Shown here: positions 1 to 64,000 of the stretch, piece by piece | Position numbering within the stretch: the first letter of the stretch is position 1 | Layout of the letters: every line of letters begins with the position of its first letter | Assembly: GCF_014201585.1 (NCBI RefSeq) | Contig: NZ_JACHES010000005.1 | Location: 8,248-72,247, forward strand | From: Anoxybacillus tengchongensis | GTDB taxonomy: Bacteria; Bacillota; Bacilli; Bacillales; Anoxybacillaceae | Length of the DNA: 64,000 nt | Direction: 5' to 3' | Position numbers and translations under genes: made by a program | The notes under the pieces: model-generated | Told to the model about the DNA's origin: nothing | What the model saw: the letters and a program-made list of their open reading frames with translations, nothing else | Databases searched by the model: none

Positions 1-253
1 GGCGAGTAGAGGAAGAGGCATGGTAGGGCGTGCTGAATGATGATAGGCATAGTCAATTTAAGTATGCGGGTGTAGTTTAGTGGTAAAACCTCAGCCACGA
101 GCGGTGCATCGTCGAATAAGCGGCGAGTTGCCTCGACGCATCGATCATCATTGAATAGGCGAGTAGAGGAAGAGGCATGGTAGGGCGTGCTGAATGATGA
201 TAGGCATAGTCAATTTAAGTATGCGGGTGTAGTTTAGTGGTAAAACCTCAGCC
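1..253. repeat. Tandem direct repeat, 2 x 96 bp at 157-bp spacing
   Basis: Positions 1-96 and 158-253 read as identical. The repeat covers about 65 bp of tRNA leader plus the first 31 nt of a tRNA-Gly gene. Between the copies lies a 61-bp spacer (97-157) without a recognisable gene. The first copy starts at the window edge, so more copies may lie upstream. It is either a true tandem duplication or an assembly effect next to a repetitive (tRNA or rRNA) locus. Confidence 0.9.
66..96 (+). pseudogene. Truncated tRNA-Gly 5' fragment
   Basis: These 31 nt are identical to the acceptor, D-arm and 5' anticodon-stem part of the intact tRNA-Gly at 223. The copy stops at the anticodon stem (…CAGCC) and continues into unrelated sequence, so it cannot fold as a tRNA. 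It arose with the tandem repeat. Confidence 0.8.
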
Positions 254-296
254 TTCCAAGCTGATGTCGTGGGTTCGATTCCCATCACCCGCTCCA
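223..296 (+). tRNA. tRNA-Gly (anticodon UCC)
   Basis: The 74-nt gene forms a full cloverleaf. The acceptor stem GCGGGTG pairs with CACCCGC, the anticodon stem CAGC/GCTG holds loop CTTCCAA (anticodon TCC), and the T-arm loop is TTCGATT. Discriminator T is followed by an encoded CCA at 294-296. It decodes GGA/GGG. A convergent terminator follows. Confidence 0.97.
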
Positions 297-309
297 TACA
301 TACGGGGAC

Positions 310-371
310 AACGCAGTGTTTCGTTTCTTAGATGAACGGGGCATTGCGTTTTTTATTTTACTTGCCCCGTA
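310..371. terminator. Bidirectional terminator after tRNA-Gly
   Basis: AACGCAGTG (310-318) pairs with CATTGCGTT (342-350), one G-U pair, and is followed by a T run at 349-354. A second possible stem pairs ACGGGGCA near 336-343 with TGCCCCGT at 363-370. It sits between the tRNA and the convergent gene at 384. Confidence 0.7.
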
Positions 372-383
372 TTTTCGTATATG

Positions 384-1046
384 TTATATGATAAGTTTTG
401 TATGTGCTGTACCACCGTGAATTTGGATAAACATCTCTTTCATCGCTTGCAACATTTGTTCACATTGTGTTTCTGTAAACGAAGGTAAGAAGTATACGAT
501 TTGAACGGCGTGAGTTGTTTGCTCTGTGACCATTGTTCGCTTCGAATCAACGATTGGGCTGCCGAACGGACCTTGAGCGTCTTTTGTGACGAGTTTTCGT
601 TCAAAGTTTGTTATCCGATCATTGATGCCTATATATTCATCTGCTTGCGTACCGATCGTGACAACGATATCTCCCGTTAGATGATCCCGATCATAAATGC
701 CGATCGGTAGTTTATAATATAAGGAAAAAAAGTTATTCACATCAGCAGCTGAGTGAATGGATGGAATAAAGCTTTGCTTGTGCACACGACGAAGCAAACT
801 TTCGGACGAAGGGCGATAACGGCTCGGATCGGTGCCAATTTGTTTAAAGACAGATCGCCATTCTTTCACTTCTGGCCATTCACCTAGCGGAGTTTGTTCC
901 ATATCGAAATATAGCAACTCTTGAAATTGGCGAAGCTTTCCTTTCAACATGTTAGGGGACGGACCGACAACGATTTGATCGTATGTAAGGACGCCGATTT
1001 TAAAATGAGATACGCACTGTTTTACCGTGTCACAAATGGTTAACAT
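384..1046 (-). CDS. Solo B3/4 domain protein
   Basis: This 220-aa protein resembles stand-alone B3/4 domain proteins (COG3382), named after the B3/B4 region of the phenylalanyl-tRNA synthetase beta chain that handles tRNA and amino-acid editing. Visible hallmarks are the RYRPSSESLLRRV stretch and a conserved region around GDIVVTIGTQADEYIG. The start is the ATG at 1046, because AAGGAG lies about 8 nt upstream; a longer reading frame from 1085 has no ribosome binding site. It is divergent from queG with only 60 bp between. Biological role is not established; editing in trans of mischarged tRNA is an inference. Confidence 0.85.
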   Translation of the reverse strand: MLTICDTVKQCVSHFKIGVLTYDQIVVGPSPNMLKGKLRQFQELLYFDMEQTPLGEWPEVKEWRSVFKQIGTDPSRYRPSSESLLRRVHKQSFIPSIHSAADVNNFFSLYYKLPIGIYDRDHLTGDIVVTIGTQADEYIGINDRITNFERKLVTKDAQGPFGSPIVDSKRTMVTEQTTHAVQIVYFLPSFTETQCEQMLQAMKEMFIQIHGGTAHTKLII

Positions 1047-1106
1047 ATCGTTCACTCCTTTTTCTTTACATTGTAACATAAACAACGAGGAAAGGAGGGA
1101 TGAGGG

Positions 1107-2243
1107 ATGGACGTTGTTGCATTGAAAGAAGAAATCATTCAGTATAGTAGAACAATTGGAATTGATAAAATTGGTTTTGCAAGCGCAGATCCATTTTTTG
1201 AGTTAAAAGAACGACTGCGTCAGCAGCAACACCTTGGATATCAATCAGGATTTGAAGAACCTGATATTGACAAGCGAACGACCCCGTCTTTATTGTTGTC
1301 AGAAGCACGTTCCATTATTGCGATTGCCCTCGCATATCCGTCGAAGCTAAAAAATGCACCACGGAGCACGAAAACAGAACGACGGGGCGTTTTTTGTCGA
1401 GCATCTTGGGGACAAGATTATCACGTGATTTTACGCGATCGTTTGCAAAAATTAGAACAATTTATTTTAGCTCGCATACCGAATGCGCGTGTGAAGTCGA
1501 TGGTCGACACGGGGGAATTAGCTGATCGGGCAGTAGCCGAACGAGCAGGGATCGGATGGAGCGGAAAAAACTGTTCCATTATTACACCGGAATTTGGCTC
1601 ATATGTATATTTAGGCGAAATGATTACGAATATCCCATTTCCTCCTGATACGCCAATCGAAGACCAATGTGGGACATGCACTCGCTGTATTGATGCTTGT
1701 CCGACAGGAGCACTTGTGCAAGGGGGACAGTTGAATGCGAAGCGATGCATTGCTTTTTTAACGCAAACGAAAACGTTCATTCCTGATGAGTTTCGCGATA
1801 AAATAGGAAACCGATTGTATGGATGCGATACGTGTCAACTTGTTTGTCCAAAAAATAAAGGGAAAGATTTTCATTTCCATCCAGAGATGGAGCCGGATCC
1901 AGAAGTAGTGAAACCTTTATTAAAACCGCTTCTTCATATGACGAATCGTCAATTTAAAGAAATGTTCGGGCATTTATCGGGAGCATGGCGCGGGAAAAAA
2001 CCGATTCAACGAAATGCAATTATTGCATTAGCCCATTATAAAGATGAAAGTGCCATCGATGATTTATTAATGTTACTTCGGGAAGATTCACGTCCAGTCA
2101 TTCGCGGAACGGCAGCGTGGGCGCTTGGTAAAATTGGAAATCGTAAAGTGATGCCGATGTTACAACAAGCAAAAGAGAATGAACAAGATGAAGATGTCAT
2201 TCGGGAAATTGACAAAGCGTTAGTGATGCTTGAGAACGTGTAG
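1107..2243 (+). CDS. queG: Epoxyqueuosine reductase QueG
   Basis: QueG performs the last step of queuosine synthesis, reducing epoxyqueuosine to queuosine in the wobble position of GUN-anticodon tRNAs, using cobalamin and two [4Fe-4S] clusters. The 378-aa protein shows the catalytic MVDTGELADR segment (Asp134), the ferredoxin-like motif Cys188/191/194/198 and the second set Cys240/243/247. The C-terminal 80 residues form HEAT-like repeats, as in the Bacillus orthologue. AAAGGAGGG sits about 9 nt before the ATG. The amidase gene follows without a terminator, so the two are probably cotranscribed. Confidence 0.96.
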   Translation: MDVVALKEEIIQYSRTIGIDKIGFASADPFFELKERLRQQQHLGYQSGFEEPDIDKRTTPSLLLSEARSIIAIALAYPSKLKNAPRSTKTERRGVFCRASWGQDYHVILRDRLQKLEQFILARIPNARVKSMVDTGELADRAVAERAGIGWSGKNCSIITPEFGSYVYLGEMITNIPFPPDTPIEDQCGTCTRCIDACPTGALVQGGQLNAKRCIAFLTQTKTFIPDEFRDKIGNRLYGCDTCQLVCPKNKGKDFHFHPEMEPDPEVVKPLLKPLLHMTNRQFKEMFGHLSGAWRGKKPIQRNAIIALAHYKDESAIDDLLMLLREDSRPVIRGTAAWALGKIGNRKVMPMLQQAKENEQDEDVIREIDKALVMLENV

Positions 2244-2301
2244 TTGTTTTTCTACTGTTTGTGACATAACGTAGTAAAAAACGAAAAAAGTGGTGAGCGG
2301 G

Positions 2302-3159
2302 ATGAGAAAACGACTACACGATCTTCTCGATGAACGTATCCGGCGTTTTTTTATAAGCGATGTGACGGATGAAGAAGTTGAACGAAAAAAGCAGTTGTTA
2401 GTTAAGCGAAATGCCCAACTTGTGAAATGTGAAGGAAAGGGAACAATCATTGAACGAAAACATATCGTTTCAAAAACGTTCGTGCGCTATATCGTTCATT
2501 TTCGTTTTTTTATTTGGCAACATGGCTGGATGTATGTTGAAGAGAAACAAGAGATGCGTGAAGCAATATTTGAGCAACGCGAACTTGTTAGCGATCGCTT
2601 GCTTTTGCCTACCATCGAAACGGAACAAGTTGAAAAAAAGCAAGAGCGAGATGATGATGAACGTGTTCGTTATACGTATGATCGATTAGCCGCGGTACGA
2701 TATGCTGAAATATGGTGGAACGATTATAATCCAGCGTTTCACAAATTCCCTGTCGATTGTACAAATTTCATTTCACAATGTTTACATGCAGGCGGAATCC
2801 CCATGATGGGTTATCCGAACAAAACAAAAGGATGGTGGATGAGAAAGAACGACTGGAGCTATACGTGGACGGTCGCAAATGCATTACGTTGGTATTTAAG
2901 TGGGTCAAAAACAGGCATTCAAGCCATCGAAAAAAAATCACCGGAACAGTTGTCTCTTGGTGATGTCATTTGTTATGATTTTCAAGGAGACGGACGATTC
3001 GATCATACAACGATCGTCGTGGCGAAAGATAAACAAGGGATGCCGCTTGTCAATGCTCATACGTCCAATAGCCGTATGCGTTATTGGTCATATGAAGATT
3101 CAACGGCATATACATCAAATATCCAATATAAATTTTTCCATATTATTGATCGTGTATAG
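2302..3159 (+). CDS. Amidase-domain (Amidase_6) protein, YhbB-like
   Basis: A 285-aa protein whose C-terminal half is a putative NlpC/P60-like amidase (Amidase_6) domain. The catalytic Cys is in VDCTNFISQC, the His in FDHTTIVV, and a distal NAHTSNSRMRYW motif completes the fold. The N-terminal 120 residues are charged and probably helical. No signal peptide is evident. The gene lies between queG and trmL as yhbB does in B. subtilis. I place the start at ATG 2302, preceded by GGTGAG; a GTG at 2290 in the same frame is the alternative. Substrate unknown; a role on cell-wall peptides is an inference. Confidence 0.85.
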   Translation: MRKRLHDLLDERIRRFFISDVTDEEVERKKQLLVKRNAQLVKCEGKGTIIERKHIVSKTFVRYIVHFRFFIWQHGWMYVEEKQEMREAIFEQRELVSDRLLLPTIETEQVEKKQERDDDERVRYTYDRLAAVRYAEIWWNDYNPAFHKFPVDCTNFISQCLHAGGIPMMGYPNKTKGWWMRKNDWSYTWTVANALRWYLSGSKTGIQAIEKKSPEQLSLGDVICYDFQGDGRFDHTTIVVAKDKQGMPLVNAHTSNSRMRYWSYEDSTAYTSNIQYKFFHIIDRV

Positions 3160-3170
3160 GAGTGAAGATT

Positions 3171-3644
3171 GTGGCTTTACATGTCGTTTTATATCAACCA
3201 GAAATTCCAGCGAATACAGGAAATATTGCGCGCACATGCGCAGCAACAGGAACATCGTTACATTTAATTCGACCGCTCGGATTTTCAACCGATGATAAAA
3301 TGTTAAAGCGTGCTGGATTAGATTATTGGGAATATGTCGATGTGCACTATTACGACTCATTACAAGAGCTTTTTGACAAATATAAAGAAGGTGAATTTTT
3401 CTTTATTACGAAGTTTGGGCAAACATACTACACATCGTTTGACTATAGCGATTCAACGAAAGATTACTTTTTCGTTTTCGGCCGTGAAACGAGCGGATTG
3501 CCAAAAGATTTAATCGAAAACAATATGGAACGTTGTTTGCGTATTCCGATGAACGAATACGTTCGTTCGCTCAATTTATCGAATACAGCCGCCATTCTCG
3601 TATATGAGGCGTTAAGGCAACAAAACTTTCCAAACGTATTTTAA
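3171..3644 (+). CDS. trmL: tRNA (cytidine(34)-2'-O)-methyltransferase TrmL
   Basis: A 157-aa SPOUT methyltransferase that 2'-O-methylates the wobble nucleotide of tRNA-Leu isoacceptors using SAM. Typical motifs are NTGNIARTCAATGT near the N-terminus, FGRETSGLP in the middle and RIPMNEYVRSLNLSNTAAI at the knotted C-terminus. The start is GTG 3171, eight bases after TAGGAG, giving the family N-terminus (M/V)ALHVVLYQPEIP. It starts 12 bases after the amidase stop, so it is likely in the same operon as queG, giving two tRNA wobble-modification enzymes in one unit. Confidence 0.95.
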   Translation: MALHVVLYQPEIPANTGNIARTCAATGTSLHLIRPLGFSTDDKMLKRAGLDYWEYVDVHYYDSLQELFDKYKEGEFFFITKFGQTYYTSFDYSDSTKDYFFVFGRETSGLPKDLIENNMERCLRIPMNEYVRSLNLSNTAAILVYEALRQQNFPNVF

Positions 3645-3676
3645 GCGACTTTCGAATGAAAGTCGCTTAATTTTTT
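3641..3676. terminator. Bidirectional terminator, trmL / small ORF
   Basis: A perfect 12-bp stem, TTAAGCGACTTT with AAAGTCGCTTAA, has a 6-nt loop and is followed by six T. The stop codons of trmL and of the convergent small ORF both fall inside the stem. Confidence 0.92.
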
Positions 3677-3759
3677 ACTTCTGGCTTATCGTTATATCCC
3701 GCTGTAAAAATGGCAGCTAAAAAGGCGAAAATAACACCAAGTACGAGAAGCGTTTTCAT
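3667..3759 (-). CDS. 30-aa single-pass membrane peptide
   Basis: A short open frame encoding MKTLLVLGVIFAFLAAIFTA followed by a short charged tail (GYNDKPEVKN). About 18 hydrophobic residues form one predicted membrane helix. The AAAGGAGGAG ribosome binding site, 7-8 nt before ATG, is close to optimal, which is the main reason to call it. Its stop is inside the shared terminator stem. Family not recognised. Confidence 0.65.
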   Translation of the reverse strand: MKTLLVLGVIFAFLAAIFTAGYNDKPEVKN

Positions 3760-3851
3760 ATAAAATCTCCTCCTTTATGAAGTGACAAGAAAATGACCAC
3801 GTTTTCATTATAGCCTAATTGTATAGCGATATGAAAGTCATACTTTTACGA

Positions 3852-3880
3852 ATGATTACGGACATCCTTGCATACATATG
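3852..3880 (+). promoter_or_regulatory. Candidate sigma-E-type promoter of prkA
   Basis: CATACATA at 3871-3878 resembles the sigma-E -10 consensus CATACAnT, with AATGATTA about 13 nt upstream as a weak -35. prkA is sigma-E controlled in B. subtilis. This is a motif reading only. Confidence 0.35.
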
Positions 3881-3925
3881 GTATTAATCATGACGCTAGA
3901 CATCAAAGGTGGAGGAGGTCCGTGT

Positions 3926-5821
3926 ATGGACATTTTGAAAAAAATACAAAAATATAGAGAAGAAGAGCAAAAATTAAAGTGGGAAGGAACATTTGCCGAG
4001 TACTTAGAAATCGTAAAAGAAAAGCCATGGGTGGCTCAGTCCGCTCATTCTCGCGTTTACAATATGATTAAAGATGCGGGCGTAGAAGAAGTGGATGGAA
4101 AGAAAAAATACAACTTTTTTAGCGGTCAGTTATTTGGGCTTGAAGAAGCGCTAGAGCGGCTTGTAGAAGAATATTTTCACCCAGCCGCCAAACGACTAGA
4201 TGTTCGAAAGCGTATTTTGTTGTTAATGGGACCGGTAAGCGGGGGAAAATCAACGCTTGTGACAATGTTAAAACGAGGACTTGAAGCGTACTCGTATACC
4301 GATCGTGGTGCGGTATATGCGATTAAAGGATGTCCCATGCATGAAGATCCGCTTCATTTAATTCCACACCATTTGCGCGATGAGTTTTATAAAGAGTATG
4401 GCATTCGTATTGAAGGGAACTTATCCCCATTAAACATGATGCGACTTGAAAAAGAATACGGCGGGCGCATTGAAGATGTGATGGTCGAACGCATCTTTTT
4501 CTCCGAAGATAAGCGTGTCGGAATCGGAACGTTCAGCCCATCCGATCCGAAGTCGCAAGATATTGCTGATTTAACAGGCAGCATTGATTTTTCTACGATT
4601 GCTCAATATGGGTCCGAATCGGATCCGCGCGCATATCGTTTTGATGGAGAGCTAAACAAAGCGAATCGCGGTATTATGGAATTTCAAGAAATGTTAAAAT
4701 GCGATGAAAAGTTTTTATGGCATTTGCTTTCTTTGACGCAAGAAGGAAACTTTAAGGCAGGACGTTTTGCGCTTATTAGCGCTGATGAATTGATTGTTGC
4801 CCATACGAATGAAACAGAGTATCGTTCATTTATTGCTAATAAAAAGAATGAGGCACTTCATTCGCGAATTATCGTCATGCCGATACCGTATAACTTAAAA
4901 GTGTCAGAAGAAGAACGAATTTATGAAAAAATGATTCGCGAAAGCGACGTAGCAGATGTGCATATTGCACCACATACGCTACGGGTAGCAGCGATGTTTA
5001 CAATTTTGACGCGATTAAAAGAACCGAAGCGTGGCGATATTGACCTTGTGAAAAAAATGCGTCTGTATGACGGTGAGCTTGTTGAAGGGTTTAATGAAGT
5101 GGATGTCGAGGAGTTGAAAAAAGAATATCCAGACGAAGGAATGAGCGGCATTGATCCACGCTATGTTATTAACCGAATTTCGTCTTGTATTATTCGAAAG
5201 GAAGTGCCGTCTATTAATGCGTTAGATGTATTGAGAGCATTGAAAGAAGGCTTAGAGCATCATCCGTCTATTTCAAAAGAAGATCGGGAACGTTATTTAA
5301 ATTTCATCTCAGTTGCACGAAAAGAATACGATGAAATTGCAAAGCGCGAAGTACAAAAAGCGTTCGTTTACTCGTATGAAGAGTCAGCGAAAACGTTAAT
5401 GGACAATTATTTAGATAACGTAGAGGCATATTGTAACAAAGCGAAAATTCGCGATCCACTAACAGGAGAAGAAATGAATCCAGATGAAAAACTCATGCGG
5501 TCGATTGAAGAACAAATTGGCATTTCCGAGAATGCGAAAAAAGCATTTCGTGAAGAAATTTTAATTCGTATTTCAGCATATGCCCGTAAAGGTCAACGTT
5601 TTGATTATAATTCGCACGAACGGTTGCGTGAAGCGATTCAGAAAAAATTGTTTGCAGACTTAAAAGATATTGTCAAAATTACGACGTCCACAAAAACCCC
5701 TGATGAACAACAACTGAAGAAAATTAATGAAGTGGTTGCTCGATTAATTGATGAATATGGTTATAACTCTACCTCAGCAAATGAATTGCTTCGTTATGTC
5801 GGAAGTTTGTTAAACCGATAA
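3926..5821 (+). CDS. prkA: PrkA AAA+ serine protein kinase/protease
   Basis: A 631-aa protein, the same length as B. subtilis PrkA. The N-terminal AAA+ module carries Walker A GPVSGGKST near residue 105; the C-terminal region is the PrkA kinase-like domain. In Bacillus it acts in sporulation and the transition phase, and a Lon-like protease activity has been reported. The start at ATG 3926 has GGAGGAGG seven bases upstream; an ATG further upstream in the same frame lacks one. It is followed by yhbH, and spoVR lies at 21.8 kb: this is the conserved PrkA-YhbH-SpoVR (enterobacterial YeaG-YeaH-YcgB) set. Confidence 0.96.
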   Translation: MDILKKIQKYREEEQKLKWEGTFAEYLEIVKEKPWVAQSAHSRVYNMIKDAGVEEVDGKKKYNFFSGQLFGLEEALERLVEEYFHPAAKRLDVRKRILLLMGPVSGGKSTLVTMLKRGLEAYSYTDRGAVYAIKGCPMHEDPLHLIPHHLRDEFYKEYGIRIEGNLSPLNMMRLEKEYGGRIEDVMVERIFFSEDKRVGIGTFSPSDPKSQDIADLTGSIDFSTIAQYGSESDPRAYRFDGELNKANRGIMEFQEMLKCDEKFLWHLLSLTQEGNFKAGRFALISADELIVAHTNETEYRSFIANKKNEALHSRIIVMPIPYNLKVSEEERIYEKMIRESDVADVHIAPHTLRVAAMFTILTRLKEPKRGDIDLVKKMRLYDGELVEGFNEVDVEELKKEYPDEGMSGIDPRYVINRISSCIIRKEVPSINALDVLRALKEGLEHHPSISKEDRERYLNFISVARKEYDEIAKREVQKAFVYSYEESAKTLMDNYLDNVEAYCNKAKIRDPLTGEEMNPDEKLMRSIEEQIGISENAKKAFREEILIRISAYARKGQRFDYNSHERLREAIQKKLFADLKDIVKITTSTKTPDEQQLKKINEVVARLIDEYGYNSTSANELLRYVGSLLNR

Positions 5822-5848
5822 AGCATGCCGCACTTGGCATGCTTTGTT
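5820..5848 (+). terminator. Hairpin terminator after prkA
   Basis: AAAGCATGCC pairs with GGCATGCTTT around a 6-nt loop; a short T-rich tail (TGTTTT) follows. The yhbH start is 190 bp further on. Confidence 0.75.
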
Positions 5849-6041
5849 TTATCATCGTAGAAAACAGGCTTGTCCAGCAAAAAAGGTCAGAACAATTTTC
5901 GAAATCATTTGTCAATTTTTTTCGGACGTTGCATAGGATAAAGTAACCAACCATTCATTCATTATTGTTGCAAGCCAACATAGTGTATGCGAGGAAAAAG
6001 GAAAATGTGCAGCATTATTTTACATTGTAGGAGGGGAAAAA

Positions 6042-7202
6042 ATGAGTAGAAACTTCATTGTGTCAAAGGAAGATTGGTCCCTCCATCGAAAAGGCCAAGA
6101 TGATCAAAAACGGCACGAGGAAAAGGTAAAAGAAGCAATTAAAAATAACCTCGGTGATTTAATTACAGAAGAAAGCATCATTATGTCCAACGGTCGCGAC
6201 GTCATTAAAATACCGATTCGTTCGTTAGATGAATATAAAATTCGTTATAATTACGACAAAAATAAACATGTCGGCCAAGGCGATGGGGACAGTCAAGTTG
6301 GTGATGTCATTGCGCGCGACGGTTCTGGTGACGGTCAAAAAGGACCGGGAAAAGGGCAAGGAGCAGGTGACCTGGCGGGGCAAGATTATTATGAAGCAGA
6401 AGTATCCTTAATGGAGCTTGAAGAAGCTTTGTTTAGTCAATTAGAACTTCCTGATTTAAAGAAAAAGCAACATGCTGACCATGTTGTTCAGCATATTGAG
6501 TTTAACGATATTCGCCGAACGGGATTAATGGGGAACATCGATAAGAAAAAAACAATGATGGCTGCCTTTAAACGAAACGCATTAAGTGGCAATCCGAGTT
6601 TTTATCCAATTTATCCGGAAGATTTGAAATTTAAAACGTGGAATGAAGTGATTAAGCCCGATTCGAAAGCGGTTGTTATCGCAATGATGGACACGAGCGG
6701 ATCAATGGGTGTATGGGAAAAATATATGGCTAGAAGCTTCTTCTTTTGGATGACCCGATTTTTACGGACGAAATACGAAACGGTCGATATTGTTTTTATT
6801 GCGCATCATACCGAAGCGAAAATTGTAACAGAAGAAGAGTTTTTTACAAAAGGGGAAAGCGGTGGAACGATATGTTCGTCAGCATATCGAAAGGCGCTTG
6901 AAGTGATCGAAACAAAATACTCACCGACAAAATATAATATTTATCCGTTCCATTTTTCCGATGGCGATAATTTAACGTCCGATAACGCTCGTTGTGTTAA
7001 GCTAGTGCAAGAATTAATGAAGGTATCGAATATGTTTGGATACGGAGAAGTGAATCAGTACAATCGTCACTCGACTCTCATGTCGGCATACAAACATATT
7101 AAGGATGAAAAATTTCGCTATTACATTTTGAAGCAAAAGTCAGATGTGTTACAGGCGATGAGAAACTTTTTCCGAAAAGAAGAACATAAAACATTTGTTT
7201 AA
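6042..7202 (+). CDS. yhbH: YhbH (UPF0229) sporulation protein
   Basis: A 386-aa protein of the UPF0229/YeaH-YhbH family, with a C-terminal von Willebrand A-like fold whose metal-site region reads MMDTSGSMG near residue 220. A Gly/Asp/Gln-rich low-complexity linker (GDGDSQVGD… to GKGQGAGD) lies at about residues 80-115. It is the genetic partner of PrkA and SpoVR; loss affects sporulation in Bacillus. AGGAGGGG precedes the ATG. CATAGTGT about 60 bp upstream could be a weak sigma-E -10. Molecular activity is not known. Confidence 0.94.
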
Positions 7203-7204
7203 TC

Positions 7205-7230
7205 CCTTGTGACATACAAGGTTTTTTTTT
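7205..7230 (+). terminator. Terminator after yhbH
   Basis: CCTTG and CAAGG pair across a 7-nt loop and are followed by nine T. It separates yhbH from the sulfur cluster. Confidence 0.75.
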
Positions 7231-7242
7231 GCGAAAAAAAGG

Positions 7243-7331
7243 TTGACAAACGGGTGGGGGTTTTGTAATATACTCATAGAGGTAATGGTAATAAATTATT
7301 TTTTTGCAGTCTAATATACCCTTATGAGTAT
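7243..7331 (+). promoter_or_regulatory. Persulfide-cluster promoter with two ATAC-N8-GTAT operators
   Basis: TTGACA (7243-7248), a 17-bp spacer and TAATAT (7266-7271) form a strong sigma-A promoter. Operator 1, ATACTCATAGAGGTAA (7270-7285), overlaps the -10. Operator 2, ATACCCTTATGAGTAT (7316-7331), lies just before the ribosome binding site of the first rhodanese. Both fit the A/T-flanked G/C-tract palindromes bound by CsoR-family repressors such as CstR, which sense persulfides. No csoR/cstR-like gene is in the window, so the regulator is inferred. Confidence 0.75.
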
Positions 7332-7346
7332 AGAGAGGTGAGAAAG

Positions 7347-7646
7347 ATGAAACATATGCTACCACAAGAAGTGGAGCAACAATTAAAAGAGGGTCGTGCA
7401 CTAAGCATTATCGATGTGCGCGAATATGAGGAAGTAGCCCAAGGTAAAATTCCCGGTGCTCGTCACATCCCGCTTGGCCAACTGCTTGAGCGGATGAATG
7501 AAATTGATAAAAACGAAGAACATATTCTTGTTTGCCGTTCAGGAAATCGAAGCGGTATGGCTTGTCAGTTGTTAGAAAGTTACGGATACCGCGTTGTAAA
7601 TATGACAGGCGGTATGCTTGAATGGACAGGCGAAATTGAACGATAG
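7347..7646 (+). CDS. Single-domain rhodanese
   Basis: A 99-aa sulfurtransferase of one rhodanese domain, with the active-site loop CRSGNRS (Cys63) and the IIDVREYEE motif. It would carry persulfide sulfur on the Cys and pass it to TusA-type carriers. The start ATG 7347 is eight bases after GAGAGG. It is the first gene of the persulfide-handling operon and the nearest gene to the double operator. No signal peptide, so cytoplasmic. Confidence 0.93.
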   Translation: MKHMLPQEVEQQLKEGRALSIIDVREYEEVAQGKIPGARHIPLGQLLERMNEIDKNEEHILVCRSGNRSGMACQLLESYGYRVVNMTGGMLEWTGEIER

Positions 7647-7657
7647 GGGGGAATGGA

Positions 7658-8239
7658 ATGACGATTCACGTCGATCTGGTTGTTGATGCAAAGGGGCTCA
7701 CGTGCCCGATGCCGATTGTTCGCACGAAAAAGGCGATGGAACAGCTACAGCCTGGCCAAGTGCTTGAAGTGCAAGCGACGGATAAAGGTTCACTTGCTGA
7801 TATTCAAGGGTGGGCAAAGAATACAGGGCATCAATATATCGGCACGATTGAAGAAGGTGATGTACTCAAGCATTATCTTCGTAAAGCAAATCCTACAGAA
7901 GTAAAGGAAGAAGCAAAATATCCTCACGTTGTTTCTTTAGAGGAGCTGCAAAAGAAAGTAGAAAACAATGAACAAGTATTTATTTTAGATGTGCGTGAGG
8001 AAGCCGAGTATGTATTTGGTCATATTCCGGGAGCATATCATATCCCGCTCGGACAATTAGAAGAGCGATTAAATGAATTAAATAAAGATGAAACAATTTA
8101 TGTCATTTGCCGAACAGGTAATCGCAGCGATTTAGCTGCGCAACAACTTACTGAAAAAGGATTTACAAGTGTATTTAACGTCATTCCAGGTATGACACAA
8201 TGGAAAGGAACAATGACTAAAGGAGGAAATGAACAATGA
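7658..8239 (+). CDS. TusA-rhodanese fusion (CstA/YrkF-like)
   Basis: A 193-aa fusion. Residues 1-75 are a TusA/SirA sulfur carrier with the CPMPIVRTKKA motif (Cys16); residues 90-190 are a rhodanese with active-site loop CRTGNRS (Cys151). This is the arrangement of S. aureus CstA and B. subtilis YrkF, which move persulfide sulfur during sulfide stress. AGGGGGGAATGG precedes the ATG by a few bases. Its stop overlaps the next start (ATGA), implying translational coupling. The rhodanese part is similar to the preceding gene, suggesting duplication. Confidence 0.93.
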   Translation: MTIHVDLVVDAKGLTCPMPIVRTKKAMEQLQPGQVLEVQATDKGSLADIQGWAKNTGHQYIGTIEEGDVLKHYLRKANPTEVKEEAKYPHVVSLEELQKKVENNEQVFILDVREEAEYVFGHIPGAYHIPLGQLEERLNELNKDETIYVICRTGNRSDLAAQQLTEKGFTSVFNVIPGMTQWKGTMTKGGNEQ

Positions 8240-8631
8240 AAAAACGTGTAGCGATTATTGCAGCAAATGGTGGTTTATTTGACGCATATAAGGTGTTTAA
8301 CATTGCAACAGCAGCAGCAGCAACAGAAGCAGAGGTAGCTATTTTCTTTACATTCGAAGGATTAAATTTAATTCATAAAGAAGCATATCAACAATTGCCA
8401 CTTCCAGAAGGAAAAGAGCAAATTCAACAAGGATTTGCCCAAGCAAACGTTCCATCTATTCCAGAGCTTGTAGGCATGGCGCAAGAAATGGGTGTGAAGT
8501 TTATTGCTTGCCAAATGACGATGGATGTGATGGGATTAACAAAAGAACATTTTGTCGATGGTATTGATGTTGGTGGAGCAGTGACATTCCTTGATTTTGC
8601 GAAAGATGCTGACATCACGTTAACATTCTAA
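8236..8631 (+). CDS. DsrE/DsrF-like family protein (YrkE-like)
   Basis: A 131-aa DsrE-fold protein of the COG2210 group. The conserved Cys92 lies in FIACQMTMDVMG, and the C-terminal DGIDVGGAVTFLDFAKDADITLTF is typical. DsrE proteins receive or hand over persulfide sulfur together with TusA, and B. subtilis yrkE is next to yrkF in the same way. The start overlaps the previous stop by four bases. Cytoplasmic. Confidence 0.9.
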   Translation: MKKRVAIIAANGGLFDAYKVFNIATAAAATEAEVAIFFTFEGLNLIHKEAYQQLPLPEGKEQIQQGFAQANVPSIPELVGMAQEMGVKFIACQMTMDVMGLTKEHFVDGIDVGGAVTFLDFAKDADITLTF

Positions 8632-8642
8632 GGAGGAAGAAC

Positions 8643-8870
8643 ATGAAAGCCGATCTTCTCGTTGATGCAAAGGGACTTGCGTGTCCACTGCCGATCGTTC
8701 GTACGAAAAAAGGAATGGACACATTACAATCTGGTCAAGTGTTGGAAATTCATGTTACAGATAAAGGAGCTAAAAACGACTTATCTGCATGGGCAAAATC
8801 AGCTGGTCATGAAATGATCGATATGGTCGAAGAAGGAGACGTACTAAAATTTTGGATTCGTAAAGCGTAA
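8643..8870 (+). CDS. TusA-family sulfur carrier (YrkI-like)
   Basis: A 75-aa stand-alone TusA protein with the CPLPIVRTKK motif (Cys near residue 14). It is close in sequence to the N-terminal domain of the fusion encoded at 7658. It would carry one persulfide sulfur between the rhodaneses and other acceptors. AAGGAGGA precedes the ATG. It is followed by a strong hairpin before the exporter gene. Confidence 0.93.
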   Translation: MKADLLVDAKGLACPLPIVRTKKGMDTLQSGQVLEIHVTDKGAKNDLSAWAKSAGHEMIDMVEEGDVLKFWIRKA

Positions 8871-8871
8871 C

Positions 8872-8898
8872 AAGCATCGGGCATATGTCCCGATGCTT
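8872..8898 (+). terminator. Intercistronic hairpin between tusA-like and tauE-like genes
   Basis: A perfect 10-bp stem, AAGCATCGGG with CCCGATGCTT, closes a 7-nt loop. No T run follows, so it may be an attenuator or an mRNA stabiliser rather than a full terminator. Confidence 0.6.
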
Positions 8899-8918
8899 CA
8901 TATAAGGAGTGAATGAGC

Positions 8919-9695
8919 ATGGCCATCGGTTTTATTATTACAATTTTTTTAATTGGATTTATCGGTTCGTTTATTTCAGGAATGGTTGGAATTGGCGGAT
9001 CGATTATTAAATATCCGATGTTGCTTTACATCCCACCATTGCTTGGTTACGCTGCATTTAGCGCCCATGAAGTATCAGGAATTAGCGCCATTCAAGTATT
9101 GTTTGCGACGATTGGAGGCGTTTGGGCGTACCGTAAAGGTGGGTATTTAAATAAAACGTTAATTATTTATATGGGTACCAGTATTTTAATTGGTAGTTTC
9201 ATTGGTGGTTATGGTTCGAAATTAATGAGCGAAGGCGGCATTAATATCGTTTATGCGGTGTTAGCGACGATTGCTGCGATGATGATGTTCGTTCCGAAAA
9301 AAGGAATTGATAATATTCCACTTGATCAAGTCACATTCAATAAATGGCTTGCAGCAGCGTTAGCATTCATTGTCGGAGTGAGCGCTGGCATTGTTGGTGC
9401 CGCAGGGGCGTTTATCCTTGTACCAATTATGCTTGTTGTATTAAAAATCCCAACACGTATGACGATCGCTACATCATTAGCGATTACATTTATTTCATCC
9501 ATTGGGGCAACTGTTGGAAAAATTACAACAGGTCAATTTGATTTTTGGACCGCATTTATTATGGTTGTTGCAAGCTTAATTGCTTCTCCTATTGGGGCGA
9601 ATGTTGGTAAAAAGGTAAATACAAAAGTATTACAGTTTATATTAGCTGCACTGATTGTCGCAACAGCGATAAAAATTTGGTTGGATATTTTGTAA
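8919..9695 (+). CDS. TauE/SafE sulfite (sulfonate) exporter family permease
   Basis: A polytopic membrane protein of about 258 aa with some eight hydrophobic helices and the family [13 protein letters not shown] loop near the N-terminus, repeated as [13 protein letters not shown] in the second half. TauE proteins of persulfide operons (S. aureus cst locus, B. subtilis YrkJ) are thought to export sulfite made by persulfide dioxygenase. I prefer ATG 8919, nine bases after AAGGAG; ATG 8913 would be only three bases from it. Confidence 0.9.
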
Positions 9696-9701
9696 AAACT
9701 G

Positions 9702-9743
9702 TTGAAAAGTTCATCCTTTATGTTATAATACTTATAGGGGTAT
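9702..9743 (+). promoter_or_regulatory. Promoter with ATAC-N8-GTAT operator before the glutaredoxin-like gene
   Basis: TTGAAA (9702-9707), 16 bp, TATAAT (9724-9729). Operator ATACTTATAGGGGTAT (9728-9743) overlaps the end of the -10 exactly as at 7270. It gives the second half of the cluster its own persulfide-responsive start. Confidence 0.75.
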
Positions 9744-9777
9744 ATAAAATACCGAAACATAAAGGAGGAATGACCCA

Positions 9778-10011
9778 ATGAAACAAGTAACTGTATATAC
9801 GACAACAACATGTCCGTATTGTACGTTATTGAAAAACTTTTTAGATGAGCGTGGCATCCCATTTAAAGAAGTAAATTTACATCAACATCCTGAGGCTGTT
9901 GATTATGTTATTCGCTCAACAGGACAAATGGGCGTGCCGCAAACAGAAATTAATGGGCGTTGGGTTATTGGATTTGATCCACAACGAATTATGCAATTGT
10001 TACAACAATAA
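9778..10011 (+). CDS. Glutaredoxin-like protein (NrdH type)
   Basis: A 77-aa glutaredoxin/NrdH-fold protein with the redox motif CPYC (Cys12, Cys15), a conserved GVPQTEING (cis-Pro) and a GFDPQ loop. It probably reduces disulfides or persulfides made during sulfide stress, with bacillithiol or thioredoxin reductase as electron source. AAAGGAGG precedes the ATG. It is in the persulfide cluster between two ATAC-N8-GTAT sites. Confidence 0.92.
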   Translation: MKQVTVYTTTTCPYCTLLKNFLDERGIPFKEVNLHQHPEAVDYVIRSTGQMGVPQTEINGRWVIGFDPQRIMQLLQQ

Positions 10012-10028
10012 TTTTTTTATCTATAAAA

Positions 10029-10044
10029 ATACCCTATAAGGTAT
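10029..10044 (+). promoter_or_regulatory. ATAC-N8-GTAT operator before the persulfide dioxygenase fusion
   Basis: ATACCCTATAAGGTAT is the most symmetric of the five copies found in this window. It lies in the 52-bp gap upstream of the gene at 10064. A good promoter is not obvious here, so it may control an overlapping start or act as a roadblock. Confidence 0.65.
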
Positions 10045-10063
10045 AAGGAGAGGTGGATAATAA

Positions 10064-11197
10064 ATGGCAGTATATGCATTAACAGCACAACAAATTAATG
10101 AGATGATTGTAAATAAAGAGCCGTTTTTCTTATTTGATGTTCGCAATGAATCAGACTTTGCAGATTGGAAAATTGAAGGAGAACACATTGAGTATTTAAA
10201 CATTCCTTACTTTGAATTAATTGATGGCGTTGAATCCGTGTTAGAGCGTTTGCCAAAAGACAAAAAAATTGTTGTCGTTTGTGCTAAAGAAGGTTCTTCT
10301 ATGATGGTTGCTGACATGCTTGCTGAAAAAGGATTAGAAGTGTTTTATTTAAAAGGCGGCATGAAAGCGTGGAGCGAGTATTTATACCCTGTTGTTGTAT
10401 ATCAAGATAACGATATAAAAGTGTATCAATTTATTCGCGTCGGTAAAGGTTGTCTTTCTTACATGGTCGTATCAGGAAAAGAAGCGTTAATCGTCGATCC
10501 ATCTCGATTTATTGATGTGTATAAAGAAGTTGCTCAAAAAGAAAACGTAGCGATTACACATATCGTTGATTCACATTTACATGCTGACCATATTTCTGGC
10601 GGATATGAATTAGCAAAACAAACAGGTGCGACATATTACTTAATGAAGAGTGAAGGTGCCGTATTTGAGTTTGAACCGCTAGAAAACCATGATCGCATCG
10701 AATTTGAAAAAGTAAGTTTAGAAGTATTAGCCATTAAAACACCAGGTCATACACCGGGTAGTGTGTCATTCTTCGTAAACAACAAATTGTTGTTCTCTGG
10801 CGATACGATTTTCGTCAGCGGTCTTGGCCGACCAGACTTAGGCGGAAAAGCGCGTGAATGGGCAAAAGATTTATACGACACAGTATACAACAAAGTCGCA
10901 CAAATTGCTGATGATGTCATTGTTCTTCCTGCACACTATGCAAACTTCGATCAAGAAGTTAATGAACAAGGATATATTGGAAATATATTAGGAAACATTC
11001 GTCAAATGAATGAAATTATGCAGGGGAAAACAGAAGAAGAGTTTGTTGAACATGTGGCGCAATCTGCATCTTCTGAAACACCGCCAAACTTTGAAGACAT
11101 TATCGCCATTAACCGCGGTGTAAAAGATGCTACACCAGAACAACAACAAGAACTTGAAATCGGTCCAAACCGTTGTGCGGTTCACCATACACACTAA
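10064..11197 (+). CDS. Rhodanese-persulfide dioxygenase fusion (YrkH/CstB-like)
   Basis: A 377-aa fusion. Residues 1-105 are a rhodanese domain with Cys73 in an unusual loop, CAKEGSS. Residues 115-330 are a metallo-beta-lactamase fold of the ETHE1/persulfide dioxygenase type: HLHADH (171-176), TPGHTPGS, FSGDTIF and PAHYANF supply the iron ligands. It would oxidise low-molecular-weight persulfide to sulfite, which the TauE-like permease could export. S. aureus CstB has the dioxygenase first and the rhodanese last; here the order is reversed. GGAGAGG precedes the ATG, and a strong terminator follows. Confidence 0.93.
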   Translation: MAVYALTAQQINEMIVNKEPFFLFDVRNESDFADWKIEGEHIEYLNIPYFELIDGVESVLERLPKDKKIVVVCAKEGSSMMVADMLAEKGLEVFYLKGGMKAWSEYLYPVVVYQDNDIKVYQFIRVGKGCLSYMVVSGKEALIVDPSRFIDVYKEVAQKENVAITHIVDSHLHADHISGGYELAKQTGATYYLMKSEGAVFEFEPLENHDRIEFEKVSLEVLAIKTPGHTPGSVSFFVNNKLLFSGDTIFVSGLGRPDLGGKAREWAKDLYDTVYNKVAQIADDVIVLPAHYANFDQEVNEQGYIGNILGNIRQMNEIMQGKTEEEFVEHVAQSASSETPPNFEDIIAINRGVKDATPEQQQELEIGPNRCAVHHTH

Positions 11198-11213
11198 AAA
11201 AGGAATTTTATTC

Positions 11214-11238
11214 AACCTCGCAAATCGCGAGGTTTTTT
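11214..11238 (+). terminator. Terminator of the persulfide cluster
   Basis: AACCTCGC pairs with GCGAGGTT around a 5-nt loop, then six T (11233-11238). Confidence 0.9.
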
Positions 11239-11350
11239 CGATTTTGTGAAACTTTTTGGACACAATATTCGTATATAATGTATGTGAACGTGTTCTCTTT
11301 TATTTTCAGTCATTTTCCATTAAAATATAAAGTAACGGAGGGATGGTTTC

Positions 11351-12037
11351 ATGTTTTTTCATCCAATGGATTTTCTTATTTTGATCGCCTTCGGAGTATC
11401 GATTTGGGCGCAATTTAAAGTGAAAGGAAATTTTAGTAAATGGTCAGATGTTCCCGCTTCATCTGGTTTGACGGGCGCAGAAGTGGCGCGGCTCATTTTA
11501 GATCGCAACGGGCTATACGATGTGCCAGTTGAGCTTGTTCCGGGTACATTGACAGATCATTACGATCCAATTGCACGTGCGGTTCGTTTATCGGAGCCTG
11601 TGTACTACGGTCGTTCCATTGCTGCGGTATCGGTGGCGGCTCATGAAGTTGGTCACGCGGTGCAACATCAACAAGCATATGGTGCGCTCGTTTTACGACA
11701 TCGTATGTTTCCGCTTGTGAATTTTACATCTGGTATTGCACCGTTCCTTCTTCTTGGCGGATTTTTGATGCAACAATTTTCGTTAATTGGTTTAGGGATT
11801 ATTTTATTCTCGTTTGCCGTTGCATTCCAAGTCATTACATTGCCAGTTGAGTTTAATGCTAGTTCGCGCGCCAAAGATTTTATGATCACAGAAGGCATCA
11901 TTCGCAATGAGGAAGAACGTGGGGTAAATAAAGTGTTAAATGCCGCGGCATTAACATATGTTGCTGCAGCGCTTATTTCGGTGTTAGAATTAATCAAGTA
12001 TGTGCTTATTTTCGTACAAGGAAACAATGAAGATTAA
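11351..12037 (+). CDS. YugP-family zinc membrane metallopeptidase
   Basis: A 228-aa membrane protein of the DUF2268-unrelated YugP family (neutral zinc metallopeptidase, COG2738). The zinc motif HEVGH is at residues 98-102, between a first N-terminal helix and three C-terminal membrane helices. The start ATG 11351 is preceded by GGAGGG. In B. subtilis yugP is near the CNNM gene yugS, matching the next gene here. Substrate unknown; a role in membrane-protein turnover is inferred. Confidence 0.9.
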   Translation: MFFHPMDFLILIAFGVSIWAQFKVKGNFSKWSDVPASSGLTGAEVARLILDRNGLYDVPVELVPGTLTDHYDPIARAVRLSEPVYYGRSIAAVSVAAHEVGHAVQHQQAYGALVLRHRMFPLVNFTSGIAPFLLLGGFLMQQFSLIGLGIILFSFAVAFQVITLPVEFNASSRAKDFMITEGIIRNEEERGVNKVLNAAALTYVAAALISVLELIKYVLIFVQGNNED

Positions 12038-12053
12038 TAAATAGGAGGTGGCA

Positions 12054-12077
12054 TCCGCACGCATTCATGCGTGCGGA
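12054..12077 (+). promoter_or_regulatory. Leader hairpin between ribosome binding site and TTG start
   Basis: TCCGCACGCA pairs with TGCGTGCGGA, a 10-bp perfect stem with a 4-nt loop (TTCA). It lies between AGGAGG (12043-12048) and the TTG start at 12084. Folding the hairpin brings the two within about 12 nt. Confidence 0.7.
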
Positions 12078-12083
12078 CGTTCG

Positions 12084-13421
12084 TTGGACATATTTAGTTT
12101 ATGGATGATCGTTTTTCTTATTGCGTTAACTGGTTTTTTTGTCGCTTCAGAGTTTGCAATTGTAAAAGTGCGTCCATCGCGCATTGATCAATTAATTGAG
12201 GAAGGGAACAAAAAAGCAGTAGCAGCAAAACATGTCATCACTCATTTAGATGAGTATTTATCTGCAAATCAGCTTGGTATTACAATGACATCACTCGGGC
12301 TTGGTTGGCTCGGGGAACCGACAGTGGAACGAGCGCTTCGTCCGCTTTTTGAGCAGTTTCATGTATCTCCATCATTTTCTCATGGGGCTTCATTTATTGT
12401 GGCATTTGCAACAATTACGTTTGTTCATGTTGTTATTGGTGAATTGGCGCCGAAGACGATTGCGATTCAAAAAGCGGAAGCGATTACGCTATGGACAGCG
12501 CGTCCGCTCATGTTATTTTATCGAGTCATGTATCCATTTATTTGGTTATTAAACGGATCTGCCCGCTTAGTTGTTCGTTTATTTGGGTTCCAGTTATCTA
12601 GTGAGCAAGAATTGGCTCATTCTGAAGAAGAATTGCGCCTTCTTTTATCAGCGAGTTATAAAAATGGAGAAATTAATCATACAGAATATAAATACGTGAA
12701 TAACATTTTTCGTTTTGACGATCGTGTGGCAAAAGAAATTATGGTTCCGCGCAAAGAAATTATTGCGTTAGATGTCAACGATTCCATGGACCACGTGTTA
12801 CAAACCATTCGCGAAGAAAAGTATACACGTTATCCTGTCATTGATGGTGATAAAGACCATATTCTCGGATTAGTAAATGTAAAAGAGTTATTTACTGATC
12901 TTGTTGTGAACTGCCAAGAGCGAAAACAGTTGCGTGACTATATTCGTCCAATTATTCAAGTGATTGAAACGATCCCTATTCAAGATTTGCTTGTAAAAAT
13001 GCAAAAAGAACGCATTCATATGGCCATTTTAGTTGATGAATATGGCGGAACCTCTGGTTTAGTGACAGTCGAAGACATTTTAGAAGAAATTGTTGGAGAA
13101 ATTCGAGATGAATTTGACATAGATGAAGCTCCGCTCATCCAAATGATCGATGACAACCGTGCAATCGTTGATGGAAAAGTACTCATTAGTGAAATTAACG
13201 ATTTATTCGGTTTAGAAATTGACGATACAGACGTTGATACGATTGGTGGATGGATGTTAACGGAGCGTTATAACATTCGTCCAGGAGAGCAAATTGAGTT
13301 TGGTGATTACGTCTTTACAGTCGTGCAATTGGACGGTCACCATGTCAAAAAAATTGAAGTGACACGTCGTCCATCGCCAGTAGATGTAGTCGCGGATATG
13401 AATGAAGAGGCTGCGTTATAA
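12084..13421 (+). CDS. CNNM/CorC-family transporter (hemolysin-like, YugS type)
   Basis: A protein of about 445 aa with three domains: DUF21/CNNM membrane region (residues 1-185, four helices, with FFVASEFAIVKVRPSRI), a pair of CBS domains (about 200-330) and a CorC_HlyC C-terminal domain (about 345-430). The family exports Mg2+ or related divalent cations. The start is uncertain. The reading frame is open back to GTG 12048, but TTG 12084 gives the expected N-terminus LDIFSLWMIVF and is the likely start, with a hairpin between it and AGGAGG; ATG 12105 is the other choice. The 3' end overlaps the convergent RluA gene by 6 bp. Confidence 0.88.
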   Translation: MDIFSLWMIVFLIALTGFFVASEFAIVKVRPSRIDQLIEEGNKKAVAAKHVITHLDEYLSANQLGITMTSLGLGWLGEPTVERALRPLFEQFHVSPSFSHGASFIVAFATITFVHVVIGELAPKTIAIQKAEAITLWTARPLMLFYRVMYPFIWLLNGSARLVVRLFGFQLSSEQELAHSEEELRLLLSASYKNGEINHTEYKYVNNIFRFDDRVAKEIMVPRKEIIALDVNDSMDHVLQTIREEKYTRYPVIDGDKDHILGLVNVKELFTDLVVNCQERKQLRDYIRPIIQVIETIPIQDLLVKMQKERIHMAILVDEYGGTSGLVTVEDILEEIVGEIRDEFDIDEAPLIQMIDDNRAIVDGKVLISEINDLFGLEIDDTDVDTIGGWMLTERYNIRPGEQIEFGDYVFTVVQLDGHHVKKIEVTRRPSPVDVVADMNEEAAL

Positions 13422-13437
13422 TAACGCGCCTCTTTTT
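13405..13437. terminator. Bidirectional terminator inside two convergent gene ends
   Basis: AAGAGGC pairs with GCCTCTT and GCGTTA with TAACGC, one bulged base, 3-nt loop, then five T. Both stop codons (13416-13421) are in the loop region, so the 3' codons of both genes build the terminator. Confidence 0.85.
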
Positions 13438-14327
13438 ATATGACTAAAAATTGTTTCATCAGGTAATGCCGAGCATGTGATGAACTCTTTTGTAAATGGA
13501 TGAGGAAAAGATAAGGAGATCGCATGTAACGCTTGCCGATTCATCCACGGTTTTCCTCCATATAATGTATCGCCAACTAACGGATGGCCGATATAGCTCA
13601 TATGAACACGAATTTGATGCGTTCGTCCTGTATCGAGGGTGAGGCGAACAAGCGACACATGTTTTTGTTTGTCATATTCGAGCCGTTCATAGTGCGTGAT
13701 AGCTGTATCTCCTGTTTTCGATACACGTCGTTTTGTTGGATGGTGTCGATCGCGCCCGATTGGTGCTTTGACCGTTCCTTTTTTCTGTTTTACATATCCA
13801 TGAACAAGTGCAATATACGTGCGACGAATGGTTCGTTCGGCTAAATATTTATCAAGAATAGCCCCAGCAAGTGCGTGTTTAGCGAATAAAATGACACCGC
13901 TTGTATCGCGATCGAGCCGATGCACATGACGAACTTTACTGTGTATTCCTTCACATTGAAAATGGAATGCGACGGCGTTTGCTAATGTATTCGTCTGATT
14001 TGGTTGTGTTGGATGAACATCCATATGTGCAGGCTTGTTAATGACAAGTACATGATCATCTTCAAATACAACATGAAGCGGTATGTATGTCGGAACCGGT
14101 TCGATTTGTTCTTCTTTTATACGAACACGAATGCGATCGTTCGGTGAAATGATCGTATGGAAAGGAACGATGTCGTCATTGATTGATACACCTTTTGTCA
14201 TTCGCCATTCATGTAACATTTTTTTAGGAACGAACCATTTCGTTTGAAATGCTTGTTCTAGTGACAAGCCTTCCCATGATGATGGCGCTTCAAATACGAG
14301 CCAACTTCCTTTTTTTTGTACATTCAT
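13416..14327 (-). CDS. RluA-family 23S/tRNA pseudouridine synthase (YhcT-like)
   Basis: A 303-aa RluA-type synthase. It has an N-terminal S4-like region, then the catalytic motif HRLDRDTSG (Asp is the nucleophile) and the C-terminal LDTGRTHQIRVHMSYIGHPLVGDTLYG block. It converts uridine to pseudouridine in rRNA or tRNA; the exact site cannot be read from sequence. The start is ATG 14327, with AAGAGTGAG upstream; the longer frame from 14363 has no ribosome binding site. Confidence 0.92.
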   Translation of the reverse strand: MNVQKKGSWLVFEAPSSWEGLSLEQAFQTKWFVPKKMLHEWRMTKGVSINDDIVPFHTIISPNDRIRVRIKEEQIEPVPTYIPLHVVFEDDHVLVINKPAHMDVHPTQPNQTNTLANAVAFHFQCEGIHSKVRHVHRLDRDTSGVILFAKHALAGAILDKYLAERTIRRTYIALVHGYVKQKKGTVKAPIGRDRHHPTKRRVSKTGDTAITHYERLEYDKQKHVSLVRLTLDTGRTHQIRVHMSYIGHPLVGDTLYGGKPWMNRQALHAISLSFPHPFTKEFITCSALPDETIFSHIKRGALL

Positions 14328-14431
14328 CCGTCTCACTCTTTCTATACAATAAATTACCAACACTAAAACAGGAGTTGGTGTGTTACAATTTCGTTATAGA
14401 TTAGGAAAAGAAATGGAAAAAGGTGAGGCAA

Positions 14432-14824
14432 TTGAAGACCGTCTATGTTGCTACAGAAGAGCAAAAGCAATATATTCATTCGCTTATTGAACAGTTTTAT
14501 ACATGTATTTTTCCAAAATATTTTACGGATAATGAAATTGAAACATTTCAATCGCTCGGCATATTACAGTTTGAATCTTCCACATATGATGGAACGTTAA
14601 AGGAGGCATTTACGATTATTTCTGCATTACAATCGTTACAAGCCATCATTGAGTTTACTTCGTTTCATCGTCATTCAGCTGATTATGAACAGCTGTTTCA
14701 GCGCAATATTGAACAGCTAGAACAGCATGGGATTAGTTTTCCACTCACTCTTGAACATTTTTTGCATCAAAAAGATGGATATATAAGCATGTATATAAAG
14801 CCTGTTCACGCTTGGGTGATGTGA
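14432..14824 (+). CDS. YhcU-like protein (DUF5365)
   Basis: A protein of about 130 aa that resembles B. subtilis YhcU, which also neighbours a pseudouridine synthase gene. No catalytic motif or membrane segment is visible; the central part (TIISALQSLQAIIEFTSFH) looks helical. The start is likely TTG 14432 (KTVYVATEEQKQYI) behind AAGGTGAGG; GTG 14423 in the same frame is possible. Function unknown. Confidence 0.75.
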   Translation: MKTVYVATEEQKQYIHSLIEQFYTCIFPKYFTDNEIETFQSLGILQFESSTYDGTLKEAFTIISALQSLQAIIEFTSFHRHSADYEQLFQRNIEQLEQHGISFPLTLEHFLHQKDGYISMYIKPVHAWVM

Positions 14825-14851
14825 AAAAGCCTTCAAAACGAAGGCTTTTTT
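14824..14851. terminator. Bidirectional terminator, yhcU-like / thioredoxin-like
   Basis: AAAAAGCCTTC pairs with GAAGGCTTTTT around AAAAC, with T runs on both strands. Confidence 0.92.
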
Positions 14852-15314
14852 ATTTGATCTGTTCAAACCACTTCCGGAACACGTCTTCTTCATAATATCC
14901 TTCAATGCGTGCGACTTCTTTGCCATCTTTAAAGTGAACAATTGTCGGTGTTGCCTCGATGTGATACTCGTCCCAGCCTTCTTCAAATTCCAAAAGGTTA
15001 AATTGCTTTAGATCAATTCCCATCTCTTTTGATAACGGAGCGACAATTGGTGTTGTCTTTTTACAAAATTCGCATGTTGAACTGTAAAAGTAAACAGTGA
15101 TCGTCTCCTTATTGTTTAATGCTTCTTTTAATTCATTTGGTAAAATAACGTTTTGATAGTTCGGATCATCAAGGAGATCGATCGTAGCTGGGTGCAATTC
15201 TTCCTTTCCAAATGGATTGCCTTCAGCTTTTTGTTTTTGTGTATATGACGTAATCCAAGCGAGTGCACTGAATAAAGCGATAATAATACCTCCGAAAATA
15301 AGCAACTTTTTCAT
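14850..15314 (-). CDS. Membrane-anchored thioredoxin-fold protein (BdbA/D-like)
   Basis: A 154-aa protein with an N-terminal membrane anchor (residues 4-23) and an extracytoplasmic thioredoxin fold. The redox motif is CEFC in YFYSSTCEFCKKTTP, with cis-Pro in EATPTIVHF. It starts within the last four bases of the bdbC gene. The pair would make disulfide bonds in exported proteins, the thioredoxin as direct oxidant and BdbC re-oxidising it. CEFC is closer to oxidant and thiol-transfer proteins than to classical CGPC thioredoxin. Confidence 0.9.
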   Translation of the reverse strand: MKKLLIFGGIIIALFSALAWITSYTQKQKAEGNPFGKEELHPATIDLLDDPNYQNVILPNELKEALNNKETITVYFYSSTCEFCKKTTPIVAPLSKEMGIDLKQFNLLEFEEGWDEYHIEATPTIVHFKDGKEVARIEGYYEEDVFRKWFEQIK

Positions 15315-15739
15315 ATGTATTTCCCTTCTTTCTCCATTCGAATGACTTGATAACTAATAATGCCGATGGAAACAAAGGCAATGAGTGCTAAAAGGGGAAT
15401 GGTAATAAACCCGAGCCAGTTAAGATAGTCCCCTGTACATGGCACAATGCTACATGATGGAGCCGTATCGCGAAAAAACGTTACTTTTTGAATTAAATAA
15501 TGATATGAAGAAATGGTGCCGCCAATGATCGATAACATAAGCGTATAACGTGCGATCATAAACTCTTTTCGTACAAAAGCCATGGCAAGCAAAAACACTT
15601 GTGGGTACATAAAAATGCGTTGGTACCAACAAAGTTCACATGGGATAAATTTCATTACCTCAGAAAAATACAGGCTGCCAAGTGTAGCAATTAACGCAAC
15701 AATCCAAGCGGCCAATAAATGATTTTCCTTTCGAGCCAT
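15311..15739 (-). CDS. bdbC: Disulfide bond formation protein BdbC (DsbB family)
   Basis: A 142-aa four-helix membrane quinone reductase of the DsbB family. The first redox pair is CELC in KFIPCELCWYQRI, and the second Cys pair is in SCSIVPCTGDYLNWLGF. The sequence matches BdbC closely (ALIATLGSLYFSEV, INW/LNWLGFITIP). It passes electrons from the paired thioredoxin-like protein to menaquinone. The start ATG 15739 has AAGGTGG upstream. In B. subtilis the partner of bdbC is bdbD; here it is a different thioredoxin-fold gene. Confidence 0.92.
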   Translation of the reverse strand: MARKENHLLAAWIVALIATLGSLYFSEVMKFIPCELCWYQRIFMYPQVFLLAMAFVRKEFMIARYTLMLSIIGGTISSYHYLIQKVTFFRDTAPSCSIVPCTGDYLNWLGFITIPLLALIAFVSIGIISYQVIRMEKEGKYI

Positions 15740-15872
15740 GATTCCACCTTCTTATTTTTTACTCTTTGTTCATTATAGTACATAGAAAGAAATGATGTAA
15801 ATTGCGACTACATTTTACTTACATAATGAACAGTTGAACGTACACAATAAGAAGCGAAAGGAGAGGATCATA

Positions 15873-16298
15873 TTGAATCATACAGTTGAATCAATTATGA
15901 CGCGCCAAGTGGCGACAGTCAAACCAGATCAATCTGTTCAAGAGGCAGCACAGCTGATGAACGAACATAACGTCGGTGCGATTCCTGTTGTTGAAAACGG
16001 AAAAGTCAAAGGGATGATCACTGACCGTGACATTGCTCTTCGTACGACTGCGCAAGGGTTAGCCCCTTCAACGCCTGTTTCACAAGTCATGACAAGCGAT
16101 GTAGTGATAGGTACACCAAACATGAGCGTTAATGAAGCAGCGAAAGTGATGGCGAAAAACCAAATTCGTCGCTTGCCGATCGTACAAAATAATGCCCTTT
16201 GTGGCATTGTTGCACTTGGGGATATTGCTACAAACCAAGCGTACGATGAAGCGGCAGAACAAGCGTTATCCGAGATTTCCGAACCTTCATATCATTAA
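15873..16298 (+). CDS. CBS-domain protein (YhcV-like)
   Basis: A 141-aa protein made only of two CBS domains (about 8-65 and 72-130), with GAIPVVENGKVKGMITDRDIA and IRRLPIVQNNALCGIVALGD. Such pairs bind adenine nucleotides and act as energy sensors. It corresponds to B. subtilis YhcV. Start TTG 15873, six bases after AAAGGAGAGG; upstream in-frame codons have no ribosome binding site. Partner unknown. Confidence 0.9.
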   Translation: MNHTVESIMTRQVATVKPDQSVQEAAQLMNEHNVGAIPVVENGKVKGMITDRDIALRTTAQGLAPSTPVSQVMTSDVVIGTPNMSVNEAAKVMAKNQIRRLPIVQNNALCGIVALGDIATNQAYDEAAEQALSEISEPSYH

Positions 16299-16300
16299 AC

Positions 16301-16336
16301 AAAAAAGGGGCTTCTTTTAAAGGAGCTCCTTTTTAA
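16301..16336 (+). terminator. Terminator after the CBS gene
   Basis: AAAAAGGGGCT pairs with AGCTCCTTTTT (one G-U) across an 11-nt loop. Confidence 0.8.
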
Positions 16337-16406
16337 CTACGAAAAAGGAATTTGCATGAAAAGACGAGAATAAGTTACAATGAGCAACGGATATGGAGGG
16401 ATAAAT

Positions 16407-18146
16407 ATGACTTGGAAAATGGTGTACGAACGCTGGAAACAGGCACAGTTAGATGAAGAATTGCGTTCAAACTTACAACAACTAGAGAAAGATGAAAAAT
16501 TGTTAGAAGATTGTTTTTATAAAACGTTAGAGTTCGGTACAGGAGGTATGCGTGGGGAAATCGGACCGGGAACGAACCGTATGAACATATATACGGTGCG
16601 AAAAGCATCGGCAGGGTTAGCACGATACATTGAATCGTTTGGAGAGGAAGCAAAAAGACGCGGGGTTGTGATCGCCTACGATTCGCGCCATAAATCACAG
16701 CAGTTTGCGATGGAAGCTGCAAAAACGCTTGCGACACACGGCATTCAGACGTACGTATTTGATGAGCTTCGTCCGACGCCAGAGCTTTCGTTTGCTGTTC
16801 GTCATTTATGCGCTTTTTCGGGTATTGTCATTACAGCTAGTCATAACCCACCAGAGTATAACGGCTATAAAGTGTATGGAGAAGATGGGGCACAGTTGCC
16901 ACCACATATTGCTGATGTTGTTATCGAACATGTCAATGCGATTGAAAATGAATGGGAACTTGCAATTGAACAAGAAGACGTATTAAAAGAAAAAGGGTTG
17001 ATTCAAATCATCGGTGCAGAAATTGACGAAGCATACATACAAAAATTAAAAACGATTTCGCTTCGCCCAGAACTTGTCTATGAAGTGGATGTGAAAGTCG
17101 TATTTACTCCGCTTCATGGAACAGCAAATAAGCTCGTGCAACGCGGATTAAAAGAATTTGGCTATGAAAACGTGTTCGTCGTCAAAGAACAAGAACAACC
17201 GGATCCGAATTTTTCAACCGTACAATCACCAAATCCAGAAGAGCACGCAGCGTTTGAGTTAGCAATTCAACTTGGGAAACAAGTCGACGCTGACGTATTA
17301 ATTGCAACAGACCCTGACGCGGATCGTTTAGGTATTGCGGTGAAAAACGAACAAGGGGAATACGTCGTTTTAACAGGTAATCAAACAGGTGGCTTGTTGC
17401 TTCATTACATTCTTTCACAAAAGAAAGAAAAAGGGATATTGCCATCAAATGGGATTGTGTTTAAAACGATCGTTACATCTGAATTTGGGCGTGCGATTGC
17501 TGAATCATTTGGGATTGAGACGATGGATACATTGACAGGGTTTAAATTTATCGGTGAAAAAATTAAACAATACGAGCAAACAGGAGAGTATGTATTTCAG
17601 TTTGGTTACGAAGAAAGTTACGGGTATTTAATTGGTGACTTTGCTCGCGATAAAGATGCGATTCAAGCAGCTTTGCTCGCTGTGGAAGTGTGCGCGTTTT
17701 ATAAAAAGCAAGGTTTATCTTTATACGAGGCACTTATGCAATTGTTTGAACAATACGGATATTATCAAGAAGGATTGCGTTCACTCACGTTAAAAGGAAA
17801 AGAAGGAACCGAGCGAATCAACGCACTACTGGCGACATTTCGTAATGAACCGCCAACTGTTGTCGCTAATCAGCGCGTTGTGATTCGTGAAGACTATAAG
17901 GTAAGCGAGCGCGTATATATGAATACAGGTAAAAAAGAAACGATCCATTTGCCGAAGTCGAACGTATTAAAATATGTACTAGAAGACGGATCATGGTTTT
18001 GTGCGCGTCCATCTGGCACAGAGCCAAAAATGAAATTTTATTTTGGTGTCAAAGGGCGAACGCTCGCCGAAGCGAAGAAACAATTAGAGCAATTAGAAAC
18101 AGCGGTCATGGAGCGAGTATATACGTTAACAGCTGATAAGGTGTAA
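16407..18146 (+). CDS. pgcA: Alpha-phosphoglucomutase PgcA
   Basis: A 579-aa enzyme interconverting glucose 6-phosphate and glucose 1-phosphate, feeding UDP-glucose for glycolipid and wall teichoic acid. It has the phosphoserine loop [15 protein letters not shown] (about residue 140), the Mg2+ loop DPDADR (about 297) and the phosphate-binding [12 protein letters not shown] near the C-terminus. Length fits the Bacillus PgcA/YhxB group. Start ATG 16407 follows TGGAGGG by six bases. Confidence 0.95.
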
Positions 18147-18164
18147 TGCCTTATCAGTTGTTTT
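18133..18164 (+). terminator. Terminator overlapping the pgcA 3' end
   Basis: CTGATAAGG (in the last pgcA codons) pairs with CCTTATCAG around a loop holding the stop codon; TTGTTTTTT follows. Confidence 0.88.
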
Positions 18165-18218
18165 TTGAATGGGGAACGAGTAACATAGAAGCGAAAACGT
18201 AGAAAGGGTGATGTTAAT

Positions 18219-18926
18219 TTGTTACAAGGACAAGTGGCTATTGTGACAGGTGCATCTCGTGGAATCGGGTTAGCAATTGCACATAAGTTGGCAGAGCAAG
18301 GAATGAAGCTCGTATTAATTGGCAGTTCCTCGGATATTCACAGAGTTGGCGAGCAATTAAAAGATGTAAAAACGTTTCAAGCGGACGTATCAAATGAGCA
18401 ACAAATGAATGAAGTGGTCGAAGCGACCATCGCTACATTTGGTCGCATTGATTTACTTGTGAATAATGCGGGTATCGGTGTATTTAAGCCTGTAGAGGAA
18501 ACGACAGTCGAAGAGTGGAAGCGACTATTCGAAGTAAATGTACAAGGGGTATTTATCGGGACAAAAGCAGTGCTTCCACACATGAAAAAGCAACGTTCGG
18601 GAACAATTATTACGATTTCATCTGACGTCGGTCGGTATACGATTGTAAACGGTTCCGCATATACAGCAACGAAATATGCCGTTCAAGGATTTTCGGGAAG
18701 TGTAGCGCAAGAAGTGCGTTCATACGGCATTCGCGTCGGTACTATTAATCCGGGAATGGTCGATACATACTTTGCCAATTCTACGCAAGGATTGCCTGAA
18801 AAAGCGGAATGGCTGAAGGCAGAAGACGTCGCTGAAGCGGTTGTCTATATGGCGAGTGCGCCGAAACATATGTTAGTGGATGAAATTGTATTACATCCGC
18901 TCATTCAAACGTATCCCGTCATATAG
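18219..18926 (+). CDS. Short-chain dehydrogenase/reductase
   Basis: A 235-aa classical SDR. The Rossmann motif TGASRGIG (residues 11-18), NNAG in LLVNNAGIG and the catalytic Ser/Tyr/Lys (ISSDVG, SAYTATKYAV) are all present, with NPG later. Cofactor and substrate cannot be told; there is no Arg pattern strongly marking NADPH. The start is TTG 18219, ten bases after AAAGGG. It lies alone between pgcA and the convergent yhdB-like gene. Confidence 0.9.
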   Translation: MLQGQVAIVTGASRGIGLAIAHKLAEQGMKLVLIGSSSDIHRVGEQLKDVKTFQADVSNEQQMNEVVEATIATFGRIDLLVNNAGIGVFKPVEETTVEEWKRLFEVNVQGVFIGTKAVLPHMKKQRSGTIITISSDVGRYTIVNGSAYTATKYAVQGFSGSVAQEVRSYGIRVGTINPGMVDTYFANSTQGLPEKAEWLKAEDVAEAVVYMASAPKHMLVDEIVLHPLIQTYPVI

Positions 18927-18954
18927 AAAGCGAAAGGAGATGATTCCTTTCGCT

Positions 18955-19203
18955 CTAATTATATTCCATCGTAAGCGTCGGTTCTTGTTCATATACGTCT
19001 AACGCGTGATCGATGTAACGTAACAATGCGTTCAATCGCTTTTGGACGACAGTATAATCTTTTTCGAAGTTGTATGCATGAAGAAACTGCTCAATTTTTT
19101 TTGAAAGTAAATCGTCTTTTGTGCGTACCATAAGAATGAGTAAATGATCCCATTCCGAACGGTACGTATAGTAAAGCGCCTTGTCGTAGTCGACTGTATG
19201 CAA
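18955..19203 (-). CDS. yhdB: YhdB-like small protein
   Basis: An 82-aa soluble protein matching the YhdB family of Bacillus, with YDKALYYTYRSEWDHLLILM at the N-terminus and a helical remainder. Start is TTG at 19203, six bases after AAGGAGGG. It is divergent from ogt. Function unknown. Confidence 0.8.
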   Translation of the reverse strand: MHTVDYDKALYYTYRSEWDHLLILMVRTKDDLLSKKIEQFLHAYNFEKDYTVVQKRLNALLRYIDHALDVYEQEPTLTMEYN

Positions 19204-19304
19204 TACAAACCCTCCTTATCGTGAGGAGCTATATGTAGTGTATGAAAAAACGGTCGTTTTTTTTCGCTGTAAATGTTGTGCGATTTGGCAGAGGAGAGTT
19301 GGCT

Positions 19305-19763
19305 ATGGAGAAACATATCGCGTATTATGGATCGCCAATCGGTTGGTTACAAATCATTGGAACGAATGACGGAATTGAACGAATCAATATCGTTGAACAA
19401 GGTGAGGAAAATAACGAAAATGTCCCCACCCACTTCAGTCAATGTATAGAACAATTAGAACAATATTTCCAAAAGAAGCGAACGTCGTTTTCGATTCCGT
19501 TACGGGTGAGTGGCACACCGTTTCAAATGCGTGTATGGGAAGCGCTACAAACGATTCCTTATGGACAAACGGTTTCATATGCTCATATTGCCAAACAAAT
19601 TGGTCAACCGAAAGCGGTGCGAGCCGTTGGCAATGCTGTCGGTAACAATCCGATCACGATCGTCATTCCTTGTCACCGTGTCATTCGCACGGGTGGAGAA
19701 TTTGGTGGATACGCGTGGGGAATAGAGCGAAAAAAATGGTTACTTGAGCACGAAACGCGCTGA
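19305..19763 (+). CDS. ogt: Methylated-DNA--protein-cysteine methyltransferase
   Basis: A 152-aa suicide repair protein removing alkyl groups from O6-alkylguanine or O4-alkylthymine onto its own Cys. The acceptor motif PCHRV is at 122-126 (Cys123). It follows the helix-turn-helix GQTVSYAHIAKQIGQPKAVRAVGNAVGNN. An N-terminal ribonuclease-like fold covers about residues 1-70. Start ATG 19305, after GAGGAGAG. The last codon forms one arm of a hairpin shared with hflC. Confidence 0.93.
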   Translation: MEKHIAYYGSPIGWLQIIGTNDGIERINIVEQGEENNENVPTHFSQCIEQLEQYFQKKRTSFSIPLRVSGTPFQMRVWEALQTIPYGQTVSYAHIAKQIGQPKAVRAVGNAVGNNPITIVIPCHRVIRTGGEFGGYAWGIERKKWLLEHETR

Positions 19764-19778
19764 AAGCTCAGCGCGTTT
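19753..19778. terminator. Bidirectional hairpin between ogt and hflC
   Basis: An 11-bp perfect stem, AAACGCGCTGA with TCAGCGCGTTT, closes loop AAGC. Both stop codons are in the stem. T runs are weak on both sides. Confidence 0.8.
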
Positions 19779-20700
19779 GTCCCAATAGCCATTTTGCGTA
19801 AGGTGAATTGGCTGGTAAAATGACGACTGTATCTTCGCCGATCGTTGTTTTATACGATTCGAGCGTACGGTAAAATGAATAAAATTCAGCATCCTTGGCA
19901 AATGTTTCGTTATAAATGCGTGCTGCTTCTTGTTCACCTGCTGCGCGGATACGTTCAGCATCCGCTTGCGCTTTGGCGAGCATTTCTTTTACTTCACGGT
20001 CTGTTTGAGCAATAATACGCTGTTTTTGAGCATCTCCCATTGATAAATATTCTTGCGCTTTTGATTCGCGTTCAGAAATCATACGTTTATAAACAGAATG
20101 TTCATTCTCCTCTGGCAAGTCAATGCGTTTCATGCGTACATCGACAACGCGAATACCGTAACGGTCTTGTTGTAACAGTTCGTTTACTTTTGCGGTTACT
20201 TCATCGTTTAAGCTGCCACGTGATGACTTTTCATCATTAATAATTTCATCGTAATTTAACCGTCCAAGCTCGGTGCGAACAATCGAGAAAATAAATTCAT
20301 CCATTTTTGATTCTGCGTTTTCTAACGTACGGGCATTTTGAATCATTTCTTTCGGATTTGTAATTTCCCAAATGGCGTAATGGTTGACAAGAATACGCTT
20401 TTTATCTTTTGTATTAATTTCCGCTTCAGCGACGTCATAAAAGATTTGTGCTTTCGGCAATGATGTGACGCTTTGAATAAAAGGAATTTTCAAACGTAAT
20501 CCTGGCGTTTGATCGATGCGGACAATTTCTCCAAATTGACGTACGACCTTATATTCATTTTCATGAACGATGTATATATTTGTTAAAATAACGATAAGTA
20601 AAATAAGTCCGATGCCGCCACTAACTATAAACCGAAACCATTTCATCGGAAGTTTATCTTTCAAGTTGATGACGTTTTGATCGTCTTGGAAGTTTGTCAT
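19768..20700 (-). CDS. hflC: HflC, SPFH-family membrane protein
   Basis: A 310-aa protein with one N-terminal membrane helix (about 23-45) and an SPFH/band-7 domain (VHENEYKVVRQFGEIVRI…), followed by a long coiled-coil region rich in Ala/Glu/Arg (REVKEMLAKAQADAERIRAAGEQEAARIY). HflC with HflK forms a large membrane cage that modulates FtsH protease. It starts four bases inside hflK. B. subtilis lacks an hflKC pair, so this is a lineage-variable item. Confidence 0.93.
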   Translation of the reverse strand: MTNFQDDQNVINLKDKLPMKWFRFIVSGGIGLILLIVILTNIYIVHENEYKVVRQFGEIVRIDQTPGLRLKIPFIQSVTSLPKAQIFYDVAEAEINTKDKKRILVNHYAIWEITNPKEMIQNARTLENAESKMDEFIFSIVRTELGRLNYDEIINDEKSSRGSLNDEVTAKVNELLQQDRYGIRVVDVRMKRIDLPEENEHSVYKRMISERESKAQEYLSMGDAQKQRIIAQTDREVKEMLAKAQADAERIRAAGEQEAARIYNETFAKDAEFYSFYRTLESYKTTIGEDTVVILPANSPYAKWLLGQTR

Positions 20701-21662
20701 TCATTACCACTCCCTTGTTCCTTCTTTTTCTCCGTCGTTTGTTTTTCGATCGGTTGAATTGGTAAGTATTTTAGTGTATTACCGTCGTCGTTCATAATGT
20801 AAATGCGCGTGTATGGAAGCACTTGTTCAAGTGTTTCAATCATTAACCGTTGTTTTGTAATGTCTTTCGCGTTTTTATATTCTTCGTATAAGGCGTTAAA
20901 TTTGGCGACATCCCCCCGTGCTTTTTCAATCCGCGCTACTTTATCAGCTTCTGCTTGGGAGATGAGGGCATCTTTTTCCCCTTCGGCTTCTTTCGTCCGT
21001 TTGTTACGGTATTTATTCGCTTCGTTAATTTTTGTATTCATCGTTTCGCGCGCATCGGTAACGTTCGTAAATGCTTTGCGCACTTCGTCGTTCGGCAAGT
21101 CAACATCTTGTAACTTTACAGCTAAAATCGAAATGCCAATATCATACTTTTTCATTAATGCGGTTAGTGACTCGCGCACATCTGCTTCAATTTTTGCTTT
21201 CCCCGACGTTAAGGCATCATCAATTTTTGAGCTACCGATGACGCTGCGTAAAGAAGCAGATGTCGCATTATATAAAATTTGTTCCGGTTCGTATGAGCGG
21301 TAAAGATATTTGGCAGGATCAGTAATTTTCCATTGTACGACCATATCAGCGAGGACAATATTTTCATCGCCGGTAATCATTTTCGTATCTCCTTTGTTTG
21401 ATGCAACGACTTTTCCATTTTCTTCTTTGTAGCCGAATTGTAAACTAAACGTTTCGCGCGATAACGTTTCTACTGTTTGAATTGGCCAAGGAAGTTTGAA
21501 ATGTAGTCCGGGTGTCGTTACTTCCTCATCAATTTTACCAAATGTTAAAATAATCGCTTGTTCCGACTCATCAACGGTGTACCATGATGTTAATGCAGCG
21601 ATAAGAAGAAGAAGACCTGCCACTGTGCCGATGATGATTCCTGTAACTGAACGTTTCCCCAT
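20697..21662 (-). CDS. hflK: HflK, SPFH-family membrane protein
   Basis: A 321-aa partner of HflC with a single N-terminal membrane helix (residues 7-28), SPFH domain (YTVDESEQAIILTFGKIDEEVTTPG) and a coiled coil. The Pro/Gly-rich N-terminal tail of proteobacterial HflK is missing. The C-terminus is charged (EKQTTEKKKEQGSGNE). A good ribosome binding site (AAGGTGGG) is upstream. It is the first gene of the hflKC operon. Confidence 0.93.
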   Translation of the reverse strand: MGKRSVTGIIIGTVAGLLLLIAALTSWYTVDESEQAIILTFGKIDEEVTTPGLHFKLPWPIQTVETLSRETFSLQFGYKEENGKVVASNKGDTKMITGDENIVLADMVVQWKITDPAKYLYRSYEPEQILYNATSASLRSVIGSSKIDDALTSGKAKIEADVRESLTALMKKYDIGISILAVKLQDVDLPNDEVRKAFTNVTDARETMNTKINEANKYRNKRTKEAEGEKDALISQAEADKVARIEKARGDVAKFNALYEEYKNAKDITKQRLMIETLEQVLPYTRIYIMNDDGNTLKYLPIQPIEKQTTEKKKEQGSGNE

Positions 21663-21725
21663 ATAAACCCACCTTTCTTGTTATTTATATGTATGTACGG
21701 AAAAAAAAGAAAAAAGTTTCAATAA

Positions 21726-21750
21726 AAAAGCTACTGATGCACTCAGTAGC
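21726..21750 (-). terminator. Terminator after spoVR
   Basis: On the minus strand GCTACTGA and TCAGTAGC pair around a 5-nt loop, followed by six T. Confidence 0.9.
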
Positions 21751-23169
21751 TCATATATATTTTCGTTGTACGTTTCGTCCGTCGTATGTGAACAGCGTTT
21801 GCTTGTTTTCGATGATTGTTTCCATATGAACGGCGCGCCCCCAAAGTTGATAAATGTAAGGAAGCACTTTTTCTAAATATTTGACGTCTAGTTCAATGCC
21901 TTCATACGAATGTTTTAAATATAGTTCTCCGTTCCGCATATAGTCCCCATCGTTGACCGTAATGTATGGAAAGCCACCGTTGACGCGCATGTTTACGAGC
22001 TGATCGCGCACGTGTTCCCAATGTTTATCAACAATTTTATAGTCTTTTCCTTGTTTTTGGAACAAATACATATCTTCTCGCATGACGAGTTCTTTTGTTA
22101 AATAGTTACGCAAAAAGGAGATGTCAGATTCTAGCTCGCGTACTTCAAATATTTTTGCACGTCCTGAACCTGGTTTGACGCCAAGTTTTTTCATTTCTTC
22201 TGTCGGATTGTCCCAACGCTTTTCAATATCTTCAAAAATTTTCAATCCTAAGTAATACGGATTAATACCCGTTCGGGAAGGTTGAACAACGCCAGCATTT
22301 AATTTAGCAAATTCAATCGCTTCATCGCTCGTTAAATCCATTTCACGTAAAATACGTTGATGCCAGTACGTTGCCCAGCCTTCGTTCATAATTTTCGTTT
22401 CGAGCTGCGGCCAAAAATAAAGCATTTCTTCACGCATCATTGTTAAAATGTCGCGCTGCCATTCTTCAAGCTCACGGCTATATTCTTCAATAAACAATAG
22501 TAAATCTTTTTCTGGTTGCGGAGGAAATTTTCTTCGTTTTTTTCGCGTTTGTGGTGCTTTTTTCTTTTCATCAAGCGACCATAAATCGTCATATGGCGAC
22601 GGTTTTGGTGTTTCATCATCTTCCTCGTATATTTCCGTATCAGCAATCGTCCATGAAAGCTTTGGTCGAAGAAGCGAAGGGTCAATATGCTCTTGAATGG
22701 CTAATACAGCGTCTAAAAACTTTTCGACTTCTTGTTTCCCGTATTCGTGCTCATAATGCTTAATTCGTTCCGCTGTTGCCGCCATGCTTTCGACCATGTC
22801 TCGTTTTGTGTTGCTGAAGCGAACGTTATTTTTAAAAAAGTCGCTATGAGCAAGGACGTGTGCGACAATTAATTTATTTTGAATAAGCGTATTTGTATTT
22901 AATAAAAAGGCGTAGCACGGATCGGAGTTAATGACAAGCTCGTAAATTTTACTTAATCCAAGATCATAGTGAAGTTTCATTTTATGAAATTGTTTCCCAA
23001 AACTCCAATGTGAAAAACGTGTCGGCATGCCGTATGCTCCAAATGTGTAAATAATATCAGCTGGGCAAATTTCATAGCGCATTTCATAAAAGTCAAGCCC
23101 AAACCCTTCGGCAATTTCCGTAATTTCCGCGATGGCTTTTTCTAATGCTTTTTGTTCATCTCGTTTCAT
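21751..23169 (-). CDS. spoVR: Stage V sporulation protein R
   Basis: A 472-aa SpoVR protein, close to the usual 468. The family signature [19 protein letters not shown] is near residue 50 and the [17 protein letters not shown] motifs are present. It is needed for spore cortex formation. A low-complexity insertion ([14 protein letters not shown]… [14 protein letters not shown]) lies at about 178-215. With prkA and yhbH it forms a widely conserved three-gene set, here split by 14 kb. GGAGGGAG precedes the ATG. Confidence 0.96.
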
Positions 23170-23188
23170 CGCACTCCCTCCTTATGAC

Positions 23189-23219
23189 AATGTATGAGCG
23201 AGCACATCATTTGATACGT
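23189..23219 (-). promoter_or_regulatory. Candidate sigma-E promoter of spoVR
   Basis: On the minus strand CATACATT (23196-23189) fits the sigma-E -10 consensus CATACAnT fully; ACGTATCA lies 15 bp upstream as -35. spoVR is a mother-cell gene in B. subtilis. Confidence 0.5.
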
Positions 23220-23232
23220 CAAGAATGATTCA

Positions 23233-23277
23233 TTGACTTTATATTTTCTTTCATGTATATTTAACTATGTTAAATAT
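23233..23277 (+). promoter_or_regulatory. marR promoter with palindromic operator
   Basis: TTGACT (23233-23238), 17 bp, TATATT (23256-23261). A perfect inverted repeat, ATATTTAAC-TAT-GTTAAATAT, covers 23257-23277 and therefore the -10 and start region. This is the classic layout for MarR autorepression. Confidence 0.8.
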
Positions 23278-23305
23278 TTATATTGTTAAAAAAGGTGGGA
23301 TGTGT

Positions 23306-23749
23306 ATGGAGCAAACGCCGTTCACCGCACTTGTTGAACGATTAGAGCATGCGTTTTCGTTAGCCCTTCGCAAATTGGCAGCTGACTTAGCTAAGGAGGA
23401 AATTGGCTTAACGAAACCGCAGTTTTTTATTTTAAACTTGTTGTCGAAGCGTGGGAAATGTACAGTGAGCGAATTGGCGGACGAAATGTTTGTCAAACCG
23501 AGCGCCATTACGACAATGATTGATCGCTTATATAAAAGCGGATTTGTATTACGCGAACGAGATGACGAAGATCGTCGCGTCGTGTATGTACAATTGTCTG
23601 AAAAGGGGAAAGAAATGCTTCAACATGCACGGGCGGAGCGAAGAAAAATTATTGAGCGTTATTTAAGCCAATTACAATTCGATGAACTTGAACAGTTTGT
23701 CTATATTATCGAAAAAATTGCTGCGATAAATGAGAAAGAGGAGAAGTGA
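23306..23749 (+). CDS. MarR-family transcriptional regulator
   Basis: A 147-aa winged-helix regulator with a typical MarR core: LTKPQFFILNLLSKRGKCTVSELADEMFVKPSAITTMIDRLYKSGFVLRERDDEDRRVVYVQLSEKG in substance. Start ATG 23306, six bases after AAAGGTGGG. It overlaps or abuts the downstream exporter gene and has a palindrome over its promoter. It probably represses itself and the MFS exporter until a toxic ligand binds. Confidence 0.93.
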   Translation: MEQTPFTALVERLEHAFSLALRKLAADLAKEEIGLTKPQFFILNLLSKRGKCTVSELADEMFVKPSAITTMIDRLYKSGFVLRERDDEDRRVVYVQLSEKGKEMLQHARAERRKIIERYLSQLQFDELEQFVYIIEKIAAINEKEEK

Positions 23750-23754
23750 GATAT

Positions 23755-25362
23755 ATGAAAGAACAAGCAGCGATACAAACAAGTATTGCAAATATACAAC
23801 AAAAACGAGGTATTTTAATTACCGGATTACTTGTGGCGATGTTGTTTGGGGCACTCGATGGCACGATCGTTGGCACAGCGTTGCCTCGCATTGTTGGCGA
23901 GCTTGGTGGATTAAGTATGATGGCATGGCTAACAACCGCATACATGCTCACATCAACAACGATTGTCCCGATTGCAGGGAAACTTGCTGACTTATTTGGG
24001 CGAAAGTCGATCTATGTTTCAGGATTAGCGATTTTTATTATTGGTTCAGCGTTATGTGGCATGGCGGATACGATGACTCAGCTCATTATTTTCCGCGCCA
24101 TTCAAGGCATTGGGGGAGGCATTATGATGCCGATGGCGATGATTGTCATCGGTGATTTGTTTACAGGAGCAGAGCGCGCAAAATGGCAAGGTGTGTTCGG
24201 TGGCGTATTTGGCTTGGCATCTATTCTCGGTCCGCAAGTCGGTGGATGGATTGTTGATTCGTTAAATTGGCGCTGGGTGTTTTATATTAACCTTCCTGTT
24301 GGTGTGTTGGCGATTGTGCTCATTTCAATCGGTTTGCATAATCATCGTATAGTTGAGCGAGTAAAGCTTGATTTAGCCGGCATGTTTACGATGGTTGTCG
24401 CCGTTGTTTCGTTATTGCTTGCTTTAACGTTTGGTGGCGATAAATACGATTGGCTATCATGGCAAATCATTTCTTTATTAGCTAGCTCTGTTGTTTTCTT
24501 TAGCTTATTTGTATTTGTTGAGCGAAAAGCAGAAGAGCCGATTATGCCGATGCATTTATTAAAGAATAAAACATTTGTTGTACTTAATAGTGTCGGATTT
24601 TTTATGTCTGTCGGTATGTTTGGAGCAATTATGTTCGTACCGCTCTTTATGCAAGGTATTATCGGCATGAGCCCATCCGAATCAGGAACGATGATGTTTC
24701 CGATGATGTTCGCGCTCATTATTGCAAGCATGATCGGTGGGCGACTTGTCCAAAAAATTGGCGTTCGCACCCAAGTTATTGTTGGAATGGTGCTTGTGGC
24801 GCTCGGCTTCTTCTTATTGTCGACGATGAACGTCGATACGAATAAATGGACCGCGATGTTATTTATGGCGACGCTCGGCTTTGGACTAGGATTTGTCAAC
24901 CCGGTCATTACATTAGCGTTACAAGAAGTATTTCCGAAATCGCAGCTCGGTATTGTGACATCATCAAGTCAATTTTTCCGTCAAATTGGTGGAACGTTTG
25001 GGGCAACGTTGTTAGGAGCGATTATGAACCATCGTTCGAAAGATTTATTAGAAGCGAAGTTTCTTCCGCTGTTAGACAAATTACCAGCACAAGCGCATGC
25101 GATGACGGATTCATTTAAACAACTCGTTGAATCGAATCCACAAAGTGTATATTCAGTCATTTTAAATCCGGATACGTTAAAAAACATTCCACAACAAATG
25201 CAACAAATGTTTGTACCTGTATTAAAACAAACGCTCGTTGATGCGTTAAGCGATGTGTTTTTATATGGGTTAATTTTTGTTGGCATCGGTTTTGTTTTTG
25301 CAATGTTCATCGGCCGCATTACAATTTCTCGTACGCACAATAAAACGGCTCCAATGGAATAA
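23755..25362 (+). CDS. DHA2-family MFS drug exporter (EmrB/QacA type)
   Basis: A 535-aa, 14-helix proton antiporter. Motif A appears as GKLADLFGRKSIYV after helix 2, and motif C as GLASILGPQVGGWIVD in helix 5. A large extracytoplasmic loop (about 435-495, KDLLEAKFLPLLDKLP…) precedes the last helix. It would export hydrophobic drugs or cations under MarR control. I chose ATG 23755, 12 bases after GAGGAG; GTG 23746 overlaps the marR stop and is the alternative. Confidence 0.93.
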   Translation: MKEQAAIQTSIANIQQKRGILITGLLVAMLFGALDGTIVGTALPRIVGELGGLSMMAWLTTAYMLTSTTIVPIAGKLADLFGRKSIYVSGLAIFIIGSALCGMADTMTQLIIFRAIQGIGGGIMMPMAMIVIGDLFTGAERAKWQGVFGGVFGLASILGPQVGGWIVDSLNWRWVFYINLPVGVLAIVLISIGLHNHRIVERVKLDLAGMFTMVVAVVSLLLALTFGGDKYDWLSWQIISLLASSVVFFSLFVFVERKAEEPIMPMHLLKNKTFVVLNSVGFFMSVGMFGAIMFVPLFMQGIIGMSPSESGTMMFPMMFALIIASMIGGRLVQKIGVRTQVIVGMVLVALGFFLLSTMNVDTNKWTAMLFMATLGFGLGFVNPVITLALQEVFPKSQLGIVTSSSQFFRQIGGTFGATLLGAIMNHRSKDLLEAKFLPLLDKLPAQAHAMTDSFKQLVESNPQSVYSVILNPDTLKNIPQQMQQMFVPVLKQTLVDALSDVFLYGLIFVGIGFVFAMFIGRITISRTHNKTAPME

Positions 25363-25365
25363 ATA

Positions 25366-25403
25366 TAAAAGCAAACGATCGCCAAAGCGGTCGTTTGCTT
25401 TTA
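25366..25403 (+). terminator. Terminator after the MFS gene
   Basis: AAAAGCAAACGATCGC pairs with GCGGTCGTTTGCTTTT (one G-U) around a short loop. Confidence 0.9.
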
Positions 25404-25513
25404 TAATAAAAAGTGAAACGTTTGCACATATAAAACGAAATTTTTTATGAAAAAGTGCAACTTCCTCTTTAAACAAAGTCGTTTGTATATTAACATGAAA
25501 GAGTAGTAATCAT

Positions 25514-25527
25514 TGAAAGCGATTTAT
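25514..25527 (+). promoter_or_regulatory. Candidate cre (CcpA) site before malL
   Basis: TGAAAGCGATTTAT matches the cre consensus TGWAANCGNTNWCA at 12 of 14 positions, 27 bp before the GTG start. It fits carbon catabolite repression of a glucosidase. Confidence 0.5.
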
Positions 25528-25553
25528 TTTGAGTGAATTGAGGAGGATTTTAC

Positions 25554-27218
25554 GTGAGAAGAGCTTGGTGGAAAGAAGCGATTGCATATCAAATATATCC
25601 AAGAAGTTTCATGGATTCAAACGGAGACGGCATCGGTGATTTGCAAGGGATCATTCAAAAGCTTGACTATTTAAAAGACCTTGGAATCGATGTCATATGG
25701 ATTTGTCCCATTTATAAATCGCCAAATGCAGATAATGGCTACGACATTAGCGATTATCAAGACATTATGGGGCAGTTTGGCACGATGGAAGATTTCGATC
25801 AGTTGCTTGAAGAAATTCATAAGCGCGACATGAAAGTCATTTTAGATCTTGTTATTAACCATACGAGCGATGAGCATCCATGGTTTATTGAATCGCGCTC
25901 ATCACGCGACAATCCAAAGCGCGATTGGTACATTTGGCGCGATGGGAAAAACGGCAAAGAGCCAAACAACTGGGAAAGCATTTTTGGCGGTTCAGCGTGG
26001 GAGTATGATGAACAAACCGATCAATATTATTTGCACGTGTTTGCGACGAAGCAACCGGATTTAAATTGGGAAAATGAAGATGTTCGTCGCGCGTTATATG
26101 ATATGATTAACTGGTGGCTTGATAAAGGCATTGATGGGTTCCGTGTTGATGCAATTTCACATATTAAGAAAAAAGAAGGACTCCCTGATCTACCAAATCC
26201 AAAAGGACTTGACTATGTCCCTTCGTTTGATGGACATATGAATCAAGAAGGGATCATGGACTATCTTCGTGAACTCAAAGCGCAAACGTTTGCGCGTTAT
26301 GACATTATGACAGTCGGCGAAGCGAACGGAGTAACGGTCGAGGAAGCAGAAGATTGGGTCTGTGAAGAAAACGGTATTTTTAATATGATTTTTCAGTTTG
26401 AACATCTTGGACTTTGGCAAAAAGGAACAGATGGCGGTGTTGATGTTCGTAAATTAAAGCGGGTATTAACAAAATGGCAGAAGGGATTAGAAGGTGTTGG
26501 GTGGAATGCGCTATTTCTTGAAAATCATGACCAACCGCGCTCAGTGTCGACATGGGGAAATGATGAACAATATCTTGCTGAAAGTGCCAAAGCGTTAGGA
26601 GCATTATATTTCCTTATGCAAGGGACGCCGTTTATTTATCAAGGACAAGAAATCGGCATGACGAATGTGCGGTTTGAAACGATTGATGAATATGACGATG
26701 TCGCTATTAAAAATTATTATCGCATTGAGCGAGCTAAAGGTCGTTCACACGAAGAAGTGATGCAATGGATTTGGAAAAACGGCCGCGATAATTCACGCAC
26801 ACCGATGCAATGGTCGGATGAAGAAAATGCTGGATTTACGGTCGGAACACCTTGGATTGGGGTGAATGAAAATTATAAACAAATTAACGTCAAAAAGCAG
26901 TTAAACGAACCGAACTCTGTACTAAACTTTTACAAGCGCATGATCCAACTAAGAAAACAACATGAAGTATTTGTTTACGGAACATATGATTTAATATTAG
27001 AAAATCATAAAGCGATTTATGCATATACGCGTACACTCGGCGAAGAAAAAGCGATCGTCATCGTGAACTTAACAGACCGTAAAACGATGTATCGCTATGA
27101 TTCGTTGAAATTAAATAGCGAGCAATTGGTGCTAGCAAACTACGATGTGAAGCCGCATAAACATGCAACACGCTTTACATTGCGTCCGTATGAAGCGCGC
27201 GTATATTTGATGAAATAA
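25554..27218 (+). CDS. malL: Alpha-glucosidase / oligo-1,6-glucosidase (GH13)
   Basis: A 554-aa GH13 enzyme of the MalL group, which hydrolyses isomaltose-, maltose- and sucrose-type oligosaccharides. Visible are the calcium/QPDLN region, nucleophile Asp in GFRVDAISHI, acid/base Glu in TVGEANGV and the transition-state Asp in FLENHDQPR. There is no signal peptide, so it is cytoplasmic and works on imported sugars; the multisugar ATPase MsmX is at 42-43 kb. Start GTG 25554, seven bases after AGGAGG. Confidence 0.95.
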   Translation: MRRAWWKEAIAYQIYPRSFMDSNGDGIGDLQGIIQKLDYLKDLGIDVIWICPIYKSPNADNGYDISDYQDIMGQFGTMEDFDQLLEEIHKRDMKVILDLVINHTSDEHPWFIESRSSRDNPKRDWYIWRDGKNGKEPNNWESIFGGSAWEYDEQTDQYYLHVFATKQPDLNWENEDVRRALYDMINWWLDKGIDGFRVDAISHIKKKEGLPDLPNPKGLDYVPSFDGHMNQEGIMDYLRELKAQTFARYDIMTVGEANGVTVEEAEDWVCEENGIFNMIFQFEHLGLWQKGTDGGVDVRKLKRVLTKWQKGLEGVGWNALFLENHDQPRSVSTWGNDEQYLAESAKALGALYFLMQGTPFIYQGQEIGMTNVRFETIDEYDDVAIKNYYRIERAKGRSHEEVMQWIWKNGRDNSRTPMQWSDEENAGFTVGTPWIGVNENYKQINVKKQLNEPNSVLNFYKRMIQLRKQHEVFVYGTYDLILENHKAIYAYTRTLGEEKAIVIVNLTDRKTMYRYDSLKLNSEQLVLANYDVKPHKHATRFTLRPYEARVYLMK

Positions 27219-27219
27219 C

Positions 27220-27254
27220 GAAATCCCCTTTTCCGATATGGAAAAGGGGATTTC
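27220..27254 (+). terminator. Hairpin after malL
   Basis: A perfect 15-bp stem, GAAATCCCCTTTTCC with GGAAAAGGGGATTTC, loop GATAT. The following tail is only moderately T-rich. Confidence 0.8.
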
Positions 27255-27303
27255 ACATTTCTTTCACTTACTTTTCAAACTTCTCCCATTTTCATATTTT
27301 ACA

Positions 27304-27317
27304 TTTACATTTGTAAA
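27304..27317 (+). promoter_or_regulatory. TACA-N2-TGTA (cop-box type) palindrome
   Basis: TTTACATTTGTAAA contains TACATTTGTA, the TACAnnTGTA core recognised by the BlaI/CopY repressor family. It lies 27 bp before the start of a His-rich PepSY protein. No such repressor gene is in the window. Confidence 0.5.
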
Positions 27318-27343
27318 ACATGAATGAAGTTGGAGGAATACAA

Positions 27344-27856
27344 ATGAAAAAAACGCGCAATTTGCACTTATGGATTGGACTCATTTGTTCTGTATTTTTA
27401 CTTTTGGAAGCGGTGACAGGATTGTTGTTAACAGAGCGTTGGTTAATGGGAATGGGTGGTCATTCTCACGGCAGTCATGAACATGCGCACGGTGATGGAC
27501 ATGGACATGCACAGTTACATATGATTGATGCGGTAAAAAAAGCGAGTGAATCCGGTGCGTTTTCAATGGATGAAGTTGGTGTCGTGATGAATCATGGGAT
27601 GTATATGGTACGGTTAAACGATAAAGATGGGACGTTAGTGACGATTGCGCCAGACGGTACAGTTGTGAAAAAAGAAGTGAACAAATTCGCCTCGTTTGTC
27701 CGTGCGATTCATGTTGGGAAACTTGGGATTTGGAATCGTCTCATCATCGATGCAGCTGCCATTTCCATTATCATTTTAACAGGGACAGGTATTTATTTAT
27801 CTGTGAAAATTTTACGTGCACAAGCGAAAGCGAAACAACGAAAATCGGTGGCATAA
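27344..27856 (+). CDS. PepSY-type membrane protein with His-rich loop
   Basis: A 170-aa protein with an N-terminal helix (10-30), a C-terminal helix (about 132-153) and an external loop. The loop starts with a His-rich metal-binding-like segment (GGHSHGSHEHAHGDGHGHAQ, residues 38-57) and continues with a PepSY-like stretch (DEVGVVMNHGMYMVRLNDKDGTLVTIAPDG). It resembles short PepSY-associated TM proteins linked to metal or heme reduction. Start ATG 27344 follows TGGAGGA. A cop-box-like palindrome lies upstream. Metal identity is an inference. Confidence 0.8.
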   Translation: MKKTRNLHLWIGLICSVFLLLEAVTGLLLTERWLMGMGGHSHGSHEHAHGDGHGHAQLHMIDAVKKASESGAFSMDEVGVVMNHGMYMVRLNDKDGTLVTIAPDGTVVKKEVNKFASFVRAIHVGKLGIWNRLIIDAAAISIIILTGTGIYLSVKILRAQAKAKQRKSVA

Positions 27857-27858
27857 AC

Positions 27859-27899
27859 AAAAAGCACTTCGCATCAATGGTTGGTGCGAAGTGCTTTTT
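27859..27899. terminator. Bidirectional terminator, PepSY / small zinc protein
   Basis: A 15-bp stem, AAAAAGCACTTCGCA with TGCGAAGTGCTTTTT, has an 11-nt loop. Confidence 0.92.
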
Positions 27900-28032
27900 A
27901 ACTAATTCGTTTTGTTGGCGATTGTTGAATTTTTCCTGTTCCGTTGCAAATCGAACATGTTTTATAAAGCGACAAACAAACTTTTATTTTCTTTTTCCCA
28001 AAACATTTTGGGCAAATCGTTTTCAATGCCAT
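27898..28032 (-). CDS. 44-aa zinc-ribbon-like protein
   Basis: A short gene with a clear ribosome binding site (TGAGGTGA) before ATG 28032. The product has two Cys pairs, CPKCFGKKK and CSICNGTGK, of the CxxCxGxG type seen in DnaJ zinc-finger repeats, so it probably binds one zinc. Its stop touches the PepSY terminator. It lies downstream of the rlmI-like gene on the same strand only after that gene's terminator. Family not recognised with certainty. Confidence 0.7.
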   Translation of the reverse strand: MALKTICPKCFGKKKIKVCLSLYKTCSICNGTGKIQQSPTKRIS

Positions 28033-28120
28033 CGTAATCACCTCACAAAAAGAAAGCGTTTTCAATTATAGTATATCTCACTTTTACGAGATGTGTGCAT
28101 CGAGATTTTGTCCATTTTAA

Positions 28121-28146
28121 AACAGGTTGGCGTGCACCAACCTGTT
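28121..28146 (-). terminator. Terminator after the RlmI-like gene
   Basis: AACAGGTTGG and CCAACCTGTT pair across a 6-nt loop; TTTTAAAA follows on the minus strand. The stem reaches the stop codon. Confidence 0.8.
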
Positions 28147-29329
28147 ACTTACGAGAATGTACTTCATAAATGGCAAACTTCAAATAATCTCCTTCATCAG
28201 CCGCAAGCAGTTTCGGATGGTCATACCCTGCACCGCTCCAATGAATTTGACGCAAAATTTTCTTCGCATCAAATGCTGCTTCCGCAACCATTGCTTGAAA
28301 CATATCAGGATGCACATGGTACGAGCAGCTTGCGGTCACGAAAAAACCGCCGTCTTTCACTAGCTTTAAGCCGTTTAAATTAATATCTTTATAGCCAGCG
28401 AGCGCTTTTGGCACCGCATGAGCGGATTTTGCAAACGCTGGTGGATCAATAATGACAACATCCCATTTTTTCTCCTTTTGCACGCATTCGCGTAAATAGT
28501 CAAACGCGTTCGCAACGACGAAATCCACATTTGTAAATCCGTTTAACTCGGCGTTTCGCTTTGCGGTTTCAATGGCGTGTTCGGAAATATCGACAGCGGT
28601 CACACGTTTTGCCCCGTATAAGCAGGCGTTTAACATAAATGAGCCTGTATGTGTAAAGCAATCGAGCACGGTAGATTCGCTTGTGATAAGCGGCTTGATG
28701 GCAGCACGATTTTGACGTTGGTCGAAGAAAAATCCTGTTTTTTGTCCGTTTTCAATATCGACCACGTATTTCACGCCATTTTCTTCAATTTGTACGTTCG
28801 TATCGCACGTACCGTACCAAAATCCTTTTTCTTGTTTTAGTCCTTCTAATTCGCGCACATGGACGTCGTTGCGTAAATAAATCGCTTTCGGTTGAAAAAC
28901 AGCAAGAAGAGCTTGTAAAATCCATTCTTTTCTTTTTTCCATGCCGAGTGATAAAATTTGGACGACGAGCACATCTTCATACTTATCGACGATTAGCCCA
29001 GGTAAAAAATCCGCTTCACCATAAATGGCGCGGCATGAACGAACGCCCGGAATCATGCGCTCGCGATACGCCCACGCTTGACGAATGCGGTTCATAAAAA
29101 ACTGCGCATTTAATTCGTCGTTTGGATTTTGCGTCAACACGCGCACGATCATTTGTGATTTTGGGTTAATATATCCTTTGGCTAAAAAGTGACGTTGATG
29201 GTTATATACGTTGACGAAATCACCCGGTTCAAAATCTCCTTCAATATAATCGACTTCGCTTTGAAACACCCACGGATGTCCAAGCTCGAGCCGCTTTTTT
29301 CTTTTTCGCTTTAAAAATACATTTGCCAT
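28145..29329 (-). CDS. Class I rRNA large-subunit methyltransferase (RlmI/YwbD-like)
   Basis: A 394-aa SAM-dependent m5C-type methyltransferase. An N-terminal PUA domain (residues 1-75, KRLELGHPWVFQSEV…) binds RNA. The Rossmann core has VLDCFTHTGSF (SAM motif I) and the catalytic-loop motif DPPAFAKS. The distal VTASCSYHV holds the Cys expected for m5C chemistry. It is close to B. subtilis YwbD and E. coli RlmI (23S C1962). Start ATG 29329, eight bases after AGGAG. Confidence 0.9.
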   Translation of the reverse strand: MANVFLKRKRKKRLELGHPWVFQSEVDYIEGDFEPGDFVNVYNHQRHFLAKGYINPKSQMIVRVLTQNPNDELNAQFFMNRIRQAWAYRERMIPGVRSCRAIYGEADFLPGLIVDKYEDVLVVQILSLGMEKRKEWILQALLAVFQPKAIYLRNDVHVRELEGLKQEKGFWYGTCDTNVQIEENGVKYVVDIENGQKTGFFFDQRQNRAAIKPLITSESTVLDCFTHTGSFMLNACLYGAKRVTAVDISEHAIETAKRNAELNGFTNVDFVVANAFDYLRECVQKEKKWDVVIIDPPAFAKSAHAVPKALAGYKDINLNGLKLVKDGGFFVTASCSYHVHPDMFQAMVAEAAFDAKKILRQIHWSGAGYDHPKLLAADEGDYLKFAIYEVHSRK

Positions 29330-29407
29330 ACATCCCACTCCTGACTATATATTCGCTACTTTAGCATACAGGAAGAAAATGATGTGCGCAAATATGGATA
29401 AAAATAT

Positions 29408-29435
29408 TTGACAATTCAATGAAATATGCTAATAT
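29408..29435 (+). promoter_or_regulatory. Promoter of the thiamin operon
   Basis: TTGACA (29408-29413), 16 bp, TAATAT (29430-29435); the TPP aptamer begins about 30 bp downstream. Confidence 0.75.
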
Positions 29436-29464
29436 TAGTGACAAAGTGAATGATACAAATGTAT

Positions 29465-29557
29465 TCCACTAGGGGGGCCTTTAGATAGGCTGAGATCAAA
29501 GTGTGCCTTTGAGACCCTTAGAACCTGATCTGGATCATACCAGCGTAGGGAAGTGGA
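29465..29557 (+). promoter_or_regulatory. TPP riboswitch (THI element)
   Basis: The aptamer shows the conserved GGGG…GGCTGAGA core at 29472-29494, ACCCTTAGAACCTGATCTGG at 29515-29534 and the closing CAGCGTAGGGAAGTGG. P1 is CCACT (29466-29470) with AGTGG (29552-29556). Thiamin pyrophosphate binding would shut off the operon through the following terminator. Confidence 0.97.
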
Positions 29558-29599
29558 GACGGTGCGAAGTGTGTCTATATGTCAATTTCCATCGTTTAT

Positions 29600-29640
29600 A
29601 ACCACTTTCTTTGCGCAAAGAAAGTGGTTTTTTATTTTTC
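29600..29640 (+). terminator. Riboswitch-controlled terminator
   Basis: A 15-bp perfect stem, AACCACTTTCTTTGC with GCAAAGAAAGTGGTT, then a T run. CCACTT (29602-29607) can instead pair with AAGTGG (29551-29556) of aptamer P1, giving the antiterminator when TPP is absent. Confidence 0.9.
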
Positions 29641-29656
29641 TTAAGGGGGAGAGGTT

Positions 29657-30352
29657 ATGTTGTTTTCAGAGCAGTTGCGCAAAGCTGTCGATCCGATTTG
29701 GGAAGCGAGCTTTCATCATCCGTTTGTGAAAGAGCTCGGGGAAGGAACGCTCGATTTACGTTGTTTTCGTTATTACGTATTACAAGATTCATATTATTTG
29801 ACACACTTTGCGAAAGTGCAAGCGCTCGGTGGGGCGATGGCGGATGATTTACAAACGACCGCAAGCATGGCGCATCATGCACAAAATACGTATGAAGCTG
29901 AACTTCGTCTACATGAAACATTTATGAAAGAGCTCGGTATTACAGAAGAAGAAAAGGCGTCGTTTGTTCCTGCCCCAACCGCGTATGCGTACACATCGCA
30001 CATGTATCGAGCAGCGTTTGCGGGACACTTTGGCGATGTATTAGCTGCTATTTTACCGTGCTATTGGTTGTATTATGAAATTGGTGAGAGGCTAAAACAT
30101 TGCAAGCCGAATCATCCGATCTATGCGAAATGGATTGAAGCGTACGGCTCCGATTGGTTTAAACAGCTTGTCGAACAACAAATTGCGCGCTTAAACGACA
30201 TTGCGGAAACGGTAAGTGCAAAAGATTTAGAGCGAATGAAGCAACACTTTTGGATAAGCAGTCAATATGAATACTTATTTTGGGACATGGCGTACAAATT
30301 AGAACATTGGCCAATTGAAGAGGAGGATGTTTATGCAAAAGAAAGGGCTTAA
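29657..30352 (+). CDS. tenA: Aminopyrimidine aminohydrolase (thiaminase II) TenA
   Basis: A 231-aa all-helical TenA protein that hydrolyses aminopyrimidine breakdown products of thiamin to HMP. The active-site Cys is in AILPCYWLYYEIG (about residue 135), with Asp in VLQDSYYL and the C-terminal Glu in SSQYEYLFWDMAY. It is the first gene after the riboswitch. AAGGGGGAGAGG precedes the ATG. The 3' end overlaps ykoE by 20 bp. Confidence 0.96.
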   Translation: MLFSEQLRKAVDPIWEASFHHPFVKELGEGTLDLRCFRYYVLQDSYYLTHFAKVQALGGAMADDLQTTASMAHHAQNTYEAELRLHETFMKELGITEEEKASFVPAPTAYAYTSHMYRAAFAGHFGDVLAAILPCYWLYYEIGERLKHCKPNHPIYAKWIEAYGSDWFKQLVEQQIARLNDIAETVSAKDLERMKQHFWISSQYEYLFWDMAYKLEHWPIEEEDVYAKERA

Positions 30353-30917
30353 ATTAACAGACGTCTTAACGACTGTTGTTATCGCGATTGTGTTTGGGAT
30401 TGTGTATAAAGTGTGGGGACCACTTTACTATGCGGTGAAACCGCTTGGGCTTCATCTCGATCAACTCATTTATGGCATGTGGTTTATTGCGGCAACTGTC
30501 GCATATTTATTGATTCGTAAGCCGGGAGTGGCGTTGCTTGCCGAAGTCGCCGCTGCCTCAGGGGAGTTTTTAGCTGGTTCGGAATGGGGACTAGAAGTGC
30601 TATTTTACGGTTTTGTGCAAGGATTGTTTGCTGAACTTGTATTTGCTGCTTTCCGTTATAAACGTTTTGATGTGGCGGTTGTGTCGCTTGCAGCGGTTGG
30701 TTCGACGATCGCTTCACTCGTTCTCGATTTTTATAAAGGGTATATTGACCAATTAGCATGGTGGAATTTAACGTTATTTATCGGTGCGCGTTTCGTTGGA
30801 GCGATCATCATTGCCGGCGTATTTGCTTATTCGCTTGTGAAAGCACTTGAAGCGACAGGTGTGACGCAATTGTTGCGCCCGACGACAAAAGAAGATTACG
30901 ACTCACTTGATAAATAG
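30333..30917 (+). CDS. ykoE: YkoE, ECF-type thiamin-precursor transporter S component
   Basis: A 194-aa membrane protein with about five or six helices, matching YkoE, the substrate-binding (S) subunit of the ykoFEDC hydroxymethylpyrimidine/thiamin importer. Start ATG 30333, six bases after GAGGAGG; the frame upstream lacks a ribosome binding site. It overlaps tenA, so it is translationally coupled. ykoF, the soluble HMP-binding protein of B. subtilis, is not in this operon. Confidence 0.9.
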   Translation: MQKKGLKLTDVLTTVVIAIVFGIVYKVWGPLYYAVKPLGLHLDQLIYGMWFIAATVAYLLIRKPGVALLAEVAAASGEFLAGSEWGLEVLFYGFVQGLFAELVFAAFRYKRFDVAVVSLAAVGSTIASLVLDFYKGYIDQLAWWNLTLFIGARFVGAIIIAGVFAYSLVKALEATGVTQLLRPTTKEDYDSLDK

Positions 30918-30929
30918 AAGGTGACATCA

Positions 30930-32372
30930 TTGATTCATATTGAACAGTTGCGATTAAAGTTTCCGGGTGCGGAAAAACGGTTATTTACCGATGTATCGCT
31001 TTCCATTCAAAAAGGAGAGAAAGTGTTGCTTTTAGGCCCATCGGGGTGTGGCAAATCGACATTATTGCAAGTGATGGCTGGTATTATTCCGCGCTCGCTC
31101 GATGTGCCGATGAAAGCGAAAAAGCTGCATATTCCTAAGCGTGTAGGTTATGTGTTTCAAGATCCTGATGCGCAGTTTTGTATGCCGTATGTAGATGAAG
31201 AGATGGCGTTTGTGCTCGAAAATCTCGGTGTGCCGCGCGAGGAGATGAATGAAAAAATAGCGCACATGCTTCAACGTGTGCGCCTTCGCCTTCCACATGT
31301 TCATGTGCCAATTCAAACGTTATCAGGTGGAATGAAACAGCGGTTGGCGATCGCATCGGTTTTAGCGCTCGAACCAGATGTGCTATGTTTAGACGAACCG
31401 ACAGCACTTCTTGATGAAGAAGGCACAAAAACGGTATGGGAAACGTTAAAAGAAGTGGCGGAGGACCGAACGGTTGTGATCGTCGAACATAAAATTGATC
31501 ACGTTCTTGATTTTGTTGAACGCATCATTTTATTTAATGAACATGGTGACATCATTGCTGACGGTCCAACGCATGTTGTTTTTTCGACGTATCGATCATT
31601 TATTGCCGAGCAAGGCATTTGGTATCCGAACGTGTGGGAAACGTACGAAAAGCCAAAAACAGCGCAACAACCGTATGCGCAAGCAGATGTTCTTTTACAT
31701 GTGCAATCGCTCCGCGGCTTTCGGCAAAAAGAAGAAAAAATAGCCATCGATCAGTTAACGATTTATGCGGGGGAATGGATTGCAGTTACAGGTGAAAACG
31801 GCGCAGGCAAAAGTACGTTGTTGCAAAGCTTGATGAAATTAATTCGAACAGAAGGCGACATGTATTGGCAACAACAGCCGTTAGCAAATGACGAGTTGCT
31901 GTACGATCACATTGCCTTTGTTTTTCAAAATCCAGAATTTCAATTTGTCACAAATCGTGTTGATGATGAGCTAGCGTATGCTTCCCGTCTTGAAAAACGT
32001 CCGGAACATGAAGTAGATGACGAAGTCGAGCGATTGCTTGAACGCTTTCATTTGAACGAGCAGCGGTATTTACATCCGTATCAATTGTCGGTCGGACAAA
32101 AACGAAGATTAAGTGTTGCTGCATCGGTAACGGATAGCCATCGCTTATTGTTGCTTGATGAACCGACGTTTGGGCAAGATGCGAAAAATACGTTTGCATT
32201 GCTCGAATGGCTTGAAGCGTATCGGCAACAAGGAAAGGCAATTGTGATGGTGACGCACGATGAGCGCATCGTGTCGGAATTTGCGACGAGAAGATGGATC
32301 ATTGAAAACGGAAAGCTTGTCGCTGACGAACCGGTCGCTCCTCGTATGTTCGTGCGAGGTGGAATTGGATGA
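30930..32372 (+). CDS. ykoD: YkoD, duplicated ECF ABC ATPase
   Basis: A 480-aa protein with two ABC ATPase domains in one chain. The first has GPSGCGKST and LSGGMKQR, the second GENGAGKST and LSVGQKRR (a slightly divergent signature). It replaces the EcfA-EcfA' pair. Start TTG 30930 behind AGAAGGTG; GTG 30921 is possible. The stop overlaps ykoC (ATGA). Confidence 0.94.
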   Translation: MIHIEQLRLKFPGAEKRLFTDVSLSIQKGEKVLLLGPSGCGKSTLLQVMAGIIPRSLDVPMKAKKLHIPKRVGYVFQDPDAQFCMPYVDEEMAFVLENLGVPREEMNEKIAHMLQRVRLRLPHVHVPIQTLSGGMKQRLAIASVLALEPDVLCLDEPTALLDEEGTKTVWETLKEVAEDRTVVIVEHKIDHVLDFVERIILFNEHGDIIADGPTHVVFSTYRSFIAEQGIWYPNVWETYEKPKTAQQPYAQADVLLHVQSLRGFRQKEEKIAIDQLTIYAGEWIAVTGENGAGKSTLLQSLMKLIRTEGDMYWQQQPLANDELLYDHIAFVFQNPEFQFVTNRVDDELAYASRLEKRPEHEVDDEVERLLERFHLNEQRYLHPYQLSVGQKRRLSVAASVTDSHRLLLLDEPTFGQDAKNTFALLEWLEAYRQQGKAIVMVTHDERIVSEFATRRWIIENGKLVADEPVAPRMFVRGGIG

Positions 32373-33163
32373 GATGGAACATCGAATATAAAGAAACGTG
32401 GTTGCATCAGGCGAATCCGACAGCGAAATTATTGTTATTTTTGCCGATGTTCGTTGTGATTGTTTTTGTCCACAATCCAAACGTGCTCATCAATTGGACA
32501 ATTGGGTTTACCGTGTTATTTATGCTGTTTAGCGGTTATCGGATGAAGCATGTGCTTTTATTGTTCATGCCGTTTTTGTTTATTTTCATTTCTACGTCGT
32601 CGTCAATGATTTTGTTTGGAAAAGGAGAAACGACGTGGTTTCGTTGGGGGCTCGTTCACATTACAGAGGAAAGTTTTTATCGCGGTGTTCATCTCGGCTT
32701 TCGGACGCTTTTGTTTGCGATTTTTGGGTTAATGTTTGCACTTACGACAAAGCCTGTCCTTTTATTTTATTCACTCATGCAACAAGCGAAATTGAAGCCA
32801 AAATATGCGTATAGTTTTTTAGCAGCTGTTCGTTTATTACCGATCATGTTAGAAGAATTTCAAACGGTACATCAAGCGTTAAAAGTGCGGAGAGCTGCAA
32901 AAGCGAAAGGATTTCGAGGCAAACTTGAACTCGTAAAACGGTATGCGATTCCGCTTTTATCGCAAAGCATTCGTCGCGCTCAACGCATTGCGGTGTCGAT
33001 GGAAGCAAAAGGGTTTACGAATGAGCGGACACGGACGTTTTATTATGAAGTGACGTTCGGAAAATATGATGTGTATTTATTTGTTGTCATGTTTGTCATT
33101 GTCGTTGTTGGCTATTACATGGCAGATGCGTTTCCATACGTTGCGATCAAGGATGTGCGGTAA
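32369..33163 (+). CDS. ykoC: YkoC, ECF transporter T component
   Basis: A 264-aa EcfT-type coupling protein with about five membrane helices and the cytoplasmic Ala-Arg-containing helix (RRAAKAKGFRGKLE and RIAVSMEAKGF), which docks on the ATPase. It overlaps ykoD by four bases. With YkoE and YkoD it makes the full importer. Confidence 0.92.
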   Translation: MRWNIEYKETWLHQANPTAKLLLFLPMFVVIVFVHNPNVLINWTIGFTVLFMLFSGYRMKHVLLLFMPFLFIFISTSSSMILFGKGETTWFRWGLVHITEESFYRGVHLGFRTLLFAIFGLMFALTTKPVLLFYSLMQQAKLKPKYAYSFLAAVRLLPIMLEEFQTVHQALKVRRAAKAKGFRGKLELVKRYAIPLLSQSIRRAQRIAVSMEAKGFTNERTRTFYYEVTFGKYDVYLFVVMFVIVVVGYYMADAFPYVAIKDVR

Positions 33164-33164
33164 G

Positions 33165-33779
33165 ATGAAAGAGCTTCATCTCATCTCAACAGGCAGTCAG
33201 CCGATAGAAACATTTGTTCACATTTCGTCTCTCGTTCATTCATATGTGGATTACATTCATGTTCGCGAAAAACACCGTGCGGCAAAAGAGATTGGCATGA
33301 TCGTCGAAAAATTGCTTGAAGCAAGTGTGCCAGCGCAAAAAATTGTCATCAATGATCGGGTGGACGTCGCCGTCGTTTATGGCGTTGGTGGCGTTCAACT
33401 CGCCTATCATAGTTTGTCGGCAAAACAAATTAAAGAACGTTTTCCTTTTTTGCGCGTCGGTCAATCTGTTCATACGTTTGCAGAAGCGAAACAAGCGGAA
33501 AACGAAGGAGCCGATTACGTCATTTTCGGTCATATATACGAAACGAACTGTAAAGAAGGAATAAAGCCGCGCGGGCTTACCTCTTTGCAGGAGTTAGCAT
33601 GTAGTGTGCACATTCCTGTTGTTGCAATTGGGGGCATTACGCCTATGCACGTTCGCGATGTGTTAACGGCTGGGGCAACGGGGATTGCGGTTATGTCGAC
33701 AGTATATTATGCCGATCATCCGTTATCGACCGTTCAGTTATATCGACAACAAATGGGGGAAGATACATGGACGTTTTAA
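33165..33779 (+). CDS. tenI: Thiazole tautomerase TenI
   Basis: A 204-aa TIM-barrel of the thiamin phosphate synthase superfamily. TenI aromatises the ThiG product by tautomerisation rather than joining thiazole and pyrimidine. VYFGHIYETNCKEG (read VIFGHIYETNCKEG) and VVAIGGITPMHVRDVL are family landmarks; the His of FGHIYET is the proposed catalytic residue. Start ATG 33165 immediately after the ykoC stop. A true thiE is not in this window. Confidence 0.88.
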   Translation: MKELHLISTGSQPIETFVHISSLVHSYVDYIHVREKHRAAKEIGMIVEKLLEASVPAQKIVINDRVDVAVVYGVGGVQLAYHSLSAKQIKERFPFLRVGQSVHTFAEAKQAENEGADYVIFGHIYETNCKEGIKPRGLTSLQELACSVHIPVVAIGGITPMHVRDVLTAGATGIAVMSTVYYADHPLSTVQLYRQQMGEDTWTF

Positions 33780-34888
33780 TTGTTGGCGGAGGCATTATTG
33801 GCAGTAGCATCGCTTTTGAACTAGCAAAAAGAGGGGCACACGTTGTCGTTATTGAACGAGGAGAATTGGCACAAGAAGCATCGTCGGCGGCAGCCGGCAT
33901 GCTCGGTGCGCACTCTGAGTTTTCGACAGATCATCCGCTCATTCCGCTTGCTTTAGCAAGTCAAGCGGCATTTCCAAGCGTTATCGCTGAGCTACAACAG
34001 TTAACAAACATCGCTGTCGGATGGAATGAAGCAGGCATGTTAAAAATGGCGACGACAGCGGAAGAGCACCGACAATTGACGGAACATTATGAATTTTGGG
34101 GGCGTATTCAACCGCAACACGTTCGTTGGCTAACGTCCGATGACGTGACCCAACTCGAACCGCACGTACGAAGTGAATACGGAGCGATGTATACGATCGA
34201 TCAACAAGTCGATGCCAAACAGCTTTCCGTTGCTTTCGCGCGTGCAGCGATGGCAAAAGGCGCAACCTTTTTACCGTATACGGAAGCGTATGACGTTGTT
34301 TTCGACGGTGAGCGTGTAACGGGAGTGAAAACAACGAGCGGCACGCTACATGTGGAACATATTGTCATCGCTTGCGGAGCATGGACGTCCGCTTTCGCAG
34401 AAAAATTACAATTATCGCTACATATGTATCCTGTAAAAGGAGAGTGTATCGCCGTCACGACGGAAACACCGCTTTTGCGGACGACTGTATTTGCAAAAAA
34501 CGGCTGTTATATCGTTCCGAAAGCAAACAACCGCCTTGTCATCGGGGCTAGCGCGATCGCCGATTCGTTTACGAAAACGGTGCAAGCAAGTAGCGTGCAT
34601 CATTTACTAGCGCGTGCGATGCAAATCGTTCCAGACATCGCTCATTCCACATTTGAGAAGGTGTGGGCAGGCATTCGCCCACAAACAAAAGATGGCATGC
34701 CTTATATCGGGGAGCATCCACAATATGAAAACGTATTCGTTGTGACAGGACATTATCGAAACGGCATTTTATTAAGCGCCATCACAGGCCGATGCGTGAG
34801 CGATATGCTAGAAGGAAAAGAAGTTCCATTTGATATGACACCGTTTTCGCTCATAAGAAAGGGGGAGGATCATGTATTGCATCATTAA
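33767..34888 (+). CDS. thiO: Glycine oxidase ThiO
   Basis: A 373-aa FAD enzyme that oxidises glycine to the imine used for the thiazole ring. The N-terminal dinucleotide motif GGGIIGSSIAFELAKRGA binds FAD, and WAGIRPQTKDGMPYIG with the C-terminal HYRNGILLSAITG completes the DAAO fold. The gene starts inside the tenI end (13 bp overlap) after GGGGGAAG. Confidence 0.94.
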   Translation: MDVLIVGGGIIGSSIAFELAKRGAHVVVIERGELAQEASSAAAGMLGAHSEFSTDHPLIPLALASQAAFPSVIAELQQLTNIAVGWNEAGMLKMATTAEEHRQLTEHYEFWGRIQPQHVRWLTSDDVTQLEPHVRSEYGAMYTIDQQVDAKQLSVAFARAAMAKGATFLPYTEAYDVVFDGERVTGVKTTSGTLHVEHIVIACGAWTSAFAEKLQLSLHMYPVKGECIAVTTETPLLRTTVFAKNGCYIVPKANNRLVIGASAIADSFTKTVQASSVHHLLARAMQIVPDIAHSTFEKVWAGIRPQTKDGMPYIGEHPQYENVFVVTGHYRNGILLSAITGRCVSDMLEGKEVPFDMTPFSLIRKGEDHVLHH

Positions 34889-35075
34889 TGGTGAGACAAT
34901 CCATTTGCCAGCTCATGTGCGTACAGTCGCTCAATTGTTGCACCATTTTCACATTCATAAAAAGATTGCGATTGTGGAAATCAATATGCATATCGTTCCG
35001 AAAGAAGATTATGAACATACAGCCATTGCAGATGGTGATCGCATTGAAATCGTTCATTTTGTAGGGGGAGGATAA
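34872..35075 (+). CDS. thiS: Sulfur carrier protein ThiS
   Basis: A 67-aa ubiquitin-like protein ending in GlyGlyGly, the C-terminal Gly that ThiF adenylates and that carries the thiocarboxylate sulfur for thiazole. Overlaps thiO by 17 bp; GGGGGAGG precedes its ATG. Confidence 0.95.
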
Positions 35076-35076
35076 T

Positions 35077-35847
35077 ATGTTACAAATCGGACCGTATACA
35101 TTTCACTCTCGTTTACTGCTTGGGACAGGGAAATTTCCGAACATCGATATTCAAAAAGAAGCGGTTGAAGCGTCAGGAGCACAAATTTTAACGTTTGCCG
35201 TTCGGCGAATGAACATTTTTGCGCCCGATCAACCGAATTTTTTAGAAAAAATCGATGTAACGAAATATAAGTTGCTTCCGAATACCGCTGGGGCAAAAAC
35301 AGCAGAGGAAGCGGTGCGCATCGCTCGTTTAGCGAAAGCATCTGGACTTTGTGACATGGTGAAAGTGGAAGTGATCGGGTGCGATCAAACGTTGTTGCCT
35401 GATCCCGTCGAGACGTTAAAAGCGACAGAGATGTTGTTAGAAGAAGGATTTATCGTTTTACCGTACACATCGGATGATGTCGTGTTAGCGAAACGGTTGC
35501 AACAGCTCGGTTGTCATGCGATTATGCCTGGTGCTTCACCGATCGGATCTGGGCAAGGAATTATTAATCCGTTAAACATTCAATTCATTATTGAACAAGC
35601 AACCGTCCCTGTCATTATTGATGCAGGCATCGGTGGACCGGCGGATGCCGCGTTGGCGATGGAGTTAGGGGCTGATGGGGTATTGTTAAATACAGCGGTT
35701 GCTTCTGCGAAAGATCCGGTAAAAATGGCGAAAGCGATGAAACTGGCGATTGAAGCGGGGCGGCTAGGATATGAAGCAGGACGAATTCCGAAAAAGCGGT
35801 ATGCCATAGCGAGCAGTCCAATTGAAGGGATGAGCGTCGTTTCATGA
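35077..35847 (+). CDS. thiG: Thiazole synthase ThiG
   Basis: A 256-aa TIM-barrel that joins DXP, ThiS-thiocarboxylate and dehydroglycine into thiazole phosphate. The N-terminal [10 protein letters not shown], the Schiff-base Lys in DMVKVEVIG and phosphate-binding [26 protein letters not shown] (DAGIGG…) are present. It starts one base after thiS and overlaps thiF by four bases. Confidence 0.96.
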
Positions 35848-36860
35848 ATCGCTACTCACGCCAACAATTGTTTGCGCCAATCGGAGAAAAAGGACAACAA
35901 TGCATTCGGAAAAAACACGTGCTCATTATCGGTGCTGGAGCGCTTGGGGCAGCAAATGCGGAGACGCTTGTACGTGCAGGGGTTGGAAAAGTAACGATTG
36001 TCGATCGCGACTATGTGGAATGGAGCAATTTACAGCGCCAACAGCTATATACGGAAGATGATGCAGCGAAGCAATTGCCGAAAGCAATCGCCGCTTTTGC
36101 TCATTTGCAAGCGATTAATCACGATGTAGTCGTTGAACCGATTGTTGCGGATGCAGATGCACGTGTACTTGACCGTCTTGTTGCGCGCGGGCGACCCGAT
36201 GTGATTATTGATAGTACCGACAATTTCGATGTGCGTATGATCATTAACGATGTTTCACAAAAGTATGATGTGCCGTGGATTTATGGGGCATGTGTCGGAA
36301 GTTACGGATTAAGCTACGTCATTATCCCGAATGAAACACCATGTTTACGCTGTTTGCTTGAAGAAGTGCCGCTCGGTATTGCGACGTGCGATATCGCAGG
36401 GATCATTAGTCCTGCCGTTCATATGGTTGTTGCACACCAAACGGCGGAAGCGTTAAAAATATGTATACATGCCCCTGTGAATCGCAAGCTCGTTTCGTTT
36501 GATATATGGCACGGACAATATCGGATGATCGATGTGCAAAAGTTAAAAAAAGACGATTGTCCATCGTGTGGTAAAACGAGAACTTATCCAGCTCTCCAAT
36601 ACGAAAATGAAACGAAATTTGCGGTATTATGTGGGCGAGAAACAGTACAAATCCGTCCTGCCCAGCGCAGAGAGCGAGAGTGGACAGCGCTTATTTCCTT
36701 TTTACAACAAAAAGGAATTCAAGTGGTGCAAAACGACTACTTATGTTCGTTTACAGTGGACGGGCGTCGTTTTGTCGTCTTTTCGGATGGGCGCGTATTT
36801 ATTCATGGCACAAATGACATTCAAGAAGCAAAGAAGCTATATTATCAATATTTGGGGTGA
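35844..36860 (+). CDS. thiF: ThiS adenylyltransferase ThiF
   Basis: A 338-aa E1-like enzyme adenylating the ThiS C-terminus. Nucleotide motif [20 protein letters not shown], the RQQLY and DSTDNFDVR segments, and one Cys pair for zinc (CPSCGKT near residue 245, with the other pair in PCLRCLLEE) are visible. A C-terminal extension of about 80 residues follows the core, as in the Bacillus protein. Starts within the thiG stop. Confidence 0.94.
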
Positions 36861-36865
36861 GGGAT

Positions 36866-37654
36866 ATGGTATATAAAGCGTTGACGATCGCTGGTTCGGA
36901 TAGCGGTGGGGGGGCTGGCATTCAAGCGGACTTAAAAACGTTCCATCAACTTCGTGTGTTTGGCATGTCAGCCATTACTGCGGTAACTGCACAAAATACG
37001 CTCGGTGTACAAGGAGTATACCCGCTTTCTGTTGAGGCGGTTGAACGACAAATCGATTCCGTTGCGGTCGATTTATCGCCGCATGCAGTAAAAACAGGCA
37101 TGTTATTTAGCCATGAGATGATCGAATTAGTTGCCCACAAAATAAAGCAATACAAATGGACGCGCATTGTCGTCGACCCCGTTATGATCGCAAAAGGCGG
37201 GGCACCGCTGTTGAAACAAGAGGCGGTAGAAGCATTGCAACGTCATTTGTTGCCGCTTGCTTACGTATTAACGCCGAACATGCCAGAAGCGGAAGTATTG
37301 ACAAATATGCAGATGGAAACGATTGAACAACGAAAAGAAGCAGCGAAAAAGCTTCATGACATGGGCGTTCGGTACGTTGTTATGAAGGGGGGACACGGGG
37401 AAGGCAACGAACTGATCGACATCTTATACGACGGTGAGCAATTTTATGAATGGAAAAGTAAGCGCATCGATACGAAACATACGCACGGCACAGGGTGTAC
37501 GTTTGCAGCGGCGATTACAGCACAGCTTGCGAAAGGAAAAACGATATATGAAGCGGTAGATGTGGCGAAACGTTTCATTCAAGCTGCTGTGGAACAGACG
37601 TTGCAAATTGGCAGCGGGCATGGTCCGACGAATCATTGGGCGTTTCATGAGTAA
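36866..37654 (+). CDS. thiD: HMP/HMP-phosphate kinase ThiD
   Basis: A 262-aa ribokinase-fold enzyme phosphorylating hydroxymethylpyrimidine twice. N-terminal ALTIAGSDSGGGAGIQADLK and the C-terminal HGTGCTFAAAI anion hole with catalytic Asp-equivalent are diagnostic. Start ATG 36866, preceded by GGGGTGAGG. It is the last gene of the ten-gene riboswitch-controlled operon. Confidence 0.95.
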   Translation: MVYKALTIAGSDSGGGAGIQADLKTFHQLRVFGMSAITAVTAQNTLGVQGVYPLSVEAVERQIDSVAVDLSPHAVKTGMLFSHEMIELVAHKIKQYKWTRIVVDPVMIAKGGAPLLKQEAVEALQRHLLPLAYVLTPNMPEAEVLTNMQMETIEQRKEAAKKLHDMGVRYVVMKGGHGEGNELIDILYDGEQFYEWKSKRIDTKHTHGTGCTFAAAITAQLAKGKTIYEAVDVAKRFIQAAVEQTLQIGSGHGPTNHWAFHE

Positions 37655-37740
37655 AAAATGTTCACATCATTGACAAACAAAATCGTTCCTACCATTGTTA
37701 AAATAAAAATGGGGAATATATTGATGGAGGGGACGAATAA

Positions 37741-37824
37741 GTGGAAGAACTTTCAATTACGTTAAATATTACGTACGTATTGCTTTTAACTTTTTTTATC
37801 GGTACAACGTTGATCGAGTCATAA
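37741..37824 (+). CDS. 27-aa single-pass membrane peptide
   Basis: A small frame starting with GTG after GATGGAGGGG. It encodes MEELSITLNITYVLLLTFF followed by IGTTLIES, with one hydrophobic helix. A strong terminator follows four bases after the stop, and TTGACA at 37671 suggests its own promoter. These signals make it a likely real small gene. Function unknown. Confidence 0.6.
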   Translation: MEELSITLNITYVLLLTFFIGTTLIES

Positions 37825-37827
37825 GAG

Positions 37828-37860
37828 CGACTGTGCAGATTGCGCGGTCGTTTTCTTTTT
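37828..37860 (+). terminator. Terminator after the 27-aa gene
   Basis: CGACTGTGC pairs with GCGCGGTCG (two G-U) around a 5-nt loop, then TTTTCTTTTT. Confidence 0.85.
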
Positions 37861-37874
37861 CAGTTAAATTTGGT

Positions 37875-37898
37875 ATGATTAACGTATATATTAATCAT
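37875..37898 (+). promoter_or_regulatory. Inverted repeat upstream of the second CNNM gene
   Basis: ATGATTAA-N8-TTAATCAT is a perfect 8-bp inverted repeat 34 bp before the gene start. It overlaps a possible -10 (TATGAT, 37874-37879), suggesting repressor control. Regulator unknown. Confidence 0.5.
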
Positions 37899-37931
37899 GA
37901 CCACTAATTTGATTAGGAGTGTGAATGTTCA

Positions 37932-39197
37932 TTGGGAGATTTGCCTCTGAGTTTAGTTTTTTTACTCATTGTTTTAATTTTATTATCCGCTTTTTTTTCA
38001 GCTTCAGAAACAGCATTTTCGAGCGTGAATAAAATTCGTTTGAAAAATTATGTGGATGAAAAACGGCACGGAAGTAAAAAAGCATTATATATTGCAGAAA
38101 ACTTCGACCAAGCCCTCTCTACTATTTTAGTCGGAAATAATATCGTGAACATTGCTGCGGCTTCTATTTCAGCAAAAGTGGCAACAGATTTGTTTGGTGG
38201 CAGCACAGGTCTTGTTGTTAGTACGGTTGGCATGACGATTTTAATTTTAATTTTTGGCGAAGTGTTACCTAAGTCGTTGGCGAAAGAACATGCGGAGTCA
38301 TTTTCGCTCCTTATTTCCGATGTGCTGTATATGTTAATTCAACTATTTACTCCCGTTACAGCGTTGCTTGTCATGTTAAAAAAACTTGTCTCGAAACTCG
38401 TTGGTCATCAATCCGATGTTCCTTCTGTCACAGAAGAAGAAATTAAAGTGATGGTGAACTTAAGTGAAGAAGAAGGGGTAATAGATAATAAAGAGAAAGA
38501 ACTTGTTCATCGTTCGCTCGATTTTAACGATATTTTAGTTGGTGAAATTTTCACACCGCGCATTGATATGGTTGCAGTAGAAGTGAATCAACCCATCGAA
38601 GAAATTCGGGACATTTTTTTACGTGAACGATATTCGCGCGTTCCGGTATACGAAGGGGACATTGATAACGTCATCGGTATTTTATCGGAAAGCGACTTTT
38701 TCAGTCAACTTGTGCAAGGAAAAGAAGTAAACGTCCGCCAATTGTTGCGTACGCCGCTATTTGTCGTTGAGTCGATGCGTATATCCACGTTATTGCCTGA
38801 ATTACAAAAAAGCAAAGTGCATATGGCAATTGTTATCGATGAGTTTGGCGGTACATCTGGGTTAATTACGTTAGAAGATATTTTAGAACAGATTGTTGGA
38901 GAAATATGGGATGAACATGATGAAGCGGTAAAAACATTCCAAAAAATTAATGATTACGAATATGAATTTAATGCAGAATTACCGCTTGATGAGTTTTGCG
39001 ACATTTTAGGCATTGATGAGTTAGAAAGTTCTTCCCATACGCTCGGCGGCTGGGTGTTTGAAATGTTTGAACGCATCCCTACCGTTGGTGAGTCGTTTGA
39101 ATATGAGTCATTAACAGTCACCGTTCGTCAAGTTGAAAATCGGCGCATTCGAAAAGTGCTCGTTCGCATTCGAGAGCCAATTATGGAAAATGTATAA
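37932..39197 (+). CDS. CNNM/CorC-family transporter (YhdP/YhdT type)
   Basis: A 421-aa paralogue of the gene at 12084. DUF21 membrane region (1-180, starting with LVFLLIVLILLSAFFSASETAFSSVNKIRL), CBS pair (about 200-320) and CorC_HlyC domain (about 340-415). Expected role is Mg2+ or other divalent-cation efflux. The start is TTG 37932, 12 bases after AGGAG, a long spacing; no better in-frame start is visible. It is monocistronic, with an inverted repeat upstream and a terminator downstream. Confidence 0.9.
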   Translation: MGDLPLSLVFLLIVLILLSAFFSASETAFSSVNKIRLKNYVDEKRHGSKKALYIAENFDQALSTILVGNNIVNIAAASISAKVATDLFGGSTGLVVSTVGMTILILIFGEVLPKSLAKEHAESFSLLISDVLYMLIQLFTPVTALLVMLKKLVSKLVGHQSDVPSVTEEEIKVMVNLSEEEGVIDNKEKELVHRSLDFNDILVGEIFTPRIDMVAVEVNQPIEEIRDIFLRERYSRVPVYEGDIDNVIGILSESDFFSQLVQGKEVNVRQLLRTPLFVVESMRISTLLPELQKSKVHMAIVIDEFGGTSGLITLEDILEQIVGEIWDEHDEAVKTFQKINDYEYEFNAELPLDEFCDILGIDELESSSHTLGGWVFEMFERIPTVGESFEYESLTVTVRQVENRRIRKVLVRIREPIMENV

Positions 39198-39223
39198 AAA
39201 AGGAGCGATTGCTCCTTTTTTTA
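39198..39223 (+). terminator. Terminator after the second CNNM gene
   Basis: AAAGGAGC pairs with GCTCCTTT around GATT, then seven T. Confidence 0.92.
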
Positions 39224-39294
39224 TTGACATCTGATCAAACTTCTATTACGCTTAATAGGCGTAAAAACCGATAAGAATAATGGGGGTTAGTGTG

Positions 39295-40077
39295 ATGCAA
39301 AAGTGGTTTTTGTTGATCGCATTGCTAGTGATCGGGGGATTGCTTGCAGGGTGCGGTCAAAACGAAAAAGAAAATGACTTATTTGCTCAAATCAAAGAAA
39401 AAGGGGAATTGAAAATCGGCACGGAAGGAACGTATCCGCCATTTACATTTCATGATGAAACAGGCGAGTTAACAGGATTTGATGTGGAAATTGCCAAAGA
39501 AGTAGCGAAACGTCTCGGTGTAAAACCGGTGTTTGTAGAAACGCAATGGGATGCGATGTTTGCTGGTTTAGATGCGAAACGTTTTGATATGGTTGCAAAC
39601 CAAGTGGGCATTCGTCCAGATCGTCAAGAAAAATACGATTTTTCCGATCCATATATTACGTCAGCAGCTGTTCTTGTCGTCCATAAAGAAAATCAACAAT
39701 TGAAGTCGTTTGATGATCTGAAAGGAAAAAAAGCAGCGCAATCGATGACGAGTAACTATGCCGATTTAGCTCGCTCATATGGAGCAGAAGTTGTAGGAGT
39801 AGAAGGATTTAACCAAGCGATTGAATTGTTAAGTTCCAAACGAGTAGATGCAACGATTAACGATAAATTATCTGTACTTGATTTTCTCAAACAAAAACCG
39901 AATGCACCGATTCAAATTGTCGCCACACACGACGATGCTTCTCAAAGCGGTTTGATGTTTCGCAAGGGAAGCGACACGCTTGTTGAAGCTGTAAATAAAG
40001 CGTTAAAAGACATGATGGAAGATGGCACGTACGCAAAAATTTCAGAAAAGTGGTTTGGTGAAGATGTATCTAAATAA
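39295..40077 (+). CDS. tcyA: Cystine ABC transporter substrate-binding lipoprotein TcyA
   Basis: A 260-aa lipoprotein. The signal peptide ends in lipobox LLAGC (Cys20). The mature part is a polar-amino-acid binding domain with [24 protein letters not shown] in substance and [12 protein letters not shown]. It matches B. subtilis TcyA over its length, down to the C-terminal WFGEDVSK, so cystine is the likely ligand. Start ATG 39295 after TGGGGGTTAG. First gene of the tcyABC operon. Confidence 0.9.
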
Positions 40078-40765
40078 TATGTTAATCGATCCAGAACGGT
40101 TAGAAAGATTGACGAATATTGCTGAAAGTTCCCTTCTCCCATTGGTGAAGGGTGCTTTACTATATACGATTCCGTTGTCAGTAGTTACATTTGTCATTGG
40201 ATTAGCGATTGCGTTGTTAACGGCTTTAGCTCGGCTATCGAGCATGAAATTGTTGCAGTGGGCGGCGCGTGCGTATGTGTCTGCTATTCGCGGTACGCCA
40301 CTTCTTGTGCAATTGTTCATTATTTTTTACGGCTTGCCGACGATCGGAATAACAATTGATCCGTTGCCAGCTGCCATCATTGGCTTTTCATTAAATGTCG
40401 GTGCATATGCATCGGAGATTATTCGAGCTGCCATTTTATCGATTCCAAAAGGTCAATGGGAAGCTGCGTATTCACTTGGAATGGACGATGTCCAGACTTT
40501 ACGTCGCATTATTTTGCCGCAAGCTGCGCGCGTATCTGTTCCACCGTTATCAAATACATTTATTAGCTTAGTCAAGGATACGTCTCTTGCTTCGCTCATT
40601 CTTGTGGCGGAAATGTTTCGCAAGGCGCAAGAAATTGCAGCAACAAATTACGAGTTTTTATTACTTTATACAGAAGCTGCGCTCATTTATTGGGTCATTT
40701 GTTTTTTCCTTTCCATCGTTCAAGGGAGCATGGAAAAACGCTTAAGCCGCTATGTTGTTCGATAA
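40064..40765 (+). CDS. tcyB: Cystine ABC transporter permease TcyB
   Basis: A 233-aa membrane permease of the His/Glu/Gln/Arg family with about five helices and the EAA loop region [28 protein letters not shown]. The ATG at 40064 overlaps tcyA by 14 bp and gives the family length (234 in B. subtilis); ATG 40079 is the alternative. Neither has a strong ribosome binding site, so coupling is likely. Confidence 0.9.
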
Positions 40766-40784
40766 ATGGATAAGGAGAGCTGTG

Positions 40785-41519
40785 ATGTTAGTTGTTGAAG
40801 GATTGCGCAAAACGTTTGAAAATCATGAAGTGTTAAAAGGTGTTCATTTAACGGTAAGAAAGGGAGAAGTCGTTGTCATTATCGGTCCATCGGGATCAGG
40901 AAAAACGACGTTGTTACGTTGTTTAAACGTATTAGAAATACCTGATGAAGGGACGTTGACGATTGATGACGAGCAACTTCAATTTACAACGAAGCCCTCG
41001 AAAAAAGAAATGATTCGCTTTCGCCGATTGACAGGAATGGTGTTTCAAGCGTATAACTTATTTCCGCATATGACTGCGCTTGAAAATGTGATGGAAGGGC
41101 CTATTACGGTAAAACGGCTAAAAAAACATGAAGCGAAAGAAAAAGCTGAACAATTGCTTATGAAAGTCGGATTAAAAGATCAAATGCATATGTATCCGTT
41201 TCAACTATCAGGTGGGCAACAACAACGCGTCGGTATTGCGCGAGCGCTTGCGATGGAACCGAAAGTATTATTATTTGATGAACCGACTTCAGCATTAGAT
41301 CCAGAACTTGTTGGTGAAGTGTTAAAAGTGATGAAAGATTTAGCGAACGAAGGAATGACGATGGTCGTTGTGACGCATGAAATGCGCTTTGCGCGCGAAG
41401 TGGCTGATGAAGTCATCTTTTTTGATGAAGGGATGATGATTGAGCGCGGTCATCCGGAGCAACTATTTACGAATCCAACACACGAACGGACACGACAGTT
41501 TTTGCAACGAATTCAGTAA
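40785..41519 (+). CDS. tcyC: Cystine ABC transporter ATPase TcyC
   Basis: A 244-aa ABC ATPase. Walker [10 protein letters not shown], signature [15 protein letters not shown] and Walker [14 protein letters not shown] are complete. Start ATG 40785, after AAGGAGAG; upstream in-frame starts lie in the tcyB tail. It ends the operon before a strong terminator. Confidence 0.92.
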
Positions 41520-41520
41520 A

Positions 41521-41550
41521 ACCCCCAAGCGATTCGCTTGGGGGTTTTTT
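41521..41550 (+). terminator. Terminator of the tcyABC operon
   Basis: ACCCCCAAGCG pairs with CGCTTGGGGGT around ATT, then six T. Confidence 0.95.
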
Positions 41551-41557
41551 AGCCATG

Positions 41558-41758
41558 TTATTTAGTTGTGTAAGATCCACCTAATTGTTGTTGCGCCATT
41601 GCAACAAGACGTTTTGTAATTTCGCCACCAACTGAACCGTTTGCGCGTGATGTTGCGTCTGGTCCGAGGTTTACACCAAATTCTTGAGCGATTTCGTATT
41701 TCATTTGATCAATTGCTTGTTGCGCACCGTATACTAATAATTGATTTGTGTTTGCCAT
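41558..41758 (-). CDS. Alpha/beta-type small acid-soluble spore protein
   Basis: A 66-aa SASP that coats and protects DNA in the spore. The GPR protease site region is [12 protein letters not shown], and the second conserved block is [22 protein letters not shown]. Start ATG 41758, ten bases after GAGGAG. Expression in the forespore (sigma-G) is expected, but I found no clean sigma-G promoter; a tRNA-like element occupies the upstream 70 bp. Position matches sspB of B. subtilis. Confidence 0.95.
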
Positions 41759-41788
41759 ATTCAATCATCTCCTCGTTACATTTTTTTA

Positions 41789-41857
41789 TGGTTGGGTTAG
41801 CTGGATTTGCACCAGCAACGCGTGATGTTTTCACGCTGCCAAGCTTGGCTTAACCCA
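41789..41857 (-). ncRNA. tRNA-like element with encoded CCA
   Basis: On the minus strand 69 nt fold as a cloverleaf: acceptor TGGGTTA/TAACCCA (7 bp), short D-arm GCC-AAGCTT-GGC, anticodon-like arm GCGTG/CACGC with loop AAAACAT, variable GTT, T-arm GCTGG/CCAGC with loop TGCAAAT, then A and CCA. It departs from normal tRNA: no U33, small D-arm, G in place of T55. It is not likely to decode. It could be a degenerate tRNA or a tRNA-like RNA such as tRNA-Other of B. cereus, and lies 31 nt before the SASP start. Confidence 0.6.
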
Positions 41858-41982
41858 TCGACTGATGTTTGCTTGCTTGTACTACTATTTTGGGGAAAAA
41901 ACATGTTATTATTCTTTTTTTTATGTGGTAATTTCTTGTGAAGTGGGAAAGATAATGGAAAATAACAAGGCGAGGGATGAAT

Positions 41983-42225
41983 ATGTATATTTGTCCGTTA
42001 TGTAACGGTTTACGGACAATCGTTTTTTATTGTGATCAATGTGGGGGAAAATTAAAAGACGAAGGAAAATTAACGGATTATTTCGATGATTACAGTCCGT
42101 ATATGGATGCAGATATGATGAAAATGGTTGATGGATACGCTGATACGAGCAAACAGCACGTCTGTGTTCATTTATTTCATTGCGCACATTGTGATGACGA
42201 TATCGTTCGTTTCATTCAAGAATAA
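41983..42225 (+). CDS. Small zinc-ribbon protein
   Basis: An 80-aa protein with three Cys pairs: CPLC (residues 4-7), CDQC (about 19-22) and CAHC (about 68-71), enough for one zinc ribbon and perhaps a second site. The middle is acidic (DYFDDYSPYMDADMMKMVDG). Start ATG 41983 after GAGGGA; ATG 41977 is too close to the site. Function unknown. Confidence 0.75.
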   Translation: MYICPLCNGLRTIVFYCDQCGGKLKDEGKLTDYFDDYSPYMDADMMKMVDGYADTSKQHVCVHLFHCAHCDDDIVRFIQE

Positions 42226-42252
42226 AAGCCCGCTCAAACGAACGGGCTTTCC
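42226..42252. terminator. Bidirectional terminator, zinc ribbon / msmX
   Basis: AAAGCCCG pairs with CGGGCTTT across a 10-nt loop. Confidence 0.85.
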
Positions 42253-42254
42253 AT

Positions 42255-43367
42255 TTATTTTTCACTATTTGAACGAATGCGCAATTCTGTATTGACATCG
42301 AAGAAATGGGCTTTATTCATATCTAACGCAAGATCGATTGTTTGACCTGCTTTTACGTCTGTGCGGGCGTCAACTCGTGCTACAAACTCTTGGCCGCTAA
42401 TTTGCGAATATACCATAATTTCTGCACCGAGCAATTCTGCGACTTCGACATGAGCACTCACTTTTGTGTTTTGTGACGCTTCAAGAAATACAGGCTCATC
42501 ATGGAAGTCTTCTGGACGAATACCTAAAATGACTTCTTTGCCTACGTAACCTTGGTCGCGCAGCACTTTCATTTTTCCTTCTGGCACGGCAATTTTCACA
42601 TCACCGATAACGAATACGCCGTCTTGTAGGACGCCGCGCAAGAAGTTCATCGCTGGCGAACCGATAAATCCACCGACGAAAATATTTTCCGGTTTTTCAT
42701 ACACTTCTTTTGGTGTACCGACTTGTTGGATCACGCCATCTTTCATAACGACAAGGCGCGTTGCCATCGTCATTGCTTCTGTTTGGTCGTGTGTAACATA
42801 AATGGTTGTTGTGCCTAAACGTTGATGAAGTTTTGCGATTTCAGCGCGCATTTGGACACGCAATTTTGCATCTAAGTTAGAAAGAGGTTCGTCCATTAAA
42901 AACACTTTCGCATCGCGCACAATCGCACGTCCTAATGCAACACGTTGACGTTGACCGCCAGATAATGCTTTCGGTTTGCGATCTAAATATTGCTCAAGCC
43001 CGAGAATACGCGCAGCTTCGCGGACACGACGATCGATTTCATCTTTTGGGAACTTACGTAATTTTAATCCAAACGCCATGTTATCATATACGCTCATATG
43101 TGGATAAAGCGCGTAGTTTTGGAATACCATCGCGATGTCGCGATCTTTTGGCGCAACGTCATTCATTCGTTTCCCGTCAATATAAAAATCGCCTTTTGAA
43201 ATTTCTTCAAGTCCTGCGATCATTCGGAGCGTTGTTGATTTTCCACAACCTGATGGACCGACGAATACGATAAATTCTTTATCTTTAATGTGTAAGTTGA
43301 AGTCTTTTACAGCTGTTACGTTGTTGTCATAAATTTTATACACATGTTCTAAACGAAGCTCAGCCAT
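42255..43367 (-). CDS. msmX: MsmX/UgpC-type multisugar ABC ATPase
   Basis: A 370-aa ABC ATPase that energises several carbohydrate importers. Walker A GPSGCGKSTT, signature LSGGQRQRVALGRAI, Walker B VFLMDEPLSNLDAKL and a C-terminal OB/TOBE regulatory domain (about 240-365) are present. In Bacillus MsmX serves maltodextrin, arabinan and other oligosaccharide systems whose permeases lie elsewhere, which fits its solitary position here. GAGGAGGC precedes the ATG, and a perfect cre site lies 16 bp upstream. Confidence 0.93.
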   Translation of the reverse strand: MAELRLEHVYKIYDNNVTAVKDFNLHIKDKEFIVFVGPSGCGKSTTLRMIAGLEEISKGDFYIDGKRMNDVAPKDRDIAMVFQNYALYPHMSVYDNMAFGLKLRKFPKDEIDRRVREAARILGLEQYLDRKPKALSGGQRQRVALGRAIVRDAKVFLMDEPLSNLDAKLRVQMRAEIAKLHQRLGTTTIYVTHDQTEAMTMATRLVVMKDGVIQQVGTPKEVYEKPENIFVGGFIGSPAMNFLRGVLQDGVFVIGDVKIAVPEGKMKVLRDQGYVGKEVILGIRPEDFHDEPVFLEASQNTKVSAHVEVAELLGAEIMVYSQISGQEFVARVDARTDVKAGQTIDLALDMNKAHFFDVNTELRIRSNSEK

Positions 43368-43382
43368 ATATATGCCTCCTCA

Positions 43383-43396
43383 TGTAATCGATTTCA
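43383..43396 (-). promoter_or_regulatory. Perfect cre (CcpA) site of msmX
   Basis: TGAAATCGATTACA (minus strand) matches TGWAANCGNTNWCA at all 14 positions, 16 bp before the msmX start, implying repression by CcpA. A palindrome GAAAACGTTTTC at 43457-43468 is a weaker second candidate. Confidence 0.85.
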
Positions 43397-43478
43397 TTTG
43401 ATTCAAGCATATATAAAAAAGAACGAAACGTAAATGGACAACGTGCACAAAAAAAGAAAACGTTTTCGGGCAATGTGC

Positions 43479-44360
43479 CTAATGGCGTTCGTAAAGTAAA
43501 ATAGCTAAATAAACAGTCAACGCCCCTTTAAACTGTTTCATATCAATGCCTGTTTTTTCAATAAACTTATCGATGCGATATTGCAAACTGTTGCGGTGCA
43601 TATGAAGCTTTTTTGCGGCAAGAGAAACGTTTAAATTGCATTCAAAAAACGTTTTCATCGTTCTTAACATGTCGTGCTCTTGGTTGAACGCCTGTAAAAA
43701 CATCGTTGCATATGTCATCTCCTCACCGCTAATGAACAAAAGAGGAAAGACGTCTTCAATGCAGTAGACGCGTTGAGCTGGGGTATGTTTCAGCCCGATG
43801 TGAAAATATCGCTTTTCTGCCGCAAATATACGGGCCAGTTCAACGGAGTGTGAACATTTTTGTCCAATATATGCTCGTAACTGAATGTAAAAATCGCTAC
43901 ATAACGTATCAATCCATTCGTGAAGGGTAGAGGCAACGCTCTCTTCTTGTTGTTCAATCACTATCCATTGTTGTTCTGTTTCTGAAATGATCGTCACATC
44001 ATAAGGGAAAAGCGATTGAATGGCTTCCATAAAATCACGCGTGTCGACTGTTCCTTTTTGTATGTAAAAGTAAATAAATCGTGTATATGTCGAAGTAGGT
44101 AATTGGTCAAAAACACGTTCATCACCATGGATTAAAAAACGATACCATGTTTGCTGTTGTTTATTCATCCAAGTAGTAAACGCTTCATGCGGTGTAAATA
44201 ATGTTGCTAATAGCGCATGTTCTTTTGGTGTAAGCACTTCTTTTTTGATACCAAAAAGCTCACCATGTTCTGTAGAAAACCACTCGTACTCATCTCGTTC
44301 GTTCACTTGTTCATATTCAACAAGTGCATTTCGATAATATGTTCGTAATTTTTCTAACAT
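43479..44360 (-). CDS. PucR/CdaR-family transcriptional regulator
   Basis: A 293-aa protein whose C-terminus is the PucR-type helix-turn-helix (HTH_30): FFECNLNVSLAAKKLHMHRNSLQYRIDKFIEKTGID. The N-terminal 220 residues do not match a named sensor domain. Family members activate genes of sugar-diacid, purine or amino-acid use. Start ATG 44360, ten bases after AAAGGA. It is the gene upstream of msmX on the same strand, but a promoter and cre lie between. Target unknown. Confidence 0.85.
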   Translation of the reverse strand: MLEKLRTYYRNALVEYEQVNERDEYEWFSTEHGELFGIKKEVLTPKEHALLATLFTPHEAFTTWMNKQQQTWYRFLIHGDERVFDQLPTSTYTRFIYFYIQKGTVDTRDFMEAIQSLFPYDVTIISETEQQWIVIEQQEESVASTLHEWIDTLCSDFYIQLRAYIGQKCSHSVELARIFAAEKRYFHIGLKHTPAQRVYCIEDVFPLLFISGEEMTYATMFLQAFNQEHDMLRTMKTFFECNLNVSLAAKKLHMHRNSLQYRIDKFIEKTGIDMKQFKGALTVYLAILLYERH

Positions 44361-44407
44361 GCATGCCCATTCCTTTCGTCTCCCACCACATTCATTTTCA
44401 TTATACA

Positions 44408-44436
44408 AAAAGCGACGAGAAAATGCTCGCCGCTTC
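44408..44436 (-). terminator. Terminator after the yheF-like gene
   Basis: AAGCGGCGAG pairs with CTCGTCGCTT (one G-U) on the minus strand, then five T. Confidence 0.85.
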
Positions 44437-44584
44437 ATTTTACTTCATGTGGTGGTTGTTCCGTTTGCAAATCGCGTGCTTCTTCAATATTTATTGTGTG
44501 ATAGCACGAATATACATAACCTCCAGCCATGCCTTCGTTAATCATTCGATCAATATCCCACTCATAATTATCGCGTTCCTTCAT
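44435..44584 (-). CDS. 49-aa protein (YheE/YheF-like position)
   Basis: A short gene preceded by AAGGGGG before ATG 44584. The acidic, Tyr-rich product starts MKERDNYEWDIDRMINEGMA and has no membrane helix; one Cys and one His pair (YSCYH) occur. Position next to yheB corresponds to the small yhe genes of B. subtilis. A terminator overlaps its stop. Function unknown. Confidence 0.7.
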   Translation of the reverse strand: MKERDNYEWDIDRMINEGMAGGYVYSCYHTINIEEARDLQTEQPPHEVK

Positions 44585-44681
44585 TATGCATGCCCCCTTA
44601 TTCGTTATTTTGTATGAACGACAAAAAAGTATACATCATTCACTTCGTATTCACATATATTCATGACGAGGGGTGAGAGTG

Positions 44682-44975
44682 ATGATCGCTTATGTTTTAC
44701 ACACATTAACGAATTACTATTTAGATGAAGAGGAAGAAGCGCTTATTCGTTACTTATACGTATTGCACACAGGAAAGGAATGGGAGGCAACAGAGAAAGA
44801 GCAAAAAGATAGTTGGCGACAACAATTTGAGAAAATGAATATATATAAAGAAGCATGGTTTGCATCTGAACATGCGACGGAGCGAGAAGTGTTTCGGTTA
44901 TTGTTATGCAAATGTTTGAAACAGTTGCATAAACAGTTATCACACATTTGCGCTCACAACGGACAAGCCCTATAA
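44682..44975 (+). CDS. Hypothetical 97-aa protein
   Basis: A 97-aa soluble, helical protein (MIAYVLHTLTNYYLDEEEEA… LLLCKCLKQLHKQLSHICAHN) with three Cys near the C-terminus (CKC and IC). Start ATG 44682 behind GAGGGGTGAG. It is just upstream of yheB and probably cotranscribed. I do not recognise the family. Confidence 0.65.
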   Translation: MIAYVLHTLTNYYLDEEEEALIRYLYVLHTGKEWEATEKEQKDSWRQQFEKMNIYKEAWFASEHATEREVFRLLLCKCLKQLHKQLSHICAHNGQAL

Positions 44976-45015
44976 TGAATGGTTAGAATAGCTTATTGGC
45001 AGAAGGGAGATCGTT

Positions 45016-46125
45016 ATGGGGCTTTTTCTTTATTTATTATTTATGATCGTGGTCGGAGCATTTATTGGAGGGATGACCAATTCTCTTGCGATCAAAATGC
45101 TTTTTCGACCGTATCGTCCAATTTATATCGCAGGAAAAAGGCTACCGTTTACACCTGGGCTTATTCCAAAGCGACGAGAGGAACTAGCGGAGCAACTTGG
45201 GCGCATGGTTGTGGAACATTTATTAACAGCCGACGGATTGCGTCGAAAAATAAACGATCAATCGTTCGTTCAAGATATGACGAACTATGTACAAGAAGAA
45301 GTAGAAAAATGGCTACAATCAGATCGGACTGTTAAACAATGGCTTGAGCAGTTTGGCGTATGCCATCCTGAACAAATTGCGGAAACATGGATAGAAGCAA
45401 AATATAAAACGTTGATGTCGCAATATGAGCGACGTTCGCTTGATGAAATCATTCCAAGTGAGCTATTGCAAAAAGTAGATCGTGCTATTCCTTCTATCGT
45501 CGATCGTTTATTGCTCCGTTTGCGCACGTATGTAGAGAGCGAGCAAGGAGAGCGTCAAATTGAACATATGATCAATGAATTTTTACAAAGTCGCGGCATG
45601 CTTGGTAATATGCTTCAAATGTTTCTTGGTAACGTTAGTTTGGTGGAAAAAATTCGCCCAGAAATTATGAAATTTTTACAAAGCGATGGGGCGAAACAAC
45701 TGCTTGTACAGCTATTTAACAACGAATGGGAAAAAGTGAAGGGGATGCGCATACATGAAGTGGAGCAAATCATCGATCAAGAAAAAGTTGTTGCATGGGT
45801 AAAACGGATCACAGCATCAATTGTACAAGAGCCACTTCAAAAACCGCTTGGTGCACTTGTTGCCCCTTATGTACGTGATTCATTGCCGACGTTCGTTCGT
45901 TTTCTTTTGCAATTTGCTTCCGAACGCATCGAGCAATGGATGAAGCGCCTTCATTTGCAAGATATCGTTCGTGAAGAAGTCGCATCGTTTTCAGTTGAAC
46001 GGCTAGAAGAAATGATTTTAACCATTTCGCGTCGTGAATTTAAAATGATTACGTATTTGGGTGCTTTGTTAGGTGGGATCATCGGGCTCGTTCAAGGTTG
46101 TATCACGTTTTTCATTCAACTGTAG
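45016..46125 (+). CDS. yheB: YheB (DUF445) membrane protein
   Basis: A 369-aa DUF445 protein with an N-terminal helix (2-24) and a C-terminal helix (about 348-367), both in the membrane, and a long helical middle. The family block [20 protein letters not shown] and [14 protein letters not shown] is clear. It is found at the spore or cell envelope in Bacillus, role unknown. AGAAGGGAG precedes the ATG. Confidence 0.93.
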
Positions 46126-46187
46126 ACATATAGTGGCCGCTTCGCTCATAGTGTAAAAAGAAAGGGAAAATGAGAGGAGCGTGTCGC

Positions 46188-46532
46188 ATGGACGTCCTTC
46201 AAGCCATTCACAAGCTTTCGGAAGCGATTCGTACAAGTGAACCATTTGCAGAGCTTCGTCGCGCGTATGAACAAGTGCAGCGCGACCCGACTGCGCACCA
46301 ATTATTTGCTAGATTTCGCACGTTGCAAAAACAACTGCAACAAAAGCAAATGAACGGATTGCCAGTAAGCGATGCAGATATGGAGTTGCTTCAACAACAT
46401 TTGCACGTCATTGAGATGAATGAAAACATAGCGCGACTCATTCATGCCGAAGAACGTTTAAATGAGTTGCTTGCTCAAGCGATGACTGCGATGATTCAGC
46501 CAATTGAACAGCTATATGACGGACACTCATAA
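46188..46532 (+). CDS. yheA: YheA (YlbF/YmcA family)
   Basis: A 114-aa all-helical protein of the YlbF/YmcA superfamily, members of which take part in competence, biofilm and RNase Y control; YheA itself is uncharacterised. Start ATG 46188, nine bases after GAGAGG. It follows yheB as in B. subtilis. Confidence 0.9.
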   Translation: MDVLQAIHKLSEAIRTSEPFAELRRAYEQVQRDPTAHQLFARFRTLQKQLQQKQMNGLPVSDADMELLQQHLHVIEMNENIARLIHAEERLNELLAQAMTAMIQPIEQLYDGHS

Positions 46533-46552
46533 AAATGGGTGTTCTTTTTTTT
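46521..46552 (+). terminator. Terminator after yheA
   Basis: GGACACTCAT pairs with ATGGGTGTTC (two G-U) around AAAA, then eight T; the stop codon is inside the hairpin. Confidence 0.88.
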
Positions 46553-46603
46553 ATACCCTTGTCATACGTATGAATGAAGCCACGACATCGAGGGGGGACG
46601 TTC

Positions 46604-47464
46604 ATGTATAAATTACTTGCACTAAATATTGATGGGACATTATTAAAACCAAATGGGAAATTAGAGAAAAAAACGAAAGAAGCAATCGACTTTGTGAAGA
46701 AAAAGGATGTATATATTACGTTGCTCACGTCAAGAAATTTTTTATCAGCGAAAAAAGTAGCGAAAGCGCTGAAGTTAGATTCATATTTAGTGACGTTTCA
46801 AGGGGCGCTCGTTGCAAAATCATTAGAAGAAAAGTTACAGGAGTCTGTCATTCCAGCACAAAAAACGTTCGATATTGTACACGTGCTTGAGCATTTCAAT
46901 TGTAACGTTCGTTTGCTTCACGAACGGTATTCGATCGGAAATCGTAAAAAAATAAAAAACAACATGATTGCGAAAACGATTTTAGGCGATCCGTTTTTTT
47001 ATCCAGCACAATTTGTTGACTCGTTAAGTGATGTGTTGCGCGATGATCCAATTGATGTCATGAAAATCGATGTGTTTTACTCAAATGAAGACGAATGTGA
47101 TGAAATTGTTGAAACGATCGAGCGTGCGTTTCCGGACGTTTCCCTCACCGTTAGTGATGGAAAAATCGAATTACTACCAAAAAACGTTTCAAAACTAAAC
47201 GGATTAATTCGTCTCGGAAACGAACTTGGCATTTCATTAAAAGAAATGGTCGTTATCGGAGATCATTTGGATGATATGCCAGCTATTGAAGCAGCGGGGC
47301 TTGGTGTTGCGATGGGCAATGCTCCAAAAGAAGTCAAAGCTGTTGCTGATTGGGTGACGCGTTCAAACGAACAACTGGGTGTTGCATATATGATTAAAGA
47401 ACATTTCCGCAAACAACATCGTCCCCAGTTTTTACGGCAAATTCGCACAATAGAGAAAAAATAA
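46604..47464 (+). CDS. yhaX: Cof-type HAD-family protein YhaX
   Basis: A 286-aa HAD protein of the Cof/YhaX group. The expected motif I DxDGT reads NIDGT (Asn8 instead of the nucleophilic Asp), while motif II LTS, motif III Lys and motif IV GDHLDDMPA are kept. Without the Asp the enzyme should not form the phospho-intermediate. Start ATG 46604 after GGGGGG. yhaX is a sigma-E gene in B. subtilis. Confidence 0.88.
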   Translation: MYKLLALNIDGTLLKPNGKLEKKTKEAIDFVKKKDVYITLLTSRNFLSAKKVAKALKLDSYLVTFQGALVAKSLEEKLQESVIPAQKTFDIVHVLEHFNCNVRLLHERYSIGNRKKIKNNMIAKTILGDPFFYPAQFVDSLSDVLRDDPIDVMKIDVFYSNEDECDEIVETIERAFPDVSLTVSDGKIELLPKNVSKLNGLIRLGNELGISLKEMVVIGDHLDDMPAIEAAGLGVAMGNAPKEVKAVADWVTRSNEQLGVAYMIKEHFRKQHRPQFLRQIRTIEKK

Positions 47465-47474
47465 TTTCCGTTTC

Positions 47475-47504
47475 TTGACGAGCTTTTCGCTTCTTCTGTA
47501 CACT
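47475..47504 (+). promoter_or_regulatory. hemZ promoter
   Basis: TTGACG, 18 bp, TACACT, located 39 bp before the hemZ start. Confidence 0.5.
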
Positions 47505-47542
47505 TAAGTGAGTTTAATATTTTGAGGCGAAAGGTGATTTCA

Positions 47543-49033
47543 TTGCGTATTGACATTTGCGGACTTGATCGAGTTGAACGTTTTCAACGCTCACTTGAAG
47601 TCATTACCGGTTTATTTTTTGAAGAGCAAACGCTCTCTTTCGTACCGACAGAAGAAGCAAACGTGCGTGTGACGATTGCTGTGCATGAGAACAAGCAGCT
47701 CGTCGTTGTTGGTACGTTGCAAGATGAACACGGTGGCACGTATGAAGCTCGTTACGAACGATTGTGGAAAACAGAAGAAAAACAAGGGCGCATGAAGCAA
47801 GTGAAACATGCGGTTTCATATATATATTTATCACTTATGCAGCAATATACAAATTCCATTCAAAAATGGGGTATTTTGACAGGTGTTCGTCCGGTGAAGT
47901 TACTTCATCAAAAACTGCGTTCCGGCTTAACGAGAGAAGAAGCACATCGCCAGTTGCGTGAAGATTATTTAGTGACGGATGAAAAAATTCAGCTCATGCA
48001 ACAAATTGTTGATCGTCAGTTGGCGGTCGTACCAGATCTTTACGATTTATCGAACGAAGTAAGCATTTATATCGGCATTCCGTTTTGTCCGACGAAATGC
48101 GCATATTGCACATTCCCAGCCTATGCGATTCAAGGAAAACAAGGATCCGTTGATGCATTTTTATTTGGATTACATTATGAAATGGAGCAAATTGGCCGAT
48201 TTTTGAAAGAGCGCAACATTTCGATTACGACAATTTATTACGGTGGCGGCACACCAACAAGCATTACGTCGGAAGAAATGGATGCATTATATGCGCACAT
48301 GTATCGCGTGTTCCCGAACGTTGAGCATGTACGTGAAATTACAGTTGAAGCAGGAAGACCAGATACAATTACACGAGAGAAGCTTGCGGTGTTGAAAAAA
48401 TGGAAAATTGACCGTATTAGCATTAACCCACAGTCATATATTCAAGAAACGTTGCGAGCGATTGGTCGCCATCATACGGTTGAAGAGACGATTGAAAAAT
48501 TTCATCTCGCTCGCGAGGCTGGGATGAACAATATTAATATGGACTTAATTATCGGCTTGCCAGGAGAAGGCATCGAGCAGTTTGATTATACGCTCGCACA
48601 AACAGAAAAGCTGATGCCGGAGTCGTTAACGGTGCATACGTTGTCGTTTAAGCGTGCGTCTGAGATGACGAAAAATAAAGAAAAGTATAAAGTGGCGGAT
48701 CATGATGAAATTAATGAAATGATGAAGCGGGCGGAACGATGGACGAGAGAAAAAGGTTATGTGCCGTATTATTTATATCGCCAAAAAAATATTCTCGGCA
48801 ATTTAGAAAACGTCGGTTATGCTTTGCCGGGGCAAGAAAGCATTTATAACATTATGATTATGGAGGAGCAACAGTCAATTATCGGGTTAGGATGTGGTGC
48901 CTCAAGCAAATTCGTGCATCCAGAAACAAAAGCCATTACCCATTTTGCCAACCCGAAAGAACCGAAAGCGTATAATGAAAATTACGAACATTACACAAAC
49001 GAAAAATTAAAAATGATGGAACAATTATTTTAG
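47543..49033 (+). CDS. hemZ: Coproporphyrinogen dehydrogenase HemZ
   Basis: A 496-aa radical SAM enzyme related to HemN. The cluster motif CPTKCAYC has Cys182, 186 and 189; YYGGGTPTS binds SAM. An extra N-terminal domain of about 170 residues is typical for HemZ. It oxidises coproporphyrinogen III without oxygen. Start TTG 47543, six bases after AAGGTG. It is apart from the hemEHY cluster at 59-62 kb. Confidence 0.92.
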   Translation: MRIDICGLDRVERFQRSLEVITGLFFEEQTLSFVPTEEANVRVTIAVHENKQLVVVGTLQDEHGGTYEARYERLWKTEEKQGRMKQVKHAVSYIYLSLMQQYTNSIQKWGILTGVRPVKLLHQKLRSGLTREEAHRQLREDYLVTDEKIQLMQQIVDRQLAVVPDLYDLSNEVSIYIGIPFCPTKCAYCTFPAYAIQGKQGSVDAFLFGLHYEMEQIGRFLKERNISITTIYYGGGTPTSITSEEMDALYAHMYRVFPNVEHVREITVEAGRPDTITREKLAVLKKWKIDRISINPQSYIQETLRAIGRHHTVEETIEKFHLAREAGMNNINMDLIIGLPGEGIEQFDYTLAQTEKLMPESLTVHTLSFKRASEMTKNKEKYKVADHDEINEMMKRAERWTREKGYVPYYLYRQKNILGNLENVGYALPGQESIYNIMIMEEQQSIIGLGCGASSKFVHPETKAITHFANPKEPKAYNENYEHYTNEKLKMMEQLF

Positions 49034-49058
49034 CCCCGAGATGATCGGGGCTTTATCG
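49032..49058. terminator. Bidirectional terminator, hemZ / yhzD
   Basis: AGCCCCGA pairs with TCGGGGCT around a 5-nt loop; TTTAT follows. Confidence 0.85.
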
Positions 49059-49238
49059 ATGGAATAAAATGAGTTTGCCGCTCGATGTTGTACAGCGATG
49101 CGTTTTATGTTCAAACTGTTTTTCTTTTAACTTTTGTTCGCCGATTCGTTTTGCTTCTTCATCGCTTGCGGCAGTAAATGTTTCATCGAGCAGTTTTTCA
49201 CCCGTCTTTTCAAAAACAGTAAGCGTATATGTTTTCAT
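49053..49238 (-). CDS. yhzD: YhzD-like protein
   Basis: A 61-aa protein with a YTLTVFEKTGEKLLDETF strand region and a conserved THRCTTSSGKLILFHR end, the YhzD family pattern. Start ATG 49238 after AGGGGTTGGG; the frame upstream lacks a good site. Function unknown. Confidence 0.8.
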   Translation of the reverse strand: MKTYTLTVFEKTGEKLLDETFTAASDEEAKRIGEQKLKEKQFEHKTHRCTTSSGKLILFHR

Positions 49239-49359
49239 CTTCCCAACCCCTTTCTTTCGCATATATTCGCTCCTTCATAAGCATTTCCTTCTTTTATACG
49301 TCTATTTTTTCGCTTGTCTGCATATGTGTAAAGTAAGACAAGCTTAAAGGAGGATGCAC

Positions 49360-49527
49360 ATGCTTATCACATTGCTTCTTGCAGGTATTATGATTAGCGG
49401 ATATATGGCCATTCGCACAGCAAGAGAAGAAAAGAAAATAGATGAAAAGTTGTTAGAAAAAGAAGGGGAAGTGTATATGGAACGTATTCGGCAAGCGCGT
49501 GAGCAACGACAAAAGGCCTTGGAATAA
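49360..49527 (+). CDS. yhaL: YhaL-like sporulation membrane protein
   Basis: A 55-aa protein with one N-terminal helix (about 2-18, MLITLLLAGIMISGYMAI) and a charged helical tail (EEKKIDEKLLEKEGEVYMER). This matches the small YhaL family of sporulation proteins in place and in pattern. Start ATG 49360 after AAAGGAGG. An 8-bp inverted repeat lies just upstream. The terminator overlaps its end. Confidence 0.75.
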   Translation: MLITLLLAGIMISGYMAIRTAREEKKIDEKLLEKEGEVYMERIRQAREQRQKALE

Positions 49528-49546
49528 ACAAGGTCTTTTCTTTTTT
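49511..49546 (+). terminator. Terminator overlapping yhaL end
   Basis: AAAAGGCCTT (in the last codons) pairs with AAGGTCTTTT (one G-U), then six T. Confidence 0.8.
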
Positions 49547-49630
49547 TAAAAATTCACAAAAAATTTTCTTCATTTTTTTGTGTTTCATGTTAGGATATAT
49601 ATTATTACATGACATGAGGGGGAAAAAAGT

Positions 49631-50707
49631 GTGAAACGAGCCTACAATTTTAATGCAGGACCTTCTGCTTTGCCGCTTGCTGTGTTAGAGCGGGCACAAA
49701 AACAATTGCTCAACTTTCAACAAACAGGTATGTCTGTCATGGAGTTAAGCCATCGAAGCAAAGAATATGATGCGGTGCATGAGCGTGCCGAGATGTTGTT
49801 GCGCAAGCTCATGAATATTCCAGACACGCATGATGTGCTCTTTTTACAAGGGGGAGCGAGTTTGCAGTTTTCGATGGTGCCGATGAACTTGTTGAAGGAA
49901 GGAGAAGTCGGCAATTACGTGTTAACAGACTCATGGTCGGATAAAGCGATGAAAGAGGCGAAAAAAGTAGGGGCAACGCACGTCGCAGCTTCGTCGAAAG
50001 AAGAAAAGTATACATACATTCCGACGAATATCGAATTGTCCGAACGTCCTGCGTATTTGCATATTACATCAAACAACACAATTGCCGGAACACAATGGCG
50101 TGAATTTCCAAACGTGTCTGTCGACTTAATTGCGGATATGTCGAGTGATATTTTAAGTCGCCACATTGATGTGAGTCGTTTTGCGCTGATTTATGCGGGG
50201 GCGCAGAAAAATTTAGGTCCTTCAGGCGTGACGGTTGTTATCATTCGTAAAGATTTGCTAGCGAAAGGGGACGATCGTTTGCCGACGATGTTAAACTATC
50301 GCACATATAGCGAAAGCCGTTCGTTATACAACACCCCGCCAACATTTGCGATTTATATGTTATCGCTCGTGCTCGAATGGGTAGAAGAACAAGGCGGCGT
50401 TCAAATGATTGAAAAGAAAAATGCGGAAAAAGCTGCGCTATTGTACCGTTGTATTGATGAAAGTGAAGGTTTTTACAAAGGGCATGCAAAAAAAGAAAGC
50501 CGTTCGCATATGAATGTCACATTTACGTTGCCGAACGAAGAGCTCACCAAGAAGTTTTTAGCAGAAGCAAAAGAAAAGGGATTGATCGGGCTAGCTGGTC
50601 ATCGTTCTGTCGGTGGTTGTCGGGCATCCATTTACAATGCAGTTGATATGGAAGCATGTGAAGCGCTTGTACAGTTTATGGAAACGTTCCGAAAAAATAT
50701 TTTTTGA
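49631..50707 (+). CDS. serC: Phosphoserine aminotransferase SerC
   Basis: A 358-aa PLP enzyme making 3-phosphoserine from 3-phosphohydroxypyruvate and glutamate. NFNAGPSALP at the N-terminus, the PLP-Lys in YAGAQKNLGPSGVTVV and GHRSVGGCRASIYNAV near the end mark the family. Start GTG 49631, nine bases after GAGGGGG. Confidence 0.96.
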   Translation: MKRAYNFNAGPSALPLAVLERAQKQLLNFQQTGMSVMELSHRSKEYDAVHERAEMLLRKLMNIPDTHDVLFLQGGASLQFSMVPMNLLKEGEVGNYVLTDSWSDKAMKEAKKVGATHVAASSKEEKYTYIPTNIELSERPAYLHITSNNTIAGTQWREFPNVSVDLIADMSSDILSRHIDVSRFALIYAGAQKNLGPSGVTVVIIRKDLLAKGDDRLPTMLNYRTYSESRSLYNTPPTFAIYMLSLVLEWVEEQGGVQMIEKKNAEKAALLYRCIDESEGFYKGHAKKESRSHMNVTFTLPNEELTKKFLAEAKEKGLIGLAGHRSVGGCRASIYNAVDMEACEALVQFMETFRKNIF

Positions 50708-50717
50708 AAATTTTTAT

Positions 50718-50746
50718 TTTACCTCGGCACTTTAAAGTGCTATAAT
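50718..50746 (+). promoter_or_regulatory. trpP promoter
   Basis: TTTACC, 17 bp, TATAAT. The spacer holds a GCACTTTAAAGTGC palindrome. Confidence 0.6.
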
Positions 50747-50769
50747 ATTGTTAAACTTGTTTACAAGCT

Positions 50770-50824
50770 GAGAAGAGAAAAGAATGAGATGAGGAGAGAT
50801 GAGAAATGAATACGAGAACGTTAG
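50770..50824 (+). promoter_or_regulatory. TRAP binding site over the trpP ribosome binding site
   Basis: GAG triplets occur at 50770, 50775, 50786, 50791, 50796, 50801 and 50814, and TAG at 50822, mostly with 2-nt spacers; AAG at 50780 fills the one gap. The GAGGAG Shine-Dalgarno (50791-50796) is part of the array. Tryptophan-activated TRAP would cover it and block translation, as shown for trpP of B. subtilis. Confidence 0.9.
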
Positions 50825-51327
50825 TATTGTTGTCGCTTTTTGTAGGTATTGGTGCGGTGTTGCACGCGGTCATTCCGGGGTTTTTCTTCGGAATGAAGCC
50901 AGATATGATGTTAACGATGATGTTTTTAGGCATTATGCTCTTTCCGAACAAAACGGCGGTTAGTTTGTTAGCTATTGCTACAGGTATCATTTCTGGCGTG
51001 ACGACGAGTTTCCCAGGAGGATTTGTTCCGAACGTCGTTGATAAAGTCGTGACAGCTACACTCTTTTTCGGATTGTTTACGTTACTAAAGGCGAAAGCGA
51101 CGCCATTAAAAGCGGCATTGCTTACTGCTGTAGGTACGTTCATTTCAGGTGCGACGTTTTTAGCTGTTGCGCTGGCCGTTGTTGGTTTGCCAGGGGGAGC
51201 AACGTTTGGTGGACTGTTCGTCGCTGTTGTCATTCCGACAGCGTTGGTCAATACGGTTGCGATGATCGCCATCTATCCGATCGTACAGTCGCTCATGAGA
51301 CGAACATATACCGTTCCACAACAATAA
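50806..51327 (+). CDS. trpP: Tryptophan transporter TrpP
   Basis: A 173-aa membrane protein with about five helices matching TrpP (YhaG), the tryptophan uptake protein of Bacillus. PGFFFGMKPDMMLTMMFLGIM and ISGVTTSFPGGFVPNVVDKVVTA are typical. It is controlled by TRAP through the site described above and has its own terminator. Confidence 0.93.
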   Translation: MNTRTLVLLSLFVGIGAVLHAVIPGFFFGMKPDMMLTMMFLGIMLFPNKTAVSLLAIATGIISGVTTSFPGGFVPNVVDKVVTATLFFGLFTLLKAKATPLKAALLTAVGTFISGATFLAVALAVVGLPGGATFGGLFVAVVIPTALVNTVAMIAIYPIVQSLMRRTYTVPQQ

Positions 51328-51328
51328 T

Positions 51329-51358
51329 AAAAAACCCGATCGTTTATGGTCGGGTTTT
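51329..51358. terminator. Terminator after trpP
   Basis: AAAACCCGAT pairs with GTCGGGTTTT around a 7-nt loop. Confidence 0.88.
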
Positions 51359-51371
51359 CCTTATATCGCTC

Positions 51372-51554
51372 TCACTGCATACGCATAAGCAAAAGGGTAA
51401 CAGCGATAAAAAAAATAGCAAGGCTTCCAAACACGCTTATGCGCTGCTTTAACACTTTTTTCGGTGGATACATGCGCGCTTTATTCAACATAGAAAACGT
51501 GGCAATCGTCAAATATAAAAAAATTAACCCAATCGTCGCCGTTGCGATGACCAT
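51372..51554 (-). CDS. 60-aa two-helix membrane protein
   Basis: A small protein with helices at about 3-22 and 41-57 (IATATIGLIFLYLTIATFSM and SLAIFFIAVTLLLM) and a basic loop between. AGGAGG precedes the ATG by seven bases. It is divergent from hpr. Family not recognised. Confidence 0.75.
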   Translation of the reverse strand: MVIATATIGLIFLYLTIATFSMLNKARMYPPKKVLKQRISVFGSLAIFFIAVTLLLMRMQ

Positions 51555-51688
51555 GTTTGTTCCTCCTAATTCGAAAAGTATATATTTAAATTTATTAAAA
51601 AATTCTAATATTTAATACTTTATTATTTATTGTTTTACTGGCATAATAAAAGATAAAAAGAAGGAAATATGAAAAAGTGGGTGGAGAG

Positions 51689-52288
51689 ATGAAAAGCACG
51701 GAACGACATTATTCTGTTAAAGAGGCGATGTTATTTAGTCAAAGAGTTGCCCAATTAAGCAAAGCATTATGGAAATCAATCGAAAAAGATTGGCAACAAT
51801 GGATTAAACCGTTTGACTTAAACATTAACGAGCATCATATTTTATGGATCGCATACCATTTAAAAGGGGCTTCCATTTCTGAAATCGCAAAGTTTGGTGT
51901 CATGCACGTATCGACAGCATTTAATTTTTCAAAAAAATTAGAGGAACGGGGATTGTTGTCGTTTTCGAAAAAAGAAGATGATAAGCGAAATACTTACATT
52001 GAACTGACAGAAAAAGGAGAAGAAATTTTATTAAAATTAATGGAGTCGTATGATCCAAAACGGACATCTGTTCTTCAAGGAATTCAACCGTTATATGAAT
52101 TGTATGGTAAATTTCCAGAAATGTTAGAAATCATGTGTATGATCCGAAATGTGTACGGAGACGATTTTATGGAAATTTTTGAGCGTTCTTTTCAAAACAT
52201 TGAACAAGAGTTTGTTGAAGAAAATGGGAAGTTAAAAAAGAAAGATGAGCAAAAAGAAGAAGTAGCTTCATTCGTTGAGCGTATGTAA
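51689..52288 (+). CDS. hpr: Transition-state regulator Hpr (ScoC)
   Basis: A 199-aa MarR-type regulator that represses exoprotease and sporulation genes. The core reads [39 protein letters not shown] in substance, followed by the wing [16 protein letters not shown]. The acidic/basic C-terminal tail is typical of ScoC. Start ATG 51689 after GTGGAGAG. The 3' end overlaps convergent yhaI by 21 bp. Confidence 0.94.
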
Positions 52289-52609
52289 TAAACGTTGAAA
52301 CTCTGTCATAAGCGGAACGAATAGCTGTTGTTGTTTTAACGCGTCAATCGTCTCGGCAAGTGGAAGGTTCGGATGAAGCGCACTCGCAAACTGTGTAAAA
52401 AGCGAGGTGAAGATGACGAAACCTTCCTCTTTTTGTTGTTTATATTGCTCACTTAATTGTTCACAAAGGTGTAATATACTTTCCACTTCCTCTTTTGTTA
52501 AGCCGTAACGAATGACAAGCGCGTAAAATGGCTTTTTTTCTGGTGTAATCATGTTCAACATGAGTGAACAATAATATTCGAGTTTTTCAATGCGTTGTTC
52601 AATGCTCAT
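52268..52609 (-). CDS. yhaI: YhaI (DUF1878)
   Basis: A 113-aa helical protein beginning [20 protein letters not shown], same length and position as B. subtilis YhaI. Start ATG 52609 after AAAGGAG. Its last seven codons overlap the last codons of hpr on the other strand. Function unknown. Confidence 0.9.
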
Positions 52610-52746
52610 CTTTCGAAACTCCTTTAATGTACTTATGTGTATTATTTTACAGGAATAGTTGTACAAATGAAATGTCCATTATTGATTTATCGAAAAAATC
52701 GTTGTAAAGTAGGGGAGTAAATACATAAAAACAGGAGGGGACCGGT

Positions 52747-52926
52747 TTGGCGCTTTATTTTATACCCCTTGCGACAGTTGTACTTTTCATTATTAATCAG
52801 CTAACAAATGCTCTTTGTATTCAAAAAGAAATTCCTGAAGAGAAACAGCCGAAAGTATTTCGTACAATTAATGTCCTTATTACCATTTTACTTATTTCTT
52901 CCTACATCGAAGTGTTGTTTGCGTAA
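52747..52926 (+). CDS. 59-aa two-helix membrane protein
   Basis: A short gene starting with TTG after AGGAGGGG. The product has helices at about 4-20 (YFIPLATVVLFIINQL) and 40-58 (TINVLITILLISSYIEVLF) joined by a charged loop (QKEIPEEKQPKVFR). A strong terminator follows directly. Family not recognised. Confidence 0.7.
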   Translation: MALYFIPLATVVLFIINQLTNALCIQKEIPEEKQPKVFRTINVLITILLISSYIEVLFA

Positions 52927-52955
52927 AAAAGCTGACAGTGTCCCTGTCAGCTTTC
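52925..52955. terminator. Bidirectional terminator, 59-aa gene / yjcZ-like
   Basis: AAAGCTGACAG pairs with CTGTCAGCTTT around a 5-nt loop, with A and T runs on either side. Confidence 0.92.
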
Positions 52956-52961
52956 TTTCGT

Positions 52962-53054
52962 TTAGTATAACCAAGCGGCACCAACAATAATTAATAAAAT
53001 AAACAACACAACGATTAACGCAAATCCGTTTGCATATCCTACTCCTGCACCCAT
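52962..53054 (-). CDS. YjcZ-family sporulation peptide
   Basis: A 30-aa peptide, Gly/Tyr-rich at the start (MGAGVGYANGF) then one hydrophobic helix (ALIVVLFILLIIVGAAWLY). This is the YjcZ/SscA family pattern of spore peptides. GGAGGTG precedes the ATG. Confidence 0.9.
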   Translation of the reverse strand: MGAGVGYANGFALIVVLFILLIIVGAAWLY

Positions 53055-53219
53055 AGACGACACCTCCTTTCGTATATGAAGGCGTTGCGACGCTTTGACA
53101 ATGTATTGTATGTCACTAGAGGTTAAATGGTATGGGCGCATACGTGCTTTATTTTAGCTTTCGGAAAAAATATGGTATAGTATGTTTTGTGTACATTTAT
53201 AGATAGGAGTTGTGGGAGA

Positions 53220-54053
53220 ATGAAAAAATGGACAGTTGCCATGTCGGCAGCAGCGATGCTTGCGCTTTCGGCTTGTAATAACGGATCGGACGTTGTCGTC
53301 GAAACGAAGGAAGGCAACATTACAAAGGAAGAATTGTATAACGAAATGAAAGAACGTTACGGCAAAGACGTCTTACGCGATCTCGTACATGAGAAAGTGT
53401 TAAGTAAAAAATTTAAAGTAACGGATGAAGAGCTAAATAAGGAAATTGAGAATTTAAAAGAGATGTATGGTGTTCAATATGATTTAGCGGTGCAACAAAA
53501 TGGAGAAGAAGCCATTCGAGATATGGTCAAACTTGATTTGTTGCGCCAAAAAGCAGCAATGGAAGATATTAAAGTGTCGGATGAAGAGTTGAAAAAATAT
53601 TACAATGAGTATAAGCCGAAAGTGAAAGCAAGCCATATTTTAGTCGAAGATGAAAAGACAGCAAAAGAAATTAAAGCGAAGCTAGAAAAAGGAGAAGATT
53701 TCGCGAAATTAGCCAAAGAATATTCGAAAGATACAGGTTCGGCACAAGAAGGTGGCGATTTAGGCTGGTTCGGACCTGGAAAAATGGTCGAAGAGTTTGA
53801 AAAGGCAGCGTATGCGCTAAATGTTGGTGAAATTAGTGATCCAGTGAAAACGCAATTTGGTTACCATATTATTAAAGTAACAGATAAAGAAAAGAAAAAG
53901 TCATTTGACGAAATGAAAGAAGAAATTGAATATGAAGTAAAGAAAAGCAAGCTCGATACATCGAAAGTACAATCGAAGCTTGACAAACTGATGAAAGAAG
54001 CAAATGTAGACATTAAAGACAAATCGTTAAAAGATGCGTTAAAGAGCGAGTAA
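53220..54053 (+). CDS. prsA: Foldase lipoprotein PrsA
   Basis: A 277-aa lipoprotein with signal peptide and lipobox LSAC (Cys19). A parvulin peptidyl-prolyl isomerase domain (about 130-225) carries [32 protein letters not shown] and FGYHIIKV. Flanking helical parts form the chaperone bowl. It folds exported proteins outside the membrane. Start ATG 53220 after GGAG. prsA is repressed by ScoC in B. subtilis, and hpr is 1 kb away. Confidence 0.96.
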
Positions 54054-54059
54054 TGATGA

Positions 54060-54092
54060 AAGAAGGTGCCCCATGCGGACACCTTCTTTTTA
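54060..54092. terminator. Bidirectional terminator, prsA / hit
   Basis: AGAAGGTG pairs with CACCTTCT; five T follow. Confidence 0.9.
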
Positions 54093-54509
54093 CAGGGCTT
54101 GTTTAATTTGTGTGGCAATATGTTGCAACTCATCAAACGTATAGTCGCTTTGATGTGATTTCCATACGGCTCCAAATCCATCTCCTTTACCATATCGTGG
54201 AATAATGTGCATGTGATAATGGAACACCGTTTGGCCTGCGATTTCTCCGTTATTGCTTAAAATATTGACGCCTTCTGGTGAAAACTGTTCGCGAATCGCC
54301 TGAGCGATTGTAGGAACAACTTCAAATACACGTTGAGCTATTTCCGGTGTTAACCCGTAAATGTTTTCTTTATGTACTTTTGGTACGACAAGCGTATGTC
54401 CTTTCGTCACTTGACTAATGTCTAAAAAGGCGATGACATGGTCATTTTCAAATACTTTTGCACAAGGAATGTCCCCGTTTATAATTTTACAAAAAATACA
54501 GTCGCTCAT
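54090..54509 (-). CDS. hit: HIT-family nucleotide hydrolase
   Basis: A 139-aa histidine-triad protein. The triad HYHMH has His97, 99 and 101. CIFCKI (Cys4, Cys7) is the start of the zinc site. It hydrolyses adenosine or guanosine phosphoramidates. AAAGGTGG precedes the ATG. It is divergent from ecsA, with a 400-bp gap holding a structured element. Confidence 0.95.
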   Translation of the reverse strand: MSDCIFCKIINGDIPCAKVFENDHVIAFLDISQVTKGHTLVVPKVHKENIYGLTPEIAQRVFEVVPTIAQAIREQFSPEGVNILSNNGEIAGQTVFHYHMHIIPRYGKGDGFGAVWKSHQSDYTFDELQHIATQIKQAL

Positions 54510-54579
54510 GATGACGCCACCTTTCTTTCCATTTTGTCTTTATTTTACCACACGATTGTCGTTTCGGAAAACGGAAAGA

Positions 54580-54842
54580 GCAGGATGCGCATCGCATCCT
54601 GCCCATTGAAGAGGGAGCTTCATGATTACGTGTCTTTTGGGAACACCTCATTTACGAGTAGAGTCAGTTACGCGTTTGTGAGTATGACGTTGTTCAAGAT
54701 GACCATCCCCTTTTCAGGGAGTGTTTTCGTTGTTACAGGCTAGCTAATGTGCGGCCCGTAGACACCTCATTTCATCGTGTTCTTGAACTTGCTTTGTTGC
54801 TCACTGCGACTTACTACTTGTTTGTCCCTCTTCGCTACTTAT
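54580..54842. ncRNA. Structured RNA candidate between hit and ecsA
   Basis: No gene fits this stretch, yet it is full of nested pairing. Outer helix GAAGAGGGA (54608-54616) with TCCCTCTTC (54825-54833); CGAGTAG (54655-54661) with CTACTTG (54814-54820); GTGAG (54678-54682) with CTCAC (54800-54804); GTTCAAGA (54692-54699) with TCTTGAAC (54781-54788); inner hairpins at 54706-54720 and 54735-54759. A 10-bp hairpin at 54580-54602, followed by T-rich sequence on the minus strand, looks like a terminator and favours minus-strand transcription; some G-U pairs favour the plus strand. Family not recognised. Confidence 0.55.
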
Positions 54843-54913
54843 CATAACCCGTTTTTCTTTTCGTTATTCATTTGTTAAAATAAAAAATAATCATATACGA
54901 AAGGGAAGCGATG

Positions 54914-55657
54914 ATGGCACTATTACAAGTCCAACACATATTTGGAGGTTATACGAAACAAAACATTTTAGATGACGTATCGTTTACCGTACATGAAGGG
55001 GAGGTTGTTGCATTAATCGGGTTAAATGGAGCAGGAAAAAGCACGACGATTAAACATATTATCGGATTGATGCAACCGCGCAAAGGGACAATTACGATGA
55101 ACGGAATGACGTTTCGAGACGATCCAACACAATATCGTGCACAATTTACATACATTCCAGAAATGCCTGCTTTGTACGAAGAATTAACGCTAGAAGAACA
55201 TTTGCGCCTGACCGCCATGGCGTACGGTGTACGTGATGAGGAATACGAACAACGTGTACCTAAACTGCTAAAGGCGTTTCGACTTGAGAACAAATTAGGT
55301 GCGTTCCCTGCTTTTTTTTCGAAAGGAATGAAACAAAAAGTGATGATTATGTGCGCTTTTTTAGTGGACGTTCCGCTTTACATGATTGATGAACCGTTTG
55401 TTGGATTAGATCCGCTCGCCATTCAAGCATTGCTGCAACTTATTGATGAACGAAAAAAGCAAGGAGCGGGCATTTTGATGTCGACGCACATTTTAGCGAC
55501 AGCAGAGCGATATTGCGATTCGTTTGTCATTTTGCATAACGGGCAAGTGAAAGCGGCGGGATCATTACCGATGCTTCAAGAACAGCTACATATGCCTCAT
55601 GCAACGCTCGATGATATATATATCGAATTAACGAAGGAAGAGACGAACGATGATTGA
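54914..55657 (+). CDS. ecsA: ABC transporter ATPase EcsA
   Basis: A 247-aa ABC ATPase. Walker A GLNGAGKST and the EcsA-type SKGMKQKVMIMCAFL signature region are present, with Walker B LYMIDEPFVGLD. EcsAB affects intramembrane protease RasP, secretion, competence and sporulation. I prefer ATG 54914, seven bases after AAGGGA, to ATG 54911. It overlaps ecsB by 8 bp. Confidence 0.95.
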   Translation: MALLQVQHIFGGYTKQNILDDVSFTVHEGEVVALIGLNGAGKSTTIKHIIGLMQPRKGTITMNGMTFRDDPTQYRAQFTYIPEMPALYEELTLEEHLRLTAMAYGVRDEEYEQRVPKLLKAFRLENKLGAFPAFFSKGMKQKVMIMCAFLVDVPLYMIDEPFVGLDPLAIQALLQLIDERKKQGAGILMSTHILATAERYCDSFVILHNGQVKAAGSLPMLQEQLHMPHATLDDIYIELTKEETNDD

Positions 55658-56834
55658 TGGAAAACAGTTATGGAAAAAGCGGTTTATTGCTTATGTAGCA
55701 GAAGTGAGACGATATGGTCGATATATGTTTAATGACCATTTATTGCTTGTCTTGTTTATTGGGATAGGAGTAGGGGCTGTTGTTTATAAGCGGGCGGTCG
55801 ATGAACTCATATCGTTCCCTTATACTGTAATCGCTTCGTTTATATTTGCTTTATTTAGCACACAAAGCGGGGTGCGTACGTTATTAAAGGAAGCGGATGC
55901 GGTGTTTCTTCTTCCATTAGAGCAACAGCTTCGTCCGTATTTTTGGCGCGCAAGCATATATAGCTTTTTCGTTCATTTGTATGTTTCCTTCATTGTATTT
56001 GTTATGTTTCTTCCACTCCATTTAAAGTTTTCGGAGCAGTCACCTTTGTTCGTCATCATTGCGGCGATGGCGTTAAAAGGGTGGAATATGTTCATTCAAT
56101 GGAATGAAGATGCTCGAATAGGGCGCCATCTCTTTCCATTGTTCGTTCGTTTTTTCATGAACGTGTTGTTTTTTTATTTCTTACTTGTGAAGCAATACGG
56201 ATTTATGGCCGTCATTATTTTACTTATGATTGTTATTGCGTTACATGTAGAGCGTAGAGGAAAAAAAGTTGGACTTCAATGGGAACAGTTGTTTGCCGAC
56301 GAACGGCGACGAATGCAAACATTTTATCGGCTCGTTCACGCGTTTGTTGATGTGCCTCACATGAAACATACGGTAAAAAAACGGACGTTGCTTCGTTTCG
56401 TTTTCCATTTGCTCGATCGTTGGCATATGCGACCGTATACGTATTTGTATGTGCGCACATTTTTTCGTGCGGGCGACTATTTTGGTTTGTTCGTTCGCTT
56501 GACAACAATCGGCAGTGTCTTCATTTTCATGTTGCCTCGCGGTGTGGAGTGGTTTGCCCTTTTATGTTCGTATGCGACAGCCGTTCAATTACTTTCGCTT
56601 CGTTCATACCACCGAGGGCATCCACTGCTCTTTCTTTATCCGTTGTCATCCGTTGAGGCGCATCGGTCATTTATGCGTGTGTTATTTACTATTGGAATGA
56701 ACCAGGCGCTTATTTTTGCTATCGTTGCATATATAGCTCATGGTGTTTTCCCTATGCTACTGACGCTTTCTATTGTTTTAGCATGTTACATAGCGATGAT
56801 GTTTTATGTAGGAAAAATGAGAGAAGCGGCTTGA
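55650..56834 (+). CDS. ecsB: ABC transporter permease EcsB
   Basis: A 394-aa membrane protein with about eight to ten helices, the partner of EcsA. Family-specific features are the YFWRASIYSFFVHL region and a basic middle part (VERRGKKVGLQWEQLFADERRR). Translationally coupled to ecsA. ecsC, which follows in B. subtilis, is absent here. Confidence 0.92.
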   Translation: MIDGKQLWKKRFIAYVAEVRRYGRYMFNDHLLLVLFIGIGVGAVVYKRAVDELISFPYTVIASFIFALFSTQSGVRTLLKEADAVFLLPLEQQLRPYFWRASIYSFFVHLYVSFIVFVMFLPLHLKFSEQSPLFVIIAAMALKGWNMFIQWNEDARIGRHLFPLFVRFFMNVLFFYFLLVKQYGFMAVIILLMIVIALHVERRGKKVGLQWEQLFADERRRMQTFYRLVHAFVDVPHMKHTVKKRTLLRFVFHLLDRWHMRPYTYLYVRTFFRAGDYFGLFVRLTTIGSVFIFMLPRGVEWFALLCSYATAVQLLSLRSYHRGHPLLFLYPLSSVEAHRSFMRVLFTIGMNQALIFAIVAYIAHGVFPMLLTLSIVLACYIAMMFYVGKMREAA

Positions 56835-56848
56835 ACCACTTCTCTCAT
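56818..56848. terminator. Bidirectional terminator, ecsB / yhaA
   Basis: GAGAGAAGCGG pairs with CCACTTCTCTC (one mismatch); ATTTTT follows. Overlaps the ecsB stop. Confidence 0.85.
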
Positions 56849-58020
56849 TTTTCCATATATTGAATGGCTGTAAGACCGAGGATTTTCGCCGCGATAAGCA
56901 TTGCGCGTTCATCAAAATCAAATTTCGGATGATGATGCGGAAAGGCAACGGCTGTCGTTTTTGCTTTTGCTCCTGTAAAGAAAAACGTTCCTTTTACATG
57001 TTGCAAATAATAGGCGAAATCTTCCCCACCCATATGCGGATGGATTTCGACTACATCGGTTACTTCTTCGATTTCATGGGCGATCGAGACGAGAAATTTC
57101 GTTTCGTCTTCATGATTCACAACAGGTGGATAGCCGCGCATATATGTGTATTCGTATGTACAACCGTTGGCGATACATGTACCTTTAACAATTTGTTCAA
57201 TTTCTCGTTCAATGTCGTTTCTTACTTGCTCGGAAAATGTGCGCACTGTCCCAACTAATGTGGCGCGATCAGCGATAACGTTAAACGCATTGTCGGAAAC
57301 GAATGAACCAATAGAAACAACAGCAGGTTCAAGCGGATTGACGCGACGGCTGACGATTTGTTGTAAATGTAATACTAGCTGTGATGCCGTAACGATCGCA
57401 TCTTTTGTTTTGTGTGGCTCTGCTCCGTGGCCACCGGAACCTTGAATGATGATTTGAAAGCGGTCTGCCGCTGCCATGATCGGTCCCGTACGATATTGAA
57501 TGACGCCTGTCGGCTCTGTTGCCCATAAATGTGTGCCGAAAATTGCCTCCACTCCTTCTAAACAACCGTCTTCAATCATCGCTTTTGCCCCACCCGGCGC
57601 ATATTCTTCTGCATGTTGATGAATGCAAACGATCGTGCCGTACCAATGTTCGCGTAATTCATAAAGTGCTTTGGCAAGAACAAGTAGTGTGGCAGTATGA
57701 CCATCGTGTCCACATGCGTGCATGACACCCGGAATTGTTGATTTATATGGCACATCTTTTTCATCTTGGATCGGAAGAGCATCAAAATCCGCTCGAAGCG
57801 CAACCGTTTTTCCGCCTGGTTGACCTTGAATCGTTGCAACTACCCCGTTTCCTCCTACATTTGTTCGCACAGGAATGCCAAGCTGCTCGTAGTAATTTGC
57901 AATATACATTGCTGTTTTATACTCTTGAAACGACAGTTCAGGATATTGATGCAAATGGCGACGAATCGTAACCATTTCGTTGTAATATTCGTCAAGCTTT
58001 GCAAATAGTAATGTTTTCAC
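56845..58020 (-). CDS. yhaA: M20 amidohydrolase (YhaA-like)
   Basis: A 391-aa metal amidohydrolase of the N-acyl-amino-acid/aminoacylase type. ALRADFDALPI, MHACGHDGHTA, the Glu pair in HQHAEEYAPGGA and MGGEDFAYYL near the end are the M20D metal and catalytic motifs. Start GTG 58020, nine bases after AAGGAGCG; GTG 58026 is too close. It follows the ecs genes as in B. subtilis. Natural substrate unknown. Confidence 0.92.
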   Translation of the reverse strand: MKTLLFAKLDEYYNEMVTIRRHLHQYPELSFQEYKTAMYIANYYEQLGIPVRTNVGGNGVVATIQGQPGGKTVALRADFDALPIQDEKDVPYKSTIPGVMHACGHDGHTATLLVLAKALYELREHWYGTIVCIHQHAEEYAPGGAKAMIEDGCLEGVEAIFGTHLWATEPTGVIQYRTGPIMAAADRFQIIIQGSGGHGAEPHKTKDAIVTASQLVLHLQQIVSRRVNPLEPAVVSIGSFVSDNAFNVIADRATLVGTVRTFSEQVRNDIEREIEQIVKGTCIANGCTYEYTYMRGYPPVVNHEDETKFLVSIAHEIEEVTDVVEIHPHMGGEDFAYYLQHVKGTFFFTGAKAKTTAVAFPHHHPKFDFDERAMLIAAKILGLTAIQYMEK

Positions 58021-58058
58021 ACGCACCGCTCCTTCTGTTTTTTACCATTATACCATCG

Positions 58059-58101
58059 TTGACAAATCGTCGAAAACGGGTTAATATACCCATATACGTA
58101 T
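58059..58101 (+). promoter_or_regulatory. Promoter with the fifth ATAC-N8-GTAT operator
   Basis: TTGACA (58059-58064), 17 bp, TAATAT (58082-58087), with ATACCCATATACGTAT (58086-58101) overlapping the -10. Spacing and overlap match the promoter at 7243 nearly base for base (TAATATAC in both). Confidence 0.75.
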
Positions 58102-58116
58102 TTAGGAGGAGAATAT

Positions 58117-58485
58117 ATGGGCACATGGATCAATGTTGTTCTAATTATTTTGCTTATTTATTTTGTTGCAACAAAAATGTTACCAACAAAAGGTGTGGAA
58201 CATATTACACCAGATGAGTTAAAAGAAAAATTAAAACAAACGAAAGACCGTCAATTTATTGATGTACGCACACCAGCGGAATATCGTGCGCGCAACATTC
58301 GCCAATTTAAAAACATTCCGCTTCATCAATTGGCTGATAAACTACATGAGCTCGATCGTGAAAAAGAGACGATCGTTATTTGTCAAAGTGGTATGCGCAG
58401 CAATCAAGCGACCAAAATATTAGCAAAAAACGGATTTAAACGTGTCGTGAATGTACGTGGCGGCATGAATGCTTGGAACGGGTAA
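58117..58485 (+). CDS. Membrane-anchored rhodanese
   Basis: A 122-aa protein with one N-terminal helix (residues 5-20) and a rhodanese domain with active-site loop CQSGMRS (Cys89) and FIDVRTPAEYRARNI. It resembles YqhL-type rhodaneses. The domain could lie on either membrane face; the few flanking charges (KMLPTK after the helix) suggest inside. AGGAGGAG precedes the ATG. The promoter carries the persulfide-cluster operator. Confidence 0.92.
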   Translation: MGTWINVVLIILLIYFVATKMLPTKGVEHITPDELKEKLKQTKDRQFIDVRTPAEYRARNIRQFKNIPLHQLADKLHELDREKETIVICQSGMRSNQATKILAKNGFKRVVNVRGGMNAWNG

Positions 58486-58515
58486 AAGGCTGACAAAACG
58501 TCAGCCTTCTTTTAT
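58486..58515. terminator. Bidirectional terminator, rhodanese / hmoB
   Basis: AAGGCTGAC pairs with GTCAGCCTT around AAAAC, T-rich on both sides. Confidence 0.9.
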
Positions 58516-59007
58516 GACGGTGTATGTTGTCACATATGACGGGCGTGGAAAAATGGATTGTTGTTGATCGATTCCTTTTTCTGTGCCACGTTTTTCATGC
58601 GCTTTTTCGTAAGCTTTTGACTGTTGCCAACGACGAAAGGCGCTTTCATTTTCCCACGTCGTCATAATGACATATGTATCGCTTTTTAACGGACGTAACA
58701 CGCGAATGGCGACAAATCCAGGTTCTTTTTCGATTAAGCGCGCCCGTTGTTGAAAACGATGTTCAAATAACGGTCTTCCTTCATCAGTAACAGGAATATT
58801 ATTGCAAACAACGAATGATCCACCTAATGAACCAACCGCATCAAGTACTTCGTATGAACGCGGCTCGTGAAAAACGCTTTTTCCTTCTGTTTCATGCACG
58901 AGCAATCCGTTCTCCCCATCATGTACTAGCAACATATGTTCGTTCGGATATTGATTGCGCAATCGTTGCAAATAGTCGACTGTGCCATTTGTCATAAATA
59001 CGTACAT
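58501..59007 (-). CDS. hmoB: Heme-degrading monooxygenase HmoB (YhgC)
   Basis: A 168-aa protein with a C-terminal ABM/antibiotic-monooxygenase domain (GFVAIRVLRPLKSDTYVIMTTWENESAFRRWQQS in substance) and the family N-terminal extension. It opens the heme ring to release iron. Start ATG 59007, nine bases after AAGGAG; upstream ATGs are too close or lack a site. It stands next to the heme synthesis genes. Confidence 0.9.
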   Translation of the reverse strand: MYVFMTNGTVDYLQRLRNQYPNEHMLLVHDGENGLLVHETEGKSVFHEPRSYEVLDAVGSLGGSFVVCNNIPVTDEGRPLFEHRFQQRARLIEKEPGFVAIRVLRPLKSDTYVIMTTWENESAFRRWQQSKAYEKAHEKRGTEKGIDQQQSIFPRPSYVTTYTVIKEG

Positions 59008-59194
59008 CCATATCATCTCCTTCCATTCACTATTCATATTTTACCACTTTCCTTTCTTCTTGGCGATTTCATGAACGTTGCGCATTATTACTACCCAGAC
59101 GATGAAAAAATCGGTATAGTTGTGTTAGTGGAAACAAATGAGCAATTTCGCTACACTTGTAATAGAAGCGATTACATAACGAGAAAGGATGGAC

Positions 59195-60238
59195 ATGATG
59201 ATTAAAAACGATACATTTTTACGTGCTTGTCGCGGAGAAGCAACGGAATACGTCCCGGTTTGGTATATGAGACAAGCAGGACGTTCGCAGCCAGAATATC
59301 GTGCGTTAAAAGAAAAATATTCGCTTTTTGAAATTACGCATCAACCGGAGTTATGCGCATATGTAACACGTTTGCCTGTCGAACAATATAACGTCGATGC
59401 GGCCATTCTTTATAAAGATATTATGTCACCGCTTCCAGCGATCGGTGTCGATGTCGATATTAAAGCGGGAATTGGACCAGTAATTGACAATCCGATTCGT
59501 TCGCTTGCGGATGTCGAGCGTCTTGGGGAGATTGATCCAGAAAACGATGTGCCGTATGTGCTTGAAACGATTCGTCTATTGACGAAAGAGCAACTGACTG
59601 TTCCACTTATTGGTTTTGCTGGTGCGCCGTTTACTTTAGCAAGCTATATGATTGAAGGTGGACCGTCGAAAAACTATAATAAAACGAAAGCGTTCATGTA
59701 TGCCGAGCCAAAAGCATGGTTTGCCCTGATGGATAAGCTAGCAGACATGACGATTCGCTACGTGAAAGCGCAAATTCGCGCTGGCGCAAGCGCCATTCAA
59801 ATTTTCGATTCATGGGTTGGGGCGGTGAACGTCGCAGATTATCGTTATTTCATTAAACCGACGATGGAGCGTATTTTTACAGCGCTTCGCGACGAAAACG
59901 TTCCGCTTATTATGTTCGGCGTTGGAGCAAGTCATTTAGCGAAAGAATGGCATGACTTACCGCTTGACGTTGTCGGCTTAGATTGGCGCTTATCGATTCG
60001 TGAAGCGCGCGAGATGGGGCTTACAAAAGCGTTACAAGGCAATTTAGATCCAGCTGTATTGCTCGCCCCATGGGAAGTCATTGAAGAGCGCGTTAAACAA
60101 ATTTTAGATGAAGGCATGGCGCATGAAGGTGGATACGTATTTAACTTAGGGCACGGCATTTTCCCACAAATCAAGCCGGAGACGTTAAAACGACTTACAG
60201 CATTTATTCACGATTATTCAGCAAAAAGAAAAGGATGA
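59195..60238 (+). CDS. hemE: Uroporphyrinogen decarboxylase HemE
   Basis: A 347-aa enzyme that converts uroporphyrinogen III to coproporphyrinogen III. The signatures [16 protein letters not shown] and [17 protein letters not shown] are present. Start ATG 59195, six bases after AAAGG, with ATGs at 59189 and 59198 as near alternatives. First gene of hemE-hemH-hemY. Confidence 0.96.
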
Positions 60239-60245
60239 ATAAACG

Positions 60246-61193
60246 ATGTCAAAAAAAGTAATGGGATTGCTTGTTATGGCATATGGCACGCCATATAAAG
60301 AAGAAGATTTGGAGAGATATTACACACATATTCGACATGGTCGCAAACCGTCGGAAGAGATGCTAGCAGATCTTCGCGAACGGTATGAAGCAATTGGAGG
60401 TATTTCCCCGCTTGCAGCCATTACAAAGCAACAAGCGGAAAAACTTGCTGAGCGACTGAATGAATTGCAAGATGATATTGAATTTCGCATGTATTTAGGA
60501 TTGAAGCATATTGAACCGTTCGTTGAAGATGCCGTTCGACAAATGTATGAAGACGGAATAGAGGAAGCGGTTTCGATCGTATTAGCCCCGCATTTTTCGA
60601 CATTTAGTGTGAAATCATACAACGGACGGGCGAAAGAAGAAGCAGCTCGCTTAGGCGGACCGAAATTGACATGTGTGGAAAGCTGGTATACTGAACCGAA
60701 ATTTATTCAATATTGGGCCGAGCGAGTAAAAGAAACGTACGCTTCGATGACTGAACGAGAGCGGGACAAAGCGGTGTTGATCGTTTCAGCCCACAGCTTG
60801 CCTGAAAAAATTATTGCGATGGGAGATCCGTACCCAAAACAACTACAAGAAACAGCCGATTTCATTGCAAAAGAAGCAGGTGTTTCGGAATACGTCACTG
60901 GTTGGCAAAGCGCAGGAAATACGCCAGAACCGTGGCTAGGTCCTGATGTGCAAGATTTAACGCGACAACTATACGAAGAAAAGGGCTACGAGGCTTTTGT
61001 ATATGTTCCAGCTGGTTTTGTCGCTGACCATTTAGAAGTGTTGTACGATAACGACATTGAATGTAAGCAAGTAACGGACGAACTTGGTGTGAGTTACTAT
61101 CGTCCGCCGATGCCAAATGCGCATCCGCAGTTTATTGACGCCCTTGCAACCGTTGTGTTAAACCATTTACGTAAAGAAGGCGGATCATTATGA
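60246..61193 (+). CDS. hemH: Coproporphyrin ferrochelatase HemH (CpfC)
   Basis: A 315-aa ferrochelatase inserting Fe2+ into coproporphyrin III in Gram-positive bacteria. The metal-site His is in [14 protein letters not shown], and SAHSLPEKI with [16 protein letters not shown] are typical. Starts seven bases after hemE, overlaps hemY by four. Confidence 0.96.
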
Positions 61194-62608
61194 AAAAGAA
61201 AGTCATCATTATTGGCGGTGGTATGACAGGATTAACGGCAGCGTATTATTTGCAAAAAGAGGCACATGAAAAGCAGCTGCCAATTTCCTGTGAATTAATT
61301 GAAGCGAGCCATCGACTGGGGGGGAAAGTACAAACCGTTTATCGCGACGGATTTATCATTGAACGAGGGCCAGATTCTTTTTTGGCACGAAAAATGAGCG
61401 CCTCACGCCTCATTCACGAAGTCGGACTTGAAAAAGAGCTCGTGCATAATACGGCCGGTCAATCGTACATTCTCGTCAATCGAACGCTTCATCCAATTCC
61501 AGGTGGTGCGGTGATGGGCATTCCGACAAAAATCGCACCGTTTGCCATGACGCGTCTCTTTTCTCCGTTTGGTAAACTGCGCGCAGCAGCTGACTTTGTT
61601 TTGCCACCGTTAAAAGCGGAAGGAGACGTATCGCTCGGACAATTTTTCCGTCGTCGCCTCGGCAATGAAGTTGTTGATCGTCTCATTGAACCTTTACTAT
61701 CGGGTATTTATGCAGGAGATATTGACCAGCTTAGCTTAATGGCGACGTTCCCTCAATATTTCCATTTAGAGCAAAAACACGGAAGTCTTGTGTTAGGAAT
61801 GAAGCGGTCGATGCCGAAACAAAAAACGAAGCAAAAAAGCGACAAAGGCATTTTTCAAACGTTAAAAACAGGGTTGTCGTCTCTCGTTGATGCGATAGAG
61901 CAAAAGCTAGAAAAAGGAACGGTGCATAAAGGGGTACGTGTTGAGCGTATTGAAAAAGTCGGTGAGCGCTACGTTTTAACGTTAAGCAACGGGGCGAAAA
62001 AAGAGGCGGATAGCGTCATTATTGCTGTTCCGCATCAATCATTGACATCGCTTTTTCCAAATGAAACGATGTTTTCTTCTTTTGAAACGATGCCATCTAC
62101 GTCTGTTGCAACGGTCGCATTAGCGTTTCCGAAAGAAGCGGTAGCGAAAGATATGAACGGGACAGGGTTTGTCGTCTCACGCGATAGCGACTATACGATT
62201 ACCGCATGTACGTGGACGCATAAAAAATGGCCACATACGACACCAGAAGGGTACGTTTTGTTGCGTTGTTACGTCGGTCGACCTGGTGATGAAGCGATTG
62301 TTGATCAAACAGACGACGATATCGTCCAAGTCGTGATGGACGATTTGAATAAAGTGATGAATATGACGATGAATCCGATGTTTTCGATTGTGACGCGCTG
62401 GAAACAATCGATGCCGCAATACACGGTCGGTCATCGTGAACGAATTGAGCGCGTGAAACAAGATATGCAACAACATCTTCCAGGCGTCTTTTTAGCAGGA
62501 AGTTCGTATGAAGGTCTTGGGCTTCCAGATTGTATCGATCAAGGAGAAGAAGCGGTAAAAAAAGTGTTACATTATTTAGCTTATACGAAAGAAAAGGTGT
62601 CATTATAA
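61190..62608 (+). CDS. hemY: Coproporphyrinogen III oxidase HemY (CgoX)
   Basis: A 472-aa FAD enzyme oxidising coproporphyrinogen III to coproporphyrin III. The FAD motif [18 protein letters not shown] and [11 protein letters not shown] are at the N-terminus, and [18 protein letters not shown] closes the fold. No signal peptide. Last gene of the hem operon, with a terminator after. Confidence 0.96.
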
Positions 62609-62629
62609 TATTAGGCACCTTTTTTTCTT
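62592..62629 (+). terminator. Terminator after hemY
   Basis: AAAGGTG pairs with CACCTTT across a 17-nt loop that holds the stop, then seven T. Confidence 0.75.
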
Positions 62630-62666
62630 GAAAACATATGTCCATTATGATAAGATGTAAAACGAA

Positions 62667-62691
62667 ATGACCAAAATGTTCATTTAGTCAT
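62667..62691 (+). promoter_or_regulatory. TetR-type operator before yhgD
   Basis: A 25-bp palindromic element with ends ATGACCAAAA and TTTAGTCAT. Its reverse complement matches the element at 63304-63328 in 22 of 25 bases. Confidence 0.75.
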
Positions 62692-62709
62692 AAAAAAGGA
62701 TGAACGCCT

Positions 62710-63282
62710 ATGTCAGAAAAAAGAAAACAAATTATTGAAGCGGCAACGAAGTCGTTTTCGCTTTTTGGTTATAAAGCAACGACGATGGATCAAGTGGCGA
62801 AAATGGCGAATGTCGGAAAAGGAACGATTTATACGTTTTTCAAAAGCAAAGAAGAGCTGCTAGAAGACATCGTTTCTTCTATCATTTCTGAAATTAAGCG
62901 TGAGGCAGATGCCGCGATTGATCACCGCTTATCGTTTAATGAAAATGTGCAACGTGCTTTGCAACGCATTTTTACGTTTCGCAAAGAACATGAATTGACG
63001 ATTAAGCTGTTACAAGAAGTGCGCGATATCGGCACGCCAGCTGTACGTGATGTGATGAAGCGGCTTGATCGTGAAATGATTGCTTACGTTCGTGAAAAAA
63101 TAGAAGAGGCGATGGCAAAAGGGGAAATCCGTTCGTGTGATCCCGAATTAACAGCATTTTTAATGTTTAAAATGTATATTGCTTTAAACGTTGATTGGGA
63201 AAAAGAACATGAACCATTACCGCAACAAAAAATAGCTGAACTGTTTGATTTGTATTTATTAAAAGGATTATCTCGACGATGA
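62710..63282 (+). CDS. yhgD: TetR-family regulator YhgD
   Basis: A 190-aa TetR regulator. The N-terminal helix-turn-helix reads IIEAATKSFSLFGYKATTMDQVAKMANVGKGTIYTFFKSKEELL in substance; the rest is the ligand domain. It stands before yhgE as in B. subtilis. Similar operators precede both genes, so it probably represses itself and yhgE. Confidence 0.93.
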   Translation: MSEKRKQIIEAATKSFSLFGYKATTMDQVAKMANVGKGTIYTFFKSKEELLEDIVSSIISEIKREADAAIDHRLSFNENVQRALQRIFTFRKEHELTIKLLQEVRDIGTPAVRDVMKRLDREMIAYVREKIEEAMAKGEIRSCDPELTAFLMFKMYIALNVDWEKEHEPLPQQKIAELFDLYLLKGLSRR

Positions 63283-63303
63283 TCCTTCTCTTTTTTGCAA
63301 GAA

Positions 63304-63328
63304 ATGACTAAATGAACAAATTGGTCAA
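63304..63328 (+). promoter_or_regulatory. TetR-type operator before yhgE
   Basis: ATGACTAAATGAACA at its left and TTGGTCAA at its right form an inverted near-copy of the element at 62667. It lies 25 bp before the yhgE start. Confidence 0.75.
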
Positions 63329-63353
63329 TATTTTTTAAAAGGGGGTTGAGCAT

Positions 63354-64000
63354 ATGCATACATTCCGATTATTGATGCAAGAAATTAAAGCGGTCACGTC
63401 CAATCGGAAAGTGCTTATTCCGGTTATCGCTGTCTTATTTATCCCGCTTTTATATAGTGGTATGTTTTTATGGGCGTTTTGGGATCCGTACGATCATTTA
63501 GACGATTTACCTGTCGCTATTGTCAATCATGACAAAGGCGCGACATTTGAAGGGGAAGAACTTCATATTGGTGACGATCTCGTTGACAAGTTAAAAGAAA
63601 AAAAACAGTTTGATTGGCATTTTGTAAGCCAACGTGAAGGGGAAAAAGGATTAAAAGAACAACGGTATTATATGCTTATTGAAATTCCAGAAGATTTTTC
63701 AAAAAACGCAACGACGTTACAAGATAATCATCCGAAAAAGCTTCAACTTATTTACAAGCCAAATGAAGGATTTAACTTTTTATCTGCCCAAATCGGTGGA
63801 ACAGCGGTTGAAAGAATTAAAACAGAAGTAGCAAAAACATTAACGGAAACGTACGCAGAAAACATGTTTGAGAGCGTAAAAACGTTGGCAGATGGATTAA
63901 CGAAGGCGAGCGACGGAGCAAAACAATTGCATGACGGACTGATGGATGCAAAAGAAGGAACGAATAAGCTATATGATGGAATGAAAAAAGCACAAGATGG
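63354..64000 (+). CDS. yhgE: YhgE/Pip-family membrane protein, N-terminal part
   Basis: The frame stays open to the window end (215 codons seen). After a first helix (about 22-42, VLIPVIAVLFIPLLYSGMFL) comes a large outside domain with DLPVAIVNHDKGA and, near the edge, repeats of the type LTKASDGAKQLHDGLMDAKEG. This is the YhgE/Pip (phage infection protein) pattern; the C-terminal helices are outside the window. Start ATG 63354 after GGGGGTTGAG. It is under the shared yhgD operator. Confidence 0.9.
   Translation, partial: MHTFRLLMQEIKAVTSNRKVLIPVIAVLFIPLLYSGMFLWAFWDPYDHLDDLPVAIVNHDKGATFEGEELHIGDDLVDKLKEKKQFDWHFVSQREGEKGLKEQRYYMLIEIPEDFSKNATTLQDNHPKKLQLIYKPNEGFNFLSAQIGGTAVERIKTEVAKTLTETYAENMFESVKTLADGLTKASDGAKQLHDGLMDAKEGTNKLYDGMKKAQD

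Follow-up and report, generated by a model that had tools for sequence, protein, structure and literature searches.

Which repressor do the sulfur genes of this locus answer to, and how far does its control reach? The window is a stretch of 64,000 nucleotides of Anoxybacillus tengchongensis on the contig that we call C5. An earlier note had described four copies of ATAC-N8-GTAT in the sulfur cluster, and all four are present, at 7270 (with one mismatch), 7316, 9728 and 10029. The fifth site counted in that note is probably ATACCCATATACGTAT, before the rhodanese gene at 58117. The operators, promoter elements and genes are listed here; all are on the forward strand.

7266-7271, forward: -10 box TAATAT, with -35 box TTGACA at 7243-7248, 17 bp upstream
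7270-7285, forward: operator 1, ATACTCATAGAGGTAA, pattern match with one mismatch (GTAA)
7316-7331, forward: operator 2, ATACCCTTATGAGTAT, exact match, 15 bp upstream of the rhodanese start (7347)
7347-7646, forward: rhodanese (PF00581)
7658-8239, forward: TusA-rhodanese fusion, yrkF-like (PF01206 and PF00581)
8236-8631, forward: DsrE-like protein, yrkE-like (PF13686)
8643-8870, forward: TusA, yrkI-like (PF01206)
8919-9695, forward: TauE/SafE sulfite exporter, yrkJ-like (PF01925)
9724-9729, forward: -10 box TATAAT, with -35 box TTGAAA at 9702-9707, 16 bp spacing
9728-9743, forward: operator 3, ATACTTATAGGGGTAT, pattern match
9778-10011, forward: glutaredoxin-like protein (PF00462)
10029-10044, forward: operator 4, ATACCCTATAAGGTAT, exact match
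10064-11197, forward: rhodanese plus metallo-beta-lactamase fold protein, yrkH-like (PF00581 and PF00753)
58082-58087, forward: -10 box TAATAT, with -35 box TTGACA at 58059-58064; overlapped by operator 5
58086-58101, forward: operator 5, ATACCCATATACGTAT, exact match, upstream of the rhodanese gene at 58117
58117-58485, forward: rhodanese with a hydrophobic N-terminus (PF00581)

Judged from its domains, the yrkH-like protein is probably a persulfide dioxygenase, and by inspection the hydrophobic N-terminus of the 58117 rhodanese looks like a membrane anchor. Two of the sites had been placed at the end of a -10 box, and this is where they lie: the final two bases of TAATAT (7266-7271) and of TATAAT (9724-9729) are the first two bases of the ATAC of operators 1 and 3, respectively. 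The same overlap recurs at the 58086 site and at the cstR site described below. Operator 1 together with its -10 box (7266-7285) is identical in 9/9 genomes of the genus, a set that includes the present one. The window holds five exact matches, four of which precede sulfur genes while one (34177) lies within an ORF. Allowing up to one mismatch raised the count to 36, a number reached by none of 100 dinucleotide shuffles (mean 22.4, sd 4.4).

The earlier note had found no CsoR-family regulator in the window and had supposed that the repressor is encoded elsewhere. Both points hold. The genome has two PF02583 (CsoR-family) genes, one on contig C1 and the other on C6, and none was found within the window. 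The C6 gene (20058-20324) encodes an 89-residue CstR-type protein whose CsoR/RcnR domain (PF02583, residues 7-86) scored 82.2 bits against a cut-off of 22.8. It is identical to S. aureus CstR at 41 of 86 positions. In S. aureus CstR the sensing cysteines are C31 and C60, and the copper-ligand histidine is lacking. Cys33, Asn58 and Cys62 of the protein encoded here are shared by all 38 named relatives and by S. aureus CstR; the Cys-His-Cys copper site is absent, Asn58 standing at the His position. The second PF02583 protein, the CsoR of this genome, has Cys-His-Cys, and its gene precedes a copA-like gene. An exact operator, ATACTGATAAGGGTAT, lies 15 bp upstream of the cstR start, as expected if such sites also stand before a csoR/cstR-like gene, and an exact operator precedes cstR in 9/9 genomes of the genus.

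How specific is the pattern? The bare form had been offered as a ready search pattern, and here the claim failed: across the whole genome ATAC-N8-GTAT occurs exactly 45 times, against 70 times for the reversed-pattern control, and 27 of the 45 sites lie inside ORFs. We rejected it as too loose. Among the 18 intergenic sites, 11 precede sulfur/redox genes or cstR; the other seven, whose genes were judged by ORF translation, are not at sulfur genes, so the bare pattern yields false positives. The longer form ATACCC-N6-GTAT is far more specific by position. It has ten sites in the genome (seven for the reversed control), and 10/10 are upstream of sulfur/redox genes or cstR, although it fails to pick up the 7270 site and the methyltransferase site. 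Relaxed versions were of no use. ATACCCNTATNNGTAT with two mismatches gave 39 and 39 sites versus 44 and 32 in the reversed control, no excess, and ATACCC-N6-GTAT with one mismatch gave 41 and 44 versus 54 and 70; these last counts fall below the control, so degenerate sites cannot be selected by count. The expectation that the pattern is commoner at sulfur genes than at random positions was therefore borne out by position (10/10 for ATACCC) and not by count (45 versus 70). By themselves the counts in this genome are unimpressive (45 versus 70; 10 versus 7 reversed); what carries the signal is where the sites lie, together with the ATACCC/GGGTAT half.

Such numbers give some room to the idea that the sites are AT-rich palindromes of promoters, or that they belong to a different regulator such as a sulfur sensor of the ArsR, MarR or Rrf2 type: several overlap AT-rich -10 boxes, the bare pattern is common, and the excess of the ATACCC form (10 versus 7) is small. 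Against this, the ATACCC/GGGTAT form consists of ten sites only, all before regulon genes and cstR. Between species, the promoters of glutaredoxin and of the methyltransferase have constant half-sites but differing inner bases (for operator 3, in 9/9 genomes of the genus), and the motif lies next to cstR/yrkD in records from S. aureus and B. licheniformis. We regard this explanation as very improbable.

We consider that ATAC-N8-GTAT, in its best form ATACCC-N6-GTAT, very probably serves as operator for a CstR-type repressor of sulfur genes that is encoded at an unlinked locus. Ten promoters on five contigs (C4, C5, C6, C7 and C9) have exact sites. They belong to the yrk-like cluster, glutaredoxin, persulfide dioxygenase, two further rhodaneses, a CoA-disulfide reductase (CoADR), SBF-OsmC-SQR genes, an Fe-S/cytochrome b pair, cstR itself and a SAM methyltransferase. 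The earlier expectation of sites before other sulfur genes is answered outside the window by the operators at the CoADR, rhodanese, SBF-OsmC-SQR and further genes, and an observation of four sites has become a regulon with a candidate regulator and ten promoters. In a held-out test on the rhodanese-encoding transcription units outside the cluster of the original finding, with the 58117 site also left out, three of six had an exact site at most 60 bp from the first start. The chance of this, for a 150-bp window, was 2.5e-7. It was 8e-5 without the rhodanese gene beside SQR, which was dropped from the stricter figure because SQR may have its own promoter. No site was found at the rhodanese genes C1:124552 and C8:2917. 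In this genome the SQR gene is followed by genes that by inspection resemble nreB and nreC, and in two other genomes (G001 and G006) SQR is present without SBF and without an exact site.

A gene encoding an 813-residue CoADR-rhodanese-TusA-DsrE protein is a doubtful member. It has only a one-mismatch site, as found in 7/8 genomes, and a Rex-like repeat, TTGTGATACAATTCACAA, lies nearer to the gene than this operator does. The Rex consensus used for comparison was that of S. aureus, from an excerpt of PMC2883068.

The other family member, the copper sensor CsoR, might itself bind the sites, given that it is a paralogue of CstR, that the half-sites of the two are alike, and that the csoR promoter has ATACCC-N9-GTAT. 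The spacing, however, is N8 in all ten promoters of the sulfur regulon, and N8 sites adjoin cstR/yrkD in the records of both S. aureus and B. licheniformis. Moreover, 38 genomes with cstR have 2 to 11 ATACCC-N6-GTAT sites each, whereas the three with a CsoR-like match and no intact cstR (G016, G034 and G039) have 0, 0 and 1. Among the nine genomes searched for it, the dioxygenase gene was also missing from these three, which weakens them as a clean negative control; because of this, the absence of sites there is weak evidence. Binding of the sites by CsoR seems to us highly unlikely.

Promoters were compared across the genus by anchoring on genes. Exact sites are in the same place in 9/9 genomes before the rhodanese at 7347, glutaredoxin, the dioxygenase, the rhodanese at 58117, cstR and the CoADR operon. 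The Fe-S promoter site is present in 4/4 genomes that have the gene, and the methyltransferase operator in 6/6. The first conservation rows for SBF (four genomes), lipoprotein-rhodanese (five) and Fe-S (three) are biased, since loci were chosen for holding the pattern; later searches for SQR, Fe-S and the 813-residue gene are free of that bias, and for SBF and the lipoprotein rhodanese there are the biased rows only. A scripted comparison of site columns with flanks was discarded: the half-sites were built into its search expressions, and only 2/9 genomes yielded the 7316 site.

Could control by CstR end with cstR and the window's yrk-like cluster, the other sites being chance matches or relics? 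For S. aureus CstR, direct action was judged to concern a single operon (excerpt of PMC5480029), and the SQR, Fe-S and methyltransferase genes are missing from part of the genus. Opposed to this are the CoADR-operon and 58117 sites in all nine genomes, the complete sets at the methyltransferase and Fe-S genes, and the first CoADR-operon gene, which together with its operator adjoins cstR in other genera. We think so narrow a control very unlikely.

A regulon reaching beyond the cluster is our reading, and its genes are scattered. With tblastn (12 sulfur proteins, E<=1e-6), no sulfur genes were found within 8 kb of cstR in 7/7 Anoxybacillus/Thermolongibacillus loci. By the same threshold and distance, cstR adjoins sulfur-gene matches in 16/38 named loci, three of which (L083, L084 and L087) have a single weak TusA-rhodanese match each. 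An exact site lies within 150 bp of cstR in only 7/31 named relatives outside the Anoxybacillus/Thermolongibacillus set. A CstR regulon as such is of a kind already known; what the sequences present as new is its dispersal, with cstR orphaned here. The literature searched contained no CstR work on this genus. The arrangement appears to be a natural case of a regulatory cluster breaking up with operators staying on the pieces, and suggests that CstR can govern scattered genes besides a neighbouring operon.

The second novelty would be the methyltransferase as a regulon member. At E<=1e-30, 27 copies of it were found in 25/41 genomes of the bacterial family, and 27/27 are within 3 kb of cstR or bear an operator, which ties the enzyme to reactive sulfur. 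It matched PF08241 and PF01209 above their cut-offs and NCBIfam UbiE models far below theirs; predicted structures of its Mesobacillus and Cytobacillus relatives had a mean pLDDT of 60. Selenocysteine, considered for three of the genes with an in-frame TGA, was rejected, as the TGA aligns with the ordinary protein end. No CstR report involving an S-methylating methyltransferase branch was found in the literature searched.

The sequences show the operators with their placement and conservation, the regulator gene with its residues, and the motif next to characterised cstR/yrkD genes. What we infer is DNA binding, a response to persulfide, derepression, the extent of the operons and what each target does, as follows. 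Reduced CstR (Cys33, Cys62) would occupy the operators, several of which overlap -10 boxes, and so shut out RNA polymerase. Reactive sulfur species would join neighbouring subunits by a cross-link between the two cysteines, in the manner of S. aureus CstR; cross-linked CstR would leave the DNA and the targets would be switched on. These would be the rhodaneses, TusA/DsrE carriers, persulfide dioxygenase, glutaredoxin, CoA-disulfide reductase, SBF-OsmC(-SQR) genes, Fe-S/cytochrome b pair and SAM methyltransferase, with cstR repressing itself. More tentatively, and with rather less than even confidence, we suggest that the CstR cluster was ancestrally a single locus and was dispersed within the Anoxybacillus lineage, its fragments each keeping or gaining an operator. 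The outcome would be a genome-wide persulfide regulon under an unlinked, self-repressing CstR that includes a UbiE-like methyltransferase detoxifying sulfide or persulfide-derived thiols by S-methylation.

Known systems resemble this one in part. The targets of S. aureus CstR are rhodanese, TusA, TauE, SQR and dioxygenase genes. In the S. aureus plasmid record pRM27, the spacer next to cstR has two exact N8 sites, the only ones in that 10-kb stretch; the neighbour of cstR is annotated DsrE-like, and we take it to be cstA. One and two exact sites were seen in plasmid loci of Priestia (L300) and Cytobacillus (L301), respectively. S. aureus CstR thus shares the Cys/Asn/Cys residues and ATAC-N8-GTAT beside cstR, but its direct action is on one operon (excerpt of PMC5480029), whereas here a lone cstR faces ten promoters on five contigs. 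In a plasmid record of B. licheniformis, three sites of the motif surround the yrkD-like gene, one ahead of it and two behind it. According to the excerpted report, B. licheniformis YrkD has two intergenic regions as in vitro binding targets and is released from them after sulfur treatment, and its YrkD/NreBC cluster has the same gene types as here, but as 11 genes in a single cluster starting with yrkD (PMC9918477) rather than spread over C4, C5, C6, C7 and C9. The genes under CstR control in Enterococcus faecalis encode two rhodaneses and a CoA-persulfide reductase, and the CoADR-rhodanese operon here similarly carries the site; the excerpt (PMC9405070) describes one cst-like operon and mentions no methyltransferase. 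TTHA1953 of Thermus thermophilus, also a repressor of the CsoR family, has a dispersed sulfur regulon whose members lie far from the repressor gene, and the genes at its bound promoters include a methyltransferase; it differs, as excerpted, in binding TACNNTACNNNNGTANNGTA, controlling Sox genes and giving no in vitro response to NaHS (PMC10318464). Finally, MddH and MddM2 are UbiE-family SAM H2S and methanethiol S-methyltransferases whose genes are induced by sulfide or methanethiol and, going by their description in the excerpt (PMC12904073), they are possible functional analogues of the regulon methyltransferase.

All four ATAC-N8-GTAT sites that the earlier note had placed in the sulfur cluster were found: operators 2, 3 and 4 (positions 7316, 9728 and 10029) match exactly, and operator 1 (7270) carries a single mismatch, in its second half-site. 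An additional exact site at 58086 (operator 5) lies upstream of the rhodanese gene at 58117 and is probably the fifth of the five sites counted there. The proposed overlap with the -10 box also held, with two bases of the box shared by operators 1, 3 and 5; the -35 hexamers agree with TTGACA at 6, 5 and 6 positions and are spaced by 17, 16 and 17 bp, respectively. Allowing one mismatch, the window contains 36 matches versus 22.4 expected, more than in any of 100 shuffles.

Sulfur genes of the window
7347: rhodanese
7658: TusA-rhodanese
8236: DsrE
8643: TusA
8919: TauE
9778: glutaredoxin
10064: rhodanese + metallo-beta-lactamase protein (probable persulfide dioxygenase)
58117: rhodanese

Immediately upstream of the cluster is a pair of ORFs of 647 and 386 aa (3878-7202), in that order, which we take to be prkA-yhbH.

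The genome (2.73 Mb, 29 contigs, called C1, C4 and so on; the window is C5:8248-72247) contains two PF02583 genes, at C1:410839 and C6:20058-20324. The latter is of the CstR type and, as predicted, is encoded outside the window. Its product of 89 aa has Cys33, Asn58 and Cys62, a set common to 38/38 named relatives and S. aureus CstR, with which it shares 41 of 86 residues. By sequence, its best counterpart in the PDB is 7mq1, an entry filed under the name CsoR, and both cysteines align. Records of A. flavithermus and A. mongoliensis contain a protein of 100% identity, which places the host close to Anoxybacillus. The site expected before such a gene is present: ATACTGATAAGGGTAT lies 15 bases upstream of the cstR start and overlaps the -10 box, with TTGACA 18 bp upstream. 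The C1 paralogue has a Cys-His-Cys set, carries ATAC-N9-GTAT in its promoter and directly precedes a copA-like gene (two metal-binding GMTCAAC motifs, by inspection).

We placed the 45 exact sites of the genome relative to ORFs of at least 80 codons. Twenty-seven fall within ORFs and 18 between them; 11 of these 18 are upstream of sulfur/redox genes or cstR, and seven are elsewhere.

Exact sites upstream of sulfur/redox genes or cstR
Window 7316, 9728, 10029, 58086: sulfur/redox genes
C7:68898 and C7:68922: tandem sites, sulfur/redox genes
C7:82694, C6:130600, C4:159438, C9:61366: sulfur/redox genes
C6:20340: cstR

As expected from the earlier note, matches lie upstream of sulfur genes and cstR, but the bare pattern is not raised in number genome-wide (45 versus 70 for the pattern read backwards). 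Ten exact sites contain ATACCC or GGGTAT, every one among the 11; for ATACCC-N6-GTAT the count is 10 versus 7 reversed. The evidence for the motif rests on position, not number.

The genes outside the window are listed below.

Predicted regulon members outside the window
C7: SBF transporter, OsmC, SQR-like, small protein (by inspection), metallo-beta-lactamase with two rhodanese domains
C7, after the preceding: nreB-, nreC- and tauE-like genes (by inspection)
C7:81622: Fe-S protein with Tat signal, and cytochrome b561
C4: rhodanese-like with hydrophobic start, CoA-disulfide reductase (CoADR) with rhodanese domain, rhodanese
C6: rhodanese with lipoprotein-like start
C9: SAM methyltransferase

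A held-out set was formed from the 13 PF00581 matches of the genome (one under cut-off), grouped by hand by strand and adjacency. Leaving out the sites of the earlier note (7270-10044 and, probably, 58086), it comprised six transcription units encoding a rhodanese domain. In three of them, C6:130644, the SBF-OsmC-SQR genes and the CoADR operon, an exact site is no more than 60 bp away from the first start; the chance of at least three of six is 2.5e-7 (42 other exact sites, 2.73 Mb, 150-bp window). When the rhodanese gene downstream of SQR is not counted towards the SBF promoter, the score is 2/6 and the chance 8e-5. The C7:92821 unit has a site with one mismatch; among the six, C1:124552 and C8:2917 have none.

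SQR may have a promoter of its own, since the 140-bp OsmC-SQR gap contains TAAGGGAAATCCCCTA, which presumably resembles an NreC box. This sequence (L105 4412-4427; C7) occurs upstream of SQR in genomes G000, G001 and G006, and nreB- and nreC-like genes lie downstream of SQR. Separately, the promoter of an 813-aa CoADR-rhodanese-TusA-DsrE gene (L106 5264-5330; C7:95263-95330) carries a Rex-like inverted repeat, TTGTGATACAATTCACAA, identical or one base different in 8/8 genomes examined, which suggests NADH control of a persulfide reductase.

Upstream regions were compared in nine genomes of the genus (own included), using the gene as anchor. An exact site stands at the same place in 9/9 for rhodanese 7347, glutaredoxin, dioxygenase, rhodanese 58117, cstR and the CoADR operon, and all nine share operator 1 letter for letter. 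At the glutaredoxin and methyltransferase promoters the inner bases vary and the half-sites are kept. The methyltransferase gene (6/9) and the Fe-S gene (4/9) have an exact site wherever present. SQR occurs in 5/9: G000, G003 and G008 have tandem sites upstream of SBF, and G001 and G006 lack SBF and any exact site upstream of SQR. In G005, SBF and the tandem sites are present, but the SQR search gave no match.

An intact cstR-type gene is present in 38 of 41 family genomes, absent from G016 and G039, and broken in G034. The 38 contain 2 to 11 ATACCC-N6-GTAT sites each (mean 5.7; reversed control 3.2; paired Wilcoxon P = 2e-5, over genomes related to one another), and the other three 0, 0 and 1. 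A search of nine of these family genomes found no dioxygenase gene in G016, G034 and G039, nor in cstR-bearing G031. Regulator and targets seem to be lost together, so the low site counts without cstR are consistent but not independent evidence. In G034, cstR contains stops (G034:C6:101184-101401), and ATACCC-N6-GTAT and a dioxygenase match are both missing; here the targets seem to be decaying along with their regulator.

A sulfur gene lies within 8 kb of cstR in 16 of 38 named loci (three by a single weak hit) and in none of the other 22, which include 7/7 from Anoxybacillus/Thermolongibacillus. ATACCC-type sites occur in all 16 linked loci and in those seven; the remaining 15 (11 Halobacillus, 1 Thalassobacillus, 3 others) have zero. 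The Halobacillus and Thalassobacillus loci (L085, L086, L088-L093, L095, L097, L100, L103) each encode a close CstR relative. In 14/38 loci an exact N8 site is no more than 150 bp away from cstR. Mesobacillus, Cytobacillus and two family genomes have the order methyltransferase, operator, rhodanese-like gene (hydrophobic start), cstR. In our genome the same rhodanese-like gene (43-46% identical) is first in the CoADR operon on C4, with the methyltransferase on C9, cstR on C6 and yrk-like genes on C5. The CoADR-operon operator of 5/9 genus genomes is letter-identical to that of Cytobacillus and G037, and ours is one base off. We read this arrangement as one cluster that may have been broken up, each piece taking its operator along; that the change ran this way is our inference.

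A search of the 41 family genomes (E<=1e-30) gave 27 methyltransferase copies in 25. Eighteen lie within 3 kb of cstR; for each of the remaining nine, an exact site and the gene start are 17 to 24 bp apart. Three genomes have the more distant copy; in the two examined further, G012 and G040, a rhodanese gene follows it. The protein is a class I SAM type matched by UbiE-type models, the NCBIfam ones under their cut-offs, and 13 aligned copies share no conserved cysteine. Since the H2S methyltransferases MddH and MddM2 are UbiE-family and sulfide-induced (PMC12904073), S-methylation of sulfide or a thiol would be a sensible guess and nothing firmer. Genes listed for TTHA1953-bound promoters include a methyltransferase (PMC10318464). 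About 1 kb from the CstR-marked methyltransferase gene is a CRISPR array in which GTTTGTATCGTACCTATGAGGAATTGAAAC occurs at least 14 times (L050 14-924; C9:59513-60423). A literature search, with most subscription journals outside its reach, returned no CstR regulon report for Anoxybacillus, Geobacillus or with this methyltransferase.

Known systems carry the same motif. An S. aureus plasmid record has two exact sites, ATACCTATGAGGGTAT and ATACCTATAGGGGTAT, in the spacer between cstR and a DsrE-like neighbour; they are the only ones within the 10-kb stretch. We take this neighbour to be cstA. Several ATACCC-type sites lie near TusA-rhodanese, dioxygenase and DsrE genes in Brevibacillus and Paenibacillus cstR clusters (L077, L079, L082, L094, L102), so that the motif marks cstR clusters outside the family. 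A B. licheniformis plasmid record has one site upstream of a yrkD-like match and two downstream. According to PMC9918477, IR1 and IR2, both intergenic, are bound by YrkD, and binding is lost on mutation of the predicted sites and on treatment of YrkD with elemental sulfur. We infer that these are the regions upstream and downstream of yrkD. The earlier finding is correct in substance: by its sequence the system is a CstR regulon of an already known kind, with predicted binding and sensing, and its new parts are the scattered layout and the methyltransferase.
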